Shown here one piece after another: positions 1 to 64,000 of a DNA stretch of 64,000 bases; position 1 is the first letter of the stretch; every line of letters starts with the position of its first letter. Position numbers and translations under genes: made by a program. Source of the stretch: Alphaproteobacteria bacterium. Its GTDB lineage: Bacteria; Pseudomonadota; Alphaproteobacteria; Elsterales; Elsteraceae. Location: NCBI GenBank assembly GCA_004292755.1, contig RDXE01000026.1, forward strand, positions 1-64,000, written 5' to 3'. The notes below the pieces were generated by a model that saw only the letters and a program-made list of their open reading frames with translations, searched no databases and had not been told where the DNA came from.

Positions 1-120
1 CGACAGCAGGTCTTCACCGTCGGCGATTGCCGACAGCAGGTCTTCACCGTCGGCGATTGCCGACAGCAGGTCTTCACCGTCGGCGATTGCCGACAGCAGA
101 TATTCACCGTCGGCGATTGC
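1..120. repeat. Tandem array of four 30-bp units
   Basis: Four head-to-tail 30-bp units begin at 1, 31, 61 and 91. The first three are identical and the fourth differs at two bases. The array probably continues left of the window. Each unit junction makes the inverted repeat GTCGGC-GATT-GCCGAC, so a transcript could fold three identical small hairpins. Thirty bases is ten codons: the plus frame that enters from the left reads RQQVFTVGDC four times, then WLVL and a TGA at 133-135. The array could therefore be the tail of an upstream gene or a noncoding repeat; I cannot decide. Confidence 0.9.
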
Positions 121-147
121 TGGCTGGTTCTGTGATGGGGTTCAGTC

Positions 148-609
148 ATGCGCAGTGTCGCACTTGTGATGGTGCTTGCCTTGGGGGCTTGCAGCCCGAT
201 TGTCGACCAGCGGGGCGCGCTGCTGGAGCCGGATCGCATTGAAGCTGTGCGGCCCGGCTTGCACACCCGCGCTGAGGTGCAAGCAATTCTGGGCACACCC
301 ACCAGCGTCAGCACGTTCGATCCCAACATCTGGTATTATGTTGGTCGGCGGACGGAGACGCTCGCGTGGTTTGCGCCCAAACCCACCGAGCAACAGGCCG
401 TGATGGTGCGCTTTGATGCCTCCGGCACTGTGACGGAAGTTGTGCGTCGCGGGCTGGAAGATAGTCAGCAAGTGGCAATGACCAGCCGGGAGACCCCGAC
501 GGCTGGCCACTCTCTTACATTCCTGGAACAGTTGTTCGGCAATGTCGGCCGCTTCACCCGCAACACACCGGGGCCAGCGCCGGGCACGCTGGGACGCGTG
601 CCGCGCTGA
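148..609 (+). CDS. bamE: BamE/OmlA-family outer-membrane assembly lipoprotein
   Basis: BamE is the small lipoprotein of the BAM complex that inserts beta-barrel proteins into the outer membrane. The 153-residue product has a short hydrophobic signal ending in a lipobox (LGAC, lipidated Cys15). A SmpA/OmlA domain follows, with the typical 'R..V..ILGTPT' helix, the 'WYYVGRR' strand and the 'MVRFDASGTV' strand. The C-terminal 40 residues are Pro/Gly-rich and not conserved. The ATG directly precedes a good signal peptide. A strong terminator follows, so it is probably transcribed alone or with genes to the left. Confidence 0.88.
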   Translation: MRSVALVMVLALGACSPIVDQRGALLEPDRIEAVRPGLHTRAEVQAILGTPTSVSTFDPNIWYYVGRRTETLAWFAPKPTEQQAVMVRFDASGTVTEVVRRGLEDSQQVAMTSRETPTAGHSLTFLEQLFGNVGRFTRNTPGPAPGTLGRVPR

Positions 610-657
610 GGTCAGACGCCCAACACTGATCCACACAGGCCCTACCGCTCAAACCAC

Positions 658-695
658 AACGGCGCATCGGTGATCCCATCCGATGCGCCGTTTTT
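658..695 (+). terminator. Rho-independent terminator after bamE
   Basis: A 13-bp perfect stem (AACGGCGCATCGG with its complement) closes a 9-nt loop and runs directly into a T-run (GTTTTTC). This is a textbook intrinsic terminator about 50 nt past the bamE stop. Confidence 0.9.
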
Positions 696-779
696 CGTTG
701 CGCGCACTGTCCCGCGAGCCTTGCGGTCGGCTGGCTCATGGGAGAGACAAGCGCATCTTCGTTACAATAGAGAGTTGAC

Positions 780-823
780 ATTCCAAATGGAATGTGTCGA
801 CACTGTCTTATTCCAATCGGAAT
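780..823. promoter_or_regulatory. Double palindromic operator upstream of the XRE regulator
   Basis: Two near-identical palindromes, ATTCCAAATGGAAT (780-793) and ATTCCAATCGGAAT (810-823), are exactly 30 bp apart, so they lie on the same DNA face about three helical turns apart. Between them is a perfect 10-bp palindrome, GTGTCGACAC (794-803). A TTGACA hexamer (775-780) abuts the first box and a TACAAT hexamer lies at 763-768. The next start codon is about 50 bp downstream. Autoregulation by the XRE protein encoded there is the simplest inference. Confidence 0.65.
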
Positions 824-873
824 GGCGGTGCGCACTCGGGGGGCACCGTGATACCCGCACCGGAGGCTGATCC

Positions 874-1401
874 ATGACGATGCCACATCTTAAGGTCCCG
901 CTACCTGTCTTCGCCGCCGAAGAAAAGGCGATTGAGGAAAAGCCTGTTCGTCGTCGTGGTCGTGGCCAGACCAGCGAGCCGGAGTCGGAGCGTAAGCGCC
1001 TGAAGAAGATCGATGCCCACGTGGGTGCGCGTATCAAACTGCGTCGGACTCTGCTGGGCCTAAGCCAGGAGGCGCTGGGCGAGAAGCTTGGACTTACTTT
1101 CCAACAGGTCCAAAAGTATGAGCGCGGCATGAACCGCGTGGGCGCATCGCGTCTGCACAAGGTTTCAGAAGTTCTCGACGTTCCGGTGTCCTTCTTTTTC
1201 GATGATTTGGCGGCAGACCTCCGCCGTAAGTCGATCCCGCTGTCGCCAACTGGTGGCGAGAACGACGCCGACTTGACCCGCCGGGAGATTTTGGAACTCG
1301 CCCGCGCATTCGACCGGATTGCCGATGACCGGGTGCGCAAGCGGATCGTTGAGCTGATTCGCAGCCTGTCGGCCTATGAGCTGCCAGAGTCCGCAAGCTA
1401 G
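874..1401 (+). CDS. XRE-family helix-turn-helix transcriptional regulator
   Basis: DNA-binding regulator of 175 residues. A basic, charged N-terminal extension of about 45 residues (RRRGRGQ) precedes a Cro/C1-type HTH at about residues 52-106, with helices around 'GLSQEALGEKLGLTFQQVQKYE'-like positions and the 'VSEVLDVPVSFFF' tail. The last 60 residues contain a helix 'ILELARAFDRIADDRVRKRI' that may mediate dimer contacts. The start is fixed by a GGAGG nine bases before the ATG. The organisation matches the small SinR-like regulators common in Rhodospirillales; the ligand, if any, is unknown. It probably binds the paired palindromes in its own leader. Confidence 0.88.
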   Translation: MTMPHLKVPLPVFAAEEKAIEEKPVRRRGRGQTSEPESERKRLKKIDAHVGARIKLRRTLLGLSQEALGEKLGLTFQQVQKYERGMNRVGASRLHKVSEVLDVPVSFFFDDLAADLRRKSIPLSPTGGENDADLTRREILELARAFDRIADDRVRKRIVELIRSLSAYELPESAS

Positions 1402-1418
1402 AGATCGGTGCGGTTGCT

Positions 1419-1440
1419 AGGGGGGTGAGCGCGCCCCCCT
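1419..1440 (+). terminator. G/C hairpin after the XRE gene
   Basis: AGGGGGG and CCCCCCT form a seven-base-pair stem around an 8-nt loop, 18 nt past the stop codon. No T-run follows, so it is a weak or Rho-assisted terminator at best. Confidence 0.45.
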
Positions 1441-1598
1441 GCCCGTCTGTAGGATGCGATTTTGGCCTCAGGGCGCCATGCCGAGCATGGACGGCGTACT
1501 TGAGAAAATATTGATGCAGCCTTGCTGTGAGCACTGCCACCAGCACGTGGCAGATGTGGTACACGGCGGTCGTGCTGCGAACAAACGGACGCAAAGCC

Positions 1599-2513
1599 AT
1601 GACTGATACACCGCAAGATCGGGCTTTGACGTGGGATGACCTTGAACTGCTCAATGCTATTTTGGAAACCGGTACCGCCACGGCTGCCGCCCAGCGGCTC
1701 GGGGTGGGACAACCCAAGGTCTCCCGCAATTTGGAACGGCTGGAGCGCGAGCTCAGCCTGAAGCTATTTGAGCGGCAGCCACGGGGTCTTGCACCGACCC
1801 CGGATATGGACGAGTTGCGCCGCGACCTATCCACCATGCAGGCCGTGGGGGATCGTGTCCGGGCACGCCTGCTGCGCATCCAGCCGTCATTATCTCAAGA
1901 ACCGCTAAAGGTGTCGGTGACCGATGGCTTTGGCAATTACTGGCTGGCCGCCCGCACCGACGACATCATGGCCCGATGTGGTGGCGTCAAGGTGGAGATC
2001 GAGGCTCGCGAGGGACCGGTCGATCTGAAGCGCCTGCAGGCTCTGCCGGGCTTGGCCGTCGGGTTTGAGCGACCAAATGATATTGATATCAGTTCGGTCC
2101 TGATGGGCATGGTCTCGTTCCGCATCCTGGCCTCGCGCCGGTTTGCAGAGGAGCATGGCATGCCATCCACGTGGGAGGAGGTCCCACGCTTTCCCCTTGT
2201 TGCGCAGACCACGCGCATCGGGGACGCCTACAGCCGATGGAATGAGGCCGTCCGCCGGGCGCAGGATGTGCGCATTCGGGCAGGCCTGACCAAGCCCCTG
2301 GTGGATTACATCAAGGCGGGCGCCGGGATCGGTTTCTTCCCTCGGTATCTGCCGAAATGGGAGCCGGATTTGGTGTCGGTTGCATTGCCGGATACCCCCA
2401 TGGGCGAGGTGTTCCTGATCTGGGCACGGCAATTTGATGCCTTGCCGAATTTGCGGGCCTTCCGCAATGCGTTGATTGAGGTGTTCCAGGAAGACATCCG
2501 TCGACCGGACTGA
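1599..2513 (+). CDS. LysR-family transcriptional regulator
   Basis: A 304-residue LysR-type regulator. The N-terminal winged HTH is clear ('LELLNAILETGTATAAAQRLGVGQPKVSR' region, then 'LERELSLKLFERQPRGLAPT'), followed by a type-2 periplasmic-binding-like effector domain. The ATG chosen gives the usual eight residues before the first helix; an upstream in-frame start would add 24 atypical residues. No divergent target gene sits next to it: the left neighbour is the XRE gene and the right neighbour, hppA, is convergent. The regulon is therefore not indicated by context. Confidence 0.85.
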   Translation: MTDTPQDRALTWDDLELLNAILETGTATAAAQRLGVGQPKVSRNLERLERELSLKLFERQPRGLAPTPDMDELRRDLSTMQAVGDRVRARLLRIQPSLSQEPLKVSVTDGFGNYWLAARTDDIMARCGGVKVEIEAREGPVDLKRLQALPGLAVGFERPNDIDISSVLMGMVSFRILASRRFAEEHGMPSTWEEVPRFPLVAQTTRIGDAYSRWNEAVRRAQDVRIRAGLTKPLVDYIKAGAGIGFFPRYLPKWEPDLVSVALPDTPMGEVFLIWARQFDALPNLRAFRNALIEVFQEDIRRPD

Positions 2514-2552
2514 TCCCTGAGCACTGATCACTGAGCGCAGCCCAAAACGACC

Positions 2553-2590
2553 AACGCCCCGGTGGAGATAACTCCGCCGGGGCGTTTTGT
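2553..2590. terminator. Bidirectional terminator between lysR and hppA
   Basis: A 15-nt arm (AACGCCCCGGTGGAG) pairs with its complement across an ATAA loop with one mismatch, followed on the plus strand by TTGTTGTT and on the minus strand by CGTTTTGG. It lies between two convergent genes and can serve both. Confidence 0.85.
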
Positions 2591-2606
2591 TGTTCTGGCT
2601 GCGGCC

Positions 2607-2632
2607 CCCCCTGGTGGAACACCACCAGGGGG
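2607..2632. terminator. Second hairpin downstream of hppA
   Basis: CCCCCTGGTGG and CCACCAGGGGG form an 11-bp perfect stem with an AACA tetraloop, 25 nt past the hppA stop on the minus strand. It lacks a T-run and may act as a 3'-end stabiliser or back-up terminator. Confidence 0.6.
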
Positions 2633-2657
2633 TGCGCAGACGAATGCACTCCAGCGG

Positions 2658-4742
2658 TTAGTGAGCGAGGATCGCCAACAGCAGGATCGCAACAATGTTG
2701 ATAATCTTGATCATCGGGTTGACCGCGGGACCCGCGGTGTCCTTGTACGGGTCACCCACGGTGTCGCCGGTCACCGCCGCCTTGTGCGCGTCGGAGCCCT
2801 TGCCGCCATGGTTGCCCTCTTCGATGTACTTCTTGGCGTTGTCCCAAGCGCCACCGCCCGAGGTCATGGAAATCGCAACGAACAGGCCGGTCACAATGGT
2901 GCCCAGCAGCATTGCGCCCATGGCCGCAAAGGCCTGAGCCTGACCGGCGATCATTGCCACCACCAGATAGAGCGCCACAGGGGCCAACACTGGCAGCAGC
3001 GACGGGATGATCATTTCCTTGATCGCAGCCTGGGTCAGCATGTCGACCGCGCGGCCATAGTCCGGCTTGGCGGTACCTTCCATGATGCCGGGGATTTCCT
3101 TGAACTGACGGCGGACTTCCACCACGACCGAGCCAGCCGCGCGGCCCACCGCAGTCATGCCCATGGCACCGAACAGGTAGGGCAGCAAGCCACCGATGAA
3201 CAGGCCAACCACCACATAGGGGTCCTGCAACTCAAACTTCACCGGCACATTCGGGAAGTAGTGCTTCAGGTCTTCCACATAGGCTGCAAACAGCACGAGA
3301 GACGCCAGACCAGCCGAGCCAATGGCATAGCCCTTGGTCACCGCCTTCGTGGTGTTGCCGACCGCGTCCAGCGCGTCGGTGGTGACGCGCACGTCCTTCG
3401 GCAGTTCGGCCATTTCGGCAATACCACCGGCGTTGTCCGTCACAGGACCGTAGGCGTCGAGCGCAACAATCATGCCGGCCAGCGCCAACATGGTGGTGGC
3501 GGCGATCGCGATGCCGAACACGCCAGCGATCAGATGGCCGGCGATGATGCCAGCGCAGATCACCAGCACCGGCAGCGCAGTCGATTCCATCGACACCGCC
3601 AACCCCTGGATCACGTTGGTGCCGTGACCAGTGGTGGACGACTGTGCAACCGAACGCACGGGGCGATACTCAGTCGAGGTGTAGTATTCCGTGATCCAGA
3701 CCAGCAGGCCTGTGACCGCCAGACCAATCAGGGAACAGATGAACAGACCAGTTGGCGTCACGATCCGGGTAATACCGCCAACCACCATCTCCATCTGCCC
3801 AGGCAGCATGGTGAAGGTAATCACGGCAATGAAGATCGCCGCGAACACAGCCGAGACAATCAGGCCCTTATACAGTGCCTTCATGATGTTGTTGTCGGCG
3901 CTGAGCTTCACGAAGAACGTGCCAATCACCGAGGCACCGATGCACACCGCGCAGATCACCAGCGGGTAGAGCATCAGCGCGGTCATCGTCGCACCGGTGA
4001 AGAAGATCGCCGCCAGCAGCATGGTTGCCACCACGGTGACCGCATAGGTCTCGAACAAGTCGGCCGCCATACCGGCGCAGTCGCCGACGTTGTCGCCGAC
4101 ATTGTCTGCGATCACGGCCGGGTTGCGGGGATCATCTTCGGGGATGCCCGCTTCGACCTTGCCCACCAAGTCGGCACCGACGTCGGCGCCCTTGGTGAAG
4201 ATGCCGCCGCCAAGACGGGCAAAGATGGAGATCAAGGAGGCGCCGAATGACAGCGCAACCAAGCCTTCCACCACCCGACGGGTCGGATATCCGAGGCCCA
4301 GCAGGCCGAAGTAATAGATGGCGACGCCCAGGAGGCCGAGGCCAACCACAAGCAGACCCGTGATCGCACCAGCCTTAAAGGCGACGTCCAGTGCTGGGAC
4401 CAGGCCGTTGCGCGCTGCTTCCGCAGTCCGCACGTTGGCGCGCACCGACACGTTCATGCCGACATAGCCAGCAAGGCCCGACAGCACTGCACCGATCGCA
4501 AAGCCGATGGCGACGTGAATGCCAAGGGTCAACGCCAGCAGCACAAACAGCGCGACACCGACGATCCCAATGGTCTTGTACTGACGGTTCAGATAGGCCT
4601 GTGCGCCTTCCTGCACCGCAGCGGCGATTTCTTGCATCCGCGCATTGCCCGCGGGTTGCGCCAGCACCTGCTTGCCCGCATACGCGCCATAGGCGATCGC
4701 AAGCGCGCCGCAAGCCAGCACCAAAATCTCGAGGCCGGTCAT
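2658..4742 (-). CDS. hppA: K+-independent proton-translocating membrane pyrophosphatase
   Basis: Hydrolyses cytoplasmic pyrophosphate and pumps protons across the inner membrane. The 694-residue product has the multi-TM layout of the family (about 16 segments). It carries the PPi-binding stretch with '[13 protein letters not shown]', '[19 protein letters not shown]' and '[11 protein letters not shown]', and the C-terminal 'DNAKKYIE' and '[13 protein letters not shown]' motifs. The GNTTK signature, with Lys rather than Ala after GNTT, marks the K+-insensitive class. I chose the ATG reading MTGLEIL, with GGAGGA 12 nt upstream; a TTG eight codons earlier is possible. In Rhodospirillales this gene often lies near thiL and bamE; here bamE is close and thiL is 16 kb away. 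Confidence 0.97.
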
Positions 4743-4834
4743 TGGACGTTTGTCCTCCAGGATCAATCCGGGCGGTTTGGCCGCTCCGGTTCATGGTTCG
4801 CCGTCAACCGAACATCTCGGTCGGCCAACGGGTA

Positions 4835-4854
4835 CGCGGCAGTGGACTGCCGCG
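4835..4854. promoter_or_regulatory. 20-bp palindrome upstream of hppA
   Basis: CGCGGCAGTGGACTGCCGCG consists of two perfect 9-bp arms around a GG centre. It lies between the MFS transporter stop and the hppA start, both on the minus strand. It could be an operator for hppA or a 3' hairpin for the MFS transcript; the 2-bp centre favours a protein-binding palindrome over a stable RNA loop. Confidence 0.5.
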
Positions 4855-4921
4855 GGCGGCGGGAGAATGCCCCAGCGCCAGACTGCCGTGCAACGCCCCA
4901 AACCAACGATTGCGGCTAGGA

Positions 4922-6100
4922 TCAGGCGGTCTGCCGTGTTGCGCCGAAATGCCGCAGCCAGACCAGAATGGCTCCAATGACCAACAACAACGGCACCATG
5001 CCGACATTGACCACCGTCCAGCCGTAGGAGGCTTGCAAAACGCCCGCCAGAAACGATGCCGCTGTGGAGGAGCCGAACACCACGAACTCATTCAGCGCCT
5101 GCACCTTCGCCCGCTCCTCCGGTCGATGGGTCTCAACCAACAGGGTGGTCGCGCCGATGAACGCAAAGTTCCAGCCAATCCCTAGCAGCACCAATCCGGC
5201 CCAGAAGTGCCAGACCGACAGACCAGTCAAGTTGGTCACCACCGAGGCCAGCAGCAACACAACACCCGTGGTCATGATCGTCTGCACGCCAAACCGGCGG
5301 ATCAGATCACCAGTGAAGAAGCTGGGCGCAAACATACCCAGCACGTGCCACTGGATCACGAAGGCGCTGTCGTTGAACGACAGTCCGCACCCAACCACGG
5401 CCAGCGGCGTGGCGGTCATCACCAGAGTCATCACCGCGTAGCCAATGGCCGCACCCAGCACCGCGGTGATCAGCTTTGGCTGGCGGATCAACTCACCCAG
5501 CGGTCGCCCAGCGGTGAAGGAGGCGCGCGGCGGCTTCGGCAACGACAGGCGGCTCAGCAGCACGGCATTCAGGATGGAGACAAAGCCGAGTGCGACATAG
5601 GCCCCAGCAAAGGTGTAGGGCAGCAGCAGATCACGGGTCGCCTTCGCCAATTCCGGCGCCAGCAAAGCCGCACCAACACCGCCTGCAAGTACCCAGGAGA
5701 TCGCCCGTGGCCGGAAGCTTTCCTCCGCCACCTCGGCAGCAGCGAAGCGATAATACTGCGCCACACCATTGGCGCAGCCGAACAGGAACCCGCCAAAGCA
5801 GAACAGGGGGAAGTTGCCATACACCAGTGCCAGCGCCGACACCCAGGCCCCGATCAATTGCGCGGCAGCCCCGGCGATGAACACCGGGCGCCGCCCAATT
5901 CGGGCCATCAGGAACGAGGCGGGAATCGTCACCGCCATCATGCCGAGGAACTGCAGCGACAGCGCCAGGGTGGCCAGGGCTGGCGATGGCGCAATCACCT
6001 GACCCGCCAGCGCAGAGACCGTGACGATGGTCAATTGCCCGGTCATACCAAGCGATTGACCAACAGCGAGGGTGAGGGCTTGAACGCGATCTGGTTTCAT
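4922..6100 (-). CDS. Major facilitator superfamily transporter
   Basis: A 392-residue inner-membrane secondary transporter with about 12 hydrophobic segments and the MFS loop motif 'ARIGRRPVF' between TM2 and TM3. A central hydrophilic loop ('PKPPRASFTAGRPLGEL') separates the two six-helix bundles. The ATG before 'MKPDRVQALTLAVG' is preferred because the upstream in-frame codons are polar and unlike a transporter N-terminus. It lies 85 bp downstream of the DsbA-like gene on the same strand. The substrate cannot be inferred; similar proteins are annotated as drug or metabolite exporters. Confidence 0.88.
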   Translation of the reverse strand: MKPDRVQALTLAVGQSLGMTGQLTIVTVSALAGQVIAPSPALATLALSLQFLGMMAVTIPASFLMARIGRRPVFIAGAAAQLIGAWVSALALVYGNFPLFCFGGFLFGCANGVAQYYRFAAAEVAEESFRPRAISWVLAGGVGAALLAPELAKATRDLLLPYTFAGAYVALGFVSILNAVLLSRLSLPKPPRASFTAGRPLGELIRQPKLITAVLGAAIGYAVMTLVMTATPLAVVGCGLSFNDSAFVIQWHVLGMFAPSFFTGDLIRRFGVQTIMTTGVVLLLASVVTNLTGLSVWHFWAGLVLLGIGWNFAFIGATTLLVETHRPEERAKVQALNEFVVFGSSTAASFLAGVLQASYGWTVVNVGMVPLLLVIGAILVWLRHFGATRQTA

Positions 6101-6122
6101 CCGGCATCCGTACCGCAGCCGT

Positions 6123-6140
6123 GGGCATTGCCCAATGCCC
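6123..6140. promoter_or_regulatory. 18-bp palindrome upstream of the MFS gene
   Basis: GGGCATTGCCCAATGCCC has 8-bp perfect arms around CC, 23 bp upstream of the MFS start codon in the gap after the DsbA-like gene. It is a candidate operator, or a weak hairpin separating the two genes. Confidence 0.45.
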
Positions 6141-6185
6141 GCACGCGCAACGGTGCAATGCATCCGCGCCGGAGGTGATGACCGA

Positions 6186-6965
6186 TCAGCGCTGGCGGGC
6201 AGCCGCCACTGCAGCACCCAGGGTTGCTGCGTCGACGGCACCGGGTATCAGCCGACTGCCAACGACAAAGGCTGGCGTGCCGCGCAGGTCAAGCGCGCGT
6301 CCCACCTCTAGCGATCGGCGAAGCACGGCATCAACGGCTGGGGACGCCATATCCCGGCGCAAACGCGCTTCATCCAGGCCTGCGCTGCGTGCCTGACGAA
6401 ACACCTCGGCCTCGGTCAAGCCACCGGGCACCGCCATCAGCGCCTTGTGCAGTTCCCCCTGCCGATTCTGCTGGCGCGCAGCAATCACAGCGCGCGCTGC
6501 CACGACGCTGTCAGGACCCAGAATCGGGAACTGCTTGTGAACCAACCGAACCCGACCATCGGCGCGCACGGCTTGATCCAAGCTGGCCTGAGCCTGCTTG
6601 CAATAGGGGCAGCGATAATCGAAGAACTCTACAATGGTCACGTCGCCCGCCGGGTTTCCGGTGACCAGATCATCTGCGTCCTGCTCCAATTGCGGTCGCA
6701 GCCGGGCAAGGGCTTCACTTTGGCGCGTCTGGGCCTGGACCTGTTCCCGCGTCTCCAGCGCTTGCAAGGCCTCCAGCACCAGTTCCGGCTGCTCGCGCAG
6801 CAGGTCGATGATCACCTCTCGTATCAGCGCGCGCTGATCCGGTGCTGCGGGAGGCGGCGTCTCGGCTGCTATCGGGAGCGGAGCCATCAATGCCAGCACA
6901 AAGCTGAGCACCAGGACGGTTCGAGACGGCGCACCACCACGGCGGTCCTTGTTGGAACGGATCAT
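6186..6965 (-). CDS. DsbA-family periplasmic thiol:disulfide oxidoreductase
   Basis: A 259-residue exported protein with a hydrophobic signal segment (about residues 16-34, ending near 'PIAAE'). A helical, glutamine-rich linker is followed by a thioredoxin-fold DsbA domain with active-site CPYC at about 119-122 and the cis-Pro loop 'LRGTPAFVVG'. The helical N-terminal region before the fold is like the Com1/ScsC-type DsbA proteins that oxidise or isomerise disulfides. Its ATG overlaps the stop of the upstream M48 protease gene (ATGA), so the two are translationally coupled, suggesting joint envelope protein quality control. Confidence 0.9.
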   Translation of the reverse strand: MIRSNKDRRGGAPSRTVLVLSFVLALMAPLPIAAETPPPAAPDQRALIREVIIDLLREQPELVLEALQALETREQVQAQTRQSEALARLRPQLEQDADDLVTGNPAGDVTIVEFFDYRCPYCKQAQASLDQAVRADGRVRLVHKQFPILGPDSVVAARAVIAARQQNRQGELHKALMAVPGGLTEAEVFRQARSAGLDEARLRRDMASPAVDAVLRRSLEVGRALDLRGTPAFVVGSRLIPGAVDAATLGAAVAAARQR

Positions 6966-8356
6966 CGACCGAGTTGCTCCCTCATCGACAGGGCGAAGGT
7001 TTCGACATCCTGGGCGCGCAACCACCCGGGGCTGCCATTGGGCAGCAGGCGCATGGCGCGGCGGGCATGCTCCAGCGCCTCGCCAACCCGTCCTTCCAGA
7101 ATGGCTTGCTCAGCCAAGGCCTGCGCCGTCAACCCCTGCTGACCATCGCGACCATAGGCGATTGCCGACAGGCGCCACAGCCGCGCCGTGCGCGCCTCGG
7201 TCCGTCGCGCCTCGGTCAACAGGGTTTGCGCCTCGCGCAGCAAGCGTGGATCGTTCAGTTCCAACAGCGCCTGGGCCAGATCGATCCGAAACAGATCGGC
7301 CTCGGGCAGCAGTTGAAGCGCGCGCCGCAGCGAGGGCAGCGCCTCCAGCACCCGTCCATGCTCAAACAAAATCTGGCCACGCAGTTCATGAAAGAACGGG
7401 TCCTGGGGATAGTCCGCCAGAAGTTGGTCTATCGCTGCCAGTCCATTGGGCAGATCTGAGGCGCGGTGATAGGCGATGGCGCGGGCGTAGCGCGCTTCTT
7501 GACTGGTGTCAGTCGCTGGGAAGCGCTGCAGGGTGGCGCCGGGCTGGTCTAGAAAGGCTTGCAGCTTTGCCCGCATGCGGCGATGTGCCGCCAGCCAGTC
7601 GGGCGGCACAGACATGGAGGCGTAGCGCGAGCGCTGCACGTGGGCACGGATGGAATCTACCCGCTCGCGCGACAGCGGGTGGGTCCGAACATAGGGATCC
7701 TGGCGTGCGCCAGACAGAAACTCTTGGTTGGCCAGCAGCTCCATAAACTCCAGCAGCCCACGGCTGGACAGTCCGGCACTGTCCAGAAAGCTCAGGGCTG
7801 CTTGATCGGCCTGACTTTCCTGGGACCGCGTGAAACTGAGCAATTGGTTCAAGCCGATGTCGCCAGTGCCGCGGGTTCCGCCCGGTGACGGTGTGCCGCG
7901 CATCCCAGGAACAGGCTCACGGGATTGGCTGGACTGGGCCATCGCAATCGCGGCGATTCCAAGCACGCTGGTCAACAGCGAGATCAGCGCCGCCTGCCCA
8001 ACGGCATCATTCAGGCGCGCCAGATGGCCGCCTGCAATGTGGCCGATTTCGTGGGCGAACACCCCAATCACCTGACCCGGATGGGTCGTGCGCAGCAGCA
8101 AGCCTGTGTTCACAAACAGGTTTTGCCCACCCGCGACAAAGGCGTTGAGTGCCCGGTCGTTGACAACGATGATGCGCACCGCCTGGGGGTCCAGGGCCGC
8201 GACGCGGAACAGCGGCTCGGCATAGACCCTCAAGGTCCGCTCGATCTCGGTGTCGCGCACAGTCGGGATCGGCCTGGATTGGGCAGTTGCGACACCACTT
8301 GGTGTGGTTGCCGCCATCACTCCAGCGAGACACGCGGCGATGGTGCGTCGGAGCAA
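6962..8356 (-). CDS. M48-family metalloprotease with TPR repeats (BepA-like)
   Basis: A 464-residue periplasmic zinc protease. It has a signal peptide (cleavage near 'ATAQS'), an M48 domain with HEIGH at residues 102-106 and the third zinc ligand in 'SQESQADQAALSFLD'. The C-terminal half is made of TPR-like helices ('ALPSLRRALQLLPEADLFRIDLA'-type repeats). This is the BepA/YfgC layout, a protease and chaperone for outer-membrane beta-barrel assembly factors. The start is a TTG preceded by GGGAGA at good spacing and followed immediately by the signal peptide. It is coupled downstream to the DsbA-like gene. Confidence 0.9.
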   Translation of the reverse strand: MLRRTIAACLAGVMAATTPSGVATAQSRPIPTVRDTEIERTLRVYAEPLFRVAALDPQAVRIIVVNDRALNAFVAGGQNLFVNTGLLLRTTHPGQVIGVFAHEIGHIAGGHLARLNDAVGQAALISLLTSVLGIAAIAMAQSSQSREPVPGMRGTPSPGGTRGTGDIGLNQLLSFTRSQESQADQAALSFLDSAGLSSRGLLEFMELLANQEFLSGARQDPYVRTHPLSRERVDSIRAHVQRSRYASMSVPPDWLAAHRRMRAKLQAFLDQPGATLQRFPATDTSQEARYARAIAYHRASDLPNGLAAIDQLLADYPQDPFFHELRGQILFEHGRVLEALPSLRRALQLLPEADLFRIDLAQALLELNDPRLLREAQTLLTEARRTEARTARLWRLSAIAYGRDGQQGLTAQALAEQAILEGRVGEALEHARRAMRLLPNGSPGWLRAQDVETFALSMREQLGR

Positions 8357-8369
8357 GGAAGGTCTCCCG

Positions 8370-9977
8370 TTGCGTCGATCCTTTGGTACCGGCCCACTGC
8401 CAGCCCGTCAATCCGCCGCCCCCCGGCCTCTGCTGCGGGGCGTCTGCGGCACCCTTGCGCCTGCCCTTGCCCTGCTGAGTGCCGTTGCGATGGCGGGTTG
8501 CGGCGCCATTGGCGGTGGCTCCCGGCCCGCAACACCAGAGGTTGTCACAGGATTTCAGGGCGGTGTTGTGGCAGACGAACCCTCCGCCACTCTGGCCGGG
8601 CGGGAGGTGTTGGCGACGAACGGTACTGCCGTTGACGCTGCCGTTGCCATGGCCTTCGTCCAAGCTGTGACCTTGCCTGCCACGGCAGGCTTGGGCAGTG
8701 GTGGGGTTTGCCTGCTGTATGATCCCGCCCGCAAGCGATTGGAGACCATCGACTTTTCTCTCCGCCCAGCCTCGCGCAGCCTGCTTGGGGTGCCCGCTCT
8801 GGTGCGCGGCATGGCGCTGTTGCACGCCCGCGGCGGCACCCAACGCTGGGAGCAGCTGTTAGCACCCGCCGAGCGGTTGGCCCGATTGGGAGCGCCGGTC
8901 AGCCGGGCGATGCTGGCGAATTTGAGCGCGGACACCGGGCTCACCCCCGTGCGGCCGCCCCTGCGCCCCCTGTTTGCGGGTGCCCAGCTGGGGGGAACCC
9001 TCGTCCAGCCCGACCTTGCCGTTACCCTTGGGCGGCTGCGCGCCAGTGGGGCGGGAGATTTCTACACCGGTGTGTTCGCCCGTCAGTTGGTCGATGGCAT
9101 CGCTGCGTTGCAGGGCGATCTGACGGCCGAGGACTTGCGCACCTTTGTGCCGAGCTTGCGGGAGCCGCTGCTGGTGCCCTTCGGCACCAGTCAGGTGGTT
9201 CTGCCACCACCCCCCGCCGGAGCGGGCGGTGCGATTGCCGCCCAGTACCTCGCAGGGTTGACCCAAGCGAACTGGGCCGGTGCCCGACAGGAAGACCGCG
9301 TTCACTTGGCGGTCGAGGTGCTGAAGCGCACCATCGCCGCTGAAAGTTCCCGCGCCGATGGGGAGCCAATCCTCTCCCCCGCCCGTGCCCAAGCCTTGGT
9401 CGCCGGGCTGGATCGGACCAAGGCGCAACCCGTTGAGGGGGCCAGCCTGCCTGCGGCCGCGGAAGCGCCCTCCGCCGGTCTGGTTGCCATCGACAGTTCT
9501 GGCATGGCGGTCGCCTGCGCGATGACGCTGGGCAGCCGCTTCGGCACTGGTGTGCAGGTCCCAGGAACTGGCCTGTTCATGGCAGCAGCACCGCGGGTGA
9601 TTCCGGTGTCCACCCTGCCCGCCTTGGTGGTCAACACCCGCTCCTCCCAGACCTTTGCAGCATTGTCGTCCTTCCATGACCGCTCAGCCCCCCAGAATGC
9701 GATCTTGACCATCCTCGGCACCCTGGTGGAGGAGCGGACGCTGGAGGTGGTGTTGTCCCGCCCACGTCTGCATGCTGGGGCCGGTCCCGTGCAGCTGGAG
9801 CCCGAAGCCGTTGACAGTGCTGGTGTGCTGGAGGATCGCGGCCACCCGCTGGAGCGTGTGCAGGAATTGGGTCGGGTGCACGCGATCATCTGCCCCACGG
9901 GCTTGCCCCAACGCCAACCCGTGTGCGACCTGCGCGCGGACCCCCGGTCCGGCGGCCTTGCGGCAGGTGGTCAATGA
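8370..9977 (+). CDS. Degenerate gamma-glutamyltransferase-fold lipoprotein
   Basis: The 535-residue product aligns along its length with gamma-glutamyltransferases: 'DEPSATLAGREVLATNGTAVDAAVA' near the N-terminus, the 'LYDPARKRLETIDF' region and the 'MAVACAMTLGSRFGTG' region. Key positions are changed. Where the family has the nucleophile TTH, this protein reads SAG; where it has the GSPGG oxyanion loop, it reads SSFHD. A lipobox (AMAGC, Cys44) suggests membrane anchoring. The TTG start has an AAGGAAGG Shine-Dalgarno seven bases upstream. Its stop overlaps the aminotransferase start (ATGA). It is probably catalytically altered or inactive; this rests on hand alignment. Confidence 0.75.
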   Translation: MRRSFGTGPLPARQSAAPRPLLRGVCGTLAPALALLSAVAMAGCGAIGGGSRPATPEVVTGFQGGVVADEPSATLAGREVLATNGTAVDAAVAMAFVQAVTLPATAGLGSGGVCLLYDPARKRLETIDFSLRPASRSLLGVPALVRGMALLHARGGTQRWEQLLAPAERLARLGAPVSRAMLANLSADTGLTPVRPPLRPLFAGAQLGGTLVQPDLAVTLGRLRASGAGDFYTGVFARQLVDGIAALQGDLTAEDLRTFVPSLREPLLVPFGTSQVVLPPPPAGAGGAIAAQYLAGLTQANWAGARQEDRVHLAVEVLKRTIAAESSRADGEPILSPARAQALVAGLDRTKAQPVEGASLPAAAEAPSAGLVAIDSSGMAVACAMTLGSRFGTGVQVPGTGLFMAAAPRVIPVSTLPALVVNTRSSQTFAALSSFHDRSAPQNAILTILGTLVEERTLEVVLSRPRLHAGAGPVQLEPEAVDSAGVLEDRGHPLERVQELGRVHAIICPTGLPQRQPVCDLRADPRSGGLAAGGQ

Positions 9978-11122
9978 AGGTCGCGCGGCGCAGCGATGTC
10001 GCCCCGTTCATTGTGATGGATGTGATGCGGGCGGCCGACGAGCGCGCCGCTGCAGGCGGCGATGTGCTGCATCTGGAGGTGGGCCAACCCTCCACGCCCG
10101 CACCCAAGGGCGTGCTGGCAGCCGCCCATGCCGCCCTGGATGATGACCTCTTGGGCTACACTCAGGCCTTTGGCCTGTTGGAGTTACGCCAGCGCATCGC
10201 CCAACACTATCAGGACTGGTACGGCGTCACCGTCGATGCTGAGCGGGTGGCGATCACCTTCGGCGCCTCTGGTGCCTTTATTCTGGCATTCCTTGCTGCG
10301 TTTGATGCCGGAGACCGGGTCGCCCTGGCGGCACCGGGTTATCCGGCCTATCGCAACATCCTCCAAGCCCTTGATATCGAGGTGGTGGAGTTACCCGCAA
10401 CCGAGGCAACCGGGTTTCAACCAACACCTGAGTTACTGGCAACCGCAGGCCGCTTGGATGGCGTGATTGTCGCCTCCCCCGCCAATCCAACGGGAACGAT
10501 GCTGTCCCTGGCAGAGTATCAAGCCCTGGCCGATTGGTGTGCTACCAACGACGTGCGGCTCGTGTCCGATGAAATCTACCACGGCATCACCTATGGCGGT
10601 GTGGCCACCACTGCGCTGGCGGTCTCCACCACAGCGATCATCGCCAACAGTTTCTCCAAATACTTCTCAATGACAGGCTGGCGGCTGGGTTGGTTGGTGT
10701 TGCCAGAGGATTTGGTGCGCCCGGTGGAGCGGTTGGCGCAGAACCTGTTTATCTCCGCCCCGACCATCGCCCAGCGCGCCGCCATCGCGGCGTTTGACTG
10801 TCACGAGGAATGCCGGGCGAACCTCAGCCGATACGAGGCAAACCGCGCCTTGTTGCTGGAGCGCCTACCCGCTGCGGGCTTCACCCGCTTTGCCCCAGCC
10901 GATGGGGCGTTCTATCTCTACGCCGATGTCAGCCACATGACCGACGACTCGATGGCGTTCTGTCGCCAAATCCTGGCGGACACAGGCGTCGCCATCACCC
11001 CCGGTCTCGATTTTGACCGAGCGCGCGGCCACCACTGGGTGCGCTTCTCTTTCGCTGGAAGCACCGAAGACATGGCGGAAGCCGCACAACGGTTGATTGC
11101 CTGGCGCGCACGCAATCGCTGA
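9974..11122 (+). CDS. Class I/II PLP-dependent aminotransferase
   Basis: A 382-residue cytosolic fold-type I aminotransferase, AspC/aspartate-like subclass. Visible motifs are 'HLEVGQPSTPAPK', the 'SPANPTGTMLSLAEY' loop (Asn contacting the cofactor), 'LVSDEIYHGITYGG' (Asp binding the pyridine nitrogen) and the Schiff-base lysine in 'SFSKYFSMTGWRLGW'. The terminal Arg that binds the substrate carboxylate is in 'HHWVRFSFAGS'. The start overlaps the upstream gene by four bases, so expression is coupled. The amino donor and acceptor cannot be told from sequence. Confidence 0.92.
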   Translation: MKVARRSDVAPFIVMDVMRAADERAAAGGDVLHLEVGQPSTPAPKGVLAAAHAALDDDLLGYTQAFGLLELRQRIAQHYQDWYGVTVDAERVAITFGASGAFILAFLAAFDAGDRVALAAPGYPAYRNILQALDIEVVELPATEATGFQPTPELLATAGRLDGVIVASPANPTGTMLSLAEYQALADWCATNDVRLVSDEIYHGITYGGVATTALAVSTTAIIANSFSKYFSMTGWRLGWLVLPEDLVRPVERLAQNLFISAPTIAQRAAIAAFDCHEECRANLSRYEANRALLLERLPAAGFTRFAPADGAFYLYADVSHMTDDSMAFCRQILADTGVAITPGLDFDRARGHHWVRFSFAGSTEDMAEAAQRLIAWRARNR

Positions 11123-11189
11123 GATCAATTCGCGGTGACACGGTTGGCATGTCCCCGGCACGCCAACCAGCCTTCAGGTTCCCAACTTC

Positions 11190-11221
11190 GGGCCAATCCT
11201 TCCAAGGGAAAGGGTTGGCCC
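11190..11221. terminator. Hairpin between convergent aminotransferase and gcdH
   Basis: GGGCCAATCCTT pairs with AAGGGTTGGCCC (11 of 12) around an 8-nt loop, in the 113-bp gap between two convergent genes. A second, shorter stem GGTTGGC/GCCAACC lies at 11142-11168. Neither has a clear T-run. Confidence 0.55.
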
Positions 11222-11235
11222 GGTTGGGGTCGCTG

Positions 11236-12456
11236 TTATTGAAACGCCTGAATCCCGGTCTGGGCACGGCCCAGGATCAGCGCGTGAATGTCGTGGGTGC
11301 CTTCATAGGTGTTCACGGCTTCCAGGTTCAGCACGTGGCGGATCACCTGGTACTCGTCGCTGATACCGTTGCCACCCAGCATATCCCGCGCCTGACGGGC
11401 AACGTCGAGCGCTTTGCCGCAGGAGTTGCGCTTCAGCATCGAAATCATTTCTGGTGCTGCGCGGCCCTGGTCTTTCAGATGGCCCAGGCGCAGGCAGGCG
11501 TGCAGGCCCAAAGTGATCTCCGTCTGCATGTCTGCCAGCTTCTTCTGGATCAGCTGGTTGGCCGCCAGAGGCTTGCCGAACTGCTTACGGTCCAGCGTGT
11601 ATTGGCGGGCGGTGTGCCAGCAGAATTCTGCTGCCCCCAAAGCACCCCAGGCAATGCCAAAGCGGGCATTGTTCAAGCACCCAAATGGACCCTTCAGCCC
11701 CTTGACGTTGGGCAGCAGGTTGCCTGCAGGCACAAACACCTCATCCATCACAATTTCGCCAGTGATGGAGGCGCGTAGCGAGAACTTGCCTTCAATCTTC
11801 GGGGCGGACAAACCCTCCATCCCCTTCTCCAGCACAAAACCGCGAATCTCGCCGTCATCATCCTTCGCCCACACCACAAACACGTCAGCGATCGGCGAAT
11901 TGGTGATCCACATCTTGGCGCCGGACAGCCGATAGCCGCCCTCAACGCTGCGCGCGCGGGTCTTCATGCCAGCGGGGTCAGACCCATGGTCCGGCTCCGT
12001 CAAGCCAAAACAGCCGACCAACTCGCCGGTGGCAAGGCCTGGCAGCCAGCGCTGGCGCTGTTCCTCGGTGCCGTAAGCATAGATCGGGTGCATCACCAGC
12101 GAGGACTGCACCGACATTGCGGAGCGATAGCCGCTGTCCACCCGTTCCACTTCCCGCGCGATCAGGCCATAGGCGACGTAGGACACGCCAGAACAGCCAT
12201 AGCCATCAATCGTCGGCCCCAACAGACCAAGGGCCCCCATCTCGCTCATGATCTCGCGGTGAAACACTTCATGGCGGAAGGCATCCTGCACGCGGCTGGC
12301 GAGCTTATCTTGCGCGTAGGCGCGCGCGGTGTCGCGAACCATCCGCTCATCTTCCGTCAACAGCTCGTCCAACAGCAGTGCATCATCCCATTGGAAGGCA
12401 GCCTTGGTGATGGAAGGGCGCGCACCCGCGGTCGGGGCTGCATCGTCAGGGGTCAT
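11236..12456 (-). CDS. gcdH: Glutaryl-CoA dehydrogenase (acyl-CoA dehydrogenase family)
   Basis: FAD enzyme that oxidises and decarboxylates glutaryl-CoA to crotonyl-CoA in lysine and tryptophan/aromatic degradation. At 406 residues it is the normal length. Diagnostic stretches are '[14 protein letters not shown]' and '[18 protein letters not shown]' for FAD and substrate binding, '[16 protein letters not shown]', and the C-terminal '[20 protein letters not shown]' containing the catalytic Glu. This terminal motif and '[20 protein letters not shown]' are typical of glutaryl-CoA rather than straight-chain dehydrogenases. It is a single gene with no electron-transfer flavoprotein genes nearby. 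Confidence 0.93.
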
Positions 12457-12586
12457 GGTCGATCCTCCGAAGCGATTCTGGGCAGCACCCCCCGGTGCGC
12501 ACCCATTCTCTCATGTCTTGGTTTTAGATAGCCTTCGCGCGGGGGCTGGGCAACCAATCTACCCACCATGGGCACGGATGGGCGAC

Positions 12587-12790
12587 ATGACAGGACGACA
12601 GGGCGAGGCTGGTTTCTTGATCGAGATCATCCGTATGGGGTCATACGCTCGGGTGTCAGCAATGGATCCCATCACGTTGACCGAAGTCGTCGCCATGGGG
12701 GCCGCTTCGGCACCTGATCATGCTTTGCGCCAACTGGGCGCGCGCAAGCTGGAAGCGCAGCTGCGCAAGCAGGGCCTGTGGCGTGGGTGA
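12587..12790 (+). CDS. Small conserved protein, function unknown
   Basis: A 67-residue protein, 'MTGRQGEAGFLIEIIRMGSY' at the start, then a short beta-rich part ('ARVSAMDPITLTEVVAMG') and a basic helix ending 'KLEAQLRKQGLW'. The pattern resembles a short alphaproteobacterial family that I believe is catalogued as DUF6898; I cannot confirm it here. Two ATGs nine bases apart are possible; the second has GGATGGG just upstream. It is divergent from gcdH and convergent with the cupin gene. Function unknown. Confidence 0.6.
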   Translation: MTGRQGEAGFLIEIIRMGSYARVSAMDPITLTEVVAMGAASAPDHALRQLGARKLEAQLRKQGLWRG

Positions 12791-12814
12791 CCGTGCCCAG
12801 CCTGCGCAGTCAGC

Positions 12815-13147
12815 TCAATCGACGATAAACAGCGTTGCCCCCGTCTGGGTGGCCGAACGGTGAGCAGCGTCGCCAAAGTCAGAGACTTGGTAGCTTTGAC
12901 CAGCAGACAGCACAAACCGGCGTCCATCGCGCAATTCGGTCTCTAACTCCCCGGTTAGCACCAAAAGGATATGACCGCGGTCACACCAATGGTCCGCCAG
13001 ATAGCCGGGCGAATACTCCACCATTCGCACCCGGATATCCCCAAAGGTTAAGGTGCGCCAGAGCGCTTGACCGGTCTCTCCTGGATGGACCGTGGGCTCT
13101 ATCTCGGACCAAGTGGTCACAGTGAACGCAAGGGCTGGGATCTGCAT
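12815..13147 (-). CDS. DHCW-motif cupin-fold protein
   Basis: A 110-residue single-domain cupin. The family signature appears as 'LADHWCDRGHILLVLTGELE', followed by the second cupin strand set 'FVLSAGQSYQVSDFGDAAHRS'. The His and Glu residues expected for metal binding are partly present (H in DHWC and RGH, and H in AAHRS). The function of this family is not established. It is preceded by the mucR terminator, so it is a separate transcription unit. Confidence 0.82.
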   Translation of the reverse strand: MQIPALAFTVTTWSEIEPTVHPGETGQALWRTLTFGDIRVRMVEYSPGYLADHWCDRGHILLVLTGELETELRDGRRFVLSAGQSYQVSDFGDAAHRSATQTGATLFIVD

Positions 13148-13189
13148 GATCGGGCCTCGGTACCCGCCACAGCGCGGCGGAGCATCAAA

Positions 13190-13224
13190 ACAGCAAAAAC
13201 CCCCAACCGGGGCGGCTGGGGGTT
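13190..13224 (-). terminator. Rho-independent terminator after mucR
   Basis: Read on the minus strand, AACCCCCA and TGGGGGTT form an 8-bp stem with an 11-nt loop, followed by TTTTTGCTGTTTT. It lies about 55 nt past the mucR stop and separates mucR from the cupin gene. Confidence 0.88.
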
Positions 13225-13278
13225 CGCCTGCATGACGGGACGCGCCACAGACGGCGCGTCAACCGACAAGCATTTAGC

Positions 13279-13740
13279 CTAGGCGCGCTTGCCGCGCTTG
13301 GCGGGCTTGGTTTCAGCCTTCGGAGCAGCGCGGCCAAGGCCGATCTGCTTGGCGAAGTCAGAGCGCTGCTTGGCATAGTTGGGGGCAACCATCGGATAGT
13401 CAGCCGGCAGATTCCACTTCTGACGGTAGTCCTCCGGCGACATATTGTACATAGTGCGCAGGTGACGCTTCAGCATCTTCAGCTTCTTGCCGTCTTCCAA
13501 GCACACAATGTAGTCCGGCATGACGGACTTGCGCACTGGAACCGCTGGCTTCAGAGGCTCAGCCTTGGGTTCGGCAACCGTGCCGCCAACATCCCGCAGG
13601 GAGCTGAAGACAGTGTTGATAACGTCGGGGATCTGGTCTGCACCAACGGCGTTGTTTCCAAGATACGCCGCAACGACATCGGTCGTCATGCGCAGCAGCT
13701 CGCCGTGGGGAGTGGATTTCTGGTCGGTGGTGTCGCTCAT
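13279..13740 (-). CDS. mucR: MucR/Ros-family zinc-finger-type regulator
   Basis: A 153-residue alphaproteobacterial global regulator that binds AT-rich DNA and, in relatives, silences or controls exopolysaccharide, motility and cell-cycle genes. The N-terminal oligomerisation region reads 'LLRMTTDVVAAYLGNNAV'; the DNA-binding region is 'CLEDGKKLKMLKRHLRTMY' followed by 'MSPEDYRQKWNLPADYPMVA'; the C-terminus is Lys-rich. Compared with Ros, the second Cys ligand is Asp and the last His ligand is Tyr, so only the first Cys and first His remain. Zinc binding is doubtful, as known for some rhizobial homologues. The upstream 65 bp are AT-rich, consistent with autoregulation. Confidence 0.93.
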   Translation of the reverse strand: MSDTTDQKSTPHGELLRMTTDVVAAYLGNNAVGADQIPDVINTVFSSLRDVGGTVAEPKAEPLKPAVPVRKSVMPDYIVCLEDGKKLKMLKRHLRTMYNMSPEDYRQKWNLPADYPMVAPNYAKQRSDFAKQIGLGRAAPKAETKPAKRGKRA

Positions 13741-14006
13741 GTCCGTCGCGCCGCGTCAAAAGGGGTTGCGTTGGTGTGGTTTGATCATATGCATAGCTAA
13801 AACGAAGTTTAAAGCCCAAATCTTGAAATGAACTTTCTTTTCCAGCCGCCAAGGCCGGTAGTATAGCTGTAGCCTCCGTGGCAGCCTAGGTGCCGTCTGG
13901 ATTGCGCACCAGCCGATTGCCAAGCAGCCGCTGGTCCGTTCACGCTGCCCGTGATAGCATAACCATAGCTCTAACAGTCTTAGCCCGATGAAGGACGCTG
14001 TCTGCC

Positions 14007-14450
14007 ATGTCCAAGCCGATCATCGCCTTCGCCGCAGACCATGCCGGTTACAGCTTGAAGGACACGTTGTTGGAGGAAATGCGCGCTGCCGGGTTTGGGG
14101 TTGTCGACCTTGGCACCGACAGCCCACAGTCGGTTGATTATCCAGATTATGCAAATATACTGGCGAAATGCTTGGCTGCGGGCGAGGCGGACCTGGGCGT
14201 CGCCATCTGTGGCACGGGAATCGGTATCTCGATGGCGGCCAACCGCCACCCCCATATCCGCTGTGCGCTCATCCATGACGAGACCGGGGCGCGCCTAACC
14301 CGTCTGCACAACGACGCCAACGTCATCGCCTTCGGCGCCCGTGTCATCGGCATCGAAGTGGCGCGGGCTGCGCTGACCACATTTGTGGCAACGCCGTTTG
14401 AAGGTGGTCGGCATGCACGCAGAGTCGAAAAGCTCCAGCAGATCGGCTAG
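14007..14450 (+). CDS. rpiB: Ribose-5-phosphate isomerase B
   Basis: Interconverts ribose 5-phosphate and ribulose 5-phosphate in the pentose phosphate pathway. It has 147 residues and the RpiB/LacAB fold: '[14 protein letters not shown]' at the N-terminus (phosphate and ring-opening His), 'DYPDYANI', the catalytic Cys in '[14 protein letters not shown]' and the basic '[15 protein letters not shown]'. It is the first gene of a co-directional run with glyA, nrdR and the riboflavin genes. This order (rpiB-glyA-nrdR-rib) is usual in alphaproteobacteria. Confidence 0.96.
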
Positions 14451-14518
14451 TCTCGCGGCCCCCGCATCGCTCGCGCGCCAGACCGGCGCTGCACCAACGC
14501 CCGATCTGGAGGCTGCCA

Positions 14519-15811
14519 ATGCCCGATATCGCTTTGAAGAGTCCTGGGTTTTTCACACAGTCGCTGGCCGATGCTGACCCTGCCCTGTTCGCCGGTGTCA
14601 CCGACGAGCTGACCCGCCAGCAGGATCAGATTGAGCTGATCGCGTCGGAAAACATCGTCAGCCGGGCAGTGCTGGAAGCGCAGGGCTCGGTGCTGACCAA
14701 CAAGTATGCCGAGGGGTATCCGGGTCGGCGCTACTATGGTGGCTGCGAGTTTGTCGACGTCGCCGAAAATCTGGCGATCGAGCGGGCGTGCAAGCTGTTC
14801 GACTGCGCCTATGCCAACGTGCAGCCGCACTCCGGTGCGCAAGCGAATCAAGCGGTGTTCTTCGCGCTGTTGCAACCCGGCGACACCATCATGGGGATGG
14901 ATCTGGCCGCGGGTGGTCATCTGACCCACGGCTCGCCGGTCAATCAGTCCGGCAAGTGGTTCAAAGTGGTCAGCTACACTGTCGACCCCGAGACGATGCT
15001 GATCGATTATGACGGGGTGGAGCGCATTGCCCGCGAAGCAAAGCCGAAGCTAATCATCGCGGGTGGCTCGGCCTACAGCCGAGTGATCGATTTCGCCCGA
15101 TTCCGCGCCATTGCCGACGCGGTGGGTGCCTATCTGATGGTGGACATGGCGCACTTCGCCGGTTTGGTCGCCGGTGGGGCTTACCCCTCGCCGCTGCCCC
15201 ATGCCCATGTGGTCACCACCACGACCCACAAGACCCTGCGCGGTCCGCGCGGCGGCATGATTCTGTCCACCGATGGGGACTTGGGCAAGAAGTTCAACTC
15301 GGCCGTGTTCCCCGGCCTGCAAGGGGGGCCGTTGATGCACGTGATCGCGGCCAAGGCGGTGGCGTTTGGCGAGGCGCTGCGCCCCGACTTCCGGGCCTAC
15401 GCCACCCAGGTGATCGCCAATGCCCGAGCACTGGCGGACACCCTGGTCGGTCGCGGTCTTGCGATCGTGTCGGGCGGCACCGACAGCCACTTGATGCTGG
15501 TCGACCTGCGGCCAAAGCGCCTGACCGGCAAGCTGACCGAGGCGCAGCTGGAGCATGCTGGCATCACCTGCAACAAGAACGGCATCCCCTTCGATACCGA
15601 GAAGGCGATGATCACCTCTGGCATCCGCCTCGGCACCCCGGCGGGCACCACCCGCGGCTTCGGCGAGGCGGAGTTCCGCGACGTTGGCCGCATGATTGGC
15701 GACGTGGTGGACGCGCTGTCGAACGATCCAGACGGTGCTGGCCTGGTGCAGGCGCGGGTGCGCCAGGAAGTCAAAGCCCTGTGTGATCGCTTCCCGATCT
15801 ATCGTACCTGA
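14519..15811 (+). CDS. glyA: Serine hydroxymethyltransferase
   Basis: PLP enzyme converting serine and tetrahydrofolate to glycine and methylene-tetrahydrofolate. It has 430 residues, the expected length. Motifs are '[20 protein letters not shown]', '[17 protein letters not shown]', the '[15 protein letters not shown]' region and the Schiff-base lysine in '[16 protein letters not shown]'. GGAGG stands seven bases before the ATG. Only 68 bp separate it from rpiB. Confidence 0.98.
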
Positions 15812-15849
15812 GGGTTGACGCACCTCTAGGCTCAGCCATGCCGTGACAG

Positions 15850-15890
15850 GCCCTGCCGACCAGTGCCAAGCTTGCAGTGGTCAGCAGGGC
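15850..15890. other. Long structured hairpin between glyA and nrdR
   Basis: Nested inverted segments GCCCTG, GACCA and TGC pair with GCA, TGGTC and CAGGGC on the other side, giving 14 base pairs interrupted by small symmetric internal loops around a 7-nt loop (CAAGCTT). There is no T-run. It could be a Rho-dependent or processing signal after glyA, or a structured leader of the nrdR-rib transcript. Confidence 0.55.
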
Positions 15891-15948
15891 ATGCGGGTTG
15901 TGCGGTTGGGCCCCGCAGGTCTCAGCAACACGGGTAAGGGAGGATGCG

Positions 15949-16413
15949 ATGCGTTGTCCGTTCTGCGGACACGAAGACACCCAGGTGAAGGACAGCCGAC
16001 CGACCGACGACAACGCGGCGATCCGGCGGCGGCGCTTCTGCCCAAATTGTGGCTCGCGCTTCACCACCTTCGAACGGGTGCAACTGCGCGAGCTGACGGT
16101 GGTGAAGAAGACCGGCAAGCGCGTGCCGTTCGATCGGGACAAGCTCGCTCGCTCCATTCAGATCGCCTGCCGTAAACGCCCCATCGAGGCCGAGCGGATT
16201 GAGCGCATCGTCAACGGCATCGTCCGCCGCCTGGAGAGCATGGGCGAGCCTGAAATCTCCACCGACCAGATCGGTGCGCAGGTGATGGACGCACTCTACA
16301 GCCTGGACCCGGTGGCCTATGTCCGGTTCGCATCGGTCTATCGAAACTTCCGCGAGGTGAAGGATTTCGAAGACTTCGTTGGCAAATTGGCGCACGAGCG
16401 TGACGACGACTGA
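15949..16413 (+). CDS. nrdR: Transcriptional repressor NrdR
   Basis: Nucleotide-sensing repressor of ribonucleotide reductase genes. The 154-residue protein has an N-terminal zinc ribbon ('[17 protein letters not shown]' ... '[17 protein letters not shown]', four Cys) and a C-terminal ATP-cone ('[20 protein letters not shown]', '[12 protein letters not shown]'). The ATG before MRCPFC has GGGAGGA upstream and gives the conserved N-terminus. It is followed closely by ribD, the usual alphaproteobacterial arrangement. Confidence 0.97.
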
Positions 16414-16449
16414 CACCCGTAGCCAGATCGCGCGCCGGAGTGCCGCGCG

Positions 16450-17565
16450 ATGACCGACGTCTGGAGTGCCGCAGATGCTGGCTGGATGGACGCGGCCCTG
16501 GCCTTGGCGCGTCGTCAGTTGGGGGCGGTGTGGCCAAATCCAGCCGTCGGCGCAATCCTGGTCAAGGATGGGCGGGTGTTGGCCCGCGGCGTCACTCAAA
16601 GCGGTGGGCGCCCCCATGCGGAGCGCGTCGCGCTGGATCGCGCTGGTGCTGAGGCTGTGGGTGCCACGCTCTATGTCACCCTGGAGCCATGCAACCATCA
16701 CGGTGTTACCCCGCCCTGCACCGATGCCTTGCTGGAAGCCAAGGTTGCCCGTGTGGTGGTCGCCACCGAAGACCCCGACCCACGGGTCAATGGTTCCGGC
16801 ATCGCACGCCTGCGCGCCCATGGTGTGCAAGTGGATGTTGGGCTGCGGCGGGAGCAAGCCGACGAGGTCAACGCCGGGTTCTTTTGTCGCATCTGCCAGG
16901 GTCGGCCGCTGGTCACCCTAAAGCTGGCGACCAGTCTGGATGGCCGGATCGCAGCCCCAGGGGGTGTCAGCAAGTGGATCACCGGCCCTGCAGCCCTGGC
17001 CCGCGCTCACTTAAGCCGGGCGCGCCATGATGCTGTGCTGGTGGGTGCCCAGACAGCGCTCGCCGATGATCCTGAACTCACCTGTCGGCTGCCTGGCCTC
17101 AGCCATCGCTCGCCCGTGCGGGTGGTGGCGGACGGGCGTCTGCGCCTGCCCTTGACCCACAAGCTGGTGCAGTCGGCCCGCAGTGCGCGCACCTGGTTGA
17201 TCACCCGTGCCGACGCCCCAGCAGAGCGTTTGCAGGCATTTGCCACAGCAGGATTGGAGATCATCACCGCCACCCCAGCCGTGGAGGGGGGCGTGGAGCC
17301 TGCGGCTGCTTTAGCCGCCATGGGTCAGCGCGGGATCACCCGGTTGATGGTGGAAGGCGGCGGGCAGCTGGCAGCCAGCTTGGTTGCAGCGGATTTGGTC
17401 GACCGGATCGAATGGTACCGCGCACCAATCCTGTTGGGCGGCGATGGTGCGGCAGCTGTGGCAGGGCTGGATGTCGCCAGCCCGGCTGCGGCTCCACGTT
17501 TTGTCCGCACCGGGATCGAGCACCGCGGCGACGACGTTGTGGAAAGCTACCGCCGTCGCGGTTAG
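16450..17565 (+). CDS. ribD: Riboflavin biosynthesis deaminase/reductase RibD
   Basis: Bifunctional enzyme of riboflavin synthesis: deaminates the pyrimidine intermediate, then reduces its ribosyl group. In 371 residues the N-terminal deaminase domain shows 'GRPHAERVALD' (zinc His and proton-shuttle Glu) and 'LEPCNHHGVTPPC' (zinc Cys pair). The C-terminal reductase domain shows 'VTLKLATSLDGRIAAPGG', 'RHDAVLVGAQTALADDPELT' and 'LMVEGGGQLAASL'. It starts 36 bp after nrdR and lies 12 bp before ribE. Confidence 0.97.
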   Translation: MTDVWSAADAGWMDAALALARRQLGAVWPNPAVGAILVKDGRVLARGVTQSGGRPHAERVALDRAGAEAVGATLYVTLEPCNHHGVTPPCTDALLEAKVARVVVATEDPDPRVNGSGIARLRAHGVQVDVGLRREQADEVNAGFFCRICQGRPLVTLKLATSLDGRIAAPGGVSKWITGPAALARAHLSRARHDAVLVGAQTALADDPELTCRLPGLSHRSPVRVVADGRLRLPLTHKLVQSARSARTWLITRADAPAERLQAFATAGLEIITATPAVEGGVEPAAALAAMGQRGITRLMVEGGGQLAASLVAADLVDRIEWYRAPILLGGDGAAAVAGLDVASPAAAPRFVRTGIEHRGDDVVESYRRRG

Positions 17566-17577
17566 CGTTGCGCAACC

Positions 17578-18198
17578 ATGTTCACAGGCATCATCACCGA
17601 TGTCGGGCGGGTCCTCCGCCGCGATGTCACGGGCGCCGCGGGGGATACCCGTCTGGTGCTCGGCACCCGCTTCTCCCTCGACGATGTGGCGCTTGGCGCC
17701 TCCATCGCCTGCTCCGGCGTCTGCCTCACAGTGGTGGAGCGTGACAGCAACAGCTTCGCCGTCGATGTCTCGGGCGAGACGCTGTCACGCACGACCATTG
17801 GCGACTGGCAGCCCGGTCGCGCCGTCAATCTGGAGCGATCTCTTCGGATGGGCGACGAGCTGGGCGGCCACATCGTTTCCGGCCATGTCGATGGTGTCGG
17901 GCGCGTGGTGTCAATCGATCCGGTCGGTGGCTCCACCAAGTGGCGGTTCGCGGCCCCGCCTGAGCTTGCCCGCTTCATCGCCGAAAAGGGCTCCATCGCC
18001 ATTGATGGGGTGAGCCTGACCGTGAACCACGTGGACGGTGTGGAGTTCGAGATCAACATCATCCCCCACACGCTGAGCCATACGGCGTTCGGCGAAGCCG
18101 CGATTGGCGCGCCGGTGCATTTGGAGATCGATATGCTGGCCCGCTATGTTGCTCGCCTGATCGACAGTGGGCACAGCCTGCCGGGGGCCGCTCGATGA
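17578..18198 (+). CDS. ribE: Riboflavin synthase, alpha subunit
   Basis: Catalyses dismutation of two 6,7-dimethyl-8-ribityllumazines to riboflavin. The 206-residue protein has the two tandem lumazine-binding repeats: 'MFTGIITDVGRV' ... 'GASIACSGVCLTVVE' and 'HIVSGHVDGVGRVV' ... 'KGSIAIDGVSLTVNHVDG'. The stop codon overlaps the next gene's start (ATGATG). Some species call this gene ribC. Confidence 0.97.
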   Translation: MFTGIITDVGRVLRRDVTGAAGDTRLVLGTRFSLDDVALGASIACSGVCLTVVERDSNSFAVDVSGETLSRTTIGDWQPGRAVNLERSLRMGDELGGHIVSGHVDGVGRVVSIDPVGGSTKWRFAAPPELARFIAEKGSIAIDGVSLTVNHVDGVEFEINIIPHTLSHTAFGEAAIGAPVHLEIDMLARYVARLIDSGHSLPGAAR

Positions 18199-19304
18199 TG
18201 CACGACACTCTGGCCCTCTCCTCGATTGAGGACTTGCTGGCCGACTTGAAAGCCGGTCGCCCCGTGATCTTGGCCGATGACGAGGATCGCGAGAACGAAG
18301 GCGACATCGTTTTGCCAGCCGACCTCGCCTCGCCAGAGCAGATCAACTTCATGGCGCGCTATGCCCGCGGCTTGATCTGCCTTGCGATGACGCGCCAACG
18401 CGTGGCGTCGCTGGGGCTGCCGCTAATGGCGCAGCACAACGGCACCCGCCACCAGACTGCGTTCACAGTCTCCATTGAAGCGCGGGAGGGCGTGAGCACA
18501 GGCATCTCGGCGGCTGATCGCTCCCATACGATCCTGACGGCAATTGATCCCGCCAAGGGGCGCGACGACATCGTCACCCCTGGCCACGTGTTCCCGCTGG
18601 TGGCGCGTGATGGTGGTGTGTTGGAGCGGGCGGGCCACACCGAAGCCGCTGTCGACCTAGCCCGTCTGGCTGGCTTTAAGCCAGCGGGCGTGATCTGCGA
18701 GATCATGAATGACGACGGCACCATGGCGCGGTTGCCGGATTTGATCGCCTTCGCCCAGCGCCACGGCTTGAAGGTCGGCACGATTGCGGATCTGATAAAA
18801 TTCCGCCGCCAACGCGAGCGGCTGATCCAGCGCAATCTCACCACGCATTTCGAAACCGCCCATGCCGGCGGTTGGCAGTTGACGGTCTATGCCAACACCA
18901 TCACCGGCGTGGAGCATTTGGCCTTGGTGAAGGGCGATCTCTCGCAACCGGGGCCGGTGCTGGTGCGCATGCACGCGCTGTCGGTACTGGACGACGTGCT
19001 GGGTGACCGCATGCAGGGCCGCGCCGGTGAGTTGCATCACGCAATGCAGCGGATCGATGCTGAAGGGCGTGGCGTGGTTGTGCTGCTGCGCGACCCGCTC
19101 CCAACCTCGGTCTCCGACCGGCTGACCGCGCGGCTGGAAGGGCGCCCCTTCGAGTCGGCTGAATTGCGGGACTACGGCATCGGCGCCCAGATTCTCTTGG
19201 ACCTGGGTGTGCGCGAAATGATCCTGTTGTCCAACTCCCAGCGGACGGTGGTGGGCCTGGACGGCTACGACTTGACCATCCTCGGCCGTAGGCCGATCAC
19301 CTAA
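18195..19304 (+). CDS. ribB: DHBP synthase fused to a degenerate GTP cyclohydrolase II domain (RibBX type)
   Basis: The N-terminal half (to about residue 205) is an intact 3,4-dihydroxy-2-butanone 4-phosphate synthase: 'ILADDEDRENEGDIVLPAD', 'STGISAADRSHTI', 'VTPGHVFPLVARDGGVLERAGHTEAA'. It makes the four-carbon unit of riboflavin. The C-terminal half aligns with GTP cyclohydrolase II, but the three-Cys zinc site (family SECLTGDxxGSxRCDC) reads 'ALSVLDDVLGDRMQGRAG' with no Cys. GTP hydrolysis is therefore very unlikely. This matches the RibBX variant known in Proteobacteria. A separate ribA should exist elsewhere. Two start codons, ATGATG, overlap the ribE stop. Confidence 0.95.
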   Translation: MMHDTLALSSIEDLLADLKAGRPVILADDEDRENEGDIVLPADLASPEQINFMARYARGLICLAMTRQRVASLGLPLMAQHNGTRHQTAFTVSIEAREGVSTGISAADRSHTILTAIDPAKGRDDIVTPGHVFPLVARDGGVLERAGHTEAAVDLARLAGFKPAGVICEIMNDDGTMARLPDLIAFAQRHGLKVGTIADLIKFRRQRERLIQRNLTTHFETAHAGGWQLTVYANTITGVEHLALVKGDLSQPGPVLVRMHALSVLDDVLGDRMQGRAGELHHAMQRIDAEGRGVVVLLRDPLPTSVSDRLTARLEGRPFESAELRDYGIGAQILLDLGVREMILLSNSQRTVVGLDGYDLTILGRRPIT

Positions 19305-19323
19305 CCCTGGCCGTAGGCCGATC
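19284..19323 (+). repeat. 15-bp direct repeat at the end of ribB(X)
   Basis: GGCCGTAGGCCGATC occurs at 19284-19298, inside the last codons, and again at 19309-19323, just past the stop. Each copy is itself a small palindrome (GGCC-GTA-GGCC). It looks like a local duplication of the gene's 3' end. Confidence 0.7.
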
Positions 19324-19367
19324 CTGTCCCTTTGGCATCGCCCTGGTTGCCCCCTTGAAGGACCCCC

Positions 19368-19817
19368 ATGCACAGCCCGCACATCTTGATCTTGGAAGCG
19401 CGCTTCTACCGCGAACTGTCTGACTCGCTCGCCGCCGGTGCCATTGGCGCGCTGACCCAGGCAGGTGCCAGCTATGAGCGGATGGAGGTGCCCGGCTGCT
19501 TCGAGTTGCCAGCCGCACTGAAGATAGCCGCCACCGGCCACCAGCCGCGCCCCTTTGACGGCTATCTGGCGCTTGGTGTCGTGATCCGCGGCGAGACCAG
19601 CCACTACGACTATGTTTGCGACGTGGCTGCCAGCGGCCTCAACGCCGTCGCCCTGGAGCACCGCTTGGCCCTGGGCTTCGGCGTACTAACCTGCGAGACC
19701 GGCGAGCAGGCCTGGGCGCGTGCCGACCCAAACCGCAAGAACAAAGGGGCCGAAGCCGCCCGCGCCGTGCTGCGGATGATTGATATCCGATGCCAGTTCC
19801 AAGTCACTGGTGCTTGA
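19368..19817 (+). CDS. ribH: 6,7-dimethyl-8-ribityllumazine synthase
   Basis: Condenses the pyrimidine from RibD with the four-carbon unit from RibB to give the riboflavin precursor. The 149-residue product shows 'ILILEARFYRELSDSL', 'MEVPGCFELPAALKIA', 'YLALGVVIRGETSHYDYVC' and 'LALGFGVLTCETGEQAWARA'. In the usual signature 'FGVLT.ENxEQA' the Asn is replaced here by 'CETGEQA'. It is followed one base later by nusB, so the two are probably co-translated. Confidence 0.95.
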   Translation: MHSPHILILEARFYRELSDSLAAGAIGALTQAGASYERMEVPGCFELPAALKIAATGHQPRPFDGYLALGVVIRGETSHYDYVCDVAASGLNAVALEHRLALGFGVLTCETGEQAWARADPNRKNKGAEAARAVLRMIDIRCQFQVTGA

Positions 19818-19818
19818 G

Positions 19819-20340
19819 ATGGCTGCTGAGGACCCATCCGCCGCCCCAGGCGCCAAACGTCGCCCCTCCTCCAATCCCCGCAAACCAGGGCCGCCGAAAG
19901 GCGCACAGACCCGCACAGCCGCCCGCCGTGCTGCCCGCTTGGCCGCCGTGCAGGCGCTGTATCAGGTCGAGTTGGCGGAGATGCGCGGGCGCGAAGTTGT
20001 GGCGGAGTTCATCACCCACCATCTGCCGCCCGAAGCCGATCGCGGTGTATTCGGTGGCATCGTGTTGGGGGTTGAGGCCGAACTGCCGGTGATCGACACC
20101 ATGGTCCAAGGTGCGCTGGACGAAACCTTCACCCTGTCGCGCCTGGAGGCCGTGCTGCGGGCGATCTTGCGCGCTGGCGCATTTGAACTTGCCCGGAAGG
20201 CCGATGTGCCAGCCCGTGTGGTGATCGCAGAGTACATCCATCTGACGGTCGCGTTCTTTTCCGTCCAGCAGTCTGGCTTGACCAATGCCGTCCTGGACCG
20301 GCTGGCCCGTACCCTGCGCCCGCAGGAGTTTGAGGGCTGA
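19819..20340 (+). CDS. nusB: Transcription antitermination factor NusB
   Basis: RNA-binding helical protein that joins NusE (S10) on boxA to support rRNA antitermination. It has 173 residues, with a Pro/Arg-rich N-terminal tail of about 40 residues before the conserved core 'RRAARLAAVQALYQVEL'. The C-terminal core is 'LSRLEAVLRAILRAGAFELARKADVPARVVIAEYIHLTVAFF' in pieces. The ATG lies one base after the ribH stop; the alternative in-frame start inside ribH would add 13 residues. ribH-nusB-thiL is a common alphaproteobacterial order. Confidence 0.95.
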   Translation: MAAEDPSAAPGAKRRPSSNPRKPGPPKGAQTRTAARRAARLAAVQALYQVELAEMRGREVVAEFITHHLPPEADRGVFGGIVLGVEAELPVIDTMVQGALDETFTLSRLEAVLRAILRAGAFELARKADVPARVVIAEYIHLTVAFFSVQQSGLTNAVLDRLARTLRPQEFEG

Positions 20341-20341
20341 G

Positions 20342-21352
20342 ATGACCAGCGGCTCCCCCTCCTCCACGCCGCCTGCAGCACCTGTGTCCTTGGGCGAATT
20401 TGGCCGCATCCGGCGCTTCTTCGCGCCGCTGACGGGCCCGGCTGCGCTGGGCTTGGCCGATGATGCTGCAGTGTTACAAGCCCCACCCGATGGGCGCTTG
20501 GCGATCACCACGGACACCCTGGTCGCGGGCGTCCATTATGTCGGCGACGAACTGCCGGAGATGGTGGCGCGCAAAGCCTTGCGCGTAAACCTGTCGGACC
20601 TTGCGGCCATGGGGGCGGAGCCGATTGGCTACACCCTCTCCTTGGCCTTGCCGCGCAGCGTGGATGACAGCTGGGTCGCGGCCTTCGCCTATGGCCTGCA
20701 TGAGGATCAGCGCCGCTTTGGGCTGGAGTTGCTGGGCGGTGATTCCGTGTCAACCGCTGGGCCTGTCACCATCACCATCACGGCGCTGGGTCGGTTGGAT
20801 GGCCCGGCGTTGACCCGCAGCGGTGCCAAGGCCGGTGACTTGATCTGCGTCTCCGGCACCATTGGCGATGGCGCGCTCGGACTGGAGGTTGCAATGGGGC
20901 GGGAGGCGTGGCCCAGCGATGTTGCCGAAGCCCTGCACGACCGCTACCTGCTGCCGCACCCGCGTTTGGGCCTGGGCCGTGCGCTGGTTGGTATTGCCTC
21001 GGCGGCGATGGATGTGTCCGACGGGCTGTTGCAAGACCTCCATCACATTCTCGAAGCATCGGAGGTTGGGGGTGTGGTGCAGGCGGGCGCAGTGCCGTTG
21101 TCATCGGCTGCGCAATGGGTGGTCGATAGCGACCAAGAGCGCTGGTTGCCGCGGATTCTCGCGGGCGGCGATGATTACGAACTGCTGTTCACGGTATCGC
21201 CTGACCGACTCGATATGGTAAACATGATCGCGGACCGCTTAACGATGGCGGTCAGTGCGATTGGAACCATTGTGGCCGACAGTGGCCTGCGGGTGCAGGC
21301 TGCAGACGGCACGGACTTGGAGCTGAAGCAGTGGGGCTTCCGCCATTTCTAG
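20342..21352 (+). CDS. thiL: Thiamine-monophosphate kinase
   Basis: Phosphorylates thiamine monophosphate to thiamine diphosphate, the cofactor. The 336-residue AIR-synthase-fold protein shows 'LGEFGRIRRFFAPL', 'LGLADDAAVL' (metal-binding Asp pair), 'ITTDTLVAGVHY', 'KALRVNLSDLAAMGAEP', 'GGDSVSTAGPVTITITALG', 'AAMDVSDGLLQDLHHIL' and 'AGGDDYELLFTV'. Its ATG lies one base past the nusB stop (TGAGATG), so translation is likely coupled. Confidence 0.96.
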   Translation: MTSGSPSSTPPAAPVSLGEFGRIRRFFAPLTGPAALGLADDAAVLQAPPDGRLAITTDTLVAGVHYVGDELPEMVARKALRVNLSDLAAMGAEPIGYTLSLALPRSVDDSWVAAFAYGLHEDQRRFGLELLGGDSVSTAGPVTITITALGRLDGPALTRSGAKAGDLICVSGTIGDGALGLEVAMGREAWPSDVAEALHDRYLLPHPRLGLGRALVGIASAAMDVSDGLLQDLHHILEASEVGGVVQAGAVPLSSAAQWVVDSDQERWLPRILAGGDDYELLFTVSPDRLDMVNMIADRLTMAVSAIGTIVADSGLRVQAADGTDLELKQWGFRHF

Positions 21353-21366
21353 CCGGTCTTGGGCCG

Positions 21367-21801
21367 ATGATGCGGGTGTTCGTCACCCTGTTCGGCTTGG
21401 TCGGCTTGACCATCGCTGGTGTCTACATCGTGCTGTTTATTCAACAGTACCGATATGAAAACTTCACCGGCCCCGATGTTCGCCCGGCGTATGTGGAGTT
21501 GGAGCCGATCCACATTCCAATCCTGCGGGGCGGCGTGCCGATTGAAACCCGCACCTATGTGCTGGTGGTTGAAACTGGCCTTGGCCAGGATGCTGGGATC
21601 CGGGCGCAGGAATTGCGCCTGCGCGACGCCTTTGTGAGCCAGATGAACATGCTGGTCACCCGCCGCGCGCCGGAAAACCTGGACAACATCGACTTCGTCC
21701 GCGCTGAGTTGAAACGCGTGTCAGAGCCTGTGGTTGGTGTCGGCATCGTGCGCCAAGTGCTGGTGCGCACCATGACCCGCCAAGCTAACCCCAACGCGTG
21801 A
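21367..21801 (+). CDS. Single-pass membrane protein, FliL-like
   Basis: A 144-residue protein with one N-terminal transmembrane segment ('VFVTLFGLVGLTIAGVYIVLFI') and a periplasmic domain. Its second half resembles FliL: a 'TYVLVVETGL' strand, 'LRDAFVSQMNMLV', then 'LDNIDFVRAELKRVSEPVVG' and 'GIVRQVLVRTMTRQ'. FliL assists the flagellar stator, but no flagellar gene is nearby. The same position after thiL in relatives suggests a conserved housekeeping role. ATGATG gives two possible starts three bases apart. The assignment is by hand pattern only. Confidence 0.6.
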   Translation: MMRVFVTLFGLVGLTIAGVYIVLFIQQYRYENFTGPDVRPAYVELEPIHIPILRGGVPIETRTYVLVVETGLGQDAGIRAQELRLRDAFVSQMNMLVTRRAPENLDNIDFVRAELKRVSEPVVGVGIVRQVLVRTMTRQANPNA

Positions 21802-21933
21802 TCGGTCTTAGCACCTGCTGGCAGTGCTGCGCCCTAGGCGCGCGCCTGGGTCGGTGGGTGGGTCAGCGGGCTTGAGCGGGGGCCGGGTGGTCTGGTACTC
21901 CGGCTGTGACGCTTTGCTCGGAAGGAAGCCTCC

Positions 21934-22578
21934 GTGATTCAGTCTCTCGACCTAGCACACCCCGGCCTTGTGCGCCTTGACGACGAAGACGCCCCGGACG
22001 AGACCCCGACCACGCCACCAACACCGGACGCACCCCAACCGGGCCCCGAGACCCAGGCCCTGTTCAAGGGTCGGTTTGTCATGATCTTCGGGCCGATCAA
22101 CATGAAGCTGGCGCGCGAGGTGACTGCCCGCCTGCTTGCCCTGTCGACCGAAAGCAACGAGCCCATCAAGGTGATCATCAACTCACCGGGCGGGCACGTC
22201 GAATCCGGCGATACCATCCACGACATGATCCGCTTTGTCGGGGCACCTGTGAAGGTGATTGGCACGGGCTGGGTGGCCAGCGCTGGCGCCCATATCTTCC
22301 TTGGTGCCGCCAAGGAAAACCGGCTCTGCCTGCCCAATACCCGCTTCCTGTTGCACCAGCCGTCCGGCGGTGTGCGGGGTCCTGCTATCGACATCGGGAT
22401 TGAGGCGCGGGAGATCATCAAGATGCGTGAGCGTCTGAACCGCACCATCGCCGATGCTACCGGCCAGTCGTTGGAGCGCGTGACGAACGACACCGACCGG
22501 AACTACTGGATGTCGGCAGAAGAAGCCCTTGAATACGGTGTGGTCGGTCGGATCATCCAGTCGATCGGGGACGTTTAA
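21934..22578 (+). CDS. ClpP-family serine protease subunit
   Basis: A 214-residue caseinolytic-protease-type subunit. After an acidic, Pro-rich N-terminal tail of about 45 residues the ClpP core follows: 'FKGRFVMIFGPINMKLA', 'EPIKVIINSPGGHVESGD', the catalytic Ser in 'GTGWVASAGAHIFLGA', the catalytic His in 'TRFLLHQPSGGVRG' and the Asp in 'NDTDRNYWMSAEEALEYGVV'. The catalytic triad is intact. The tail differs from canonical ClpP and no clpX follows, so I treat it as a ClpP paralogue (ClpP2-like). GTG start with a GGAAGGAAG ribosome-binding site. Confidence 0.88.
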   Translation: MIQSLDLAHPGLVRLDDEDAPDETPTTPPTPDAPQPGPETQALFKGRFVMIFGPINMKLAREVTARLLALSTESNEPIKVIINSPGGHVESGDTIHDMIRFVGAPVKVIGTGWVASAGAHIFLGAAKENRLCLPNTRFLLHQPSGGVRGPAIDIGIEAREIIKMRERLNRTIADATGQSLERVTNDTDRNYWMSAEEALEYGVVGRIIQSIGDV

Positions 22579-22629
22579 CGGTTCGAGCGGGCGATCACGC
22601 ACCCGCGTGATTGCCCAGTGGACGAAGTT

Positions 22630-22658
22630 GCGACCTGCATGCGCACCATGCGGGTCGC
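22630..22658 (+). terminator. Hairpin after the ClpP-like gene
   Basis: GCGACCTGCAT and ATGCGGGTCGC form a stem of ten pairs with one T/G mismatch around a 7-nt loop, 52 nt past the stop. Only two T's follow, so termination strength is uncertain. Confidence 0.5.
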
Positions 22659-22717
22659 TTCGGTCCCCGACATCATGAGCTTGGGGCCCGACGCAGCTTG
22701 GGGGAGCCCGTCGATCC

Positions 22718-23899
22718 ATGTCACATGCCATTCTGCCAACCGATGCCGACCGCGCCTTGTTGGTGGGGCGTGCGTGGCTGCCGCAGCGTGATGGTCAACC
22801 CGCCGGTCCAGCGATGGTCGCCGTGGCCGGGGATACCCTGGTGGACATCACACCTTCGCTCCCAACCCTGGCGCATCTGTTGATGGCCGTTGACCCAGCC
22901 GCGAGCTTGCGCGCGGCTGTGGCCGCGGCTGCCCCCGGCTTGCCCCTCGCCCCCATCCTCGCGAACGCACTGGCGGAGGAGCGGGACCGCAGCCTGCCCG
23001 TCCTGTTGGCGCCGGCCGACCTGCAACCGATCAAAGCCTCTGGCGTCACCTTCGTTGCAAGCCTGCTGGAGCGCGTGATTGAAGAACAAGCGCGCGGGGA
23101 TCTGGCGCGCGCCGCCAGCATTCGCGCCGAGGTAACGGCTGTGATCGGCGATGATCTGGCCAAGGTGCGTCCCGGCTCGGCACAAGCAGCAGAGTTGAAG
23201 GCGTTGCTGATCGCCAAGGGGGCATGGTCGCAGTATCTGGAAGTGGGCATCGGCCCCGATGCAGAGATTTTCACCAAGTGCCCGCCGATGGCGGCGGTTG
23301 GTCTTGGGGCCGAGGTTGGTGTGCTCGCCACCTCCCACTGGAACAACCCGGAGCCCGAAGTGGTGCTGGTGATCGCCCCAACGGGTCAAGTGGTGGGGGC
23401 GACTCTTGGCAATGATGTCAACCTGCGCGATGTCGAAGGGCGGTCCGCGCTGCTGCTGGGCAAGGCGAAGGACAACACAGCCTCCTGCGCACTGGGTCCC
23501 TTCATCCGGCTGTTCGATGACAGATTCAGCATTGCGGATTTGCGCCAAGCAGAGCTTACCATGACCGTGGCAGGGCCAGATGGCTTCACCCTGCACGGCG
23601 CCAGCTCAATGGCACGGATCAGCCGTGATCCGTTGGATTTGGCGGCCCAGTGCCTGGGTCCCAGCCACCAATACCCCGACGGTGTGCTGCTGTTTCTGGG
23701 CACCATGTTCGCCCCCACGCAGGATCGTGGCGAAGTGGGCAAGGGTTTCACCCACCAGATCGGCGATGTGGTGAGTATCGCCACTCCCAGCCTTGGCACC
23801 TTGGTCAACCGCGTGACCACCTGCGACCAAGCAGAGCCGTGGACCTTCGGGCTGCGCGCCCTGTTCCAACACTTGGCCGCGCGCGGTATTGCTGTGTAA
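22718..23899 (+). CDS. Fumarylacetoacetate hydrolase-family protein
   Basis: A 393-residue protein with the C-terminal FAH fold: 'WNNPEPEVVLVI' (metal-binding Glu pair), 'GATLGNDVNLRDVEGRSALLLGKAKDN' and 'GVLLFLGTMFAPTQDR'. The long N-terminal part ('LVGRAWLP', 'TFVASLLERVIEEQARGD') resembles the FAH-family dehydratases that act on 2-keto-3-deoxy sugar acids rather than true fumarylacetoacetases. No sugar-oxidation genes adjoin it, so the substrate is open. The next gene, yqgE, is convergent five bases away. Confidence 0.82.
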   Translation: MSHAILPTDADRALLVGRAWLPQRDGQPAGPAMVAVAGDTLVDITPSLPTLAHLLMAVDPAASLRAAVAAAAPGLPLAPILANALAEERDRSLPVLLAPADLQPIKASGVTFVASLLERVIEEQARGDLARAASIRAEVTAVIGDDLAKVRPGSAQAAELKALLIAKGAWSQYLEVGIGPDAEIFTKCPPMAAVGLGAEVGVLATSHWNNPEPEVVLVIAPTGQVVGATLGNDVNLRDVEGRSALLLGKAKDNTASCALGPFIRLFDDRFSIADLRQAELTMTVAGPDGFTLHGASSMARISRDPLDLAAQCLGPSHQYPDGVLLFLGTMFAPTQDRGEVGKGFTHQIGDVVSIATPSLGTLVNRVTTCDQAEPWTFGLRALFQHLAARGIAV

Positions 23900-23904
23900 G
23901 GGGA

Positions 23905-24477
23905 CTAGGCGTGCCCTGCCTCAGCTGACAGCATCTCCAGCCGGATGCCGATTTTGGCGATCGCCCGTTCCCACTTGGCGTCGAGGTCGCGGTCGAACAC
24001 CAGTTCCACATCGGCTTCGGCATGAAGCCAGGCATTCTGCTGCAGTTCGCTATCCAGCTGCCCCGGCCCCCAACTGGCGCATCCCAGCGCCAGCATGGCG
24101 CGCGATGGCCCAGCACCGATGGCGATTGCCTTCAGAATGTCGGTGGTGGAGGTCAAGGCAATGTCGTCATCCACGGCCATGGAGCTTTCCTCCATCCGGT
24201 CCGTGGTGTGGAGGACAAACCCGCGCGATGGCTCCACGGGCCCGCCGAAATGCACCAACCGATGCTCTGCCAGTCCGTCGGTCTCAATCCCCAGCTGCTT
24301 CATCAACTCCTTAAAGCCGATGGAGCCAGCAATCTTGTTCAATACCAGCCCCATCGCACCTTCCGGGTTGTGGGCACATAGAAAGATGACCGAGCGGGCG
24401 AACCGCGGATCACGCATGCCTGGCATGGCAATCAACAGCTTGCCGGACAGGGAATGGTCGTCGAGGCGCAAAGGCAT
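23905..24477 (-). CDS. yqgE: YqgE/AlgH family protein (UPF0301)
   Basis: A 190-residue conserved bacterial protein of unclear function. Family hallmarks are 'LSGKLLIAMPGMRDPRFARSVIFLC', 'EGAMGLVLNK', 'HFGGPVEPSRGFVLH' and 'ALGCASWGPGQLDSELQQNAWL'. Relatives are called AlgH after a presumed link to alginate regulation, not an established activity. It is divergent from the peroxiredoxin gene across 235 bp. Confidence 0.93.
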   Translation of the reverse strand: MPLRLDDHSLSGKLLIAMPGMRDPRFARSVIFLCAHNPEGAMGLVLNKIAGSIGFKELMKQLGIETDGLAEHRLVHFGGPVEPSRGFVLHTTDRMEESSMAVDDDIALTSTTDILKAIAIGAGPSRAMLALGCASWGPGQLDSELQQNAWLHAEADVELVFDRDLDAKWERAIAKIGIRLEMLSAEAGHA

Positions 24478-24662
24478 GTCCGCAAAGATAATCTGCCATC
24501 GCCCCCTATGCCAGAGGCACAGTGAAACAATGACTACCAGCTTGCCGCTACGCCCGCCCGCCCCACCTGTTTGGTGGGTTACACCGGCGCCGTGGCGTCC
24601 GTCACGACCGGAGGCGTCCGAAGAACGCGGGAGGCGGTTGCATCCGTTCCCAGCGATCCACT

Positions 24663-24694
24663 AGAACCGCGGTCAGCAGCAACCGCGGCGTTCT
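24663..24694 (+). promoter_or_regulatory. Leader hairpin of the peroxiredoxin gene
   Basis: AGAACCGCGGT pairs with ACCGCG and GTTCT, a stem of 11 pairs with a 2-nt bulge and an 8-nt loop. It ends about 18 nt before the peroxiredoxin start codon, so it could affect transcription or ribosome access. Confidence 0.4.
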
Positions 24695-24712
24695 GCCACA
24701 AGAGGGATCCCC

Positions 24713-25192
24713 ATGACTTTGCAAGTTGGCGACAAGCTTCCGTCCATCACGTTGCGCCACAAGACGGCCGACGGCATTCAGACCATCACCACGGACGAAT
24801 TGTTCCAGGGCAAGGTGGTGCTGTTCGCGCTGCCGGGCGCCTTCACACCAACCTGCTCGGCCAAGCATGTGCCGGGCTTCCTGGCCCATTATGATGCGTT
24901 CGTTGCCAAGGGCGTGGACCGCATCGCCTGCCTGAGCGTGAACGACGCCTTCGTCATGGGCGCGTGGGGCAAGGACCAGAATGTCGGCGACAAGATCCTG
25001 ATGCTGGCCGATGGCAACGCCGAATTCGCCAAGGCCACTGGCCTGGAGATGGATGGCAGCGGCTATGGCATGGGCACGCGCATCAAGCGGTTGGCGATGG
25101 TGGTCGAAAACGGCGTGGTGACCATGCTGAACATCGAGGCACCGGGCCAGTTCGAGGTTTCCTCGGCTGAAGCCGTGCTCGCGGCACTGTAA
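24713..25192 (+). CDS. Prx5-type peroxiredoxin
   Basis: Thiol peroxidase of 159 residues that reduces hydrogen peroxide and organic hydroperoxides in the cytoplasm. The peroxidatic Cys is in 'LPGAFTPTCSAKHVPGF', the hallmark of the AhpC/Prx5 group. 'CLSVNDAFVMGAWGKD' and 'YGMGTRIKRLAMVVENGVV' are also Prx5-like. There is no fused glutaredoxin domain, so reduction must come from a separate partner. Confidence 0.95.
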   Translation: MTLQVGDKLPSITLRHKTADGIQTITTDELFQGKVVLFALPGAFTPTCSAKHVPGFLAHYDAFVAKGVDRIACLSVNDAFVMGAWGKDQNVGDKILMLADGNAEFAKATGLEMDGSGYGMGTRIKRLAMVVENGVVTMLNIEAPGQFEVSSAEAVLAAL

Positions 25193-25205
25193 ACAGCGTG
25201 AGCGT

Positions 25206-25230
25206 GGGAGGGGCCCTCGGGGTCCCTCCC
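25206..25230 (+). terminator. GC-rich hairpin after the peroxiredoxin gene
   Basis: GGGAGGGGCCC and GGGTCCCTCCC pair over 11 positions (one G-T wobble) around a TCG loop, 14 nt past the stop. It lacks a T-run but is very stable and isolates the next operon. Confidence 0.6.
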
Positions 25231-25310
25231 CTGCCACAACCATCGAGCGATTTCAGTTATACTAATTGTAACCGTATTGACGACTTCTCCTTAAATGCGA
25301 TCCGATGCGC

Positions 25311-25335
25311 CTCGCAATGGATAAGCCATTGTGAG
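25311..25335 (+). promoter_or_regulatory. Hairpin abutting the ribosome-binding site of the ferritin-like/MNIO operon
   Basis: CTCGCAATGG and CCATTGTGAG are complementary in nine of ten positions (the tenth is G-U in RNA) around an ATAAG loop. The 3' arm touches the strong GGAGGGG Shine-Dalgarno at 25335-25341, five bases before the ATG. It could be an operator or a translational switch. A TATACT hexamer at 25258-25263 is a weak -10 candidate. Confidence 0.5.
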
Positions 25336-25346
25336 GAGGGGAAGCC

Positions 25347-27404
25347 ATGTTGTATCGGACCCATACGCCGGGATCGCTGAATGATCGTGATCCGGCATTC
25401 AAAAACACAGATGCCCGGGTGGTGCGTTGGATCGCTCAGACTGCGATCAATGTGGAGTTATTCACCATTCCACTCTACATGACTGCGCTCTACTCGCTCA
25501 CCGGCATGCATCCGATTACCGGCCAGGGCAATGATTTCTATGCTGGCCGCCAATGGCCTGGGGCCAAGCCAAGTTTCCGACCGAAGGCCGTGGACCGCAG
25601 CCAGCCGGGCTGGGCCAACCCGCAGGCGTTCAACATTATCTTCTCCGTGTTCATCCAGGAGATGTTGCACTTGCAAATGGCGGCCAATCTGGCAACCGCC
25701 ATCGGCGTCTCCCCAAGTTTCACCTCGACTGTGCTGCAAACGAAAAACCACGGCTGGAGCTGCTACAGCCCAACCTCCCACACCATTCCAGGCTGTGTGG
25801 ATTTGCGCGATACGGATCGCTACACCGATGTGATTGTGAACACGGGCCCAGTCGATCGGAACACCCTCCGGCTGTTCTTGGCGATCGAGCAGCCCCAGCA
25901 CGATGCCGAGGCTGACATTGTTCGCAACAAGGAGCGTTACTTCCCGAAGGTGCCCTTCGACGGTGGCAATCCTGGGTTCAATCCCGCCACCTCGGGCATG
26001 ATGTTCGGCTCGATTGGTTACATGTATCAGTGCTACCGGGACTATCTGCTGATTCGCTATGCCGATGGCACGCGGCTGTGGGACTACGTGTTCACGGCAA
26101 CTGGCCAGCAGAACGACCTGTTCAACAATTTCAGCTTCCCCGGTCACCCGATGCGGGAGTTCCCAGGGTTTGAGACCACCCTGGCACTGACCGACAAGGA
26201 AATCGCCCTCGACCAAGCGCTCACCATGATGAACGCGATCACCGACCAGGGCGAAGGTGCCACCCTCAAGGGCCGCCTCCATTGGTTCAACGACATGCAT
26301 CGCGAGGGCGAGGTCAAGCGGCGCTATCAGCCGTCAAAGACCGCGCTGAAGGCTGACTATCCCGGCTTCTCCGACACCGGCCAGCAAATCCCCTCGGCCG
26401 ATGCGGTTGCCCGGGCAGACAATGATCGCGAGGATCACTATCACCGCTTCCAAGAAGTGATGGAGATGCTGGAGATCGGTGGCATTCAAACCTGGGATCA
26501 ATCGCCGAAGCCGGGCAAATGGCAAGCGGCTGACTTGATCACGGATCAAGCCTTGTACGCCCAAAGCATGGACAAGTACAAACTGCCCAGCGCTGAAGAC
26601 ATCGCGACTGCGATGAACACGCTGCACGGCGCCGCCGAAACCCACACCCAACTCAGCCAGACGGTGCTGGGGGCAATCAAGGGTGTGACGACGGTGCTGG
26701 ACAGCTATTGGGCAGGCACCACCGCCAGCTTCCCGTTCCCCTCCATGGTTGGGTCAGGCGACCGCATGTCAGCCTGCTGGGCCATCACGGGCCATGGGCC
26801 GGATCTCAGCATTGGCATCGCCGGGCCGAACTACAACATCCTGAATCACGCCTGCCAAGGCTTGAGCCTCACCGGTGCCGACGCCGCGACGGCCACCAAC
26901 GCCTGCGCCGAAGTGGCGATCTTCCACACCTGCCGCGGCTCCAACCTGTGCAAGGGGATGAGCGGGTGCGGATTCGTGCAATCGGCCAGCGGCGGTGGCG
27001 GCGGCAACAGCTGCTCCTCCGGTGGTGGCTGCGGCGCGGTGAAGATGAAGGTGCAGGGTGGTCTCTGTGGTGGCCCAAAGCCGCCGCCAACTCCCACCCC
27101 GACCACCCTGTACACCGCGCCCAGCGACAACACCTGCCAGGGCTATGGCGGCTGCGCGGTGCCGATCTCGGCAGCTCAGGTCTATCCGCAAAGCGGGGAC
27201 ATGGTGGTTTACCAGTTCCTCAACGCCGATGGCAGCCAGGCGCAAACCCCCACCAAGCTGGGCACCATCAGCTTCAGCGAGGGGGAGAAGGTGGAAGACG
27301 TCGCGTTCAAAGCCTTCAGCATGGTGGTTCAGAATCTGGGCAAGCCCATTCCGCCACAGCCGGCCCCCTCGGCCCTGCGGCTCGCCTTCCCGCCCTCCAC
27401 GTAA
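25347..27404 (+). CDS. Ferritin-like protein with an internal Cys-rich RiPP-like segment
   Basis: A 685-residue protein with no signal peptide or TM segment. Residues about 20-380 form a ferritin-like di-iron domain of the iminophenylpyruvate dimer synthase (VioB-like) kind: 'NVELFTIPLY' (Glu37), 'FIQEMLHLQMAANL' (Glu105, His108), 'AIEQPQHD' (Glu181) and 'EDHYHRFQEVMEML' (His364, Glu370). Residues 500-605 hold ten Cys: 503, 520, 529, 535, 541, 556, 562, 574, 597 and 603. Most sit in C(K/R/Q)GxxxC units such as 'TCRGSNLCKGMSGC', with a Gly/Ser linker. This pattern is that of BufA-type bufferin precursors. About 80 Cys-free residues follow. The next genes are bufB and bufC homologues, so this is probably their substrate. 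Confidence 0.85.
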   Translation: MLYRTHTPGSLNDRDPAFKNTDARVVRWIAQTAINVELFTIPLYMTALYSLTGMHPITGQGNDFYAGRQWPGAKPSFRPKAVDRSQPGWANPQAFNIIFSVFIQEMLHLQMAANLATAIGVSPSFTSTVLQTKNHGWSCYSPTSHTIPGCVDLRDTDRYTDVIVNTGPVDRNTLRLFLAIEQPQHDAEADIVRNKERYFPKVPFDGGNPGFNPATSGMMFGSIGYMYQCYRDYLLIRYADGTRLWDYVFTATGQQNDLFNNFSFPGHPMREFPGFETTLALTDKEIALDQALTMMNAITDQGEGATLKGRLHWFNDMHREGEVKRRYQPSKTALKADYPGFSDTGQQIPSADAVARADNDREDHYHRFQEVMEMLEIGGIQTWDQSPKPGKWQAADLITDQALYAQSMDKYKLPSAEDIATAMNTLHGAAETHTQLSQTVLGAIKGVTTVLDSYWAGTTASFPFPSMVGSGDRMSACWAITGHGPDLSIGIAGPNYNILNHACQGLSLTGADAATATNACAEVAIFHTCRGSNLCKGMSGCGFVQSASGGGGGNSCSSGGGCGAVKMKVQGGLCGGPKPPPTPTPTTLYTAPSDNTCQGYGGCAVPISAAQVYPQSGDMVVYQFLNADGSQAQTPTKLGTISFSEGEKVEDVAFKAFSMVVQNLGKPIPPQPAPSALRLAFPPST

Positions 27405-27406
27405 TC

Positions 27407-28261
27407 GTGGCTGAGGCACCTCCTGTCCTGACCCGTCGCCTGGGGCTGCCCGCCCTGGGCGACGGCGTCGGCCTGCGCGATGTCCACTTCCCCCACCTGA
27501 TGGCAACACCGCCAGCCGCGTGGGGGGTGGACTGGTTCGAGACCATCACAGAAAATCATCTGGGTGTGGGCGGCTATAGCCGCGCCGTGCTGGAGCATGT
27601 CGCTGCCCACCGCCCGGTGGTGTTCCATGGCGTGTCGCTATCAATTGGCAGCACTGAGCCCTTGGATCGCAGTTACCTGCACGGGCTGAAGCAGTTGATC
27701 GCCGAATTCAAGCCGATGTGGGTGTCGGACCATCTGTGCTGGACCGGTGTCCAGGGCCTGAACACCCATGACCTGCTGCCTCTGCCCTACACCGAGGCGA
27801 GCCTTGCCCATGTCGCCGACCGGGTGCGCGCGGTGCAGGATTGCCTGGGTCAGCCACTCATCCTGGAAAACCCCTCCACCTACCTGGAGGCCACCGCCTC
27901 CACTGTTCCCGAGGCAGAGTTTCTGGCACGGCTGGTGGCTGAAACGGGCTGCGGGTTGCTGGTGGACGTCAACAACATCCATGTCAGTTGCACCAACCAC
28001 GGCCACGATCCGGACGCCTATTTGGACGCACTGCCAATGGAGGCCGTGGTGCAGGTGCACCTGGCCGGTCCAACCGACTGTGGCACCCACCTGATCGACA
28101 CCCACGATACACCCGTGCCCGATCCCGTCTGGCAACTTTACCGGCGGCTGTGGCAGCGCTGCGGACCCGTGGCGACGCTGTTGGAGTGGGACGCCAATAT
28201 TCCCTCCTGGGACGGGTTGCTGGCCGAGCTTGCAAAGGCCCAGGACGCGCGTAATGGCTGA
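27407..28261 (+). CDS. bufB: DUF692 / MNIO family enzyme (BufB-like)
   Basis: Multinuclear non-heme iron oxygenase of 284 residues, a TIM-barrel enzyme that modifies Cys in peptide substrates (MbnB, TglH and BufB are members). Likely metal or active-site residues are His74 (VFHGVSLSIG), Asp108-His109 (VSDHLCW), Glu154 (ILENPSTY), Asp187, Asn190 and His192 (LVDVNNIHVS), His218 (VHLAGP), His233 (DTHD) and Glu260. The GTG start, two bases after the upstream stop, gives the normal family length; the long open frame upstream is a shadow of the ferritin-like gene. It overlaps bufC by eight bases. Strong context for modification of the Cys-rich neighbour. Confidence 0.93.
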   Translation: MAEAPPVLTRRLGLPALGDGVGLRDVHFPHLMATPPAAWGVDWFETITENHLGVGGYSRAVLEHVAAHRPVVFHGVSLSIGSTEPLDRSYLHGLKQLIAEFKPMWVSDHLCWTGVQGLNTHDLLPLPYTEASLAHVADRVRAVQDCLGQPLILENPSTYLEATASTVPEAEFLARLVAETGCGLLVDVNNIHVSCTNHGHDPDAYLDALPMEAVVQVHLAGPTDCGTHLIDTHDTPVPDPVWQLYRRLWQRCGPVATLLEWDANIPSWDGLLAELAKAQDARNG

Positions 28262-29018
28262 CTCAGCGCTTAGCGCGTGGCAGGCATGGCTGCAGCGCGC
28301 CGTACTGACCGGCGATGCAACCGGGGCAGAAGCAGCAGTGCGCGGCGGCAATCGCCTGACCGCTGGGGAGCGGGTGGCGATCTACGCCAATGGCTATCGC
28401 CTGCGCCTGCTGGAGTGTTTGGAGCGGGAGTATCCGCTGCTGCGACGGCTGGCTGGCCCAACGGCGTTCGGTCTGTTCGCCCGTGGCTACCTGGAGGCCC
28501 ACCCCTCACGCTCCTGGACCCTGCACAGCTTTGGTGCGGAGTTTGCGGACTATCTGGCCAATGCACGCCCTGCCAACGGCGATGCACTGTCTCAGCTACC
28601 AGCTGCCCTTGCCCGTTTGGAGCGCGCCCAAGCGGAGGTAGCCCGGGCACCGGCTCCCGCCCGTCCCTCCACCGATGCCGGGGCGCCGGTCTTGATGGAG
28701 GTGTTGGGCAGCACTCTCAGTCGCCTCGTCTGCCCACCGACGGTGCGGCTGCTGCGCTTACCGTTCGACTGCTCGGCCCTGCTGGCACTGGACCCAGCGA
28801 CGCAGGCGCTGCCCCTGCCGATCCTGTCCGACTGGCCCGTGGCTGTCGCCCGGAAGGACTGGCAGGTGCGCTGCCATCCGTTGCCGCTGCCAGTGTTCGA
28901 GTGGCTGGTGGCGCTGCCCGCCAGCGGTCAAGTGCCGCCGCGGGAGGAGCCCGTCGCGACTTGGCTGCCGACGGGCCTCGCATCGGGGATTGTTCACCCC
29001 CTTGGCCCTATGGCTTGA
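28254..29018 (+). CDS. bufC: DUF2063 protein (BufC-like MNIO partner)
   Basis: A 254-residue protein with the DUF2063 N-terminal helical domain ('ERVAIYANGYRLRLLECLEREYPLL', 'GYLEAHPSRSWTLHSFGAEF'). The C-terminal half is beta-rich ('LPLPVFEWLVALPASG'). In bufferin and related operons this family is the partner of the MNIO enzyme and is thought to deliver the precursor to it. The ATG overlaps the end of bufB, so the two are translationally coupled. Its 3' end overlaps the convergent methyltransferase gene by 11 bp. Confidence 0.9.
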   Translation: MADSALSAWQAWLQRAVLTGDATGAEAAVRGGNRLTAGERVAIYANGYRLRLLECLEREYPLLRRLAGPTAFGLFARGYLEAHPSRSWTLHSFGAEFADYLANARPANGDALSQLPAALARLERAQAEVARAPAPARPSTDAGAPVLMEVLGSTLSRLVCPPTVRLLRLPFDCSALLALDPATQALPLPILSDWPVAVARKDWQVRCHPLPLPVFEWLVALPASGQVPPREEPVATWLPTGLASGIVHPLGPMA

Positions 29019-29679
29019 CCGCGCGAAACACCCATTGAAAGGCGCTGAGGTCCCCCTCGATGTTGCGCGGATCGGCGCCTGCGGCGACAGCAGCCGGTAG
29101 CAGCCGCGCGACGGCTGCCTTGGTGGCCGGAACGTCAATCAGGCGGCCCAGCACCTCCGCCACCTGCCAACCCAGTTCCCGCAACATCAGGATCGTCGTC
29201 GTGCGGCTGAACCAGCGTAGGTGAGTGCGATCCATCAACCCATTGGGTTGATAAATCCACAAACCCGTCATGGTGCGGTCGACCATGCTCCAATGCTGCA
29301 CATTTGGGATGCAGATCAGGCACTGCGCACCAGGGGCAAGACAGCGGTCGATAGCCGCCAACGTGCCCCAGGGGTCAAGCAAGTGCTCGAGCACATCACC
29401 TGCCACCAGCGTATCGAAGCTGGCGTCGGCGAGTTGGGTCTGGACCTCCGGTGTTTCGATGGAGCCGTGGATCAGCCGGTCCAGCACGGCGCGGGCGGCT
29501 TCGGCTGCTGGACCATGGAGTTCAACACCCGTGACATGAATGCCCGGACGCTGATGCTTCAAGGCCGCACCGAAGGCGCCCGCTCCACATCCAATCTCCA
29601 GCACGCTCCGGCGATCCGGTGGGACCAGACGAAACAGCTCTGGGTTGACCTCGGAGTAGTAGTTGTCCGGTGGCTTCAT
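29008..29679 (-). CDS. Class I SAM-dependent methyltransferase
   Basis: A 223-residue Rossmann-fold methyltransferase. Motif I is '[17 protein letters not shown]', motif II '[16 protein letters not shown]' and motif IV '[20 protein letters not shown]'; '[19 protein letters not shown]' is typical of small-molecule or glycan methyltransferases of the Methyltransf_11/23 group. Its ATG overlaps the rnhA stop (ATGA). The acceptor is unknown. The 3' end overlaps bufC head-on. Confidence 0.88.
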
Positions 29680-30170
29680 GGTTTCGGCATAGCTCCCCGC
29701 GCAAGGGCATCAACCCGCTCATTGTCAACGTGACCATTGTGGCCGCGCACCCAGGTCCAGCGGACACGGTGGGGGCGGGCTGCCTGCTCCAACCGCATCC
29801 AAAGATCAGCATTCTTGACTGGAGACTTGTTGGCGAGGCGCCACCCATTGCGCATCCAGCCTGGAAGAAATTTGGTCGCTCCATCCAAGACATACTTGCT
29901 ATCCGTAATCACTTCAACCGAAACAGGTCGTTTCAGTGCCTCTAATCCATTAATCACAGCCAATAGCTCCATACGATTATTGGTAGTGTGGACTTCACCA
30001 CCAGTTAACTCGCGCTCCCGTCCGCGAAAGCGGAGCAGACACCCCCATCCTCCAGGTCCAGGATTACCTGAGCACGCGCCATCGCTAACCAGCGTTACCT
30101 CATCCTCACCCTCGGGTGAACCGGAGTGTCCTGAAACATCTGATGCGTGCGTGTCACTTTGCTCGATCAA
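29676..30170 (-). CDS. rnhA: Ribonuclease HI
   Basis: Cleaves the RNA strand of RNA-DNA hybrids. The core contains all catalytic residues: '[17 protein letters not shown]' (Asp), '[17 protein letters not shown]' (Glu), 'VITDSKYV' (Asp) and '[19 protein letters not shown]' (His, Asp). I place the start at a TTG preceded by AAGGGGAG at 8-nt spacing. A GTG at 30233 would add 21 unconserved residues and leave only one base before the divergent PAS gene. It is coupled to the downstream methyltransferase by a 4-base overlap. Confidence 0.93.
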
Positions 30171-30234
30171 CCCTTGCACTCCCCTTGGACTTCGGTCACT
30201 GCTGTTGCCCAGAAGCGATGCGTCGGACGCCACC

Positions 30235-30732
30235 GTGACCCCTCAACCGTCAGAGAACAACACCCTTGTCCTGGACCTATGGCGGGGGTGGGCCAAAGGC
30301 CGCAGCATGCCGCAACGGCGCGACCTCAACCTGGACGCGCTGGCGCCGATGCTTGGCCTGTTTAGCATGATCGAAGTGATCGATGGCGGAGCGGATTTTC
30401 TGGTCCGGGTGTTTGGCACCTCACTCGCCGAGGTTTCTGGCGTGGAAATCACCGGACGCTCCGTTCGCGCCATGCCAGAGCCGCGCTCGGTTGCGATCAA
30501 CTTGACCCTGTTCAATCGCGTGGTCGAAACCCATCAACCGCTGCGCGTGTGGCGACCACGCTTCCTGCACGGCCCGCAGCGCGTGGACCGGCGGCACAGC
30601 GAGGTCTGCCTCATTCTGCCCTTCTCGGAAAACGGCACGCGGGTGGATCGGTTGCTGACCCACTCGGACCTGCTGGTCGAGCCTGTGCCAAACGATGCTG
30701 TGATCGATCTGCCGATTACGCGCGCACCTTAG
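30235..30732 (+). CDS. PAS-domain protein of the PAS_5 type
   Basis: About 165 residues with the alphaproteobacterial PAS_5 layout: '[20 protein letters not shown]' at the N-terminus, '[20 protein letters not shown]', '[20 protein letters not shown]' and '[20 protein letters not shown]'. Members are stand-alone PAS domains of unknown ligand. The GTG start is inferred from the family N-terminus ('W..GR.MP.R.D'); no clear Shine-Dalgarno is visible. It converges on livF with a three-base gap. Confidence 0.75.
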
Positions 30733-30735
30733 GCG

Positions 30736-31437
30736 CTACACCCCCAGATACCGCGACAGCAACTGCGGATCGGCCACCAGCCCCGTGCTGTTGCCAGACC
30801 ACACCAGCCTGCCCTTCTCGATAATGTGGTGGCGATCAGCAATCCGAGTCAGCGCATCAATGTTCTTGTCGATCACCAGAATTGCCTGCCCAAGGGCCTT
30901 CAGGCCAGACAAGCAGGCCCAGATCTCTTCTCGAATGATCGGCGCCAGACCCTCGGTTGCTTCATCAAGGATCAATAGCTTCGGGTTGGTCATCAGCGCC
31001 CGGCCAATCGCCAGCATCTGCTGCTCGCCGCCAGAAAGCTGGTTGCCCATGTTGGTTGCTCGCTCCGCCAGCCGCGGGAACAGGCCAACCACCCGCTCGT
31101 AGGTCCACGGATTGGCGGTACCGAATCGGTTGGCCGCGGTGGCGATCAAGTTTTCGCGGACCGTGAGATTCGGGAAGATCTGGCGCCCTTCCGGCACCAG
31201 ACCAAGGCCGCACTGGGCCACCCGGTGGACAGCGAGCCCCACCAACTCCCGCCCTTCAAACTGAATGGAGCCCGCCCGCGCCTTCACCAATCCCATGATG
31301 GTGCGGATGGTGGTGGTTTTGCCCATGCCGTTGCGGCCCAGCAGGGTGGCCACCTCGCCGGCACCAACCTCCAACTCCATGCCGAACAAGACGTTGGAGG
31401 AGCCGTAGGCCGCCTCCACTCCACTCAGGCGCAGCAT
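30736..31437 (-). CDS. livF: Branched-chain/aromatic ABC transporter ATP-binding protein LivF
   Basis: ATPase of a HAAT-family importer, 233 residues. Walker A is 'LLGRNGMGKTTTI', the LivF-typical 'GLGLVPEGRQIFPNLTVREN' follows, the signature is 'QLSGGEQQMLAIGRAL' and Walker B is 'LLILDEATEGLAP'. One oddity: after 'AILVIDKNIDALTRIADR' the usual Glu of 'EQN' is Asp-Lys. Last gene of the liv operon; its ATG shares one base with the livG stop. Confidence 0.95.
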   Translation of the reverse strand: MLRLSGVEAAYGSSNVLFGMELEVGAGEVATLLGRNGMGKTTTIRTIMGLVKARAGSIQFEGRELVGLAVHRVAQCGLGLVPEGRQIFPNLTVRENLIATAANRFGTANPWTYERVVGLFPRLAERATNMGNQLSGGEQQMLAIGRALMTNPKLLILDEATEGLAPIIREEIWACLSGLKALGQAILVIDKNIDALTRIADRHHIIEKGRLVWSGNSTGLVADPQLLSRYLGV

Positions 31438-32189
31438 CAGCCGTGTCCCTCGCCCAGATAGGCCTCGCGCACTGCAGGGTCACGCCGGATCTGATCAGCG
31501 CTGCCTGTTGCGATGATGCGGCCATAGACCAGAACTGCGATGCGGTCAGCCAATGCGAACACCGCATCCATATCGTGCTCAATCAACAGAATCGAGACAT
31601 CGCGCTTCAGGCTGTCCAGCAGCGCGACCATCCGTTCGGACTCAAGGCGCCCCATACCAGCCATCGGTTCATCCAGCAGCATGACCTTGGGCTTGGCGGC
31701 AAGCGCCATCGCCAACTCCAGCTGCCGTTTCTCGCCATGGGCCAGCGCCTGCGCTGGCACTGCAGCGCGCTGGGCCAGGCCCACCCGCGCCAGCGCCGCA
31801 GCGGCCGGCTCCACCAACTCGGGCTCACTGGCTGCGGGGCGAAAGAAGCGAAAGCTGTGCCCGGCATGGGCCTGCACCGCCATGGCAACATTCTCCAGCG
31901 CGGTGAAGTCCGGGAAGATCGAGGTGATCTGGAATGACCGTGCCACACCGCGATGGGCGCGCTCCGGCGGGCTCAGGTGGGTGATCTCTGCCCCACTCAG
32001 CAGGATCGCCCCGCTGTCGGGCCGCAGTTCGCCCTGCAATTGCGCGATCAATGTCGTCTTGCCCGCACCATTGGGACCGATGATCGCCAACAACTCGCCT
32101 TCGTGCAGCCGTAGGGACACGTCATCGGTGGCGGTCAATCCACCAAACCGCTTGCGCAGGCTGCGCACCTCCAACAGCGGCTCAGCCAT
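31437..32189 (-). CDS. livG: ABC transporter ATP-binding protein LivG
   Basis: Second ATPase of the importer, 250 residues. Walker A is 'IIGPNGAGKTTLIAQLQGEL', the LivG-type 'RGVARSFQITSIFPDFTALEN' follows, the Q/signature region is 'ALAHGEKRQLELAMALAAKP' (LSHGE variant) and Walker B is 'VMLLDEPMAGMG'. The ATG reading MAEPLLEV overlaps the livM stop by eight bases, supporting one transcript. Confidence 0.95.
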   Translation of the reverse strand: MAEPLLEVRSLRKRFGGLTATDDVSLRLHEGELLAIIGPNGAGKTTLIAQLQGELRPDSGAILLSGAEITHLSPPERAHRGVARSFQITSIFPDFTALENVAMAVQAHAGHSFRFFRPAASEPELVEPAAAALARVGLAQRAAVPAQALAHGEKRQLELAMALAAKPKVMLLDEPMAGMGRLESERMVALLDSLKRDVSILLIEHDMDAVFALADRIAVLVYGRIIATGSADQIRRDPAVREAYLGEGHG

Positions 32190-33129
32190 GATGCCCTCCC
32201 GCGGGAGGCGGGGAGCGGCGATCAAACAAGCCGATCAAGCCGCGCTTGGCGAACAACACAATCAGCACAATGATTGGGCCGAGATAAAGCATCCAGTGCA
32301 CTGTCCAGTCGGCCAACACTTCTTCCAAAATCAACAGTGCGGCGGCCCCCAACACCGGGCCAAACAAAGTGCCCATTCCACCCAGCACGACCATCACGAT
32401 CAACTCGCCCGAGCGCGCCCAAGCCATGTAGGATGGGCTGACGAACTGGGTCAGGTTCGCTTGCAGGATGCCCGCAACTCCGCACATCACGCCGGCCAAG
32501 ACAAACGCGACCAGCTGGTAGCGAAACACCGGAAAGCCCAGCGCCGCCATCCGGCGAGTGTTGGTTCGCGCGCCCCGGATCACCATGCCGAACCGGCTGG
32601 CAACCAAGCGATGACAGAACCACAGGGAGCCGACCAAGCAGAGCACCGAGAGGTAGTACAACACGACAGGTTCACCCAGATCGATCGGACCCAGACGAGA
32701 GCGGGTTGCAATCGTCAATCCATCGTCGCCGCCATACTGACGTAAGGAGACAAACAAGAAATACAGCATCTGTGCGAAGGCCAAGGTAATCATGATGAAG
32801 TAGATGCCGCTGGTCCTCAGCACCACCAAACCAGTCACGGCCGCAAACACCGCACAGGCGGCCAAAGCAACAGGCCATTGGATCGCGGCAGTGTCCACGC
32901 CATGGGCCGCCAGGATGCCAACGCCATAGGCGGCAAGACCAAAAAACGCAGCATGCCCCAGGCTCACCAACCCGCCATAGCCCAAGATCAGATTCAGCGA
33001 GGTTGCTGCGATGGCAAAGATCACGATGCGGGTGGCAAATCCCAGATAGAATTCGCCACCACCAAGGCCAGCGGTGACCAGCGGCACGACTGCCGCAATC
33101 GCCAGGGCTGCCAGCACAGTTGCCCGCAT
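32182..33129 (-). CDS. livM: ABC transporter permease LivM
   Basis: Inner-membrane permease of 315 residues with about nine hydrophobic segments and the LivM signature 'ATSLNLILGYGGLVSLGHAAFFGLAAY', here split by the reading limit, plus 'RRMAALGFPVFRYQLVAFVLAG' (EAA-like loop). GTG-ATG gives two possible starts; I take the ATG. It follows livH with the stop and start codons practically touching. Confidence 0.93.
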   Translation of the reverse strand: MRATVLAALAIAAVVPLVTAGLGGGEFYLGFATRIVIFAIAATSLNLILGYGGLVSLGHAAFFGLAAYGVGILAAHGVDTAAIQWPVALAACAVFAAVTGLVVLRTSGIYFIMITLAFAQMLYFLFVSLRQYGGDDGLTIATRSRLGPIDLGEPVVLYYLSVLCLVGSLWFCHRLVASRFGMVIRGARTNTRRMAALGFPVFRYQLVAFVLAGVMCGVAGILQANLTQFVSPSYMAWARSGELIVMVVLGGMGTLFGPVLGAAALLILEEVLADWTVHWMLYLGPIIVLIVLFAKRGLIGLFDRRSPPPAGGHHG

Positions 33130-33131
33130 CA

Positions 33132-34055
33132 CTACCCCGTCCGCGCTGGAAACAGACCCTGTGGCCGCAGTGTCAACACCACCGCCATCAGGATGTAGAT
33201 CAACATGGAGGCGACGGCGGGGCCAATGGCTGATGCCAGCTGCCGATCCACCAACTCCCGCAAGATCATCGGCAGCAAAGAGCGGCCCATGGTGTCAACC
33301 ACACCAATCAACACAGCCGCCACCAGAGCCCCGCGAATCGAGCCGATGCCACCGATCACAATCACCACGAAGGTAAGGATCAAGATGCCATCGCCCATCC
33401 CGCTTTCCACGGCCAGGATTGGTGCCGCCATCACGCCCGCCAGCCCGGCGAGCCCGGCACCCAGCCCAAACACCAGGGTGTTGAGGCGAACAATGTCCAC
33501 ACCCAGCGCGGCCACCATGTCGCGATTGGCTGCACCAGCCCGGATCAACATGCCGACCCGCGTGCGGGCGATCAGCCAGAACAAGAACGCCGCCACCGCA
33601 AGGCCAACGGCGATGATCGCCAGCCGATAGGCTGGGTAAATGATCTCACCATCCAGGAACTCCAGTTCCTGGTCCAACGCCTCGGGCACGGGCACAAACA
33701 AGGCCGTCGGGCCCCAAATCACCCGCACCACTTCATTAAAGAACAGAATCAACCCGAAGGTGAGCAGCACTTGATCCAAGTGATCGCGCTGGTACAGGGT
33801 GCGGAGCGTAGCCACCTCCAGCACCAGACCCAGCACCAACGTCGCCAGCACAGCCATCGGCAGCGCCAAGAGGAAGGAGCCGGTGACAGCTGTCATCTGC
33901 GCCGCAAGGTAAGCCCCCACCATGTAGAGCGAACCATGGGCCAGATTGACGACGTTCATGATGCCCAGCACTAGGGTCAGCCCGGCTGCCATCAAAAACA
34001 GCAGCACACCCAGCTGAATCCCGTTCAGTGCTTGAGACACAAGTAACTCGAGCAT
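33132..34055 (-). CDS. livH: ABC transporter permease LivH
   Basis: The other membrane subunit, 307 residues, about eight TM segments. It shows 'LSQALNGIQLGVLLFLMAAG'-type N-terminus, 'MNVVNLAHGSLYMVGAYLAA', 'TRVGMLIRAGAANRDMVAALG' (coupling loop) and 'GGIGSIRGALVAAVLIGVVDT'. It is separated from livK by 127 bp that contain a strong hairpin, so it may be expressed below the level of the binding protein. Confidence 0.94.
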   Translation of the reverse strand: MLELLVSQALNGIQLGVLLFLMAAGLTLVLGIMNVVNLAHGSLYMVGAYLAAQMTAVTGSFLLALPMAVLATLVLGLVLEVATLRTLYQRDHLDQVLLTFGLILFFNEVVRVIWGPTALFVPVPEALDQELEFLDGEIIYPAYRLAIIAVGLAVAAFLFWLIARTRVGMLIRAGAANRDMVAALGVDIVRLNTLVFGLGAGLAGLAGVMAAPILAVESGMGDGILILTFVVIVIGGIGSIRGALVAAVLIGVVDTMGRSLLPMILRELVDRQLASAIGPAVASMLIYILMAVVLTLRPQGLFPARTG

Positions 34056-34142
34056 TCACGCCACGCCTTACACCAGATCGCGATCCAGTCGGCGGCGGCT
34101 GACAAAACCTGCCAGCCGTCACCGCTGATCCGAACCCCGTTA

Positions 34143-34171
34143 CCCGTGGTGCAGCTTGGCTGCGCCACGGG
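34143..34171 (-). terminator. Intercistronic hairpin between livK and livH
   Basis: CCCGTGGTGCAG and CTGCGCCACGGG pair over 12 positions (one wobble) around a 5-nt loop, 12 nt after the livK stop. With no T-run it is more likely a 3'-end stabiliser or attenuator that raises binding-protein mRNA relative to the permease genes. Confidence 0.65.
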
Positions 34172-34182
34172 CCTCAGGACAG

Positions 34183-35349
34183 CTACCAGCGCATCGCGCA
34201 CTGGGAAGCGTAGGCGTCGCGATGGTTTTCCAACACCACGCCACGATTGGCCTGCACAAACCGGCCCTGCGCATCGCGCACCGTTTCGTACAGATAGAAG
34301 TTCTGGATCGGGAAGTGGTTGTTGTTAAAGCGGAACGGCCCACGGACCGAGGGGAAGTCGGCCTTGCGCAGGGCATCGCGCAGCGCGTCCTTGTTGCCCA
34401 AATTGCTGACCGTTAGCGCTGCGTGCAGCAACCGCGCGCTGTCATAGGCCTGCGCCGCATAGGTGGAGGGCATGCGGTTGTGTTTCTGCAAGAAGGACCG
34501 AACAAACAACTCGTTGGTGCCGGTCGCCAAGTCGTAGGTCCAGAACGCAGTGCCGAAGGTGCCGAGCGCTGCTTCGCCCTGTGCATCAACCGTAGTCGCA
34601 TCCACTGTGAACGCAGAATACAATGGCACCCGGCGGGTCAGACCGGCCTGGGCGTACTGGCGCACGAAGTTCACACCCATGCCGCCTGGATAAAACACAT
34701 AAGTCGCGGGGGGACGCGCCGCGCGCAGGGCCGTCAACTCAGCCGAATAGTCCGGTTGGTTCACGGTGGTGTACACCTCGTCCAGGATCCGGCCTTTGAA
34801 CTGGCGCTTGAACCCGGTCAGCGCATCACGCCCGGCCTGATAGTTCGGCGCCATGATGTAGGCCGCGCCGACGCCCCGCCGTTGCAGATGGGCGCCCATC
34901 GCTTCGTGCGGCTGGTCGTTCTGCCACGACGTGGAGAAGAAAAACGGCGAACAGCGCGCCCCAGCGATCTCAGACGGACCTGCGTTGGCGCTGATCACAA
35001 AGGTTTGAGACTCAATGATCGGCTGATAAATCGCCATCATGATGTTAGAAAACACCACGCCGGTGATGATATCCACCCGATCGCGCTGCAATAGTTTCTG
35101 CGTCACTTGCAGACCGACATCGGGGCGGAGCTGGTCATCCTCCCGGATCACTTCCGTGGTCAAGCCACCAAGGCGCCCACCGGACTGCTCAATCCCCAAC
35201 ATAAAGCCATCGTACAAGTCACGACCGAGGGCGCCACCGGGGCCGGAGAAGGTGGCGACGAACCCCACTTTCAACTGCTGTTGTGCCTCTGCCGGGACGG
35301 CAAACGCCGCCATCGCCGTTGCGGCGACCAGACCGAGTATCCGCTTCAT
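34183..35349 (-). CDS. livK: ABC transporter substrate-binding protein, LivK/HAAT family
   Basis: Periplasmic type I binding protein of 388 residues. A signal peptide (cleavage after 'AVPAEAQ') is followed by the Peripla_BP_6 domain: 'LKVGFVATFSGPGGALGRDL', 'VDIITGVVFSNIMMAIYQPI', 'FVISANAGPSEIAGARCSPF' and 'YAAQAYDSARLLHAAL'. The ATG at MKRILG has GGAGGGGAG upstream. Some members bind aromatic acids instead of amino acids; the neighbouring ring-hydroxylating oxygenase genes favour that here, by inference. Confidence 0.93.
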   Translation of the reverse strand: MKRILGLVAATAMAAFAVPAEAQQQLKVGFVATFSGPGGALGRDLYDGFMLGIEQSGGRLGGLTTEVIREDDQLRPDVGLQVTQKLLQRDRVDIITGVVFSNIMMAIYQPIIESQTFVISANAGPSEIAGARCSPFFFSTSWQNDQPHEAMGAHLQRRGVGAAYIMAPNYQAGRDALTGFKRQFKGRILDEVYTTVNQPDYSAELTALRAARPPATYVFYPGGMGVNFVRQYAQAGLTRRVPLYSAFTVDATTVDAQGEAALGTFGTAFWTYDLATGTNELFVRSFLQKHNRMPSTYAAQAYDSARLLHAALTVSNLGNKDALRDALRKADFPSVRGPFRFNNNHFPIQNFYLYETVRDAQGRFVQANRGVVLENHRDAYASQCAMRW

Positions 35350-35403
35350 CGTGCTCCCCTCCCTCACTTCGGCGACCGGTCCCCACCAGCCGCATACGGC
35401 GTT

Positions 35404-35724
35404 TTAGGACGTTTTGACCCAGATGTCGCCGTCCTTTTCTTCAACCTGAAAGGTTTTCACCGGCACAGAGGCCGGAGCACACAACGCCCGCCCGGTGCGG
35501 ACATCAAAGCGTGCTGCATGGATCGGACATTCGATCTCGCCATCTTCGAAGTAGCCATCGGACAGCAGCGCGTAGGCGTGAGTGCAGATGTTGTGGGTGG
35601 CGTAGACCTGCCCTTCATACCGATAGAGCGCGATATCCTGCCCGGCGACAGTCCGCCCCAGCACGGCGCCCTCTGCTAGGTCTGCCGACGCAGCGGCGCG
35701 GTGCCAATCGATCTCATTGCTCAC
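35404..35724 (-). CDS. Rieske [2Fe-2S] ferredoxin of an aromatic oxygenase
   Basis: A 106-residue electron carrier. Cluster ligands are in 'HNICTHAYALLSDG' (Cys, His) and 'IECPIHAARFDVRTGRALCAP' region (Cys, His): a CTH-x16-CPIH Rieske motif of the biphenyl/naphthalene ferredoxin type. It probably passes electrons to the oxygenase alpha subunit encoded about 4 kb upstream on the same strand. It lies 54 bp before livK. No NADH:ferredoxin reductase gene is in the window. Confidence 0.92.
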   Translation of the reverse strand: MSNEIDWHRAAASADLAEGAVLGRTVAGQDIALYRYEGQVYATHNICTHAYALLSDGYFEDGEIECPIHAARFDVRTGRALCAPASVPVKTFQVEEKDGDIWVKTS

Positions 35725-35814
35725 AGGGTCCCCCTCGCGGGATCGTTCAGATGATCCCGCGGAATTGAACCGCCCCGGCCAAGGTCCTGCAAGGGTCAGC
35801 AGCGTGGGATTGGT

Positions 35815-36795
35815 CTACGGGGTTGCGACCACCGGCATCGCATGAGGGTCCGCGGGGTCCAGCGCCCAGACTTCAAACCCTGTCAACGTGCTGAGGCCGA
35901 AGGTCTGGGTTAGCGGCACATCGGCCGCGTCGCGGCCGCGCGCGATCAACAGGCGGCCAACACGCGGCGTGTTGTTCCGAGGGTCAAACACCCACCACCG
36001 ACCACTCAGGAACACCTCCATCCAGGCGGCAAAATCACCCGGGGGATAGGGGGTTGGCTCCCCAATATCACTCAAATGACCGGTGCAGTACCGCGCCGGA
36101 ATGTTCATTGCCCGACAAAAGGAAATCGCAAGGTGCGCGAAATCTCGGCACACTCCATGGCGACCAGCCAAGGTTGCTGATGCCGTGCGCGTGGCGCTGG
36201 CCTTCATATAGTCGAAGGTGACCTTGTGGTGCACATAGTCACAAATTGCCTGAACCCGCGCCCATCCAGGCTTGGTTTTCTCGAACAGCCGCCACGCCTC
36301 GGCCGATAACAGATCAGTGTCGCAATAGCGGCTGCCCAGTAGATAGACCAGCGTGTCCGACGGCAAATCCTGCACCGCGTGCTGCACGGCATCCGGGGCC
36401 ACTGGATCGGGCAGCCCGCTGTCTTGGAACACACCTTCGGCGGCGATGGTGAAGTCGCCGGCCGGGGCCACCATACGCGTGCACACATTGCCGAACCCAT
36501 CGCGATACACGTCAAACGGCACTGCGGGCTGGGTGGTCAGGTGGTCAACCTGCACTCGGTCAGCAAAGCGTGACCGATGCACGGTAAGCATGGCAATCAA
36601 GGGGGTCGGCTGCGGAAACAGATAGCGCAGTCGAAAGCCAGCCCGCAGGTGCAACGGCCCTCGTGGTGTCGGCGCCTGTGTTGATCTGACCGCCACACCA
36701 GGGGCCGCGGCGGTTGGGTCAGCCGGTGATTCTCGTGGCGCCGCAGGTCCAGGACCCTGAACCAGACCAAGGGATCGAATGTTGGGGTCACTCAT
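35815..36795 (-). CDS. Transglutaminase-like cysteine protease-fold protein
   Basis: A 326-residue protein with a beta-rich N-terminal domain ('GFRLRYLFPQPTPLIAMLTV', Bact_transglu_N type) and a transglutaminase core. The nucleophile Cys is in 'GRHGVCRDFAHLAISFC'. The family's HAW motif reads 'DFAAWMEVFLSGRWWVFDPR', so the canonical His is Ala here, while the Asp is kept. Many bacterial relatives read SAW at this place, so activity is uncertain. The downstream ATG (MSDPNIR) is preferred over one 17 codons earlier. Its role in the oxygenase/transport cluster is unclear. Confidence 0.85.
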   Translation of the reverse strand: MSDPNIRSLGLVQGPGPAAPRESPADPTAAAPGVAVRSTQAPTPRGPLHLRAGFRLRYLFPQPTPLIAMLTVHRSRFADRVQVDHLTTQPAVPFDVYRDGFGNVCTRMVAPAGDFTIAAEGVFQDSGLPDPVAPDAVQHAVQDLPSDTLVYLLGSRYCDTDLLSAEAWRLFEKTKPGWARVQAICDYVHHKVTFDYMKASATRTASATLAGRHGVCRDFAHLAISFCRAMNIPARYCTGHLSDIGEPTPYPPGDFAAWMEVFLSGRWWVFDPRNNTPRVGRLLIARGRDAADVPLTQTFGLSTLTGFEVWALDPADPHAMPVVATP

Positions 36796-36827
36796 CGCCA
36801 GGATTCCTTCGCTCGTCCGGACCGGCT

Positions 36828-37082
36828 TCAGGCATCGGTCTGCCAATCCGCCACGATTGCAGCATCCAGGTCAGCGTCCACAATTGGGCGCACCTCGCTC
36901 GATCCCGGCTCGCGGACTGTGAGGTAGGTGCCCGTGCGTCGGTAGGCCAAGAAGCTCAAGCCCTCCAACAGCTCTTCATCCACGCGCACCTCATAATTGC
37001 CCGCGGGCAATTCGTCGGTGTAGCCGGAGAGGGTAAAGGATTGCCGAAAGGTGGCAATCGAGCGGGTGCTGCGCGTCGCCAT
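36828..37082 (-). CDS. Small hypothetical protein
   Basis: An 84-residue soluble protein: 'MATRSTRSIATFRQSFTLSG', then 'ELPAGNYEVRVDEELLEGLS' and 'FLAYRRTGTYLTVRE'. This pattern (a 'PAGxYxVxxDEELLEGLS' beta unit) is seen in short uncharacterised rhizobial and rhodospirillal proteins. It sits 32 bp upstream of the transglutaminase-like gene on the same strand, so the two may be co-expressed. I do not know its function. Confidence 0.65.
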   Translation of the reverse strand: MATRSTRSIATFRQSFTLSGYTDELPAGNYEVRVDEELLEGLSFLAYRRTGTYLTVREPGSSEVRPIVDADLDAAIVADWQTDA

Positions 37083-37261
37083 GATTGGCCTCTGTCGAGA
37101 GCTGTCTTCGAGGCGGCACATTGACCGACCCTGCCGAGCCACACGACCCAACCAATCTCAGCTTATCGCACCAACCGACTGGCTGACACTAACGCAGATT
37201 AGCCTCAACCGGTCAGGCGTCCGCAGCCATGCACGGGAAACCGCGACCAAGGGGAGGCGGA

Positions 37262-38017
37262 TCAGACGACATCCCGCAAGGACGCGTGGCGCTCAGGGCC
37301 ACGGTGATCCAGATACGCTGGATCAAACCCCGCCAGGCTGATCAGCCCCTGATAATCCTGAAACGAGACAGCGCCGTCCCGAAACACCAGAAGGCCCTGT
37401 TCGCGCAGCATTCGTAAGGTGCGGTTGACGTGAATCGCGCTCAACCCCAGCGCATCCGCCAAATGGTACTGGGTGAGCGGGCAGTCATAGCCTTTGGCGT
37501 CGCCGATGCCAGCAAACCCCAGCCGGACGCCCAGTTCCAACAGGAAGTGCGCCATCCGCGCCGCAGCATCGCGACGGCCAAGGCCAACCAGGTGCTCGCT
37601 CACCACTGCCTCATCGCGCGCCGCGGCCCACAGCACCGCCGCCGCAACGCGGGGAGATTGGGCAAAGGCGTCGGCCAGATCAGCCCCCTGAACCTCGGCA
37701 GCCTCGCAGGGGGTGATGGGTTCCTGACCCAGGTCACAGGTGCGCAACACCAAGTTGCGCAACCCCAAAACATCGCCGGGAATCCGCACATCGACGATCT
37801 GACGGCTGCCGTCGTTTTGAAGTTTGTAGGAACACACCCAGCCGGTGACGAGGATGAAAGCGCTTTGATTGGTGCGCCCCTGGTGCACCAGATCACGCCC
37901 GATGGCAAAGCTGCGGCGGCGATGCTGCAACCGCTCTACCAGCACGCGATCCGCCTCGGTCAGACCACCTGCTGCACCAAGCTTACGGCTGAACGCCGAG
38001 GCCGCTGGCACCTCCAT
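37262..38017 (-). CDS. Crp/Fnr-family transcriptional regulator
   Basis: A 251-residue regulator. The cyclic-nucleotide-binding fold spans about residues 20-145 ('GRDLVHQGRTNQSAFILVTG', 'IVDVRIPGDVLGLRNLVL'); the Crp winged helix shows 'DCPLTQYHLADALGLSAIHVNRTLRMLREQGLL' in parts. There is no N-terminal Cys cluster, so it is not an oxygen-sensing FNR. The phosphate-loop Arg-Ala-Ser of cAMP-binding Crp is not obvious. The ATG at MEVPAAS is chosen because upstream in-frame sequence has a different, non-coding-like composition. It may control the oxygenase/transport cluster. Confidence 0.85.
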   Translation of the reverse strand: MEVPAASAFSRKLGAAGGLTEADRVLVERLQHRRRSFAIGRDLVHQGRTNQSAFILVTGWVCSYKLQNDGSRQIVDVRIPGDVLGLRNLVLRTCDLGQEPITPCEAAEVQGADLADAFAQSPRVAAAVLWAAARDEAVVSEHLVGLGRRDAAARMAHFLLELGVRLGFAGIGDAKGYDCPLTQYHLADALGLSAIHVNRTLRMLREQGLLVFRDGAVSFQDYQGLISLAGFDPAYLDHRGPERHASLRDVV

Positions 38018-38186
38018 CACCGGCGCCCGCCGAGGTGTCGGCCGTGGCTGATGGCCCCCATGATCCCCGCCTTCCGAGCGCGGACCCGTCGCAAGCCGAC
38101 CAAGCCTCCCAAACACCCAGGCCGACGGTATAGCCTCAAGACGGCAGTGTCGATTGACGTGACGGTGGGGCGATGAAGTGCCTTGG

Positions 38187-38579
38187 TCAGGGCAGTTGGT
38201 GAAGACCACCAAAAGTGTGAGCAAGGTCGACCAACGCCGTCTGCAGGTTGATAGGATTAGAACCCACCAATCCCGCGATTGACGCGTGACAGGGGTCAGG
38301 ACCGGACTGAGACACCCGCAACCCAAGGTTCCTGACACCGCCTACCGGCAACACACAGAAATAGCTCAGCTGTGACAGCTTTATTCTGCGTGCTGCTTCA
38401 AACACATCTGCGATTTTTCCAGGACACTCTACCCACTGGCAAGATAGGCGACCCTTATCAATCTCGCGAAGCGCAAACGCCGCAAGCGGAACTTGTGTTC
38501 CATATACTTGCGGGAAAAAGCATTTTTTAGGAACTCCGCGGACCAGAAAATGCTGATCTTGAATAGAAGGCACAGACAA
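38187..38579 (-). CDS. Hypothetical protein, doubtful
   Basis: An open frame of 130 codons with a TTG start, no clear Shine-Dalgarno and third codon positions much poorer in G+C than the neighbouring genes. It contains 'AAFALREIDKGRLSCQWVEC' and 'LSQLSYFCVLPVGGVRNLGL'. I recognise no domain. It lies 12 bp after the next hypothetical gene, same strand. It may be a recently acquired gene or non-coding DNA. The adjoining 38018-38186 holds nothing I can name. Confidence 0.3.
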   Translation of the reverse strand: MSVPSIQDQHFLVRGVPKKCFFPQVYGTQVPLAAFALREIDKGRLSCQWVECPGKIADVFEAARRIKLSQLSYFCVLPVGGVRNLGLRVSQSGPDPCHASIAGLVGSNPINLQTALVDLAHTFGGLHQLP

Positions 38580-38591
38580 ACTACAACTCGC

Positions 38592-39047
38592 TCAAAACCA
38601 GGGCGCGAACATCACGCGCAACTGAGTGGCATCCAACACTGCGCTGATATCAATAATATCCCACGAGCCAGACTCTGTTTTTCGAACCAGTGTAGCCCTG
38701 CCATCTTCGTGGAATCGAACGGTTGTGTATTGCGGTGTCACACCAGCATTGTCGCCGTGCGGAACCAGATCAAACTCAGGATTGCCAACCCAGACAAACT
38801 GCGGTTCCCGAACGGGTACCTGAGACAAGAACCTCTCGGCAGCGAGAACTGCAAGACGCGTGGGAGCAACCATCACGTCACCGTCGTCATCCACCCCATT
38901 GTTGGCTCTATCCCGCGCGTATTGGTCGAACTGTCGCAACGCAGCCAGCCCCGGCGCCTCCGGTGGCTCTGTCACCGGAGGCGGCGTGGTCGACGAATGA
39001 CCCAACACCTGCCGCCCCACCGACACGAATTCAGCAACCTTCACCAT
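38592..39047 (-). CDS. Hypothetical protein
   Basis: A 151-residue protein, ATG start with GGGAG close upstream. The N-terminal third contains a Pro/Thr-rich stretch ('HSSTTPPPVTEPPEAPG'), then an Asp-rich 'GVDDDGDVMV' and a C-terminal part of beta character ('FVWVGNPEFDLVPHGDNAGV', 'YTTVRFHEDGRATLVRK'). I recognise no family. Codons are less G+C-biased than in the flanking oxygenase genes. It follows the oxygenase beta gene by 17 bp on the same strand, so it may be co-transcribed. Confidence 0.55.
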   Translation of the reverse strand: MVKVAEFVSVGRQVLGHSSTTPPPVTEPPEAPGLAALRQFDQYARDRANNGVDDDGDVMVAPTRLAVLAAERFLSQVPVREPQFVWVGNPEFDLVPHGDNAGVTPQYTTVRFHEDGRATLVRKTESGSWDIIDISAVLDATQLRVMFAPWF

Positions 39048-39064
39048 GGCTCCCAGACCCCGCG

Positions 39065-39532
39065 CTACACCGGAACAATAAGCGAATTCGGGATCAGCGG
39101 CGAGTCGTAAACGGCGATTTTTTCTTGGAAGCGCAGGCCGTCTGCTGTCTCGATCAAGCGATCAATCAGACGCCCAGTTGCCAGTATCGCCGTAGGCTCC
39201 CCCTCAATCGAGTGAAGCATGAGGAAGTTGGCGCGCACCAAAATTGCGTCGCCATCGCGGCGGATGCGCATCGCAGACAAGAAATGCCGCACCCGCCGGG
39301 GCGCGAACATTTGCGTGCGGCGCAGGCTGGTGACGCGATCTTCCAGCATTGCCACGCTCTCACAGGCGATCAACGACAGCGGCAGGCCGCGGTCCCAGTT
39401 CTCGGCAGCCGTGACGCGATAGCGGCAGGGGTCCAGGAAGAACCCTGGCCACGCCTCATAATCCCCATCATCGAGTGCGCCGATGTAAGCGTCATAGACT
39501 TCGCGCACCGCGAGGCGTTCGTCTGGTGTCAT
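39065..39532 (-). CDS. Aromatic-ring-hydroxylating oxygenase, beta subunit
   Basis: The 155-residue small subunit has the SnoaL-like cone fold: 'REVYDAYIGALDDGDYEAWPGFF', 'CRYRVTAAENWDRGLPLSLI' and 'RRVRHFLSAMRIRRDGDAILVRANFLML' in pieces. It supports the alpha3beta3 oxygenase and lacks metal sites. It starts three bases after the alpha stop, so alpha and beta are co-translated. Confidence 0.93.
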   Translation of the reverse strand: MTPDERLAVREVYDAYIGALDDGDYEAWPGFFLDPCRYRVTAAENWDRGLPLSLIACESVAMLEDRVTSLRRTQMFAPRRVRHFLSAMRIRRDGDAILVRANFLMLHSIEGEPTAILATGRLIDRLIETADGLRFQEKIAVYDSPLIPNSLIVPV

Positions 39533-39535
39533 CGC

Positions 39536-40777
39536 TCAAATCCCCATCACTTGACGATAATGCCGGTACAGCTTGCGAATTGCCGCTTCGGTCAGTTGAT
39601 GCTGGGTGTCATCGACCGAGTATCCCCCCATTTCCACCACGGCCGCGGCCTCGGGGTAACCGACGAGGCCCTGTTGGGCCATCTCAATCACCTCGCCATC
39701 ATCAACTGAGACAAGACCGGCGGGGCCAAACAAGTTCGCCTGTCTCAGGCGTCGTTGCTTCATCTCCGGTGTATCGTCCGCGTAGGTGAAGTGGGTCCAG
39801 ACAAAATCAAACGCCCCAGGCCCCCGCGGCTGGATTTGCCGGGTTGATAAGGAATTGGTTTGCTGCTGCAAAATCACATTCGGCCACAGGGTTTGCATGA
39901 CAACAGTTTCCGGGCCTGCGAATTCTTTCACGGGATCGAGGATACGCGGGTCCGCCAGCCGCAAGTCGCCCTGGAACTGACCCAGATTGCTGGTCACCTC
40001 GTTGGCTACCTGCTCTCCCTTCTGAGACACCAGCACGGCGTGCATGCCCGTGTCATCCATTTCAATTCGGGAGGGCTGATCGGCCCGGAACAAGCCGAAG
40101 GTGACAAAGAACACATGCAGCGTCCCGGCATGGTAGGGGTCTTTGATGTTCTCCAGCATCAGCTTCCAGTTGCCAGGGATACGCTGCCGGGAATAGCCAA
40201 GCACTTCCAGGGGGCGGCCATTGAACAGTCGGTCAAAGTACCCCAGCATCTTTGGCCCGAGGTAATCCTCGAACGTTGGTGGCGCCTCAGCAAAGCTGGC
40301 GAACACAGCCCCGCCGCGTTCCACCACCTTTAACTGCTTCAGGCTGTGATCCTCGAGACGGAATTCCTTCGGCATGCCCCCCTGCCCTTTAAGGCCGCGG
40401 CGATAGGGGACCGACGTCAAAGCCCCGGCCAGGTCATAACGCCATTGATGATAGGGACAGAGAAATTCAGTCGTCGTGCCAAAGTCCTGCTGGCAGAACT
40501 TCACCCCGCGATGGGCGCAGCGGTTCTCCACCACCCGGATGGTGCCATCGGCCCCCCGCACCACCACCACGGGCCGCTCGCCGATCGCGGTGCGCTTGAA
40601 GCTGCCAACGTCTGGCACCTCTGAGGCCAGCGCAACATAGCTCCAGGTCGGGCCGGAGAAAATTCGCGCCTGCTCCAACGCATACAGGTCAGGGTCGGTG
40701 TAGACCCAATAGGGCACCCGTGCCTCATCCCCGACCGGCCACTGCCAGCGCGCGCTGGCCCCCACGGCTCCATCCAT
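39536..40777 (-). CDS. Rieske aromatic-ring oxygenase, alpha subunit (salicylate/benzoate-type)
   Basis: Catalytic large subunit of 413 residues. The Rieske cluster is bound by 'NRCAHRGVKFC' and 'LCPYHQWRYDLAG'; the mononuclear iron by the His pair in 'LENIKDPYHAGTLHVFFVTF' with a downstream Asp. 'FGLFRADQPSRIEMDDTGM' resembles salicylate 5-hydroxylase (NagG-like) and related carboxylate oxygenases, so a hydroxylated or amino benzoate is a plausible but unproven substrate. The start at MDGAVGAS has GGGGGAGG upstream; an earlier in-frame ATG lacks one. Ferredoxin and transporter genes follow on the same strand. Confidence 0.93.
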   Translation of the reverse strand: MDGAVGASARWQWPVGDEARVPYWVYTDPDLYALEQARIFSGPTWSYVALASEVPDVGSFKRTAIGERPVVVVRGADGTIRVVENRCAHRGVKFCQQDFGTTTEFLCPYHQWRYDLAGALTSVPYRRGLKGQGGMPKEFRLEDHSLKQLKVVERGGAVFASFAEAPPTFEDYLGPKMLGYFDRLFNGRPLEVLGYSRQRIPGNWKLMLENIKDPYHAGTLHVFFVTFGLFRADQPSRIEMDDTGMHAVLVSQKGEQVANEVTSNLGQFQGDLRLADPRILDPVKEFAGPETVVMQTLWPNVILQQQTNSLSTRQIQPRGPGAFDFVWTHFTYADDTPEMKQRRLRQANLFGPAGLVSVDDGEVIEMAQQGLVGYPEAAAVVEMGGYSVDDTQHQLTEAAIRKLYRHYRQVMGI

Positions 40778-41323
40778 ACCGGCCTCCCCCTCCGTCTGGA
40801 TTACCTGCATCTGCAGATATTTCACCAGACGGTACACCGTCATGGACGACAGTCAATGGCGGGATGAGGGCAGCGTGCAATCCTGATCAACTTCGCGGTC
40901 AAGACCGGTTTGTCCGGTCGGACCCCCGTGCTTCAGTAAGCGCGACACCATCATGATCGCCGGATGGGTCAGCTGGAACAACCACGCTGGAGGGACATGC
41001 GAAACACCGGTATTCGTGCTGTGTACGAATGACAAAATGCCCAGGCATTCAATCATTGATCGCACTTATCGCAAGATGAGACTAGCCAGCAGGCCAGACC
41101 ATAGTCTGAGAGACCCAAACCAGCAATGCCGCACCTTCAGGCCTGTCGGACGCTGCCGAAGATCCACACAGCCCACTCTGGGTCCAAGGTGCCGACACGA
41201 TGGCGGTCGTAACCATCACCGTTGGCCACGACGGCTGTCGCCCCGCTTAGGCACTCGCCGGGACAGACAAAGGTGAGCCGTTCGGCCGCCGACATGCCTG
41301 TCCCGGATGAGTGGTCAATCCCG
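40778..41323. other. Intergenic stretch with one inverted repeat
   Basis: No credible gene. A GACCGG-TTTGT-CCGGTC inverted repeat lies at 40903-40919, about 125 bp upstream of the oxygenase alpha start, and could be an operator for the oxygenase operon. Base composition drops around 41000-41110. The small frames here are antisense or lack ribosome-binding sites. Confidence 0.5.
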
Positions 41324-41473
41324 TCAATGACAATGGACAGTCCCACTGCGGTTATCGCGATGGCAGCACTGACCAGGCGGCGAGTCGCGGCGACAGCCAC
41401 CACCGTGGGCGAAGGCACTTCCAAGAGTGATCACAACAAACAACGCGGCGAGGATTGCGATACTCCAGCGCAT
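41324..41473 (-). CDS. Small secreted Cys/His-rich peptide (YHYH-like)
   Basis: A 49-residue gene too short for routine ORF cut-offs. A GGAGGA stands five bases before the ATG. The signal peptide is clear ('MRWSIAILAALFVVITLGSA', cleavage after FA). The mature part of 27 residues begins HGGGC, then has GQCCHRD and ends TVHCH. This HGGG...GCH.D...G..HCH arrangement resembles short tails of secreted bacterial proteins described as YHYH-type, and could bind a metal. The overlapping longer frame on the same strand is rejected because it lacks these signals. Function unknown. Confidence 0.65.
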   Translation of the reverse strand: MRWSIAILAALFVVITLGSAFAHGGGCRRDSPPGQCCHRDNRSGTVHCH

Positions 41474-41732
41474 ACTCTTCCTCCAAAGCCCAAAAGACAG
41501 GTCTCATAAGGCCAGGCCAAACAGAGAGATTTGGCTGTCATCATCGCTAGGCTTTGAAAATTGCTCGGTCAATCGCCCTCCAGCAATACCCGGACAACTT
41601 TTCAGGAGATCACTTCGGACCGCTCGTGGCTCGCCGCAGGCCCCTTCCGCTGGGCGCCTGCGCAGAAAATTCAACCAGGCGCCTCGGTTGGCTGGTTTGG
41701 CCCATGCCCCAACCGCCCTACACTGCCGCCCC

Positions 41733-42161
41733 ATGACGTTCGATCTGCAAACCTATCTGCCGTTCCTGCTGAACCGCGCGGCACGCCGGATTGTTGAAGG
41801 GTTCTCGGCTGAGCTGCAGCCCCATGGCCTCTCGCTGCGGGAGTGGCGGGTACTGGCAACGCTGCTGCACACACCCAACATCCGCTTGGAAGATCTGTCC
41901 GCAGCCGTTGCAATCGACCCCTCCACCCTGTCGCGGCTGGTCGGGCGGTTGGTACGCCAGGGCCTCGTCCAACGGGCGGAGGACCCGCGAGACCGCCGCG
42001 CGCTAGCGCTCACCCTCAGCGAGCAGGGCCACGCTGTTACCGCCGCCCTGGTGCCGAAAGCCCTTGCCTGGGAGGCGCGGATGGCGGCGGGCATTGCCGA
42101 GGCGGACCTTGCCCATCTGCGCACCCTGCTGCAGCGTCTCGATGCCAATCTCGGCGGGTAG
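41733..42161 (+). CDS. MarR-family transcriptional regulator
   Basis: A 142-residue winged-helix regulator: 'YLPFLLNRAARRIVEGFSAEL', 'GLSLREWRVLATLLHTPNIR', recognition helix 'AVAIDPSTLSRLVGRLVRQG' and wing 'QRAEDPRDRRALALTLSEQG'. It precedes the amidase by 72 bp on the same strand and may regulate it. An upstream in-frame start would prepend about 100 residues of non-protein-like sequence. The 260 bp before it hold no other gene. Confidence 0.9.
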   Translation: MTFDLQTYLPFLLNRAARRIVEGFSAELQPHGLSLREWRVLATLLHTPNIRLEDLSAAVAIDPSTLSRLVGRLVRQGLVQRAEDPRDRRALALTLSEQGHAVTAALVPKALAWEARMAAGIAEADLAHLRTLLQRLDANLGG

Positions 42162-42233
42162 CGTCCCTGCGCTCTGGTCACCGACGCGGCCAAGCGCCAC
42201 ACTCACCTCTCTGTCGGGAGAGTGTTCCGCGCG

Positions 42234-43661
42234 ATGACCAGCCCCAAGCCTTCCACCCCAGCCGATGTTTGCCGCTTGAGTGCTGCGGAATTGGCAGCCG
42301 GGTTTGCCAATCACACCCTCGACCCTCGTGTGGTGACGGAGCAGTGCCTGGAGCGGATTGAGGCGACCCGCCCCCTCTGCGCCTTCGCCTATGTCGATGC
42401 CGAGGGCGCGCGGGCAGCCGCAGCGGCCTCGGCCGCGCGCTGGGCGGCGGGGGCGCCGATGTCGCGTCTGGATGGCGTTCCAGTGACCCAGAAGGACTTG
42501 CAGCACGTCCAGGGGTGGCCAACCCGCCGCGGCTCTGCTGCGACAGACGACGCCCCACAGCCGGTGGACAGCCCCTCCTCGGCCCGTCTGCGCGAGGCGG
42601 GCTGCGTTATGCTGGGCAAAACCACCACGCCGGACCATGGCTGGAAGGCAGTGGGCGACAGCCCCGTCACGGGCATTGCGCGCAACCCCTGGAATCCCGC
42701 CCACACGCCGGGAGGGTCCTCGGCCGGGGCCGCAATTGCCGCTGCCGTCGGGGCTGGTGCGCTGCATGTCGGCACCGATGGTGGCGGGTCGATCCGCATT
42801 CCGGCTGCGTTCTCTGGCATTGTTGGCTTCAAGCCGACCTGGGGCCGGGCGGCGATGTGGCCGCCCTCCCCCTTCGCGATTGTCAGTCATCTGGGGCCAA
42901 TGACGCGCACCGTCGCCGATGCCGCCCTGATGATGAGCGTGCTGGCGGGCCTGGATGCGCGCGATGCCAATCAAATCCCGCTGCGGCTGATGGACGAGGC
43001 GCACCTGGACCAGGGGCTATCCGGCCTGTCCATCGCACTGTCCCTCACCCTGGGCCAGATGCCCGTGGACCGGGAGATCGCAGCCGCTGTTACAGCCGCG
43101 GCCGAACTGGCTGCAGCGGCAGGAGCCGTGGTGGAGGCGGTGGACCCGCCGTTGCCCCCCGACATCCAGCGCGCATGGCTGACCTTTTGGAACGGCGGTG
43201 CTGCGCGCCTCGCCGACACGCTACCAGCGGACCGGCTGGCCCTGCTCGACCCCGGCCTCGGCGCGTCGATAGAAGCAGGACGCCGCCTCAGCGCTCGGGA
43301 TTGGTTGGCAGCCGAGGCGGTTCGGATGGCAAGCGTGGCCGCCATGAGCGCCTTCCATACCCGTCATCAGCTGCTGATCACACCTGCGGTGGGGGTTCCC
43401 GCCTTGCCCGCGGGCGCCCTGTTGGCACGCCCGACCGATCAACATTGGACCGACTGGGCCGGGTTCGCCTGGCCGTTCAACCTGACCCGCCAACCGGCCG
43501 TGGTGATCCCCTGCGGCCTGACTGCTGCTGGCCTGCCGATCGGGGTGCAAGTCCTTGGCCCGATGTATGCGGATGCGGAGGTTTTGGGGGCCGCGGCGGC
43601 CCTGGAACGCTTGATCGGCTTCGCTGCCCGCCATCCGCTGCCGCTTGGTATCGGATGCTGA
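42234..43661 (+). CDS. Amidase (amidase signature family)
   Basis: A 475-residue Ser-cisSer-Lys amide hydrolase. The catalytic Lys is in 'LDGVPVTQKDLQHVQGW', the cis-Ser in 'HTPGGSSAGAAIAAAVGAGA' and the nucleophile Ser in 'TDGGGSIRIPAAFSGIVGFK'. It is not a GatA: there are no gatB or gatC neighbours and the specificity loop differs. The C-terminal 'IPCGLTAAGLPIGVQVLGP' is standard. The ATG is preferred over a GTG four codons earlier. Substrate unknown. Its end overlaps the next gene by seven bases. Confidence 0.92.
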   Translation: MTSPKPSTPADVCRLSAAELAAGFANHTLDPRVVTEQCLERIEATRPLCAFAYVDAEGARAAAAASAARWAAGAPMSRLDGVPVTQKDLQHVQGWPTRRGSAATDDAPQPVDSPSSARLREAGCVMLGKTTTPDHGWKAVGDSPVTGIARNPWNPAHTPGGSSAGAAIAAAVGAGALHVGTDGGGSIRIPAAFSGIVGFKPTWGRAAMWPPSPFAIVSHLGPMTRTVADAALMMSVLAGLDARDANQIPLRLMDEAHLDQGLSGLSIALSLTLGQMPVDREIAAAVTAAAELAAAAGAVVEAVDPPLPPDIQRAWLTFWNGGAARLADTLPADRLALLDPGLGASIEAGRRLSARDWLAAEAVRMASVAAMSAFHTRHQLLITPAVGVPALPAGALLARPTDQHWTDWAGFAWPFNLTRQPAVVIPCGLTAAGLPIGVQVLGPMYADAEVLGAAAALERLIGFAARHPLPLGIGC

Positions 43662-44785
43662 CAATCTCAGCCGCGGCGGCCCTTGCCTTCCGGCTGGAGC
43701 GCTTGCACCTGACGCAACCAGCCTGCGATATCCCAGCTGCCGCTTCGGCCTTGCTTGGCGCGCAGTCGCAAGTCGCCTCCGCCGGGCGCCTGCAGCTGGG
43801 CCAGCGTGCGGGCGAGCCAGTCACGGCCGTAGACCAAGCCGTGGCAGAGCGTCGCCTCGTGCGACTGTGGGCGCAGCGCGGCACGCTGCATCTCGTGGCG
43901 GCTGAGGATGTGCCCCTGGCGCTGGCGACGCGCGCGGCCGTGCTGCCGTCCTATGTGGCAGGGTGGGCGCGGGAGGGCGTGGAGCCCCCGGCCCTGGACC
44001 ACCTGACCACCACCATCGGTGCGGTCCTGGCCAGTGAGGGGCCGATGACGCGCCACCAGCTTGCCGATCATCTTGCCCCTCGGCTGGGGGATTGGGTGGT
44101 GCCCCATGTCACCGGCAGTTGGGGCGGCGCGCTGAAGGTGGCGGCCGCCCGTGGTCTGCTGTGCCATGGTCCGGAGACTGGCGAGGGCACGCTGTTCGCG
44201 CATCTGCCAAGCTGGATTTCCGTGCCGGAGATATCGATGGAGGACGGCTTGCGCCAGTTGGCGCGCCGCTACCTCGCTCGCTTCGGCCCAGCGACCGTGG
44301 GGGACTTTTTGAAGTTCACTGGCCTTCCAGCCGCTGCTGGACGGACCGCTTGGGCGGGCGTTGCCACCACACCGGTGCTGATCCGCGACCATGGAGAAGC
44401 CGCTGTGTTGGCGGAGGATGCAGACGCTCTCGCCGCCACACAGCCGACCGACCGCGTGATTGCCTTGGCGATGTTTGACCCCTGGCTGCTGGCCCATCGC
44501 AACACCGATCTGTATTTGGCCGCGCAGCACCGCCTTGCGATCTATCGCAAAGCCGGGTGGATTTCGGCGGTCTTGCTTGACGGTGGGCGCGTGAGCGCGA
44601 CGTGGTCGCGCAGCGACAAACCAGCAGCACCGCGGCGTGACGCGTCCCCTGGCCTCCGCCTGACCGTCACGCCGCTGGGTCGACGGGCCACCAAAGCCTT
44701 CAAGCAGCGGGCAGACTCTGCGCTTGCCGCCCTGCACGTCCATGCGGGTGAGGCCTTGCAGGCGATCGATTGGCATGCTTCTTGA
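43655..44785 (+). CDS. Winged-helix DNA-binding protein, YcaQ/AlkZ-like (HTH_42)
   Basis: A 376-residue member of the family of bacterial DNA glycosylases AlkZ/YcaQ, which act on bulky or crosslinked bases. Family features are 'SALLGAQSQVASAGRLQLGQR', 'LVRLWAQRGTLHLVAAEDVPL', 'SEGPMTRHQLADHL' and 'FDPWLLAHRNTDLYL'. The catalytic QxD/QxQ motif would be the 'AQSQ' stretch. The start overlaps the amidase stop, so it is co-translated. Whether it is a glycosylase or only DNA-binding cannot be told. Confidence 0.8.
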   Translation: MLTISAAAALAFRLERLHLTQPACDIPAAASALLGAQSQVASAGRLQLGQRAGEPVTAVDQAVAERRLVRLWAQRGTLHLVAAEDVPLALATRAAVLPSYVAGWAREGVEPPALDHLTTTIGAVLASEGPMTRHQLADHLAPRLGDWVVPHVTGSWGGALKVAAARGLLCHGPETGEGTLFAHLPSWISVPEISMEDGLRQLARRYLARFGPATVGDFLKFTGLPAAAGRTAWAGVATTPVLIRDHGEAAVLAEDADALAATQPTDRVIALAMFDPWLLAHRNTDLYLAAQHRLAIYRKAGWISAVLLDGGRVSATWSRSDKPAAPRRDASPGLRLTVTPLGRRATKAFKQRADSALAALHVHAGEALQAIDWHAS

Positions 44786-44799
44786 TCGCGGATACCGCC

Positions 44800-45480
44800 A
44801 TGATCAATCGCGTCCACCTCACCCGCCAATCCATCCTTGATGGTACTGCGCGCGCCGCACTGCCGATTGACCCTGCCCTTGCGTGGTCGGACGAGCAAAT
44901 CCTTGCCTCCCTTGATCACACCTTGGCTGCGGCACCACCGGGCGACATCTGGCTGTTCGCTTACGGCTCGTTGATGTGGAACCCGTGCATTGAGGTGGTG
45001 GAGCGCATAGGCGTCACGGTGCAGGGCTGGCATCGCTCCTATTGTTTGTGGAGCAAGATTGGCCGCGGCACGCCCTCCAAGCCCGGCTTGATGCTGGCAC
45101 TGGATCGCGGCGGGCGTTGCCATGGCATCGCCTTGCGCGTGCGCCGCGAGGATGCCCGCGCCGAGTTGGAGGTGGTGTGGCGGCGCGAAATGGTGGCGGG
45201 GTCCTACCACCCGCGCTGGGTGTCCGCGGTCAGCCCTGCGGGGCGGCTGACAGCCATAGCCTTCACCATGAACCGCACCCACCCCAACTATGCCGGGCGC
45301 CTGACGGACGAGGAGATCGCCCACGTGATCGCCACCGCCCGCGGACGTTTTGGCACCTGTGCCGAATACCTGTTCGACACACACCGCCATCTGGTCGAAA
45401 TCGGTCTGGTCGATCCCCGCATCGCCCGGCTGGTTCGCCGGGTGCAGGGTCTGGTGTCAGAGCCGCAATCCAAGCCATAG
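44800..45480 (+). CDS. chaC: Gamma-glutamylcyclotransferase, ChaC type
   Basis: A 226-residue enzyme that in relatives cleaves glutathione to 5-oxoproline and Cys-Gly. The N-terminal 'IWLFAYGSLMWNPCIEVVER' loop binds the glutamyl group, and the catalytic Glu is expected in 'VWRREMVAGSYHPRW'. The C-terminal 'GTCAEYLFDTHRHLVEIGL' is typical of ChaC. It starts 14 bp after the AlkZ-like gene. Co-location with a DNA-repair-like gene and an amidase gives no clear pathway. Confidence 0.9.
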   Translation: MINRVHLTRQSILDGTARAALPIDPALAWSDEQILASLDHTLAAAPPGDIWLFAYGSLMWNPCIEVVERIGVTVQGWHRSYCLWSKIGRGTPSKPGLMLALDRGGRCHGIALRVRREDARAELEVVWRREMVAGSYHPRWVSAVSPAGRLTAIAFTMNRTHPNYAGRLTDEEIAHVIATARGRFGTCAEYLFDTHRHLVEIGLVDPRIARLVRRVQGLVSEPQSKP

Positions 45481-45556
45481 ACACGAGTTTCGCTGCAGGG
45501 TGCGCATAGCTGACCCTCTCTGCTATCGGGTGGCACCTCTTGACACGACCCCGGCA

Positions 45557-45574
45557 TGCGAATGAACGTTCGCT
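45557..45574. promoter_or_regulatory. TetR operator upstream of tetR
   Basis: TGCGAATGAACGTTCGCT, an imperfect 18-bp inverted repeat, lies 33 bp before the tetR start. It shares the TGCGAAT-N4-(A/G)TTCGC plan with the perfect copy before the efflux genes, pointing to autoregulation. Confidence 0.65.
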
Positions 45575-45607
45575 TGCTTTTTGGGGCGGCGCTGGCGAGA
45601 GGCGACG

Positions 45608-46219
45608 ATGGCAGTTCAACACCTAACCACAGCAGAGCGACGACGCCGGGAAATCCTGGTATCGGCGGTGGACTGCTTTCGACGCGCTGGCTTCCATCAG
45701 ACCAGCATGCAGGACATCTGTGCCGCCGCACAAATGTCGCCGGGCACGCTGTATCGCTACTTCGCGTCCAAGGATGACCTGATCGTCGCCCTGGTCGAAG
45801 AAGAATTGGCGCGCGCGTTTGTTTATTTCGACCGGATCGAACGCGCGGACGACCTGCTGACGGCGATGATTGACGAGGCTGACACGATGTATTGGCAGGT
45901 ACCGGACGATGGACTTGGCCCGTTGACGGCCGACATCGCTGCCGAAGCCCTGCGCAATCCACGCATTGCTGAGGTTTGCCAGCGCATCGAACAGGCGTGT
46001 CTGGCGCGAATGGGCGAGGTGCTGAAGCGCGGGCAGCAGCGTGGCCAAGTCGACCCCGAACTGGACCTGATGGCTGCTGCCCGCTTGTTGTTTGCCATCC
46101 ATGATGGCGCTGTGATCCGCCAAACCTTCGCCAACACCAGCGATGGTGCCGTTGCCAAAGCAACTGCCCGCCGCTTGCTGGTTCGGTTCCTTCGCCCCGC
46201 TACGTTACCCACGCTGTGA
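45608..46219 (+). CDS. TetR/AcrR-family repressor of the RND pump
   Basis: A 203-residue regulator. HTH at residues about 14-60: 'RRREILVSAVDCFRRAGFHQ', 'TSMQDICAAAQMSPGTLYRY', 'FASKDDLIVALVEEEL'. The C-terminal ligand-binding domain is divergent. It lies directly upstream of the membrane fusion protein and RND permease on the same strand. Matching operators before it and before the pump suggest that it represses both and releases on binding a pump substrate. Confidence 0.92.
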   Translation: MAVQHLTTAERRRREILVSAVDCFRRAGFHQTSMQDICAAAQMSPGTLYRYFASKDDLIVALVEEELARAFVYFDRIERADDLLTAMIDEADTMYWQVPDDGLGPLTADIAAEALRNPRIAEVCQRIEQACLARMGEVLKRGQQRGQVDPELDLMAAARLLFAIHDGAVIRQTFANTSDGAVAKATARRLLVRFLRPATLPTL

Positions 46220-46267
46220 GCGCGCCTCCGGGCGTGGCCAGAGCCCATGATCCGAGTGACTGAGGGC

Positions 46268-46285
46268 TGCGAATAATCATTCGCA
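46268..46285. promoter_or_regulatory. TetR operator upstream of the efflux operon
   Basis: TGCGAATAATCATTCGCA has perfect 7-bp arms around AATC, 40 bp before the membrane fusion protein start. It matches the site before tetR at 12 of 18 positions, including the TGCGAAT and TTCGC blocks. Confidence 0.72.
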
Positions 46286-46324
46286 CGCTCGCAGCTGCGG
46301 GGATCAGCTTCAGGACTGACGATC

Positions 46325-47515
46325 ATGACCAAGATATCCGCCTTTCTGTTGGGCTCTGTCACGGCTGGTGCCGCATTTGCTGGCTGGCTCTGGTGGACCG
46401 ATGCTGAGCGCGGTCAGGCCATCGCCTCCACCCCCGCACGCGTCACCGATACCAGCCTGTTGGTCCGCACCGCGACCATTGAGGCCCGGCTGGCCGCCCG
46501 CGAGCTGTTGCTGACTGGCAGCTTGGTTGCGCGCGAAGAGGTGATGGTGGCACCTGAGCTTCCAGGTCTGCGCTACATTGCGGTGCCCGTTGAAGAAGGT
46601 GACCGGGTGGAGGCTGGGCAGGTGCTGGCTCGGCTCGACACGGCCGTCCTCCGCACTCAGTTGGCACAAGTCGAAGCCCATTTGGAGCGTGCGCGCGCCG
46701 CCATCCTGCAGGGCGAGGCGCAACTGCGCGAGGCCACGGCCCTGGCGCGCGAGGCGGACGCCAATTTCCGCCGCGCCGACGCAATCAAGGCCTCGGGCGC
46801 TGTCTCGGTTGAGCAACTGGATCAGCGCCGTGCCCAAGCAGCCGCGGCCACAGCACGGGTGGCGGCGGCTGAGCAGGGCACGCAATTGGCCCGCGCCGAT
46901 CGCGCAGCAGCCGAGGCGCAACGCCAGGAACTGATCACCCGTATCGCCAAGGCGGAATTGACTGCCCCCACAGCAGGCATTGTGCTGCGCCGCTCCGCCC
47001 GGCTGGGGGCAGCCTCCGATGGTGAGGCAGCGTTCGTGATCCTGCGCGATGGGCTGATCGAACTGGACGCCGAAGTCAGCGAGACGACCCTGGCATCGCT
47101 GGTGCCCGGCATGCCGGTGCGGGTGGTGGTGGCTGGGGCGACGACGGTGCTTGGCTCCATCCGTCTGGTCGCGCCGACAGTTGATTCCGTTGCCCGCCAG
47201 GGGCGTGTCCGCGTCGCGCTGGCGGCAGAACCCTCGCTGAAACCCGGCATGTTCGCCCGTGGCACCGTTGACCTAGCAGCCCTGCCTGCTCTGCTGGTGC
47301 CAGAAAGTGCGCTGCGCTTTGAAGGGCCAAACAGCTTTGTGTATCGGCTGGACGGCGAGCACGCGCGCCGCGTTCCGGTCATCACTGGTATCCGTCGCGG
47401 TGGCCTTGTCGAGGTGCGCGGCGCCATCGAGGCGGGCGAGCGGGTGGTGCTTGGCGCCGGCGCCTTCCTGCGGGATGGAGACCGCGTGCGCATCGCGGAA
47501 GGAGCCGCCCAATGA
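46325..47515 (+). CDS. RND efflux periplasmic adaptor (membrane fusion protein)
   Basis: A 396-residue HlyD/AcrA-family adaptor. A single N-terminal TM or signal anchor ('FLLGSVTAGAAFAGWLWW') precedes the lipoyl half ('APELPGLRYIAVPVEEGDRV', 'VEAGQVLARLDTAVL'). A long alpha-hairpin follows ('LERARAAILQGEAQLREATA' through 'RAAAEAQRQELITRI'), then the second lipoyl half ('ELTAPTAGIVLRRSARLG') and the beta-barrel and membrane-proximal domains. It links the inner-membrane pump to an outer-membrane channel, not encoded here. The stop overlaps the permease start (ATGA). Confidence 0.94.
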   Translation: MTKISAFLLGSVTAGAAFAGWLWWTDAERGQAIASTPARVTDTSLLVRTATIEARLAARELLLTGSLVAREEVMVAPELPGLRYIAVPVEEGDRVEAGQVLARLDTAVLRTQLAQVEAHLERARAAILQGEAQLREATALAREADANFRRADAIKASGAVSVEQLDQRRAQAAAATARVAAAEQGTQLARADRAAAEAQRQELITRIAKAELTAPTAGIVLRRSARLGAASDGEAAFVILRDGLIELDAEVSETTLASLVPGMPVRVVVAGATTVLGSIRLVAPTVDSVARQGRVRVALAAEPSLKPGMFARGTVDLAALPALLVPESALRFEGPNSFVYRLDGEHARRVPVITGIRRGGLVEVRGAIEAGERVVLGAGAFLRDGDRVRIAEGAAQ

Positions 47516-50500
47516 TCCGCGACGCCTCCGCCCGCGCCATTCGCAATCCAATTCCGCCGATCGTTCTGTTCCTGGTGATGATGGCGGTCGGCTGGGTTGG
47601 CTATCAGCGCTTGCCAATCAACAACATGCCTGCCGTTGAGATTCCCATCGTCGCTGTCACGGTCGCCCAGGCCGGGTCTGCACCAGCGGATCTGGAGGTG
47701 CAGGTGACCCGCCGGGTCGAGTCGGCTGTCGCGGGTGTGTCCAACGTCCGCCACGTCACCTCAACTGTTACCGACGGCCAGTCCGTCACAGTGATCGAGT
47801 TCCAAATCGGCATTCCGATTGATCGCGCTGTGGATGATGTGCGCGACGCGATTTCGCGCGTGCGCACCGATCTGCCGCGCGCAATCGAAGAACCCGTGAT
47901 CCGGCGGGTGGAGATGGAAGCCAATGCCATCGTCACCTACGCCGTCGCGGTTCCCGGCATGTCACTGGAGGACATGACGTGGTTCGTGGACGACGTGCTG
48001 GTGCGCAGCCTGCAAACTGCACGCGGGGTGGCGCGCGTGCAGCGCCAAGGCGGGGTGGACCGCGAAATCCGCGTTGCCCTGGACGCAGACCGCATGGCCG
48101 CCCTTGGCATCTCGGCGGCAGACATCAACCAGCAGATGCGGGCGCTGATTGGCGAGCAGCCGGGCGGACGGGCTGACTTTGCCGAGCGGGAAACCTCCAT
48201 CCGCGCGCTGGGGCGCATCCGCACGCCTGAGGCCTTGGCCGAGGCGCCGATTGCCCTGCCGGGAGGGCGCTGGGCGCGGCTGTCCGATCTGGCGACCGTC
48301 ACCGATGGCAGTGCCGAGCCACGCCAGTTGGCCCGCTATAACGGCGAACCCGTGATTGCTGTCTCGGTGTTCCGGGCCAAGTCGGCCTCGGAAGTTGGCA
48401 CCCTCGCCACGGTCGAGGCCCGACTGGCTGAGGTACAAGCCGCCCACCCGTCGATGCAGGCGCAGCAAGTCCAAACCACAGTCGACTATACGCTGGAGGC
48501 CTACGATGCCTCCATCAAAGCCTTGATCGAAGGGGCGTTGCTGACGGTTCTTGTGGTCTGGTGGTTCTTGCGCGATCCGCGCGCCACTCTGGTGGCTGCG
48601 ATTGCCATTCCGCTGTCGGTTATCCCCACCTTTGCTGTGCTGCTGGCGCTCGGCTTTTCGCTCAATGGCGTCTCGTTGCTGGCGCTGTCTCTGGCTGCCG
48701 GCATCCTGGTCGATGACGCGATTGTGGAGATTGAGAACATCGTCCGCCATGCCCGCATGGGCAAAACGGCCTATCAAGCAGCCCTGGATGCAGCTGATGA
48801 GATTGGCCTGGCCGTGGTCGCCACCACGCTGGTGATTGTCGTGGTGTTTCTTCCTGTCAGCTTCATGGGTGGTGTGGCGGGGCAGTATTTCCGGGAGTTC
48901 GGCATCACGGTTGCCGTCGCGGTGTTGTTCTCGCTGCTGGTGGCACGGCTGATCACGCCGATGATGGCAGCCTACTTCCTGAAGCCCCACCACGAAGAGG
49001 AGCCCGAGCCCGGCTGGGTCACGCTCTACGCCCGGCTGCTCAGCTGGTCCTTGCGGCACCGCGGCATCACTGTGGTCGCAGGCGCTGGCGTACTGGTGGG
49101 CTCAGTTCTGTTGGTACCGTTGCTGCCAACCGGGTTCCTGCCACCGTCTGACCGCGAGCAATCCGTGTTGTCGCTGGAGATGCCGCCCGGCACCTCCGTC
49201 GCAGACGTGGACCGCACCACTCGCGAGATCACCCGGCGCCTGCTGGAACGCCCCGATGTGCGCGGTGTCTATACGGCAATTGGTGGCTCTGCCCTGCCCG
49301 GCGACGGCAATGGCCTAACCGAGGGGGACCCGCGTCGCGCGGCCCTGACCATCCGCCTGACCCCACGCAACAGCCGCCCGCTCAGCCAGCGCCAGATTGA
49401 AGGGGACATCCGCGCTCTGTTGGCGAGCATTCCCGACATTCGAGCAAACTTCGCAGGCGAGTTTGGCACCCGCGACGTCCAGATCGTGCTGACGGGCGAC
49501 AGCACCGAGGCCCTCAATCGTGCCGCGCTGGAGTTGGAACGCCAGATGCGCGGCTTGTCGGAGTTGGCCAACGTCATCGCAGCCGTGCCGCTGGAACGAC
49601 CCGAGTTGCGCATCGAACCGAAGCTGGACGAAGCGGCTGCGGCGGGCGTGTCGCTGGATGTGCTGGGCCAAATCGTGCGCATCGCCACCATGGGGGACAT
49701 CGACGCCAATCTGGCGAAGCTGGAACTGGACGGGCGGCGCATTCCCGTGCGCGTGCAGCTTCAGCGCACGGACCGTGATGATCTGCAACGCCTCGCCAGG
49801 CTGGTGGTGCCCACGGCGTCGGGCCGGGTGGTGCCGCTGGATGCCGTCGCCACCGTGCGCTTTGGGGCTGGCGACGCCACTGTTTCCCGCTTCGACCGCC
49901 GCCGTCAGGTGCGGGTGGAGGCTGACCTTGCCCCCGGCATCCCGTTGGGTCAGGCAACTGCCGCCATCCGTGCACTGCCGATCCTGGCCGCTCTGCCGCC
50001 CGGCGTTGCCGAACAAGCCTATGGCGACGTGCAAGTGATGGAGGAGATGTTCGCCCAATTCGGCCTCGCCATGGGGGCGGGGGTGCTGTTGGTGTTCGCC
50101 GTTTTGACTCTGTTGTTCGGCACACTGTTGCAGCCCTTGACCATCATGCTGGCCCTGCCCTTGTCGATTGGTGGGGCAGTGTTGGCGCTGTTGATCACTC
50201 AGAATGCCCTCTCCCTGCCCGCAATGATCGGCATTTTGATGCTGTTGGGTATCGTCGGCAAAAACTCCATTCTGTTGGTGGAAATGGCGATCGAAACCCG
50301 CTCACGCGGGGTTGAGCGCAACGCTGCGATGCTGGAGGCCGGGCGCACCCGCGCCCGCCCGATTGTTATGACCACCATCGCCATGGTCGCGGGCATGGTG
50401 CCCTTGCTGATCGGCCTGCACGGCGACACCGCCTTCCGCGCGCCCATGGCGGTGACGGTGATCGGCGGCCTGATCGCCTCCACACTGCTCAGCCTCGTGT

Positions 50501-50625
50501 TCGTGCCAGTCGCCTACACGCTGGTGGATGACTTCGAACACTGGCTGGCGCCAAGGCTGGTCCGCTGGACCGGCCTCACCCTACCCAGTGAAACCAATAA
50601 GACCCGGCAGCACCCCGCGGAATAG
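47512..50625 (+). CDS. RND-family efflux permease
   Basis: A 1,037-residue proton-driven resistance-nodulation-division pump with the family's two six-TM halves and two large periplasmic loops. The TM4 proton-relay Asp pair is in 'LAAGILVDDAIVEIENIVRH', followed by 'ATTLVIVVVFLPVSFMGG'; the second half shows 'LLGIVGKNSILLVEMAIETR' and 'MTTIAMVAGMVPLLIG'. The opening 'RDASARAIRNPIPPIVLFLV' and 'PAVEIPIVAVTVAQAGSAP' are of the HAE1/MdtB-like type, suggesting organic compounds rather than heavy metals. Translated with the adaptor through a 4-base overlap. Confidence 0.95.
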   Translation: MIRDASARAIRNPIPPIVLFLVMMAVGWVGYQRLPINNMPAVEIPIVAVTVAQAGSAPADLEVQVTRRVESAVAGVSNVRHVTSTVTDGQSVTVIEFQIGIPIDRAVDDVRDAISRVRTDLPRAIEEPVIRRVEMEANAIVTYAVAVPGMSLEDMTWFVDDVLVRSLQTARGVARVQRQGGVDREIRVALDADRMAALGISAADINQQMRALIGEQPGGRADFAERETSIRALGRIRTPEALAEAPIALPGGRWARLSDLATVTDGSAEPRQLARYNGEPVIAVSVFRAKSASEVGTLATVEARLAEVQAAHPSMQAQQVQTTVDYTLEAYDASIKALIEGALLTVLVVWWFLRDPRATLVAAIAIPLSVIPTFAVLLALGFSLNGVSLLALSLAAGILVDDAIVEIENIVRHARMGKTAYQAALDAADEIGLAVVATTLVIVVVFLPVSFMGGVAGQYFREFGITVAVAVLFSLLVARLITPMMAAYFLKPHHEEEPEPGWVTLYARLLSWSLRHRGITVVAGAGVLVGSVLLVPLLPTGFLPPSDREQSVLSLEMPPGTSVADVDRTTREITRRLLERPDVRGVYTAIGGSALPGDGNGLTEGDPRRAALTIRLTPRNSRPLSQRQIEGDIRALLASIPDIRANFAGEFGTRDVQIVLTGDSTEALNRAALELERQMRGLSELANVIAAVPLERPELRIEPKLDEAAAAGVSLDVLGQIVRIATMGDIDANLAKLELDGRRIPVRVQLQRTDRDDLQRLARLVVPTASGRVVPLDAVATVRFGAGDATVSRFDRRRQVRVEADLAPGIPLGQATAAIRALPILAALPPGVAEQAYGDVQVMEEMFAQFGLAMGAGVLLVFAVLTLLFGTLLQPLTIMLALPLSIGGAVLALLITQNALSLPAMIGILMLLGIVGKNSILLVEMAIETRSRGVERNAAMLEAGRTRARPIVMTTIAMVAGMVPLLIGLHGDTAFRAPMAVTVIGGLIASTLLSLVFVPVAYTLVDDFEHWLAPRLVRWTGLTLPSETNKTRQHPAE

Positions 50626-50727
50626 CGGCATTGCCCCAGGACTGCTGCCTCCAGAGTGCGACAGAGGGACTGTTGCGCACGCATTGCCCCTGCTAAAGAA
50701 GCGATAATCAACATCGCTGAAAGCTCT

Positions 50728-51165
50728 ATGGCGCGTCTTGTTCCCCTTCGGTCCCGGCCTTCCGCGGATGCGCCAAACTTCGCGTCGGCGACCGTGCGGC
50801 TGCGCATCGTGCTTAGCCCTGATCGCAGGATCGGTCCCGGCAAGATCGATGTACTGGAAGCAGTAGTCCGCACAGGCTCAATCGCGGCGGCGGGTCGCAC
50901 GCTTGGTATGTCCTACCGACGGGCTTGGTTGCTGGTGGACGAGGTCAACCGTCTCTTCACCCGTCCAGTGGTGATTGCCGGAGCCGGGGGTAGCCATGGC
51001 GGCGGCGCGCGGGTGACGGATTTCGGCCTAGCCTTAATTGCTGCCTACCGCCGCATTGAGGAGCGCACCCGCCAAGCCATCCGCGAGGAGTTGGCGCCGT
51101 TCGAAAGCGACCTCGCAGATGAGGCGGTAGGCGCTACCGACAGAGGCGCTATCGAAGGATCGTGA
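50728..51165 (+). CDS. ModE N-terminal-type winged HTH regulator
   Basis: A 145-residue protein with only the LysR-like HTH half of ModE: 'IGPGKIDVLEAVVRTGSIAA', 'AGRTLGMSYRRAWLLVDEVN', 'SHGGGARVTDFGLALIAAYR'. The C-terminal molybdate-binding domains of full ModE are missing. It is convergent with modA and overlaps its end by 17 bp. Together with modA and the separate Mop protein it forms a molybdate-response set. The start at MARLVPL is chosen because the earlier in-frame residues look unrelated. Confidence 0.88.
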   Translation: MARLVPLRSRPSADAPNFASATVRLRIVLSPDRRIGPGKIDVLEAVVRTGSIAAAGRTLGMSYRRAWLLVDEVNRLFTRPVVIAGAGGSHGGGARVTDFGLALIAAYRRIEERTRQAIREELAPFESDLADEAVGATDRGAIEGS

Positions 51166-51943
51166 ACCCTTCAGCCTCAAACACCCGCACCCCGGCTGGA
51201 CCGGACAGAAACTCAAAGAAGCGTGCCGCGTCTGAGGTGCCGCCCGTGCGGGTCAGCGCGAACGGGTAAATGATCGGCGGATGGCTGGTGGCCGGAAAGG
51301 TTCCAATCACCTGCACCCGCGGTTCGGTTCGGGCGTCGGTAAGATAAACGATGCCAAGCCGCGCCTCACCACGGGCAACCAGGGCCAGAGCCGTGCGGAC
51401 ATTGTCCACACCGGCTAGCCGGTGGCTGACGGTATCCCAAATGCCAAGGCTGGTAAGGGCTGCTTGCGCGTAGCGGCCAGCAGGGACCGAGCGCGGGTCA
51501 CCCGTCGCAAGGCGGCTGTCGCCTAGCGCCTCCCGCAGGCCAAAACCCGGCGCGATGGTGAGGCTGGTCGGGGTATCGGCAGCACCAATCAGCACGAGGC
51601 TATTGCCCAGCAGGTGCCTCCGCGTGGCTGGATCAATCAAATTGCGCTGCTGCGCCCAATCCATCCAATCCAAATCAGCTGTCGCGAACAGATCGGCTGG
51701 GGCACCCTGTTCCAACTGTCGCGCCAAGGCCGAGGAGGCGGCATAGGAGAAGGTTACCCGTCCTCCCGCTGCGGTCTGCCAGTCCCGCGCGATGGCATTG
51801 AGCGCTGTTTGCAGGCTGGCCGCGGCAAAAACCAGCACAGGGCGATTGGATGTGCTCTGTGCCGCTGCCGGGACAGCGGCGACACCCGCGACCATCGGCA
51901 GAATGACGGCTGCAGCTGCAGCCAAACGCGTCCAACTGATCAT
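51149..51943 (-). CDS. modA: Molybdate ABC transporter substrate-binding protein
   Basis: Periplasmic molybdate/tungstate-binding protein of 264 residues. A signal peptide ends near 'AVPAAAQS', followed by the ModA fold: 'VLVFAAASLQTALNAIARDW', 'VTFSYAASSALARQLEQGAP', 'ADLFATADLDWMDWAQQRNL' and 'LVARGEARLGIVYLTDA'. Oxyanion contacts are expected from the Ser residues in AAASL and AASSA. modB and modC are not in the window. A ModE-box-like palindrome lies 13-36 bp before the start. Confidence 0.94.
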   Translation of the reverse strand: MISWTRLAAAAAVILPMVAGVAAVPAAAQSTSNRPVLVFAAASLQTALNAIARDWQTAAGGRVTFSYAASSALARQLEQGAPADLFATADLDWMDWAQQRNLIDPATRRHLLGNSLVLIGAADTPTSLTIAPGFGLREALGDSRLATGDPRSVPAGRYAQAALTSLGIWDTVSHRLAGVDNVRTALALVARGEARLGIVYLTDARTEPRVQVIGTFPATSHPPIIYPFALTRTGGTSDAARFFEFLSGPAGVRVFEAEGFTILR

Positions 51944-51955
51944 TGCCAGAGTCCT

Positions 51956-51979
51956 CGTTAGTTTCTGTTGGATATAACG
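51956..51979. promoter_or_regulatory. Candidate ModE box upstream of modA
   Basis: A 24-bp element begins CGTTAG and ends GATATAACG, with inverted CGTTA/TAACG ends; the right half has the TATAACG of the enterobacterial ModE consensus. It lies where binding would block modA transcription. Confidence 0.5.
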
Positions 51980-52068
51980 TCGGCCGTGATTCTGGCTGTC
52001 GCAAACTCGGCGAGGCGCTGCCTTGATGTCCGGCCGCCGAATGGATCCAGCGGCCGCCACTGGCATTG

Positions 52069-52278
52069 CTACTCCACGCCCACAATCACGTCGGAGGATT
52101 TCACAATCGCTGTCGCCGACTTACCAATTGCGAGTCCCAGCGCGTCAACAGACTCGTTGGTGATAGAGGCTGTAATCACGAATCCTGGACCGACTTCAAT
52201 TTTCACATGAGCTGTGGTTGTCCCCTTTGTGATTGCCACCACTGTTCCCGCCATAACATTCCGTGCCGACAGCTTCAT
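52069..52278 (-). CDS. Molbindin (single Mop/TOBE domain)
   Basis: A 69-residue molybdate-binding protein: 'MKLSARNVMAGTVVAITKGT' is the classic Mop start, followed by 'HVKIEVGPGFVITASITNES', 'ALGLAIGKSATAIVKSSDVI' and VGVE. Such proteins form hexamers that store molybdate in the cytoplasm. It is transcribed toward modA, 125 bp away. It supplies the domain that the short ModE-like regulator lacks, although an interaction is only a guess. Confidence 0.95.
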   Translation of the reverse strand: MKLSARNVMAGTVVAITKGTTTAHVKIEVGPGFVITASITNESVDALGLAIGKSATAIVKSSDVIVGVE

Positions 52279-52516
52279 CGTAGAGTCCCTAGCAAGCTGC
52301 CATCCGCTCGATGGCCCGTTGATCATACTGAGATACAGCGGCCTGTCCAGAGAGAGCGTGATGTGAGACCTAACGCGAACACAACCGCAGAAGAGTGCAT
52401 TGCTGCGGCGGCATCTGTCCGCGGATTAGGGCATAGATACAGATCCATACCCCCCCTTTGCGACATTCCGCCGCGGACTAACTGTCTATCATCATCCGAT
52501 TGGCGGAGGTGTCGCG

Positions 52517-53038
52517 ATGGATCGCACGGGAACCCGCAACCGCTGGTGGCTGGCTGGTATGGCTGCCGCGGCGTTGATCGTGAGTGCACCAACGGTCGCA
52601 GAGGCACCGGTCGCACCACCAACAGGCCAGTCGCTGGCCGCCCTCACCCCAACCCAGATCACTGCCGCGCTGGAGCGCTGGGGCATGGCCGTGCGCTTGA
52701 CGGCCGACGCCAGCGGCGAGCCCCTGCTGCTTGTTTCCAACCGCGGCTTTGGGATGGAGGCGGCAAAGGTGTTCTTCTGGTCCTGCCGCCCAACTGGCTG
52801 CGCCAGCTTGACGCTCTGGGCCTACTTTCCCAAACCCGCTGGCAACGCCATGGCGCTGGTCAACCATTGGAACCTGCGGGAACGCTGGTCACGGGCCTAT
52901 ATCGACGAAGACGGCGACCCCGTGCTGGAGATGGACATCAACGCCGTCGGCGGCATTGGCAGCGCTAACCTGGACCTATTGCTCGAAACCTACGTGCGCC
53001 AGGTCCGCCGGTTTGCAGAAAGTCTGAAGACGATCTGA
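52517..53038 (+). CDS. YbjN-domain exported protein
   Basis: A 173-residue protein with a signal segment ('NRWWLAGMAAAALIVSAPTV', cleavage near AEA). A YbjN-like domain follows: 'ITAALERWGMAVRLTADASG', 'EAAKVFFWSCRPTGCASLTL' and 'WNLRERWSRAYIDEDGDPVL' with 'LLLETYVRQVRRFAESL' at the end. The ATG has GGAGGTG nine bases upstream. The molecular role of YbjN domains is not settled; they resemble type III secretion chaperones. Confidence 0.83.
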   Translation: MDRTGTRNRWWLAGMAAAALIVSAPTVAEAPVAPPTGQSLAALTPTQITAALERWGMAVRLTADASGEPLLLVSNRGFGMEAAKVFFWSCRPTGCASLTLWAYFPKPAGNAMALVNHWNLRERWSRAYIDEDGDPVLEMDINAVGGIGSANLDLLLETYVRQVRRFAESLKTI

Positions 53039-53057
53039 CACGCGCCGCTGCGTCACC

Positions 53058-53543
53058 TCAATCAATCGTGCATTGCAGGCGCTGGCGGACGCGGGCAATC
53101 ACGTCTGCGTCCATGGGGCGACCGACACATTCGCGGCGATACATCTCTTCGCGCTCGGAGTAGATGGCGACCGATTGGTTGAAGGCGGGCTGCACCACTT
53201 GCCACAGCTCTTCTTCCTGCTCCTGAATGGTTTCGACCCGGATGCGGAACGCAGTGACCGCAGCGTCGTTGGTGGTGTCGATGCTGTCGCGTTCGGCTTC
53301 CACACTGCGGCGCTGGGCTTCGATCTGAGCCGTCAAACGCTCAAACGCGCTGCGGCGGCGCTGCATCTCGTCGCTGCGGCTGCGCACCGCGGTCTCCAGG
53401 CAAAGGCAGAGCTCGATTTGCACGGGGTCGCGCAGCAGACCCTGTTGCGCCAGGGCCGGGGTGGCGCTGACAGTCACCAGCATCGCGGCAGCACAGACCA
53501 GTGGACACACGGCTGACCAGACGGCCAAGGACCAGGGGCGCAT
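53058..53543 (-). CDS. Exported coiled-coil protein of unknown function
   Basis: A 161-residue protein with a signal peptide ('SLAVWSAVCPLVCAAAMLVT', cleavage after PALA). The mature part is mostly charged helix with coiled-coil character ('RSRSDEMQRRRSAFERLTAQ', 'EAQRRSVEAERDSIDTTNDA', 'RVETIQEQEEELWQVVQPAF'). It has four Cys, two in 'LCLCLE', one in 'RRECVGRP' and one near the end. Three in-frame ATGs lie within 12 bases; the last has GGAG upstream. It is convergent with the YbjN gene and divergent from corA. No family recognised. Confidence 0.72.
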   Translation of the reverse strand: MRPWSLAVWSAVCPLVCAAAMLVTVSATPALAQQGLLRDPVQIELCLCLETAVRSRSDEMQRRRSAFERLTAQIEAQRRSVEAERDSIDTTNDAAVTAFRIRVETIQEQEEELWQVVQPAFNQSVAIYSEREEMYRRECVGRPMDADVIARVRQRLQCTID

Positions 53544-53665
53544 CGTCATCTCCATCCACGCCAGTGTCGGTGCTGCGCTTGTGACGGGAAGCTGTGGCAG
53601 GATCAAGTCTTGATCGCGCCGACACGCCGCTTGCGGGATGGCGGAGCGGACGCCACAGTCGGGCC

Positions 53666-54625
53666 ATGCTGGTTGTTCATGCCGCTCCCCCCCATCCAAC
53701 GCGTGTGGTTGGCGCTACCACGCCGGGGGCGGCGGTGTGGTTTGATCTGTTGGACCCCACGCCCCAGGAAATCGCCCATGTCGAGGCGGAGACCGGGCTC
53801 GACCTGCCCAGCCGCGAGGACATGCAGGAGATCGAGGTGTCAAGCCGTCTTGCCCAACAGGGTGACGCGCTGTTGATGACGGCAACCGTGATGTCCAAAG
53901 CTGACTCAGACACACCGGAAGCCAGTGCCATTACCTTCCTGGTGGCACCGGCTGCCCTGGTGACGCTGCGCTACAGCGACCCCAAGCCGTTCGCGACCTT
54001 CCGGCAGCGCCTGCAACGCAATCCAGCCCTGGCCGCCAATTCTGACTTGGTGTTCGTCGCCTTGATGGAAACCATCGTCGACCGCATCGCGGATGTGCTG
54101 GAGTCAATCTCGACCGAGATCGATGCCCTGGCCCGCGACGTGTTTGACCGCAGCGACGAGGCAGCCGGGTCAGAAGCGTTGGAAGAGGCACTGCAGCGCA
54201 TCGGGCGGGCGGGCACGATGCTGTCCACCTTGTCAGAAAGCATCGTGGGCCTTGGCCGCGCGGTGGCGTTTTTCGGGTCTGCTGCAGCCCCGTGGCTACA
54301 CAAGGAAACCAAACACCACCTGAAGCCGATTGGCCGCGACCTGAAGTCGCTGAATGATCAAGTCGGATTCCTGTCGCACAAAACGAATTTTTTGCTTGAT
54401 GCTACCTTGGGCCTGATTTCAATTGAACAGAACCGTATCATCAAAATCTTCACCATTGCTGCGGTTACCTTCATGCCGCCAACCCTGATTGCCTCCATCT
54501 ACGGCATGAACTTCGCCGCCATGCCAGAGTTGCAGTGGGTGATGGGTTATCCGATGGCTGTGGCGCTGATGGTGCTGGCGGCCGCCCTACCCCTGGTGTG
54601 GTTCCGCCGTCAGGGGTGGCTGTAG
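53666..54625 (+). CDS. CorA-family magnesium/divalent-cation channel
   Basis: A 319-residue inner-membrane channel protein. The cytoplasmic funnel domain contains 'VWFDLLDPTPQEIAHVEAET' and the long stalk helix; two C-terminal TM segments flank the signature 'ASIYGMNFAAMPELQW' (GMN selectivity loop). The 'MPEL' after GMN is the usual loop motif. It ends two bases before lrgA, so the three genes corA-lrgA-lrgB are likely one operon. Confidence 0.93.
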   Translation: MLVVHAAPPHPTRVVGATTPGAAVWFDLLDPTPQEIAHVEAETGLDLPSREDMQEIEVSSRLAQQGDALLMTATVMSKADSDTPEASAITFLVAPAALVTLRYSDPKPFATFRQRLQRNPALAANSDLVFVALMETIVDRIADVLESISTEIDALARDVFDRSDEAAGSEALEEALQRIGRAGTMLSTLSESIVGLGRAVAFFGSAAAPWLHKETKHHLKPIGRDLKSLNDQVGFLSHKTNFLLDATLGLISIEQNRIIKIFTIAAVTFMPPTLIASIYGMNFAAMPELQWVMGYPMAVALMVLAAALPLVWFRRQGWL

Positions 54626-54627
54626 CG

Positions 54628-54969
54628 ATGCTGGCGCACATCACCATCTTGCTCGGCTGCCAACTGGCGGGCGAGGCGATTGTTTTGTTGACCGATGTGC
54701 CGCTGCCCGGCCCCGTGATCGGCATGGTGCTGTTGTTCGCGGGTCTAGTGATTCGCGGGCGTGAGCTTGGCGCCTTTGGCGACAGCGCACGCGCTCTGCT
54801 GTCCCATCTGTCGTTGTTGTTTGTGCCAGCGGGCGTGGGGGTCAGTGTTCACTTGGCACTGGTGGCCCGCGATGGACTGGCGATTGGCGCTGCCCTTGTG
54901 ATCTCCACCATCGTCACCATCGCGGTCACTGCCTTGGCGATGGTGTGGCTGGATGCCAACAAGCGATGA
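54628..54969 (+). CDS. lrgA: CidA/LrgA holin-like protein
   Basis: A 113-residue membrane protein with four TM segments: 'ITILLGCQLAGEAIVLLTDV', 'LPGPVIGMVLLFAGLVI', 'HLSLLFVPAGVGVSVHLALV' and 'AALVISTIVTIAVTALAMV'. LrgA/CidA proteins modulate murein hydrolase activity or pyruvate transport with their LrgB/CidB partner. The stop overlaps the lrgB start (ATGA). Confidence 0.92.
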   Translation: MLAHITILLGCQLAGEAIVLLTDVPLPGPVIGMVLLFAGLVIRGRELGAFGDSARALLSHLSLLFVPAGVGVSVHLALVARDGLAIGAALVISTIVTIAVTALAMVWLDANKR

Positions 54970-55688
54970 CTGGGCGTTTTGAGGCCCTGTGGGTCTATCT
55001 TTCCGCCTCACCCCTTTTGTTTTTGTTTTTGACGCTGGTTGCCTATCAGATTGGTGTGGCGGTGCAGAAGCGGGCCGGTGGCTCGCCGCTGCTCAACCCG
55101 GTGCTGGTTGCGGTCCTGCTGCTGGTCGGGTTGCTGCAAGCCACTGGCACGCCCTTCGCGCGGTATTTTGAAGGCGCACAGTTTGTTCACTTTCTGCTGG
55201 GCCCGGCGACCGTGGCACTGGCCGTGCCGCTGTACAGCCACTTGCACCGGCTGCGTGGGTCGGTCTTGGCCGTCAGTGCCGCTTTGCTGATCGGCAGTCT
55301 GACCGCAGCTGCCAGTGCAGTTGCCGTGGCCTGGGCGCTGGGCGCGGGGGAGGAGACGCTACGCTCCATCGCGGCGAAGTCAGTCACCACGCCGATTGCG
55401 ATGGGCATCACCGAACAGCTGGGCGGCCTGCCTTCGCTGGCCGCTGTGCTGGTGATCCTAACCGGCATTCTCGGGGCGATGCTGGGCACCCATACCCTCA
55501 ACCTGCTGGGCATCACCGACTGGCGCGCCCGTGGTCTGGCGGTTGGCACTGCTGCCCATGGCATTGGCACCGCCCGCGCCATTCAAGTGAATGAAATCGC
55601 AGGCGCGTTTGCCGGCTTGGCGATGGGCTTGAACGCGCTGGCGACTGCCGTACTGCTGCCCTTGATCTACCGCCTGATCGCCGGTTGA
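54966..55688 (+). CDS. lrgB: LrgB-family protein
   Basis: A 240-residue multi-pass membrane partner of LrgA. It shows 'PLLNPVLVAVLLLVGLLQAT', 'FLLGPATVALAVPLYSHLHR', 'SIAAKSVTTPIAMGITEQLG' and 'GTAAHGIGTARAIQVNEIAG', the last two being the family hallmarks. Its 3' end overlaps the convergent MarR-family gene by 22 bp. Confidence 0.94.
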   Translation: MTGRFEALWVYLSASPLLFLFLTLVAYQIGVAVQKRAGGSPLLNPVLVAVLLLVGLLQATGTPFARYFEGAQFVHFLLGPATVALAVPLYSHLHRLRGSVLAVSAALLIGSLTAAASAVAVAWALGAGEETLRSIAAKSVTTPIAMGITEQLGGLPSLAAVLVILTGILGAMLGTHTLNLLGITDWRARGLAVGTAAHGIGTARAIQVNEIAGAFAGLAMGLNALATAVLLPLIYRLIAG

Positions 55689-56125
55689 CGCATCAGCCCG
55701 GCCCAAAACGCCTCCAGTTCCGACAGGCAGCGATTGCTGTCCGCAAGGCCGTGGCCGATCCCTTCTGCGCTCAAGGCGTGAACCTGGGCGTCGAACATGC
55801 GGTCCAGCAATACCTGGAGCGCCCGCCCCTTCTCCGTCAGGCGCACCCGAACGGTGCGGCGGTCGTGCTCGGGCCGGTATTGCTCCAAATACCCAGCCTC
55901 GGTCATGCGCCGCACATTGTAGGAGACGTTGGAGCCGAGATAGTAACCACGCGCGGTCAAGTCGCCCATGGTCACTTGGTCTGAGCCGATGTTGAACAGA
56001 ATCAGCGCCTGCACGGCGTTGATATCTTCGACGCCGCCGCGCGCCAACTCAGCACCGATGACGTCAAGGAACTGGCGGTGCGTCCGCTCCGCCAGTGCGA
56101 TTGCAGTAAGATACTCGGCCTTCAC
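55667..56125 (-). CDS. MarR-family winged-helix regulator (LdtR-like)
   Basis: A 152-residue regulator starting 'VKAEYLTAIALAERTHRQFL', with 'VEDINAVQALILFNIGSDQV', 'TARGYYLGSNVSYNVRRMTE' (recognition helix) and wing 'QYRPEHDRRTVRVRLTEKGR'. The 'YLGSNVSYN' pattern is that of an alphaproteobacterial MarR subgroup which I believe includes LdtR of Liberibacter. The GTG start has GGGAG five bases upstream; an earlier GTG adds six residues. Targets unknown. Confidence 0.85.
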   Translation of the reverse strand: MKAEYLTAIALAERTHRQFLDVIGAELARGGVEDINAVQALILFNIGSDQVTMGDLTARGYYLGSNVSYNVRRMTEAGYLEQYRPEHDRRTVRVRLTEKGRALQVLLDRMFDAQVHALSAEGIGHGLADSNRCLSELEAFWAGLMRQPAIRR

Positions 56126-56211
56126 AGCGGCTCCCTTGCCCACAGTCCATCATCCTGCCGGGGTCAACAGTGCCACGTTCAGGTCACCAGTGCGAGGGGT
56201 GGCGCACCGTG

Positions 56212-57102
56212 TCAGGGTGTGCGCGAGAGGGTTTCGAAAATACCTGAAAAGTCTTTGTCGCCGTCGCCGGTGCGCACCATCAGCTGATAGACCTGCGCCG
56301 CCAGCGCTCCCAACGGTGTGGACGCACCAGACGTCAGCGCCGCTGTTTGGGCCAATTGCAAATCCTTCAGCATCATCGCGGCCGTGAAGCCTGGCGCATA
56401 GCCACGATTGGCGGGCGAGGTCGGCACCGGTCCCGGCACCGGGCAATAGGTGGTGAGCGACCAGCACTGACCAGACGAGGTGGACGAGATGTCGAACAGC
56501 TTCTGCCGGTCCAGACCCAACCGGTCTGCCAAAGCAAAGGCCTCGGCCGTGCCAATCATCGCGATCCCCAACAGCATGTTGTTGCAGATCTTGGCTGCCT
56601 GACCGCTGCCCGCCGCCCCGGCATGGACAATGGTTTTGCCCATGGCGGCAAGCAACGGCCGTGCCCGCTCCACTGCCGCCTCTTCACCACCGACCATGAA
56701 GGTGAGCGTGCCAGCAGCCGCCCCACCCGTACCGCCAGACACTGGGGCATCCAGCATCTGCAAGCCCTTGGCCGCCGCCGCCGCCGCCAGAGCGCGCGCT
56801 GTGTCGACATCGATGGTGGAGCAATCGATCACCAAGCTGCCAGCGGCGGCGTGGGCGAACACCCCAGCCTCCCCCTCACACACTGAGCGGACATGCCGAC
56901 CCGCGGGCAGCATGGTGACCACCACCTCAGCCCCCGCTGCGGCTGCGCCAGCACTGGTGGCCGCCGTCGCCCCTGCCGCGACCAGGGCGGCGACCGCAGC
57001 CTGATCCAAGTCGCAGACGGCCACCTGATGCCCGGCCTTCACAAGGTTCAGAGCCATCGGACGGCCCATATTGCCCAACCCGATGAATGCAATGCTGGTC
57101 AT
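56212..57102 (-). CDS. mmsB: 3-hydroxyisobutyrate dehydrogenase
   Basis: NAD-dependent beta-hydroxyacid dehydrogenase of valine degradation, 296 residues. It has the Rossmann start 'IAFIGLGNMGRPMALNLVKA', the substrate loop 'DAPVSGGTGGAAAGTLTFMV', the catalytic-Lys stretch 'GSGQAAKICNNMLLGIAMIG' and 'GYAPGFTAAMMLKDLQLA'. The 'SSGQCWSLTTYCPVPG' segment is typical of HIBADH rather than of other family members. The internal ATG (MTSIAFIG) gives the right N-terminus. No other valine genes are adjacent. Confidence 0.94.
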   Translation of the reverse strand: MTSIAFIGLGNMGRPMALNLVKAGHQVAVCDLDQAAVAALVAAGATAATSAGAAAAGAEVVVTMLPAGRHVRSVCEGEAGVFAHAAAGSLVIDCSTIDVDTARALAAAAAAKGLQMLDAPVSGGTGGAAAGTLTFMVGGEEAAVERARPLLAAMGKTIVHAGAAGSGQAAKICNNMLLGIAMIGTAEAFALADRLGLDRQKLFDISSTSSGQCWSLTTYCPVPGPVPTSPANRGYAPGFTAAMMLKDLQLAQTAALTSGASTPLGALAAQVYQLMVRTGDGDKDFSGIFETLSRTP

Positions 57103-57245
57103 GCTGACGTCTCCCCCCACGATGGATCGGCCGTTGCGTGTCGTCCGACGGTTCCTGCGGTCTTGCCGGGAAACAGGCTCCGGGGCAAGAGGCTGGCGTT
57201 GGCCGTCCCAAGCGCCACACTCACCTAAGCTGCTGGGAGGAGACC

Positions 57246-57581
57246 ATGAGCCGCGACATGATCAATGCTATCTGCCAATCCTTCGCCGGAGCGGAAGTAT
57301 CCGACCCCTGGGGTGGTGGGCATGATGCCTGGAAAGTTGGCGGCAAAATGTTCGCCTGCATGGGGTCGCTCAGTCCTGGCGTTTCCGTCAAGACCGACAG
57401 CATCGAGACGGCTCACATGTTGATTGAACTGGGAGTTGGGGTGCGGGCACCCTATTTTCACCGCTCCTGGATACAGCTGCCTCTCGACACACCTGAGGAT
57501 GTGTTGCGTCACCGACTGGCAGAGTCCTATCGGCTGGTGCACAAGGGGCTGCCGAAGAAGGTTCGGGCCGCGCTCGGCTAG
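57246..57581 (+). CDS. MmcQ/YjbR-family protein
   Basis: A 111-residue protein of the CyaY-like YjbR fold: 'INAICQSFAGAEVSDPWGGG', 'HDAWKVGGKMFACMGSL', 'APYFHRSWIQLPLDTPEDVL' and 'SYRLVHKGLPKKVRAALG'. Members are often annotated as DNA-binding, with little evidence. A GGGAGGAG ribosome-binding site lies just before the ATG. It is followed 90 bp later by the first 2-oxoglutarate oxygenase-like gene. Confidence 0.9.
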   Translation: MSRDMINAICQSFAGAEVSDPWGGGHDAWKVGGKMFACMGSLSPGVSVKTDSIETAHMLIELGVGVRAPYFHRSWIQLPLDTPEDVLRHRLAESYRLVHKGLPKKVRAALG

Positions 57582-57671
57582 CATCCGCAGGCTTTGCAGC
57601 GCTGCACCATCTTGCCAACGCCTGCCAGTAACTCTAATCCTGCTTCGGTTTTGGGGGGAGGAGACTGGTTT

Positions 57672-58235
57672 ATGCTGTCAGCCTTTGCCGAACAGGAATA
57701 TCTGGTGGTGCCGCAGCTGTTGGACGCTGGAGTGGCAAAGTTCATCGCAGCCGAACTGCGATTGATGCGGTCCGTCCAGCCCGGCACAACCGGGGACCGG
57801 CAGGTTGCTGAAAGCTTTTCGGTGTATGGCCCGATGCCTGGGGAAACCCTGTTGCAGCTGTGTCAGCCAACCATTGAGGCTGCGACCGGGCTCAGCCTGT
57901 TGCCCACGTATTCCTATGCGCGGATCTACGACACAGGCGCAGAGCTGGTGGCTCACACCGACCACCGGCAGTGCGAGGTCTCTTGCACGATCTGCCTGGA
58001 CTTCGACGCCGACCCGCCGTGGGCGATTTGTCTGGAGACGCCTTCGGGGCGCGAGATTGCCGTCACCCAACAGGTCGGCGATGCCGTGATCTATCGCGGC
58101 ATGCGACGGCGCCATTGGCGCACACCCTTCCAGGGCCGCTGGCATGCCCAAGTGTTCTTGCACTTTGTCGACGCCAATGGCCCCTACACGGAGGAGCGCT
58201 TCGCCAAGCGCCCAGGGATCGGATACGCCGTGTGA
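57672..58235 (+). CDS. 2-oxoglutarate/Fe(II) oxygenase-like protein, copy 1
   Basis: A 187-residue double-stranded beta-helix protein. The iron facial triad is visible as HxD in 'GAELVAHTDHRQCEVSCTIC' and the distal His in 'WHAQVFLHFVDANGPY'. 'FSVYGPMPGETLLQLCQP' and 'LLPTYSYARIYDTG' precede it. The GGGGGGAGGAG Shine-Dalgarno supports this ATG rather than the earlier one. A paralogue lies 415 bp downstream, about half identical over the core. They resemble prolyl-4-hydroxylase-type oxygenases; substrate unknown. Confidence 0.8.
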   Translation: MLSAFAEQEYLVVPQLLDAGVAKFIAAELRLMRSVQPGTTGDRQVAESFSVYGPMPGETLLQLCQPTIEAATGLSLLPTYSYARIYDTGAELVAHTDHRQCEVSCTICLDFDADPPWAICLETPSGREIAVTQQVGDAVIYRGMRRRHWRTPFQGRWHAQVFLHFVDANGPYTEERFAKRPGIGYAV

Positions 58236-58650
58236 TCGGAGCCTCCGCCCCAAACATCACCATAGCGGCTGAGAGCGTAGGATGCGCACCAAAGCCACCC
58301 GCTTGTGCAACAGAGACCCTGATTTGCACCTGTGTTTGAGGCAGTAGGCAAACCACCCCCTGGCGTCCATGCGCACCTCTGACCTGCCGAACCGACAGGC
58401 ATTTGGCTCAATCCATCACCAACAGCGGCAAACAGACAGAGATTGCTTGATATCCAGATTGTTTGAGTGGGTATGGATTTCTATGGGTATGAAACGCCTT
58501 TAAGCCGCCAAACATCACAGCAATCACATCCAATTAGAGGAACAAGCAGCCAACCTCCGGCCTGTACTTGGCGATGGCGCCCCGTGACGCTTTGGGGGAT
58601 GCTGACAGCAGGAGGCCAGCGCGACTGAGCGAATAGGGGGGGACCAAACC
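58236..58650. other. Intergenic region between the two oxygenase-like genes
   Basis: About 415 bp with no credible gene on either strand. Its right half is visibly less GC-rich than the surroundings (for example 58440-58500), as expected of a promoter region for copy 2, but I can define no hexamers or repeats with confidence. Confidence 0.5.
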
Positions 58651-59238
58651 ATGGCCGAGGCACCGTCGTCGGCACTGCAATTTGCCGAAACTGACTACTT
58701 GATCCGCCGCGGCATGCTGCCTCCGGACCTGGCGCGGTTTGTCGCGGCACAACTCCGCCTTCAGCGTACAACAACACCGCGTGCCAAAGGCGATTCCCAA
58801 GTGGAGCAAAGCTTCGCCGTCTACGGCCCACTGCCAAGCGAGACCTTGCTGGAATGGTGCCGCCCACAGATGGAAGCGGAGACCGGTTTGCGCCTCTATC
58901 CCACCTACTCCTACGCGCGGATTTACGACACCGGGGCGGAGTTGGCCCCCCACATTGATCGTGGCCACTGCGAAATCTCTGCCACGGTTTGCCTAGACTA
59001 TCGCGGACCTGCAAACTGGCCGATCTTTCTGGAAAATCGCCGCGGCGAAGCAATAGAGGTGATGCTTGCCCCAGGCGACGTGTTGATCTATCGGGGCATG
59101 GTCCGAAAGCACTGGCGGCTTGCCTACACCGGATTTTGGCATGCCCAATGCTTTCTACACTACGTCGATGCCGATGGCCCCCTGGCGGAGAACCGCTATG
59201 GCAGGCGCCAGGGCATTGGCTTCCCGCCAGTCGACTAG
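58651..59238 (+). CDS. 2-oxoglutarate/Fe(II) oxygenase-like protein, copy 2
   Basis: A 195-residue paralogue of the preceding oxygenase. HxD is in 'GAELAPHIDRGHCEISATVC', the distal His in 'WHAQCFLHYVDADGPLAENR'; shared blocks include 'YGPLPSETLLEWCRP', 'YPTYSYARIYDTGAEL' and 'GDVLIYRGMVRKHWR'. Both copies keep the metal triad, so both are probably active. The arrangement indicates a tandem duplication that has since diverged. Confidence 0.8.
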   Translation: MAEAPSSALQFAETDYLIRRGMLPPDLARFVAAQLRLQRTTTPRAKGDSQVEQSFAVYGPLPSETLLEWCRPQMEAETGLRLYPTYSYARIYDTGAELAPHIDRGHCEISATVCLDYRGPANWPIFLENRRGEAIEVMLAPGDVLIYRGMVRKHWRLAYTGFWHAQCFLHYVDADGPLAENRYGRRQGIGFPPVD

Positions 59239-59289
59239 TGGATCGACCCGCCCCCCAATGCCCGCTTGGATGACCAAAGGATGGCCGTG

Positions 59290-60843
59290 ATGAAGGCTGT
59301 GACCACTGCGCTAGCAGCGCTATCCCTGCTGCTGGGTGTTGCCACCTACACGGGTGCCACTGCACAAGATCTCCGCATCGCGGTGGAGTCTGGCCCCACC
59401 TCGAACGATCCGCATTTCCACGCTCTGGTCCCCAATATCGCCTTCCACCGTCACATCTTTGAGCCGCTGATGGCCCAGGATGCCCGGCAGGTGCTTCGGC
59501 CTGCCCTCGCGGTGTCGTGGACGGCATTGGATGACGTGACGTGGGAGATCAAGCTGCGCCCCAATGTCCTCTGGCACGACGGCAGCCCGTTCACGGCCGA
59601 TGATGTTTTGTTCACCCTGGCGCGCGCTGGCACGGTGCCGAACAGCCCGTCGTCGTTCCGCATCTATGTGCAGTCGGTGGTCAAGGCCGAGGCTGTGGAT
59701 CCGCTGACCGTACGGCTCACCACCGCGGTGCCCACGCCCCTGCTGCCCAACAACCTGTCGCTGGTGCTGATCGTCTCGCGTCGCCATGGCGAGGGTGCGA
59801 CCACAGCGGATTACAACAGTGGCAAGGCGATGGTTGGCACTGGTCCCTATCGCTACACCTCCTGGACGCCGAACGAGGCGCTGCGACTTCAACGCAACTC
59901 CAGCTATTGGGGGGAAGCACCGGAGTTTGCCGATGTGGAGTTCCGCCGGATCGCTGCTGCCCAGGCGCGAGTGGCAGCGCTGCTGGCGCGCGATGTTGAC
60001 GTGATCGAGTTTCCCTCAACGGCTGATTTCGAGCGGCTGAAGTCCAACCCGCAGATCACAACAGTCGAAAGTGTGTCCAACCGCTTGATCTTCCTGCACC
60101 TCGACAGTGCACGGGCGGCCAGCCCGTTCGTCACCGGCCCCAATGTGCTGCGCGATGCGCGGGTGCGTCGGGCGCTGTCGCTTGCGATCAACCGTGCGGC
60201 TCTGGTCGAGCGGGTGATGGAGCGGCAAGCCCTGGTCGCTGGCGATCTGGGGCCACCCGGCTATTTCGGGACCGATCCCGCGCTTACACCGGACCCTTTT
60301 GACCCCGACGCAGCCAGGCGCTTGCTGGCCGACGCAGGCCTGCCCACTGGCTTCAGCCTGACCCTCCATGGCCCCAACGACCGCTACGTCAATGATGAGC
60401 GCGTGCTGCAGGCGATCGCGCAAATGTGGGTGCGCATTGGCGTGCAAACTCGTGTGGAGGCAGTCCCGCGCGCCACCTATTTCACACGGGCGACGCGGAC
60501 CGAGTTCTCCGCCATGCTGCTGGGCTTCTCCCCCAACCCCGAGACCCTGGGTATGTTGGAGCCGTTGATTGCGACCTATGACGCCGCCACGGGCATGGGT
60601 TCCGCCAATCGCGGGCGATATTCCAACCCAGCCGTCGACGCGTTGATCCAACAGGCGCGCACCACCGTCGACAACGCTGCGCGTGAGCGCTTGACCCAGG
60701 CCGCCACCCGTGCGGCCTTGGCCGACACGGCGATCATCCCGCTCTACTTCCAATACAATACTTGGGCGGTGCGCCGGGGTCTCAGCTATGAGGCGCGGAC
60801 GGATGAGATGACGCTGGCCACCTCGGTCCGCCGCGCCCAGTAG
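59290..60843 (+). CDS. ABC transporter substrate-binding protein, peptide/nickel family 5
   Basis: A 517-residue periplasmic binding protein (DppA/OppA cluster). The signal peptide ends near 'TGATAQ'. Family stretches are 'LRIAVESGPTSNDPHFHALV', 'HRHIFEPLMAQDARQVLRPA', 'WEIKLRPNVLWHDGSPFTAD', 'MVGTGPYRYTSWTPNEAL' and 'VRRALSLAINRAALVERVM'. The second of three in-frame ATGs is directly behind AAAGG; the third has it at normal spacing and is used. No permease or ATPase genes are adjacent in the window. Confidence 0.93.
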   Translation: MKAVTTALAALSLLLGVATYTGATAQDLRIAVESGPTSNDPHFHALVPNIAFHRHIFEPLMAQDARQVLRPALAVSWTALDDVTWEIKLRPNVLWHDGSPFTADDVLFTLARAGTVPNSPSSFRIYVQSVVKAEAVDPLTVRLTTAVPTPLLPNNLSLVLIVSRRHGEGATTADYNSGKAMVGTGPYRYTSWTPNEALRLQRNSSYWGEAPEFADVEFRRIAAAQARVAALLARDVDVIEFPSTADFERLKSNPQITTVESVSNRLIFLHLDSARAASPFVTGPNVLRDARVRRALSLAINRAALVERVMERQALVAGDLGPPGYFGTDPALTPDPFDPDAARRLLADAGLPTGFSLTLHGPNDRYVNDERVLQAIAQMWVRIGVQTRVEAVPRATYFTRATRTEFSAMLLGFSPNPETLGMLEPLIATYDAATGMGSANRGRYSNPAVDALIQQARTTVDNAARERLTQAATRAALADTAIIPLYFQYNTWAVRRGLSYEARTDEMTLATSVRRAQ

Positions 60844-60851
60844 CCACGCCG

Positions 60852-61325
60852 TTACGGGGTCCGCAGCTGGCGGATTGCGCTGGCCCAGTCTTCCACATGG
60901 TACGAGCGGGTGATCACACCCGCTTCCACGGTGTGGACGTCAATCGACATGATGTCGAACGTGCGACCGCTGTGGGGTTGTCCCAGGAACGCACCAGCTG
61001 GCGTGCCAGTCGCCCGGCTGATCACGGTGAAGCGGTTGCCCTCCTGCAGGATTTGCTGCGGCACCCACTTGATGTCTGGAACCGCGCGGCCAAAGCCCTG
61101 GATTTGGGGAATGAACTGATCGCGGGTCTTCGGTGCCGTAGCGAAGTCCCCAATGCTCTGCCACGTCGGGGCAAGCACCCGGTTGGCAGTGGTGGGCATA
61201 TCGGGGGAGGCTGCGGCACTCAAAATCCCACTATAGAAAGCTTCAACCACAGCTTTGTCATTGGCAACTGCGGGGCTGGCAACAAGCAGTGTTGCCGCAA
61301 CCGCAGCGAGGAGAGTGGCCCGCAT
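60852..61325 (-). CDS. Exported SnoaL-like/ester cyclase-family protein
   Basis: A 157-residue protein with signal peptide ('MRATLLAAVAATLLVASPAV', cleavage after VAN or ANA). A SnoaL-like alpha+beta domain follows: 'KAVVEAFYSGILSAAASPDM', 'PDIKWVPQQILQEGNRFTVI', 'SGRTFDIMSIDVHTVEAGVI', 'RSYHVEDWASAIRQL'. Family members are small-molecule enzymes or ligand-binding proteins. It is divergent from the LysR gene across 124 bp that contain LysR-type sites, so it is a likely regulatory target. Confidence 0.85.
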   Translation of the reverse strand: MRATLLAAVAATLLVASPAVANDKAVVEAFYSGILSAAASPDMPTTANRVLAPTWQSIGDFATAPKTRDQFIPQIQGFGRAVPDIKWVPQQILQEGNRFTVISRATGTPAGAFLGQPHSGRTFDIMSIDVHTVEAGVITRSYHVEDWASAIRQLRTP

Positions 61326-61404
61326 TGATCTGATCCTCTTGTCGATGCCGCACCGGCGCGGCAGCGACATTGTGGCTAGCAGGCGATTGGTCTGGAAGGC
61401 CAAC

Positions 61405-61435
61405 TTATCCGATGATACTGTTCGGTCTTGCCGAA
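61405..61435. promoter_or_regulatory. LysR-type binding sites in the SnoaL/LysR divergent region
   Basis: TTCGGTCTTGCCGAA (61421-61435) is an inverted repeat containing T-N11-A, the LysR-type recognition pattern. A second repeat, TATC-CGAT-GATA (61406-61417), lies one half-turn upstream. Both precede the LysR start by 15-45 bp. Confidence 0.55.
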
Positions 61436-61449
61436 TAATTGAGGCAGCC

Positions 61450-62325
61450 ATGGCCCTGCGTGACTACCGCCTCCTGGCGATCTTCGCCGCGATCTGCGAA
61501 GCGCGCTCCCTGCGCGGGGCCGCCCGCCGCTTGGCTTTGTCCCCGGCAGTGGTCAGCGAAGGCTTGAGTGAGCTGGAGGGCCTCGTCGGCCAGCGCCTGG
61601 TGGAGCGCACGACCCGTCGGTTTGCGCTCACGGCAGCGGGGCGGGACTTGGCGTCAGCGGCGCAGGCGATGGTGGACCAGGCAGCCAGTGGCCTCGCCTC
61701 GGTCACCTCCACCCGGACCGAGCCGCGTGGCCCCGTCTCCCTCACCTTGCCAACTGAGTTGGCGCTCGGCTGGCTGCCAGACCGCTTGGCTGCCCTTCAA
61801 CGCGCCCATCCCTTGATCGAGCCGCGCATCCATGCCGTCGACACCGTGGTCGACCTGGAGCGCAGCGCGATCGACATAGCAGTGCGTGCCACCTTTGCGC
61901 TGGACCCACCGGCCACCTCCGCACTCGGCACCATTCCGGTGATCCTGGTGGCCGCGCCCCAGCTGGTGGCTGACCTCTGCGGACCCGTCGATCAGCGCCT
62001 GGCAGGCCTGCGCCAGATCGGCTTTCTGGGGCAGAGCCCGGCCCCGATTTCAGGACGGCACCGTGATGGCAGCCCGGTTGACGTGGCGATGGCCGTGTCG
62101 GTCGCCGTGAACAACTTGTTTGTCGCCAAGGAACTCGCTATCGCGGGCTTTGGCGTCACCCGCGTGTTGGCAACCTCGGTCACCACCGACCTCGCGACCG
62201 GGCGACTGATCAACATCGCCCCGGAGGCGTGGTTTGGCGCCGTTAGCCTCAGCATCATCTGCCGCCCTGGCGCGCTAAGCCCCGCAGCAGTGGCAACCGT
62301 CCGCAGTTTGGAGGCCACCCGATGA
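61450..62325 (+). CDS. LysR-family transcriptional regulator
   Basis: A 291-residue regulator: HTH 'LRDYRLLAIFAAICEARSLR', 'GAARRLALSPAVVSEGLSEL', 'VGQRLVERTTRRFALTAAGR', then a substrate-binding domain of the GcvA-like group ('GPVSLTLPTELALGWLPDRL', 'SAIDIAVRATFALDPPATSA', 'ELAIAGFGVTRVLATSVTTD'). The stop overlaps the amidohydrolase start (ATGA), so regulator and enzyme are translated together, an unusual co-directional arrangement for LysR genes. Confidence 0.92.
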   Translation: MALRDYRLLAIFAAICEARSLRGAARRLALSPAVVSEGLSELEGLVGQRLVERTTRRFALTAAGRDLASAAQAMVDQAASGLASVTSTRTEPRGPVSLTLPTELALGWLPDRLAALQRAHPLIEPRIHAVDTVVDLERSAIDIAVRATFALDPPATSALGTIPVILVAAPQLVADLCGPVDQRLAGLRQIGFLGQSPAPISGRHRDGSPVDVAMAVSVAVNNLFVAKELAIAGFGVTRVLATSVTTDLATGRLINIAPEAWFGAVSLSIICRPGALSPAAVATVRSLEATR

Positions 62326-63617
62326 CTCAGCCCGACCTCGTCCTCAGGGGTGGCACCGTGCTCACGCCCGCGGCGGCGCTGGCTGTCGATGTCGCCGTCC
62401 GTGATGGCCGGATCCATGCCCTGGGACCGGGCCTGCCGCGCGGCGGGGTGGAGATTGACTGCACCGGGCGGCTGGTCACGCCCGGCATGCTGAACCTGCA
62501 CTGCCACGCCGCGATGGTGCCGTTGCGCGGCCTGGGCGAGGATGTCCCGGATCGGCTGTCGCGGGTGATCTGGCCGCTTGAGCAAGCGCTGGTGGATGCC
62601 GCCTTCGTCCGCCTGGGTGCTGCGTTCGGCCTGGGCGAACAATTGCTGTCGGGGGTGACCACAACCGTCGACTTGTACTTCTTTGAAGATCAGGTGGCAG
62701 AGGTCGCCGATCGCCTGGGCATCCGCCTGATCGCGGGCCACACCATCGCGGACCAGCCAATGCCAGACGCGGCAACCAGCGATGCGGCGCTGGCCGCCAT
62801 CCCGATAAGTGTGGCGCGCTGGCGAGGGCACCCGTTGATCCAGCCAGCCCTCGCCCCGCACGGCCCCCACACCGTCGCCGACGCCACGCTGCGCGCCATC
62901 GCAGACCTGAGCGAGCGTTACGATCTGCCCGTGCTGACCCACCTGGCCGAGACCCTGGGCGAAACAACCGCGATCCACCGGCGCGCGGGCGTGAGCCCGG
63001 TCCGCTATCTTGATCAGGTTGGTCTGTTGACGCCGCGCCTGATCGCAGCCCATGGCATCCACCTGGACGCCGGGGATATCGATCTGATCGCCCGCCGCGG
63101 CGCTGTGATTGCCCATTGCGTCGGCGCCAACACCAAAGCCGCCAAGGGCACCGCACCGCTGCCAGGCCTGCTGGCGGCTGGGTGCAAGGTCGGCCTTGGC
63201 ACCGATGGCCCGATGAGCGGCAACACACTCGACATCCAGGGCCAGTTGGCGCAGGTCGCGAAGGTCCATAAGCTGATCACACGAGACCGCAGCCTGTTGC
63301 CCAGCCGCACGTTGCTGGATATTGCCACCCAAGCAGCAGCGGACGCGATTGGGCGCCCTGACCTTGGCCGCATTGCCCCTGGGGCAGCGGCTGATCTGGT
63401 GGTGTGGGGGCTGGACCACCCCTCACTGCAGCCCAACCACGACCCCTACGCCACCCTGGTCTATGCCGCCAGCCCGCGCGATGTGCGGGAGGTGATCGTC
63501 GCGGGGCGGCGTGTGGTGATCGATGGTCGCCTCGCCAGCCAGGACTTAGACGAACTGCGTCAACCTCTTCTCTCATTGGCACAGCGCTGCCGTGACACAG
63601 CCATGGGACTGGCTTAG
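62322..63617 (+). CDS. Amidohydrolase, metal-dependent deaminase/chlorohydrolase family
   Basis: A 431-residue TIM-barrel hydrolase of the SsnA/AtzA/TrzN/MtaD group. Metal ligands: 'NLHCHAAMVPLRGLGED' (HxH), His in 'LAPHGPHTVADATLRAIADL', His in 'LPVLTHLAETLGE', Asp in 'VGLGTDGPMSGN'. Its role could be deamination of a purine- or pterin-like or methylthioadenosine-type substrate, or of an analogous N-heterocycle; sequence alone does not say. Coupled to the upstream LysR gene. Confidence 0.9.
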   Translation: MTQPDLVLRGGTVLTPAAALAVDVAVRDGRIHALGPGLPRGGVEIDCTGRLVTPGMLNLHCHAAMVPLRGLGEDVPDRLSRVIWPLEQALVDAAFVRLGAAFGLGEQLLSGVTTTVDLYFFEDQVAEVADRLGIRLIAGHTIADQPMPDAATSDAALAAIPISVARWRGHPLIQPALAPHGPHTVADATLRAIADLSERYDLPVLTHLAETLGETTAIHRRAGVSPVRYLDQVGLLTPRLIAAHGIHLDAGDIDLIARRGAVIAHCVGANTKAAKGTAPLPGLLAAGCKVGLGTDGPMSGNTLDIQGQLAQVAKVHKLITRDRSLLPSRTLLDIATQAAADAIGRPDLGRIAPGAAADLVVWGLDHPSLQPNHDPYATLVYAASPRDVREVIVAGRRVVIDGRLASQDLDELRQPLLSLAQRCRDTAMGLA

Positions 63618-63646
63618 GACCAAGATCATCGCTTAAGGTTGTAGCC

Positions 63647-64000
63647 ATGCTGTCCCATGGTGAACGGCGGGATCGGTTACGGCTGGCCCGCACTGAAAAT
63701 GTTGGCCCAGTGACGTTCCGCCAGCTGCTGCTGCGGTTCGGCACGGCATCGGCTGCCCTGGCGGCCCTTCCGGAGCTTGCACGCAAGGGTGGGCGGCGGG
63801 CCCCTCTCGCGATCGCAGCCCCGGCCAAGGCCGATCAGGAACTGGACTGGCACGCCGCCGCAGGCTTTGACCTCGTGATCCAGGGAGACCCCGACTATCC
63901 GCGCCAACTGCTGGCGCTGGAGGACCCGCCGGCCGTGTTCTCCATCGCTGGCAGCCGCCATCTGCTAGCGCGCCCGATGGTCGCGATTGTCGGCGCCCGC
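63647..64000 (+). CDS. dprA: DNA-processing protein DprA (5' part)
   Basis: The first 118 codons, cut by the window's right edge. It begins 'MLSHGERRDRLRLARTENVG', 'PVTFRQLLLRFGTASAALAA' (SAM-like N-terminal helices), then 'FDLVIQGDPDYPRQLLALED', 'PPAVFSIAGSRHLLARPMVA' and ends in IVGAR, the start of the Rossmann core with the DprA signature. DprA loads RecA on incoming single strands in natural transformation. The ATG follows the amidohydrolase by 29 bp. Confidence 0.93.
   Translation, partial: MLSHGERRDRLRLARTENVGPVTFRQLLLRFGTASAALAALPELARKGGRRAPLAIAAPAKADQELDWHAAAGFDLVIQGDPDYPRQLLALEDPPAVFSIAGSRHLLARPMVAIVGAR

Follow-up and report, generated by a model that had tools for sequence, protein, structure and literature searches.

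The window, by which we mean the whole 64,000-nucleotide stretch of DNA analysed, carries on its minus strand a gene of 49 codons plus a stop (41324..41473), which runs from an ATG at 41473 to a stop codon ending at 41324 and is supported by its open reading frame, its relatives and purifying selection. A Shine-Dalgarno sequence, GGAGGA, lies five bases before the ATG (41479..41484, minus strand). Residues 1-22 (41408..41473, minus strand) form a signal peptide, as judged from the sequence and from a predicted AlphaFold helix at residues 2-22; it precedes the conserved Cys/His ligands and ends in A-F-A before His23, where cleavage would be expected. The predicted mature product (41324..41407 with the stop codon, minus strand) is the 27-residue peptide HGGGCRRDSPPGQCCHRDNRSGTVHCH, whose four Cys and four His follow the pattern HGGGC-x8-CCH-x8-HCH. 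Conserved columns, the AlphaFold model and the Cys/His counts all delimit this part. The preliminary description had proposed an unannotated small secreted-peptide gene on account of the ribosome-binding site, the signal peptide and the eight Cys and His residues, and each of these features was confirmed.

The codon-position GC of the gene (0.60/0.60/0.58) alone would not flag it as coding, and the pattern with its terminal stop occurs once in the window across all six frames. The core goes beyond chance because, together with the signal peptide, it recurs in other genomes. The 49-codon frame is a real gene: relatives carry the core behind a signal peptide and pN is far below pS, which rules out a chance reading frame.

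The gene and its surroundings in the window

A pair of genes for a Rieske ring-hydroxylating oxygenase (39536-40843 and 39065-39532, minus strand) lies downstream, and a MarR regulator and an amidase are encoded upstream on the opposite strand. The preliminary description had noted that the gene lies beside this aromatic oxygenase cluster. Its proximity looks incidental, because no neighbour is widely common across the family; membership of an oxygenase operon was rejected for this reason and because the same-genus copy stands in a different setting, on a 4.7 kb contig (L177) whose called genes match none of those in the window. A leader peptide of a downstream gene was likewise discarded, since no downstream gene is common to the loci.

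Local GC is 0.58-0.60 at 40750-41750 versus 0.68-0.71 across the amidase. The window contains no tRNA, and a structural RNA was rejected as there was no Rfam match within 38000-46000. Downstream of the peptide gene, another open frame on the minus strand (41140-41295) encodes a CPGEC motif and overlaps a region of strong RNA fold (41200-41330, minus strand, z -2.67). As a candidate second small protein it was set aside, with 0 relatives in 30 other genomes and plasmid matches that were weak and partial.

AlphaFold, run with 41 sequences, gave a best model with a mean pLDDT of 83.6 (four others, 70.3-77.6) and a pTM of 0.41. Besides the signal helix, this model contains a predicted beta-hairpin with strands at residues 37-40 and 46-48 (within 41324..41407, minus strand), which falls in the best-scored part of the model, with block mean pLDDT values of 92 and 88. 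The register, read from the strand limits rather than from coordinates, would place C37 opposite C48 and H38 opposite H47. A known fold was rejected: Foldseek returned no match at E 0.001, and a search of solved structures gave nothing convincing (best E 0.39).

Relatives, selection and kinship with YHYH peptides

A first scan with short seeds of the window peptide against one genome per species (84,980 species) returned three relatives, one in Bordetella sp. 02P26C-1 (80% across residues 20-49) and two in Ruegeria. Apart from the window's own genome, the search covered one genome of the genus (G001), which holds a copy at 58%; the seven other genomes of the window's family yielded nothing better than E 0.02. 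In a second search, with a nine-row profile and E 1e-12 or better as the definition of a strong member, strong members turned up in 4 genomes at class level (385 searched) and in 7 at phylum level (398 searched), with both counts including the genome of the window itself; weaker profile matches (5 in the class, 6 in the phylum) are excluded from these counts. At E up to 1e-5, three families yielded matches in 35/295 (f23), 22/247 (f174) and 9/201 (f201) genomes, fractions that are not unbiased rates, as the families were picked for holding a match. The group labels used below (Roseobacter/Rhodobacterales-type, Rhizobiaceae-type and gammaproteobacterial) are assigned by inference from shared core subtypes and from named relatives, namely Ruegeria, Pseudosulfitobacter, Sinorhizobium, Rhizobium and Pseudomonas. 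Genes are simple ORF calls with start codons set by rule.

These searches show that four-Cys relatives are patchily distributed in Alpha-, Beta- and Gammaproteobacteria and are under strong purifying selection. Conservation in relatives, which the preliminary description had named as decisive, was borne out by the HGGGC/CCH/HCH core found behind a signal peptide in other genomes and plasmids. The frame also passed the substitution-rate test named beforehand: pN was 0.060 and pS 0.586 in 255 pairs drawn from 86 mature cores, with no more than 15 differences each, the pairs being non-independent and duplicates, including a few identical copies, being kept.

The Cys and His content is nearly constant. 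Among 110 peptides, 109 have four Cys, 108 have four His (the other 2 have five) and 106 end exactly in HCH; the net charge of the mature part, with His excluded, is +1 to +5 in 109. These counts leave out the five two-Cys cousins described below (L025, L029-L032), the duplicate L103, five peptides with unclear frame, start or core (L079, L067, L007, L036, L100), the near-duplicate phage loci L207 and L209, and L222, which is without a full core. Alignment A4, comprising 63 of the 75 extracted four-Cys peptides and used for the column, Pfam, NCBIfam, hhalign and PHROGs analyses of the members, has the invariant columns H23, G25, G26, R28, S31, P32, G34, C36, C37, H38, H47, C48 and H49, with C27 and K29 at 90% or above. 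One natural copy (L042) has Tyr in place of C27. A truncated tandem copy was observed directly ahead of one full peptide gene (L080/L103, G1224:C37:478716-478973). Under a simple cleavage rule, a cleavage-like site stands immediately before the first His in 11/11 gammaproteobacterial, 33/38 phage, 22/26 Rhizobiaceae-type and 3/5 other copies, and in just 10/30 Roseobacter-type copies.

Curated models barely register the family. Pfam listed nothing for the window peptide and weak unrelated families for the 63 members (best E 0.018), so that membership of Pfam YHYH was rejected. The NCBIfam model NF033223 (YHYH_alt) scored the window peptide at 9.7 bits, below its cut-off of 30; it was listed for 29 of the 63 members (E up to 10, best E 0.003), in a scan that gave a bit score for the first member only, and had no match at E 0.01 in genomes G000 and G001. 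Listings of the NCBIfam PtrA N-terminus (19/63 members, best E 2.4e-5) and CpxP family (11/63) probably reflect the signal peptide. A PHROGs scan of the 63 members produced scattered matches, one at E 4.5e-5 and the others weak.

A comparison by hhalign of the 63 members with five two-Cys YHYH cousins, signal columns included, gave a probability of 98.2% (E 3.4e-14), and the alignment indicates that the C-terminal unit is homologous to that of the two-Cys peptides. The likeness to YHYH-type tails recorded in the preliminary description thus proves to be kinship, on the strength of this profile match and the weak NF033223 listings. Both groups have a signal peptide, an HGG or HSG start, a CH....G..HCH end (C-H ... 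G-x-x-H-C-H in YHYH_alt) and, for YHYH_alt, a length of about 42-49 residues. In contrast to YHYH_alt, the four-Cys family adds C27 and C36, which are absent as a pair in the five cousins compared, together with a five-residue insert with the segment CR[KR]xSPPGQC and a conserved CCH, and it has different neighbourhoods. With its CCH and four Cys, it does not fit the two-Cys consensus GCH-x-[DN]-xKTG-x-YHCH, which was derived from the five cousins and not from the curated NF033223 model. We read the four-Cys family as an unmodelled variant of the small YHYH peptides because the alignment shares their start and end and adds C27/C36 and the insert.

Other known systems are more distant. The YHYH domain of phage tail proteins, which we take to be PF14240, shares with the peptide the name and a predicted His metal site but is fused to tail or lectin parts, and Pfam has no match for the window peptide. 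CusF and CopK are periplasmic metal-binding small proteins of metal-resistance loci; the four-Cys peptide resembles them in being exported, small and provided with probable metal ligands, and differs in having no family match to them and no prominent linked efflux pump. NF040554 (mini_HHHH), by its name a family of very small His-motif proteins, matched weakly in just 2 of the 63 members (best E 0.0042). In a passage of PMC7824862, the YHYH domain of phage tail proteins is predicted to be a Zn-dependent hydrolase. The core strings HGGGCR and PPGQCCH, the combination of YHYH with small protein and metal, and phage-moron terms returned nothing from the open-access literature searched, and the papers listed for 'YHYH domain' or YHYH were, as judged from passages or titles, not about the four-Cys peptide.

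Neighbourhoods and mobile vehicles

Genes on either side of the peptide were clustered for 74 loci, made up of the window, 65 genome stretches and eight further loci. The peptide itself formed the largest cluster (16/74 loci) and the next covered nine loci at a median distance of 2.4 kb, so that no widely common neighbour of the four-Cys gene emerged. Among the immediate neighbours (122 of 146 scanned, short or redundant ones omitted), the commonest Pfam family was ketoacyl synthase, found 4 times, and no metal gene family was prominent among the best 25 of 127 Pfam families. Iron ABC transporter genes are found close to one of the plasmid copies. In four Roseobacter-type loci of f23 (L120, L125, L136, L145), the peptide gene is in the region of the ribosomal operon, beside or near rpmD (L30) and the L18 gene, in some cases with secY close by.

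For the two-Cys cousins, 17 plasmid regions were viewed, and in 10 of them a gene for metal efflux, resistance or sensing lies no more than about 3 kb away, a fraction that has no background control and comes from partly related regions (the cnr/chr type and the HupE/UreJ type each appear twice). The 17 regions were hand-picked for genus spread from two plasmid listings (90 and 106 records), and the one with czcA/cusF was picked after the listing had already shown 'mer'. The genes concerned are cnr/chr; Ni/Co efflux, DmeF or MntP with metal-sensing repressors; a metal-sensing repressor with HupE/UreJ; chrA; czcA/cusF; and czcS (2.9 kb away).

On pMOL28 (NC_006525) of Cupriavidus metallidurans CH34, a two-Cys YHYH gene (L033, about 3034-3156) is located next to cnrY, with a regulator gene that precedes the chr genes on its other side; the layout is similar in Cupriavidus sp. 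EM10, where the regulator is ChrI. In the part of PMC2864759 that covers this region, chrI and cnrY are numbered consecutively, 6204 and 6205, so the small gene was apparently left unnumbered. The CH34 proteome is uninformative on this cousin because, in the section of PMC11647595 concerned, proteins of 100 residues or less are described as strongly under-represented. On Rhizobium plasmids (L031, H16, H17, H18, H35, H67, H68, H73) the two-Cys gene overlaps or abuts a DUF5334 gene. Four further cousins (L250, L252, L254, L260) are near YqaA-family genes, with TraX-family genes in 3/4 and metal-sensing repressors in 3/4.

The four-Cys gene travels alone: it occurs on phage contigs, on plasmids and, in one genome, probably in integron cassettes. 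IMG/VR yielded 41 loci, 40 of them with a full peptide, and 32 of these 40 copies are about 5 kb or more from both contig ends; L205, L207 and L209 are alike in peptide and gene layout and count as one. Nine hallmark-type clusters were tested, each identified via one representative, and such clusters occur near the peptide in 13 of the 40 viral loci, a figure in which one near-duplicate set accounts for three. They comprise the large terminase, portal, replication initiation, phage transposase, and HNH or small terminase types, with terminases and portals that span several PHROG families. Further phage neighbours include repressors, integrases and an antiterminator (107 of 149 neighbours scanned, short or redundant ones omitted). 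Some viral copies are therefore placed among phage genes in the manner of a cargo gene (moron). The tested hallmarks were absent from all 74 window, genome and plasmid loci, and INPHARED phages, queried with one member, gave no match; phages are therefore one vehicle, not the home. One non-viral locus (L151) has 17 genes in common with viral loci.

Five plasmid copies were found, two in Sinorhizobium and one each in Rhizobium, Pseudosulfitobacter and Pseudomonas, together with two partial matches in Sinorhizobium medicae. None of these seven matches has a listed feature beneath it in the PLSDB gene tables, which are incomplete (two of the records list one or two features only). One plasmid copy has an IS701 transposase gene on one side and an IS110 transposase gene on the other.

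G1432 contains two copies, separated by 4.2 kb, inside 297-base repeats that are 91% alike, and we regard these copies as probable integron cassettes. Upstream of the first copy is a strong attC-like fold (z -5.3), and downstream of it are attC-like ends that form a pair (z -1.2); the other has a strong attC-like fold downstream (z -4.5) and upstream a GTTAGGT core alone (z +1.1). For comparison, 60 random pieces of this locus had a median z of -0.2 and a lowest value of -3.6. GTTRRRY cores at the locus were not above chance (27 versus a mean of 21 in shuffles), and the attC-like finder has low specificity, with about 0.1 hits per kb on each strand in loci outside the gammaproteobacterial group. 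Of 9 genomes, one (G1326) has an intact IntI above cut-off (389 bits), at a distance of 2.4 kb from the peptide. A broken IntI lies 2.3 kb from the peptide in G1292, and a broken piece lies 198 kb away in G1432; below-cut-off IntI matches also occurred in 14/14 control genomes. Beside the peptide genes of G1326 and G1292, the search returned no attC pair.

Proposed function, its rivals and the upstream boxes

Our leading, still tentative reading, to which we assign a probability of roughly 0.4, is that of an exported metal-binding mini-protein. We favour it because the potential ligands are conserved, a hairpin is predicted and metal genes stand beside the two-Cys cousins. After Sec export, signal-peptide cleavage would leave a 27-residue product in the periplasm or outside the cell. 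Its C-terminal half would fold as a small beta-hairpin with CCH opposite HCH, and the hairpin and the conserved HGGGC start together would form a compact Cys4/His4 site. Within the cell envelope, the likeliest partner of such a site would be a transition metal of the borderline or soft class (Ni, Co, Cu or Zn), and the peptide would act as a metal buffer or carrier, possibly with one Cys pair oxidised. A free N-terminal His may serve as one of the ligands, given the position of the first His after a cleavage-like site in most copies that are not of the Roseobacter type. The trait would be self-contained in one gene, which fits the way it is carried alone, be it on plasmids, on phage contigs or in probable integron cassettes. 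From the secreted metal-binding or disulfide-bonded mini-protein envisaged in the preliminary description, the gene, the export signal and the conservation stand, whereas the metal and the disulfides are read from the Cys/His content, the hairpin and the cousin neighbourhoods. Metal binding, like cleavage and a benefit of the peptide, is what we infer. Several observations weigh against this reading: the four-Cys type has no prominent metal gene family beside it, the fraction of cousin regions with metal genes comes without a background rate, a cleavage-like site does not adjoin the first His in 20 of 30 Roseobacter-type copies, and four of the five AlphaFold models scored lower, with a pTM of 0.41.

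The main rival is a disulfide peptide without metal, in which C27-C36 and C37-C48 would be oxidised by Dsb and the product would act on other cells or incoming phages, either in a bacteriocin-like manner or in superinfection exclusion by a prophage. It stands because four exported Cys can equally mean two disulfides without metal, and we consider it possible, at somewhat better than one chance in four. The near-constant four Cys, the extra C27/C36 pair that the five cousins lack and the positive charge of the mature part all suit it, as does the lone gene on phage contigs, where repressors, integrases and the terminase region are among the neighbours. A widely common neighbour that could be a candidate immunity gene is missing, however; the His are as strictly conserved as the Cys, the low pN speaks against an arms-race toxin, and one natural copy carries Tyr for C27.

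A second rival draws on the upstream regions. A motif search of 109 of them retrieved gTTaA..aattGTTAA with a likelihood of 112, versus 60-63 in shuffles. TTAA-N7-TTAA(C) is given as the CtrA consensus in passages of PMC4046655 and PMC6180460, and the former links CtrA to quorum sensing and gene transfer agents. Of 28 f23 copies, 12 have an exact TTAA-N7-TTAA box at most 200 bases upstream, and the number rises to 15 if one mismatch is allowed; for control genes from these loci the corresponding figures are 1/309 and 9/309 (Fisher p about 1e-13 and 8e-13, respectively). Restricting the f23 controls to intergenic ones gave 1/180 exact, and controls across all bacterial loci gave 3/715 exact and 19/715 with at most one mismatch. 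These box counts leave out the two-Cys cousins, L103, L079, L067, L007, L207 and L209. Many f23 copies are thus probably under CtrA control, with binding suggested by the motif, and this control was probably acquired by many copies within one alphaproteobacterial family. Neither these boxes nor the mobility of the gene had been foreseen in the preliminary description.

Exact boxes numbered 0 in the 23 Rhizobiaceae-type, 10 gammaproteobacterial, 38 phage and 12 other copies, the window's included; the window gene has no box within 200 bases even with one mismatch allowed, and a one-mismatch box precedes 1 of the 12 other copies, a Ruegeria. When the motif search was run on the Rhizobiaceae-type, gammaproteobacterial and phage groups, likelihoods exceeded those of shuffles only modestly. 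One-mismatch boxes were also observed upstream of 4/38 phage copies (L189, L212, L214, L219) versus 7/393 viral controls. In three f23 genomes and a Ruegeria genome, the strict box occurs 1 to 3 times per strand, versus 0 to 2 for a reversed control, and in G1012 and G974 one of these sites is the peptide gene's own. Ten genes beside other strict boxes were scanned: a LuxR-type regulator, two PAS proteins, a HisKA kinase, a GH108 peptidoglycan hydrolase, a transglycosylase, a glycosyltransferase, a cobalamin gene, a folate gene and one without a match.

The peptide could accordingly be conceived as an extracellular factor of a CtrA/quorum-sensing/gene-transfer-agent programme in Rhodobacterales-type bacteria that later spread elsewhere. 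The box enrichment in f23, the published consensus with its quorum-sensing and gene-transfer-agent link, and several of the ten box-adjacent genes (LuxR-type, PAS, HisKA, GH108, transglycosylase) agree with this, but the cobalamin, folate, glycosyltransferase and matchless genes do not, CtrA binding is deduced from the motif, and the lack of exact boxes outside f23 means that it cannot be the general function. We judge it unlikely. Very improbable is a selfish or neutral passenger conserved by frequent transfer rather than by a useful product, since the patchy occurrence and several vehicles would fit but the pN and pS values need protein-level selection and largely refute it.

A broader conjecture joins several of these strands: the Cys4/His4 peptide would be a one-gene cargo of phages, plasmids and integrons that was wired into the CtrA programme in one large alphaproteobacterial group, forming a new envelope metal centre, possibly with a free N-terminal His, and with a role in phage-bacterium or cell-cell encounters. 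We hold this to be decidedly unlikely, and marked it down slightly because attC-like sites flank only one of the two cassette copies on both sides.

Genes of fewer than 50 codons are seldom annotated, and the present one encodes a peptide that is under strong selection and is carried by several kinds of mobile element. The 27-residue product is short enough for synthesis, which makes metal binding and phenotype directly testable, and the promoter boxes provide a clear genetic prediction, namely that expression in Roseobacter-type bacteria would depend on CtrA.
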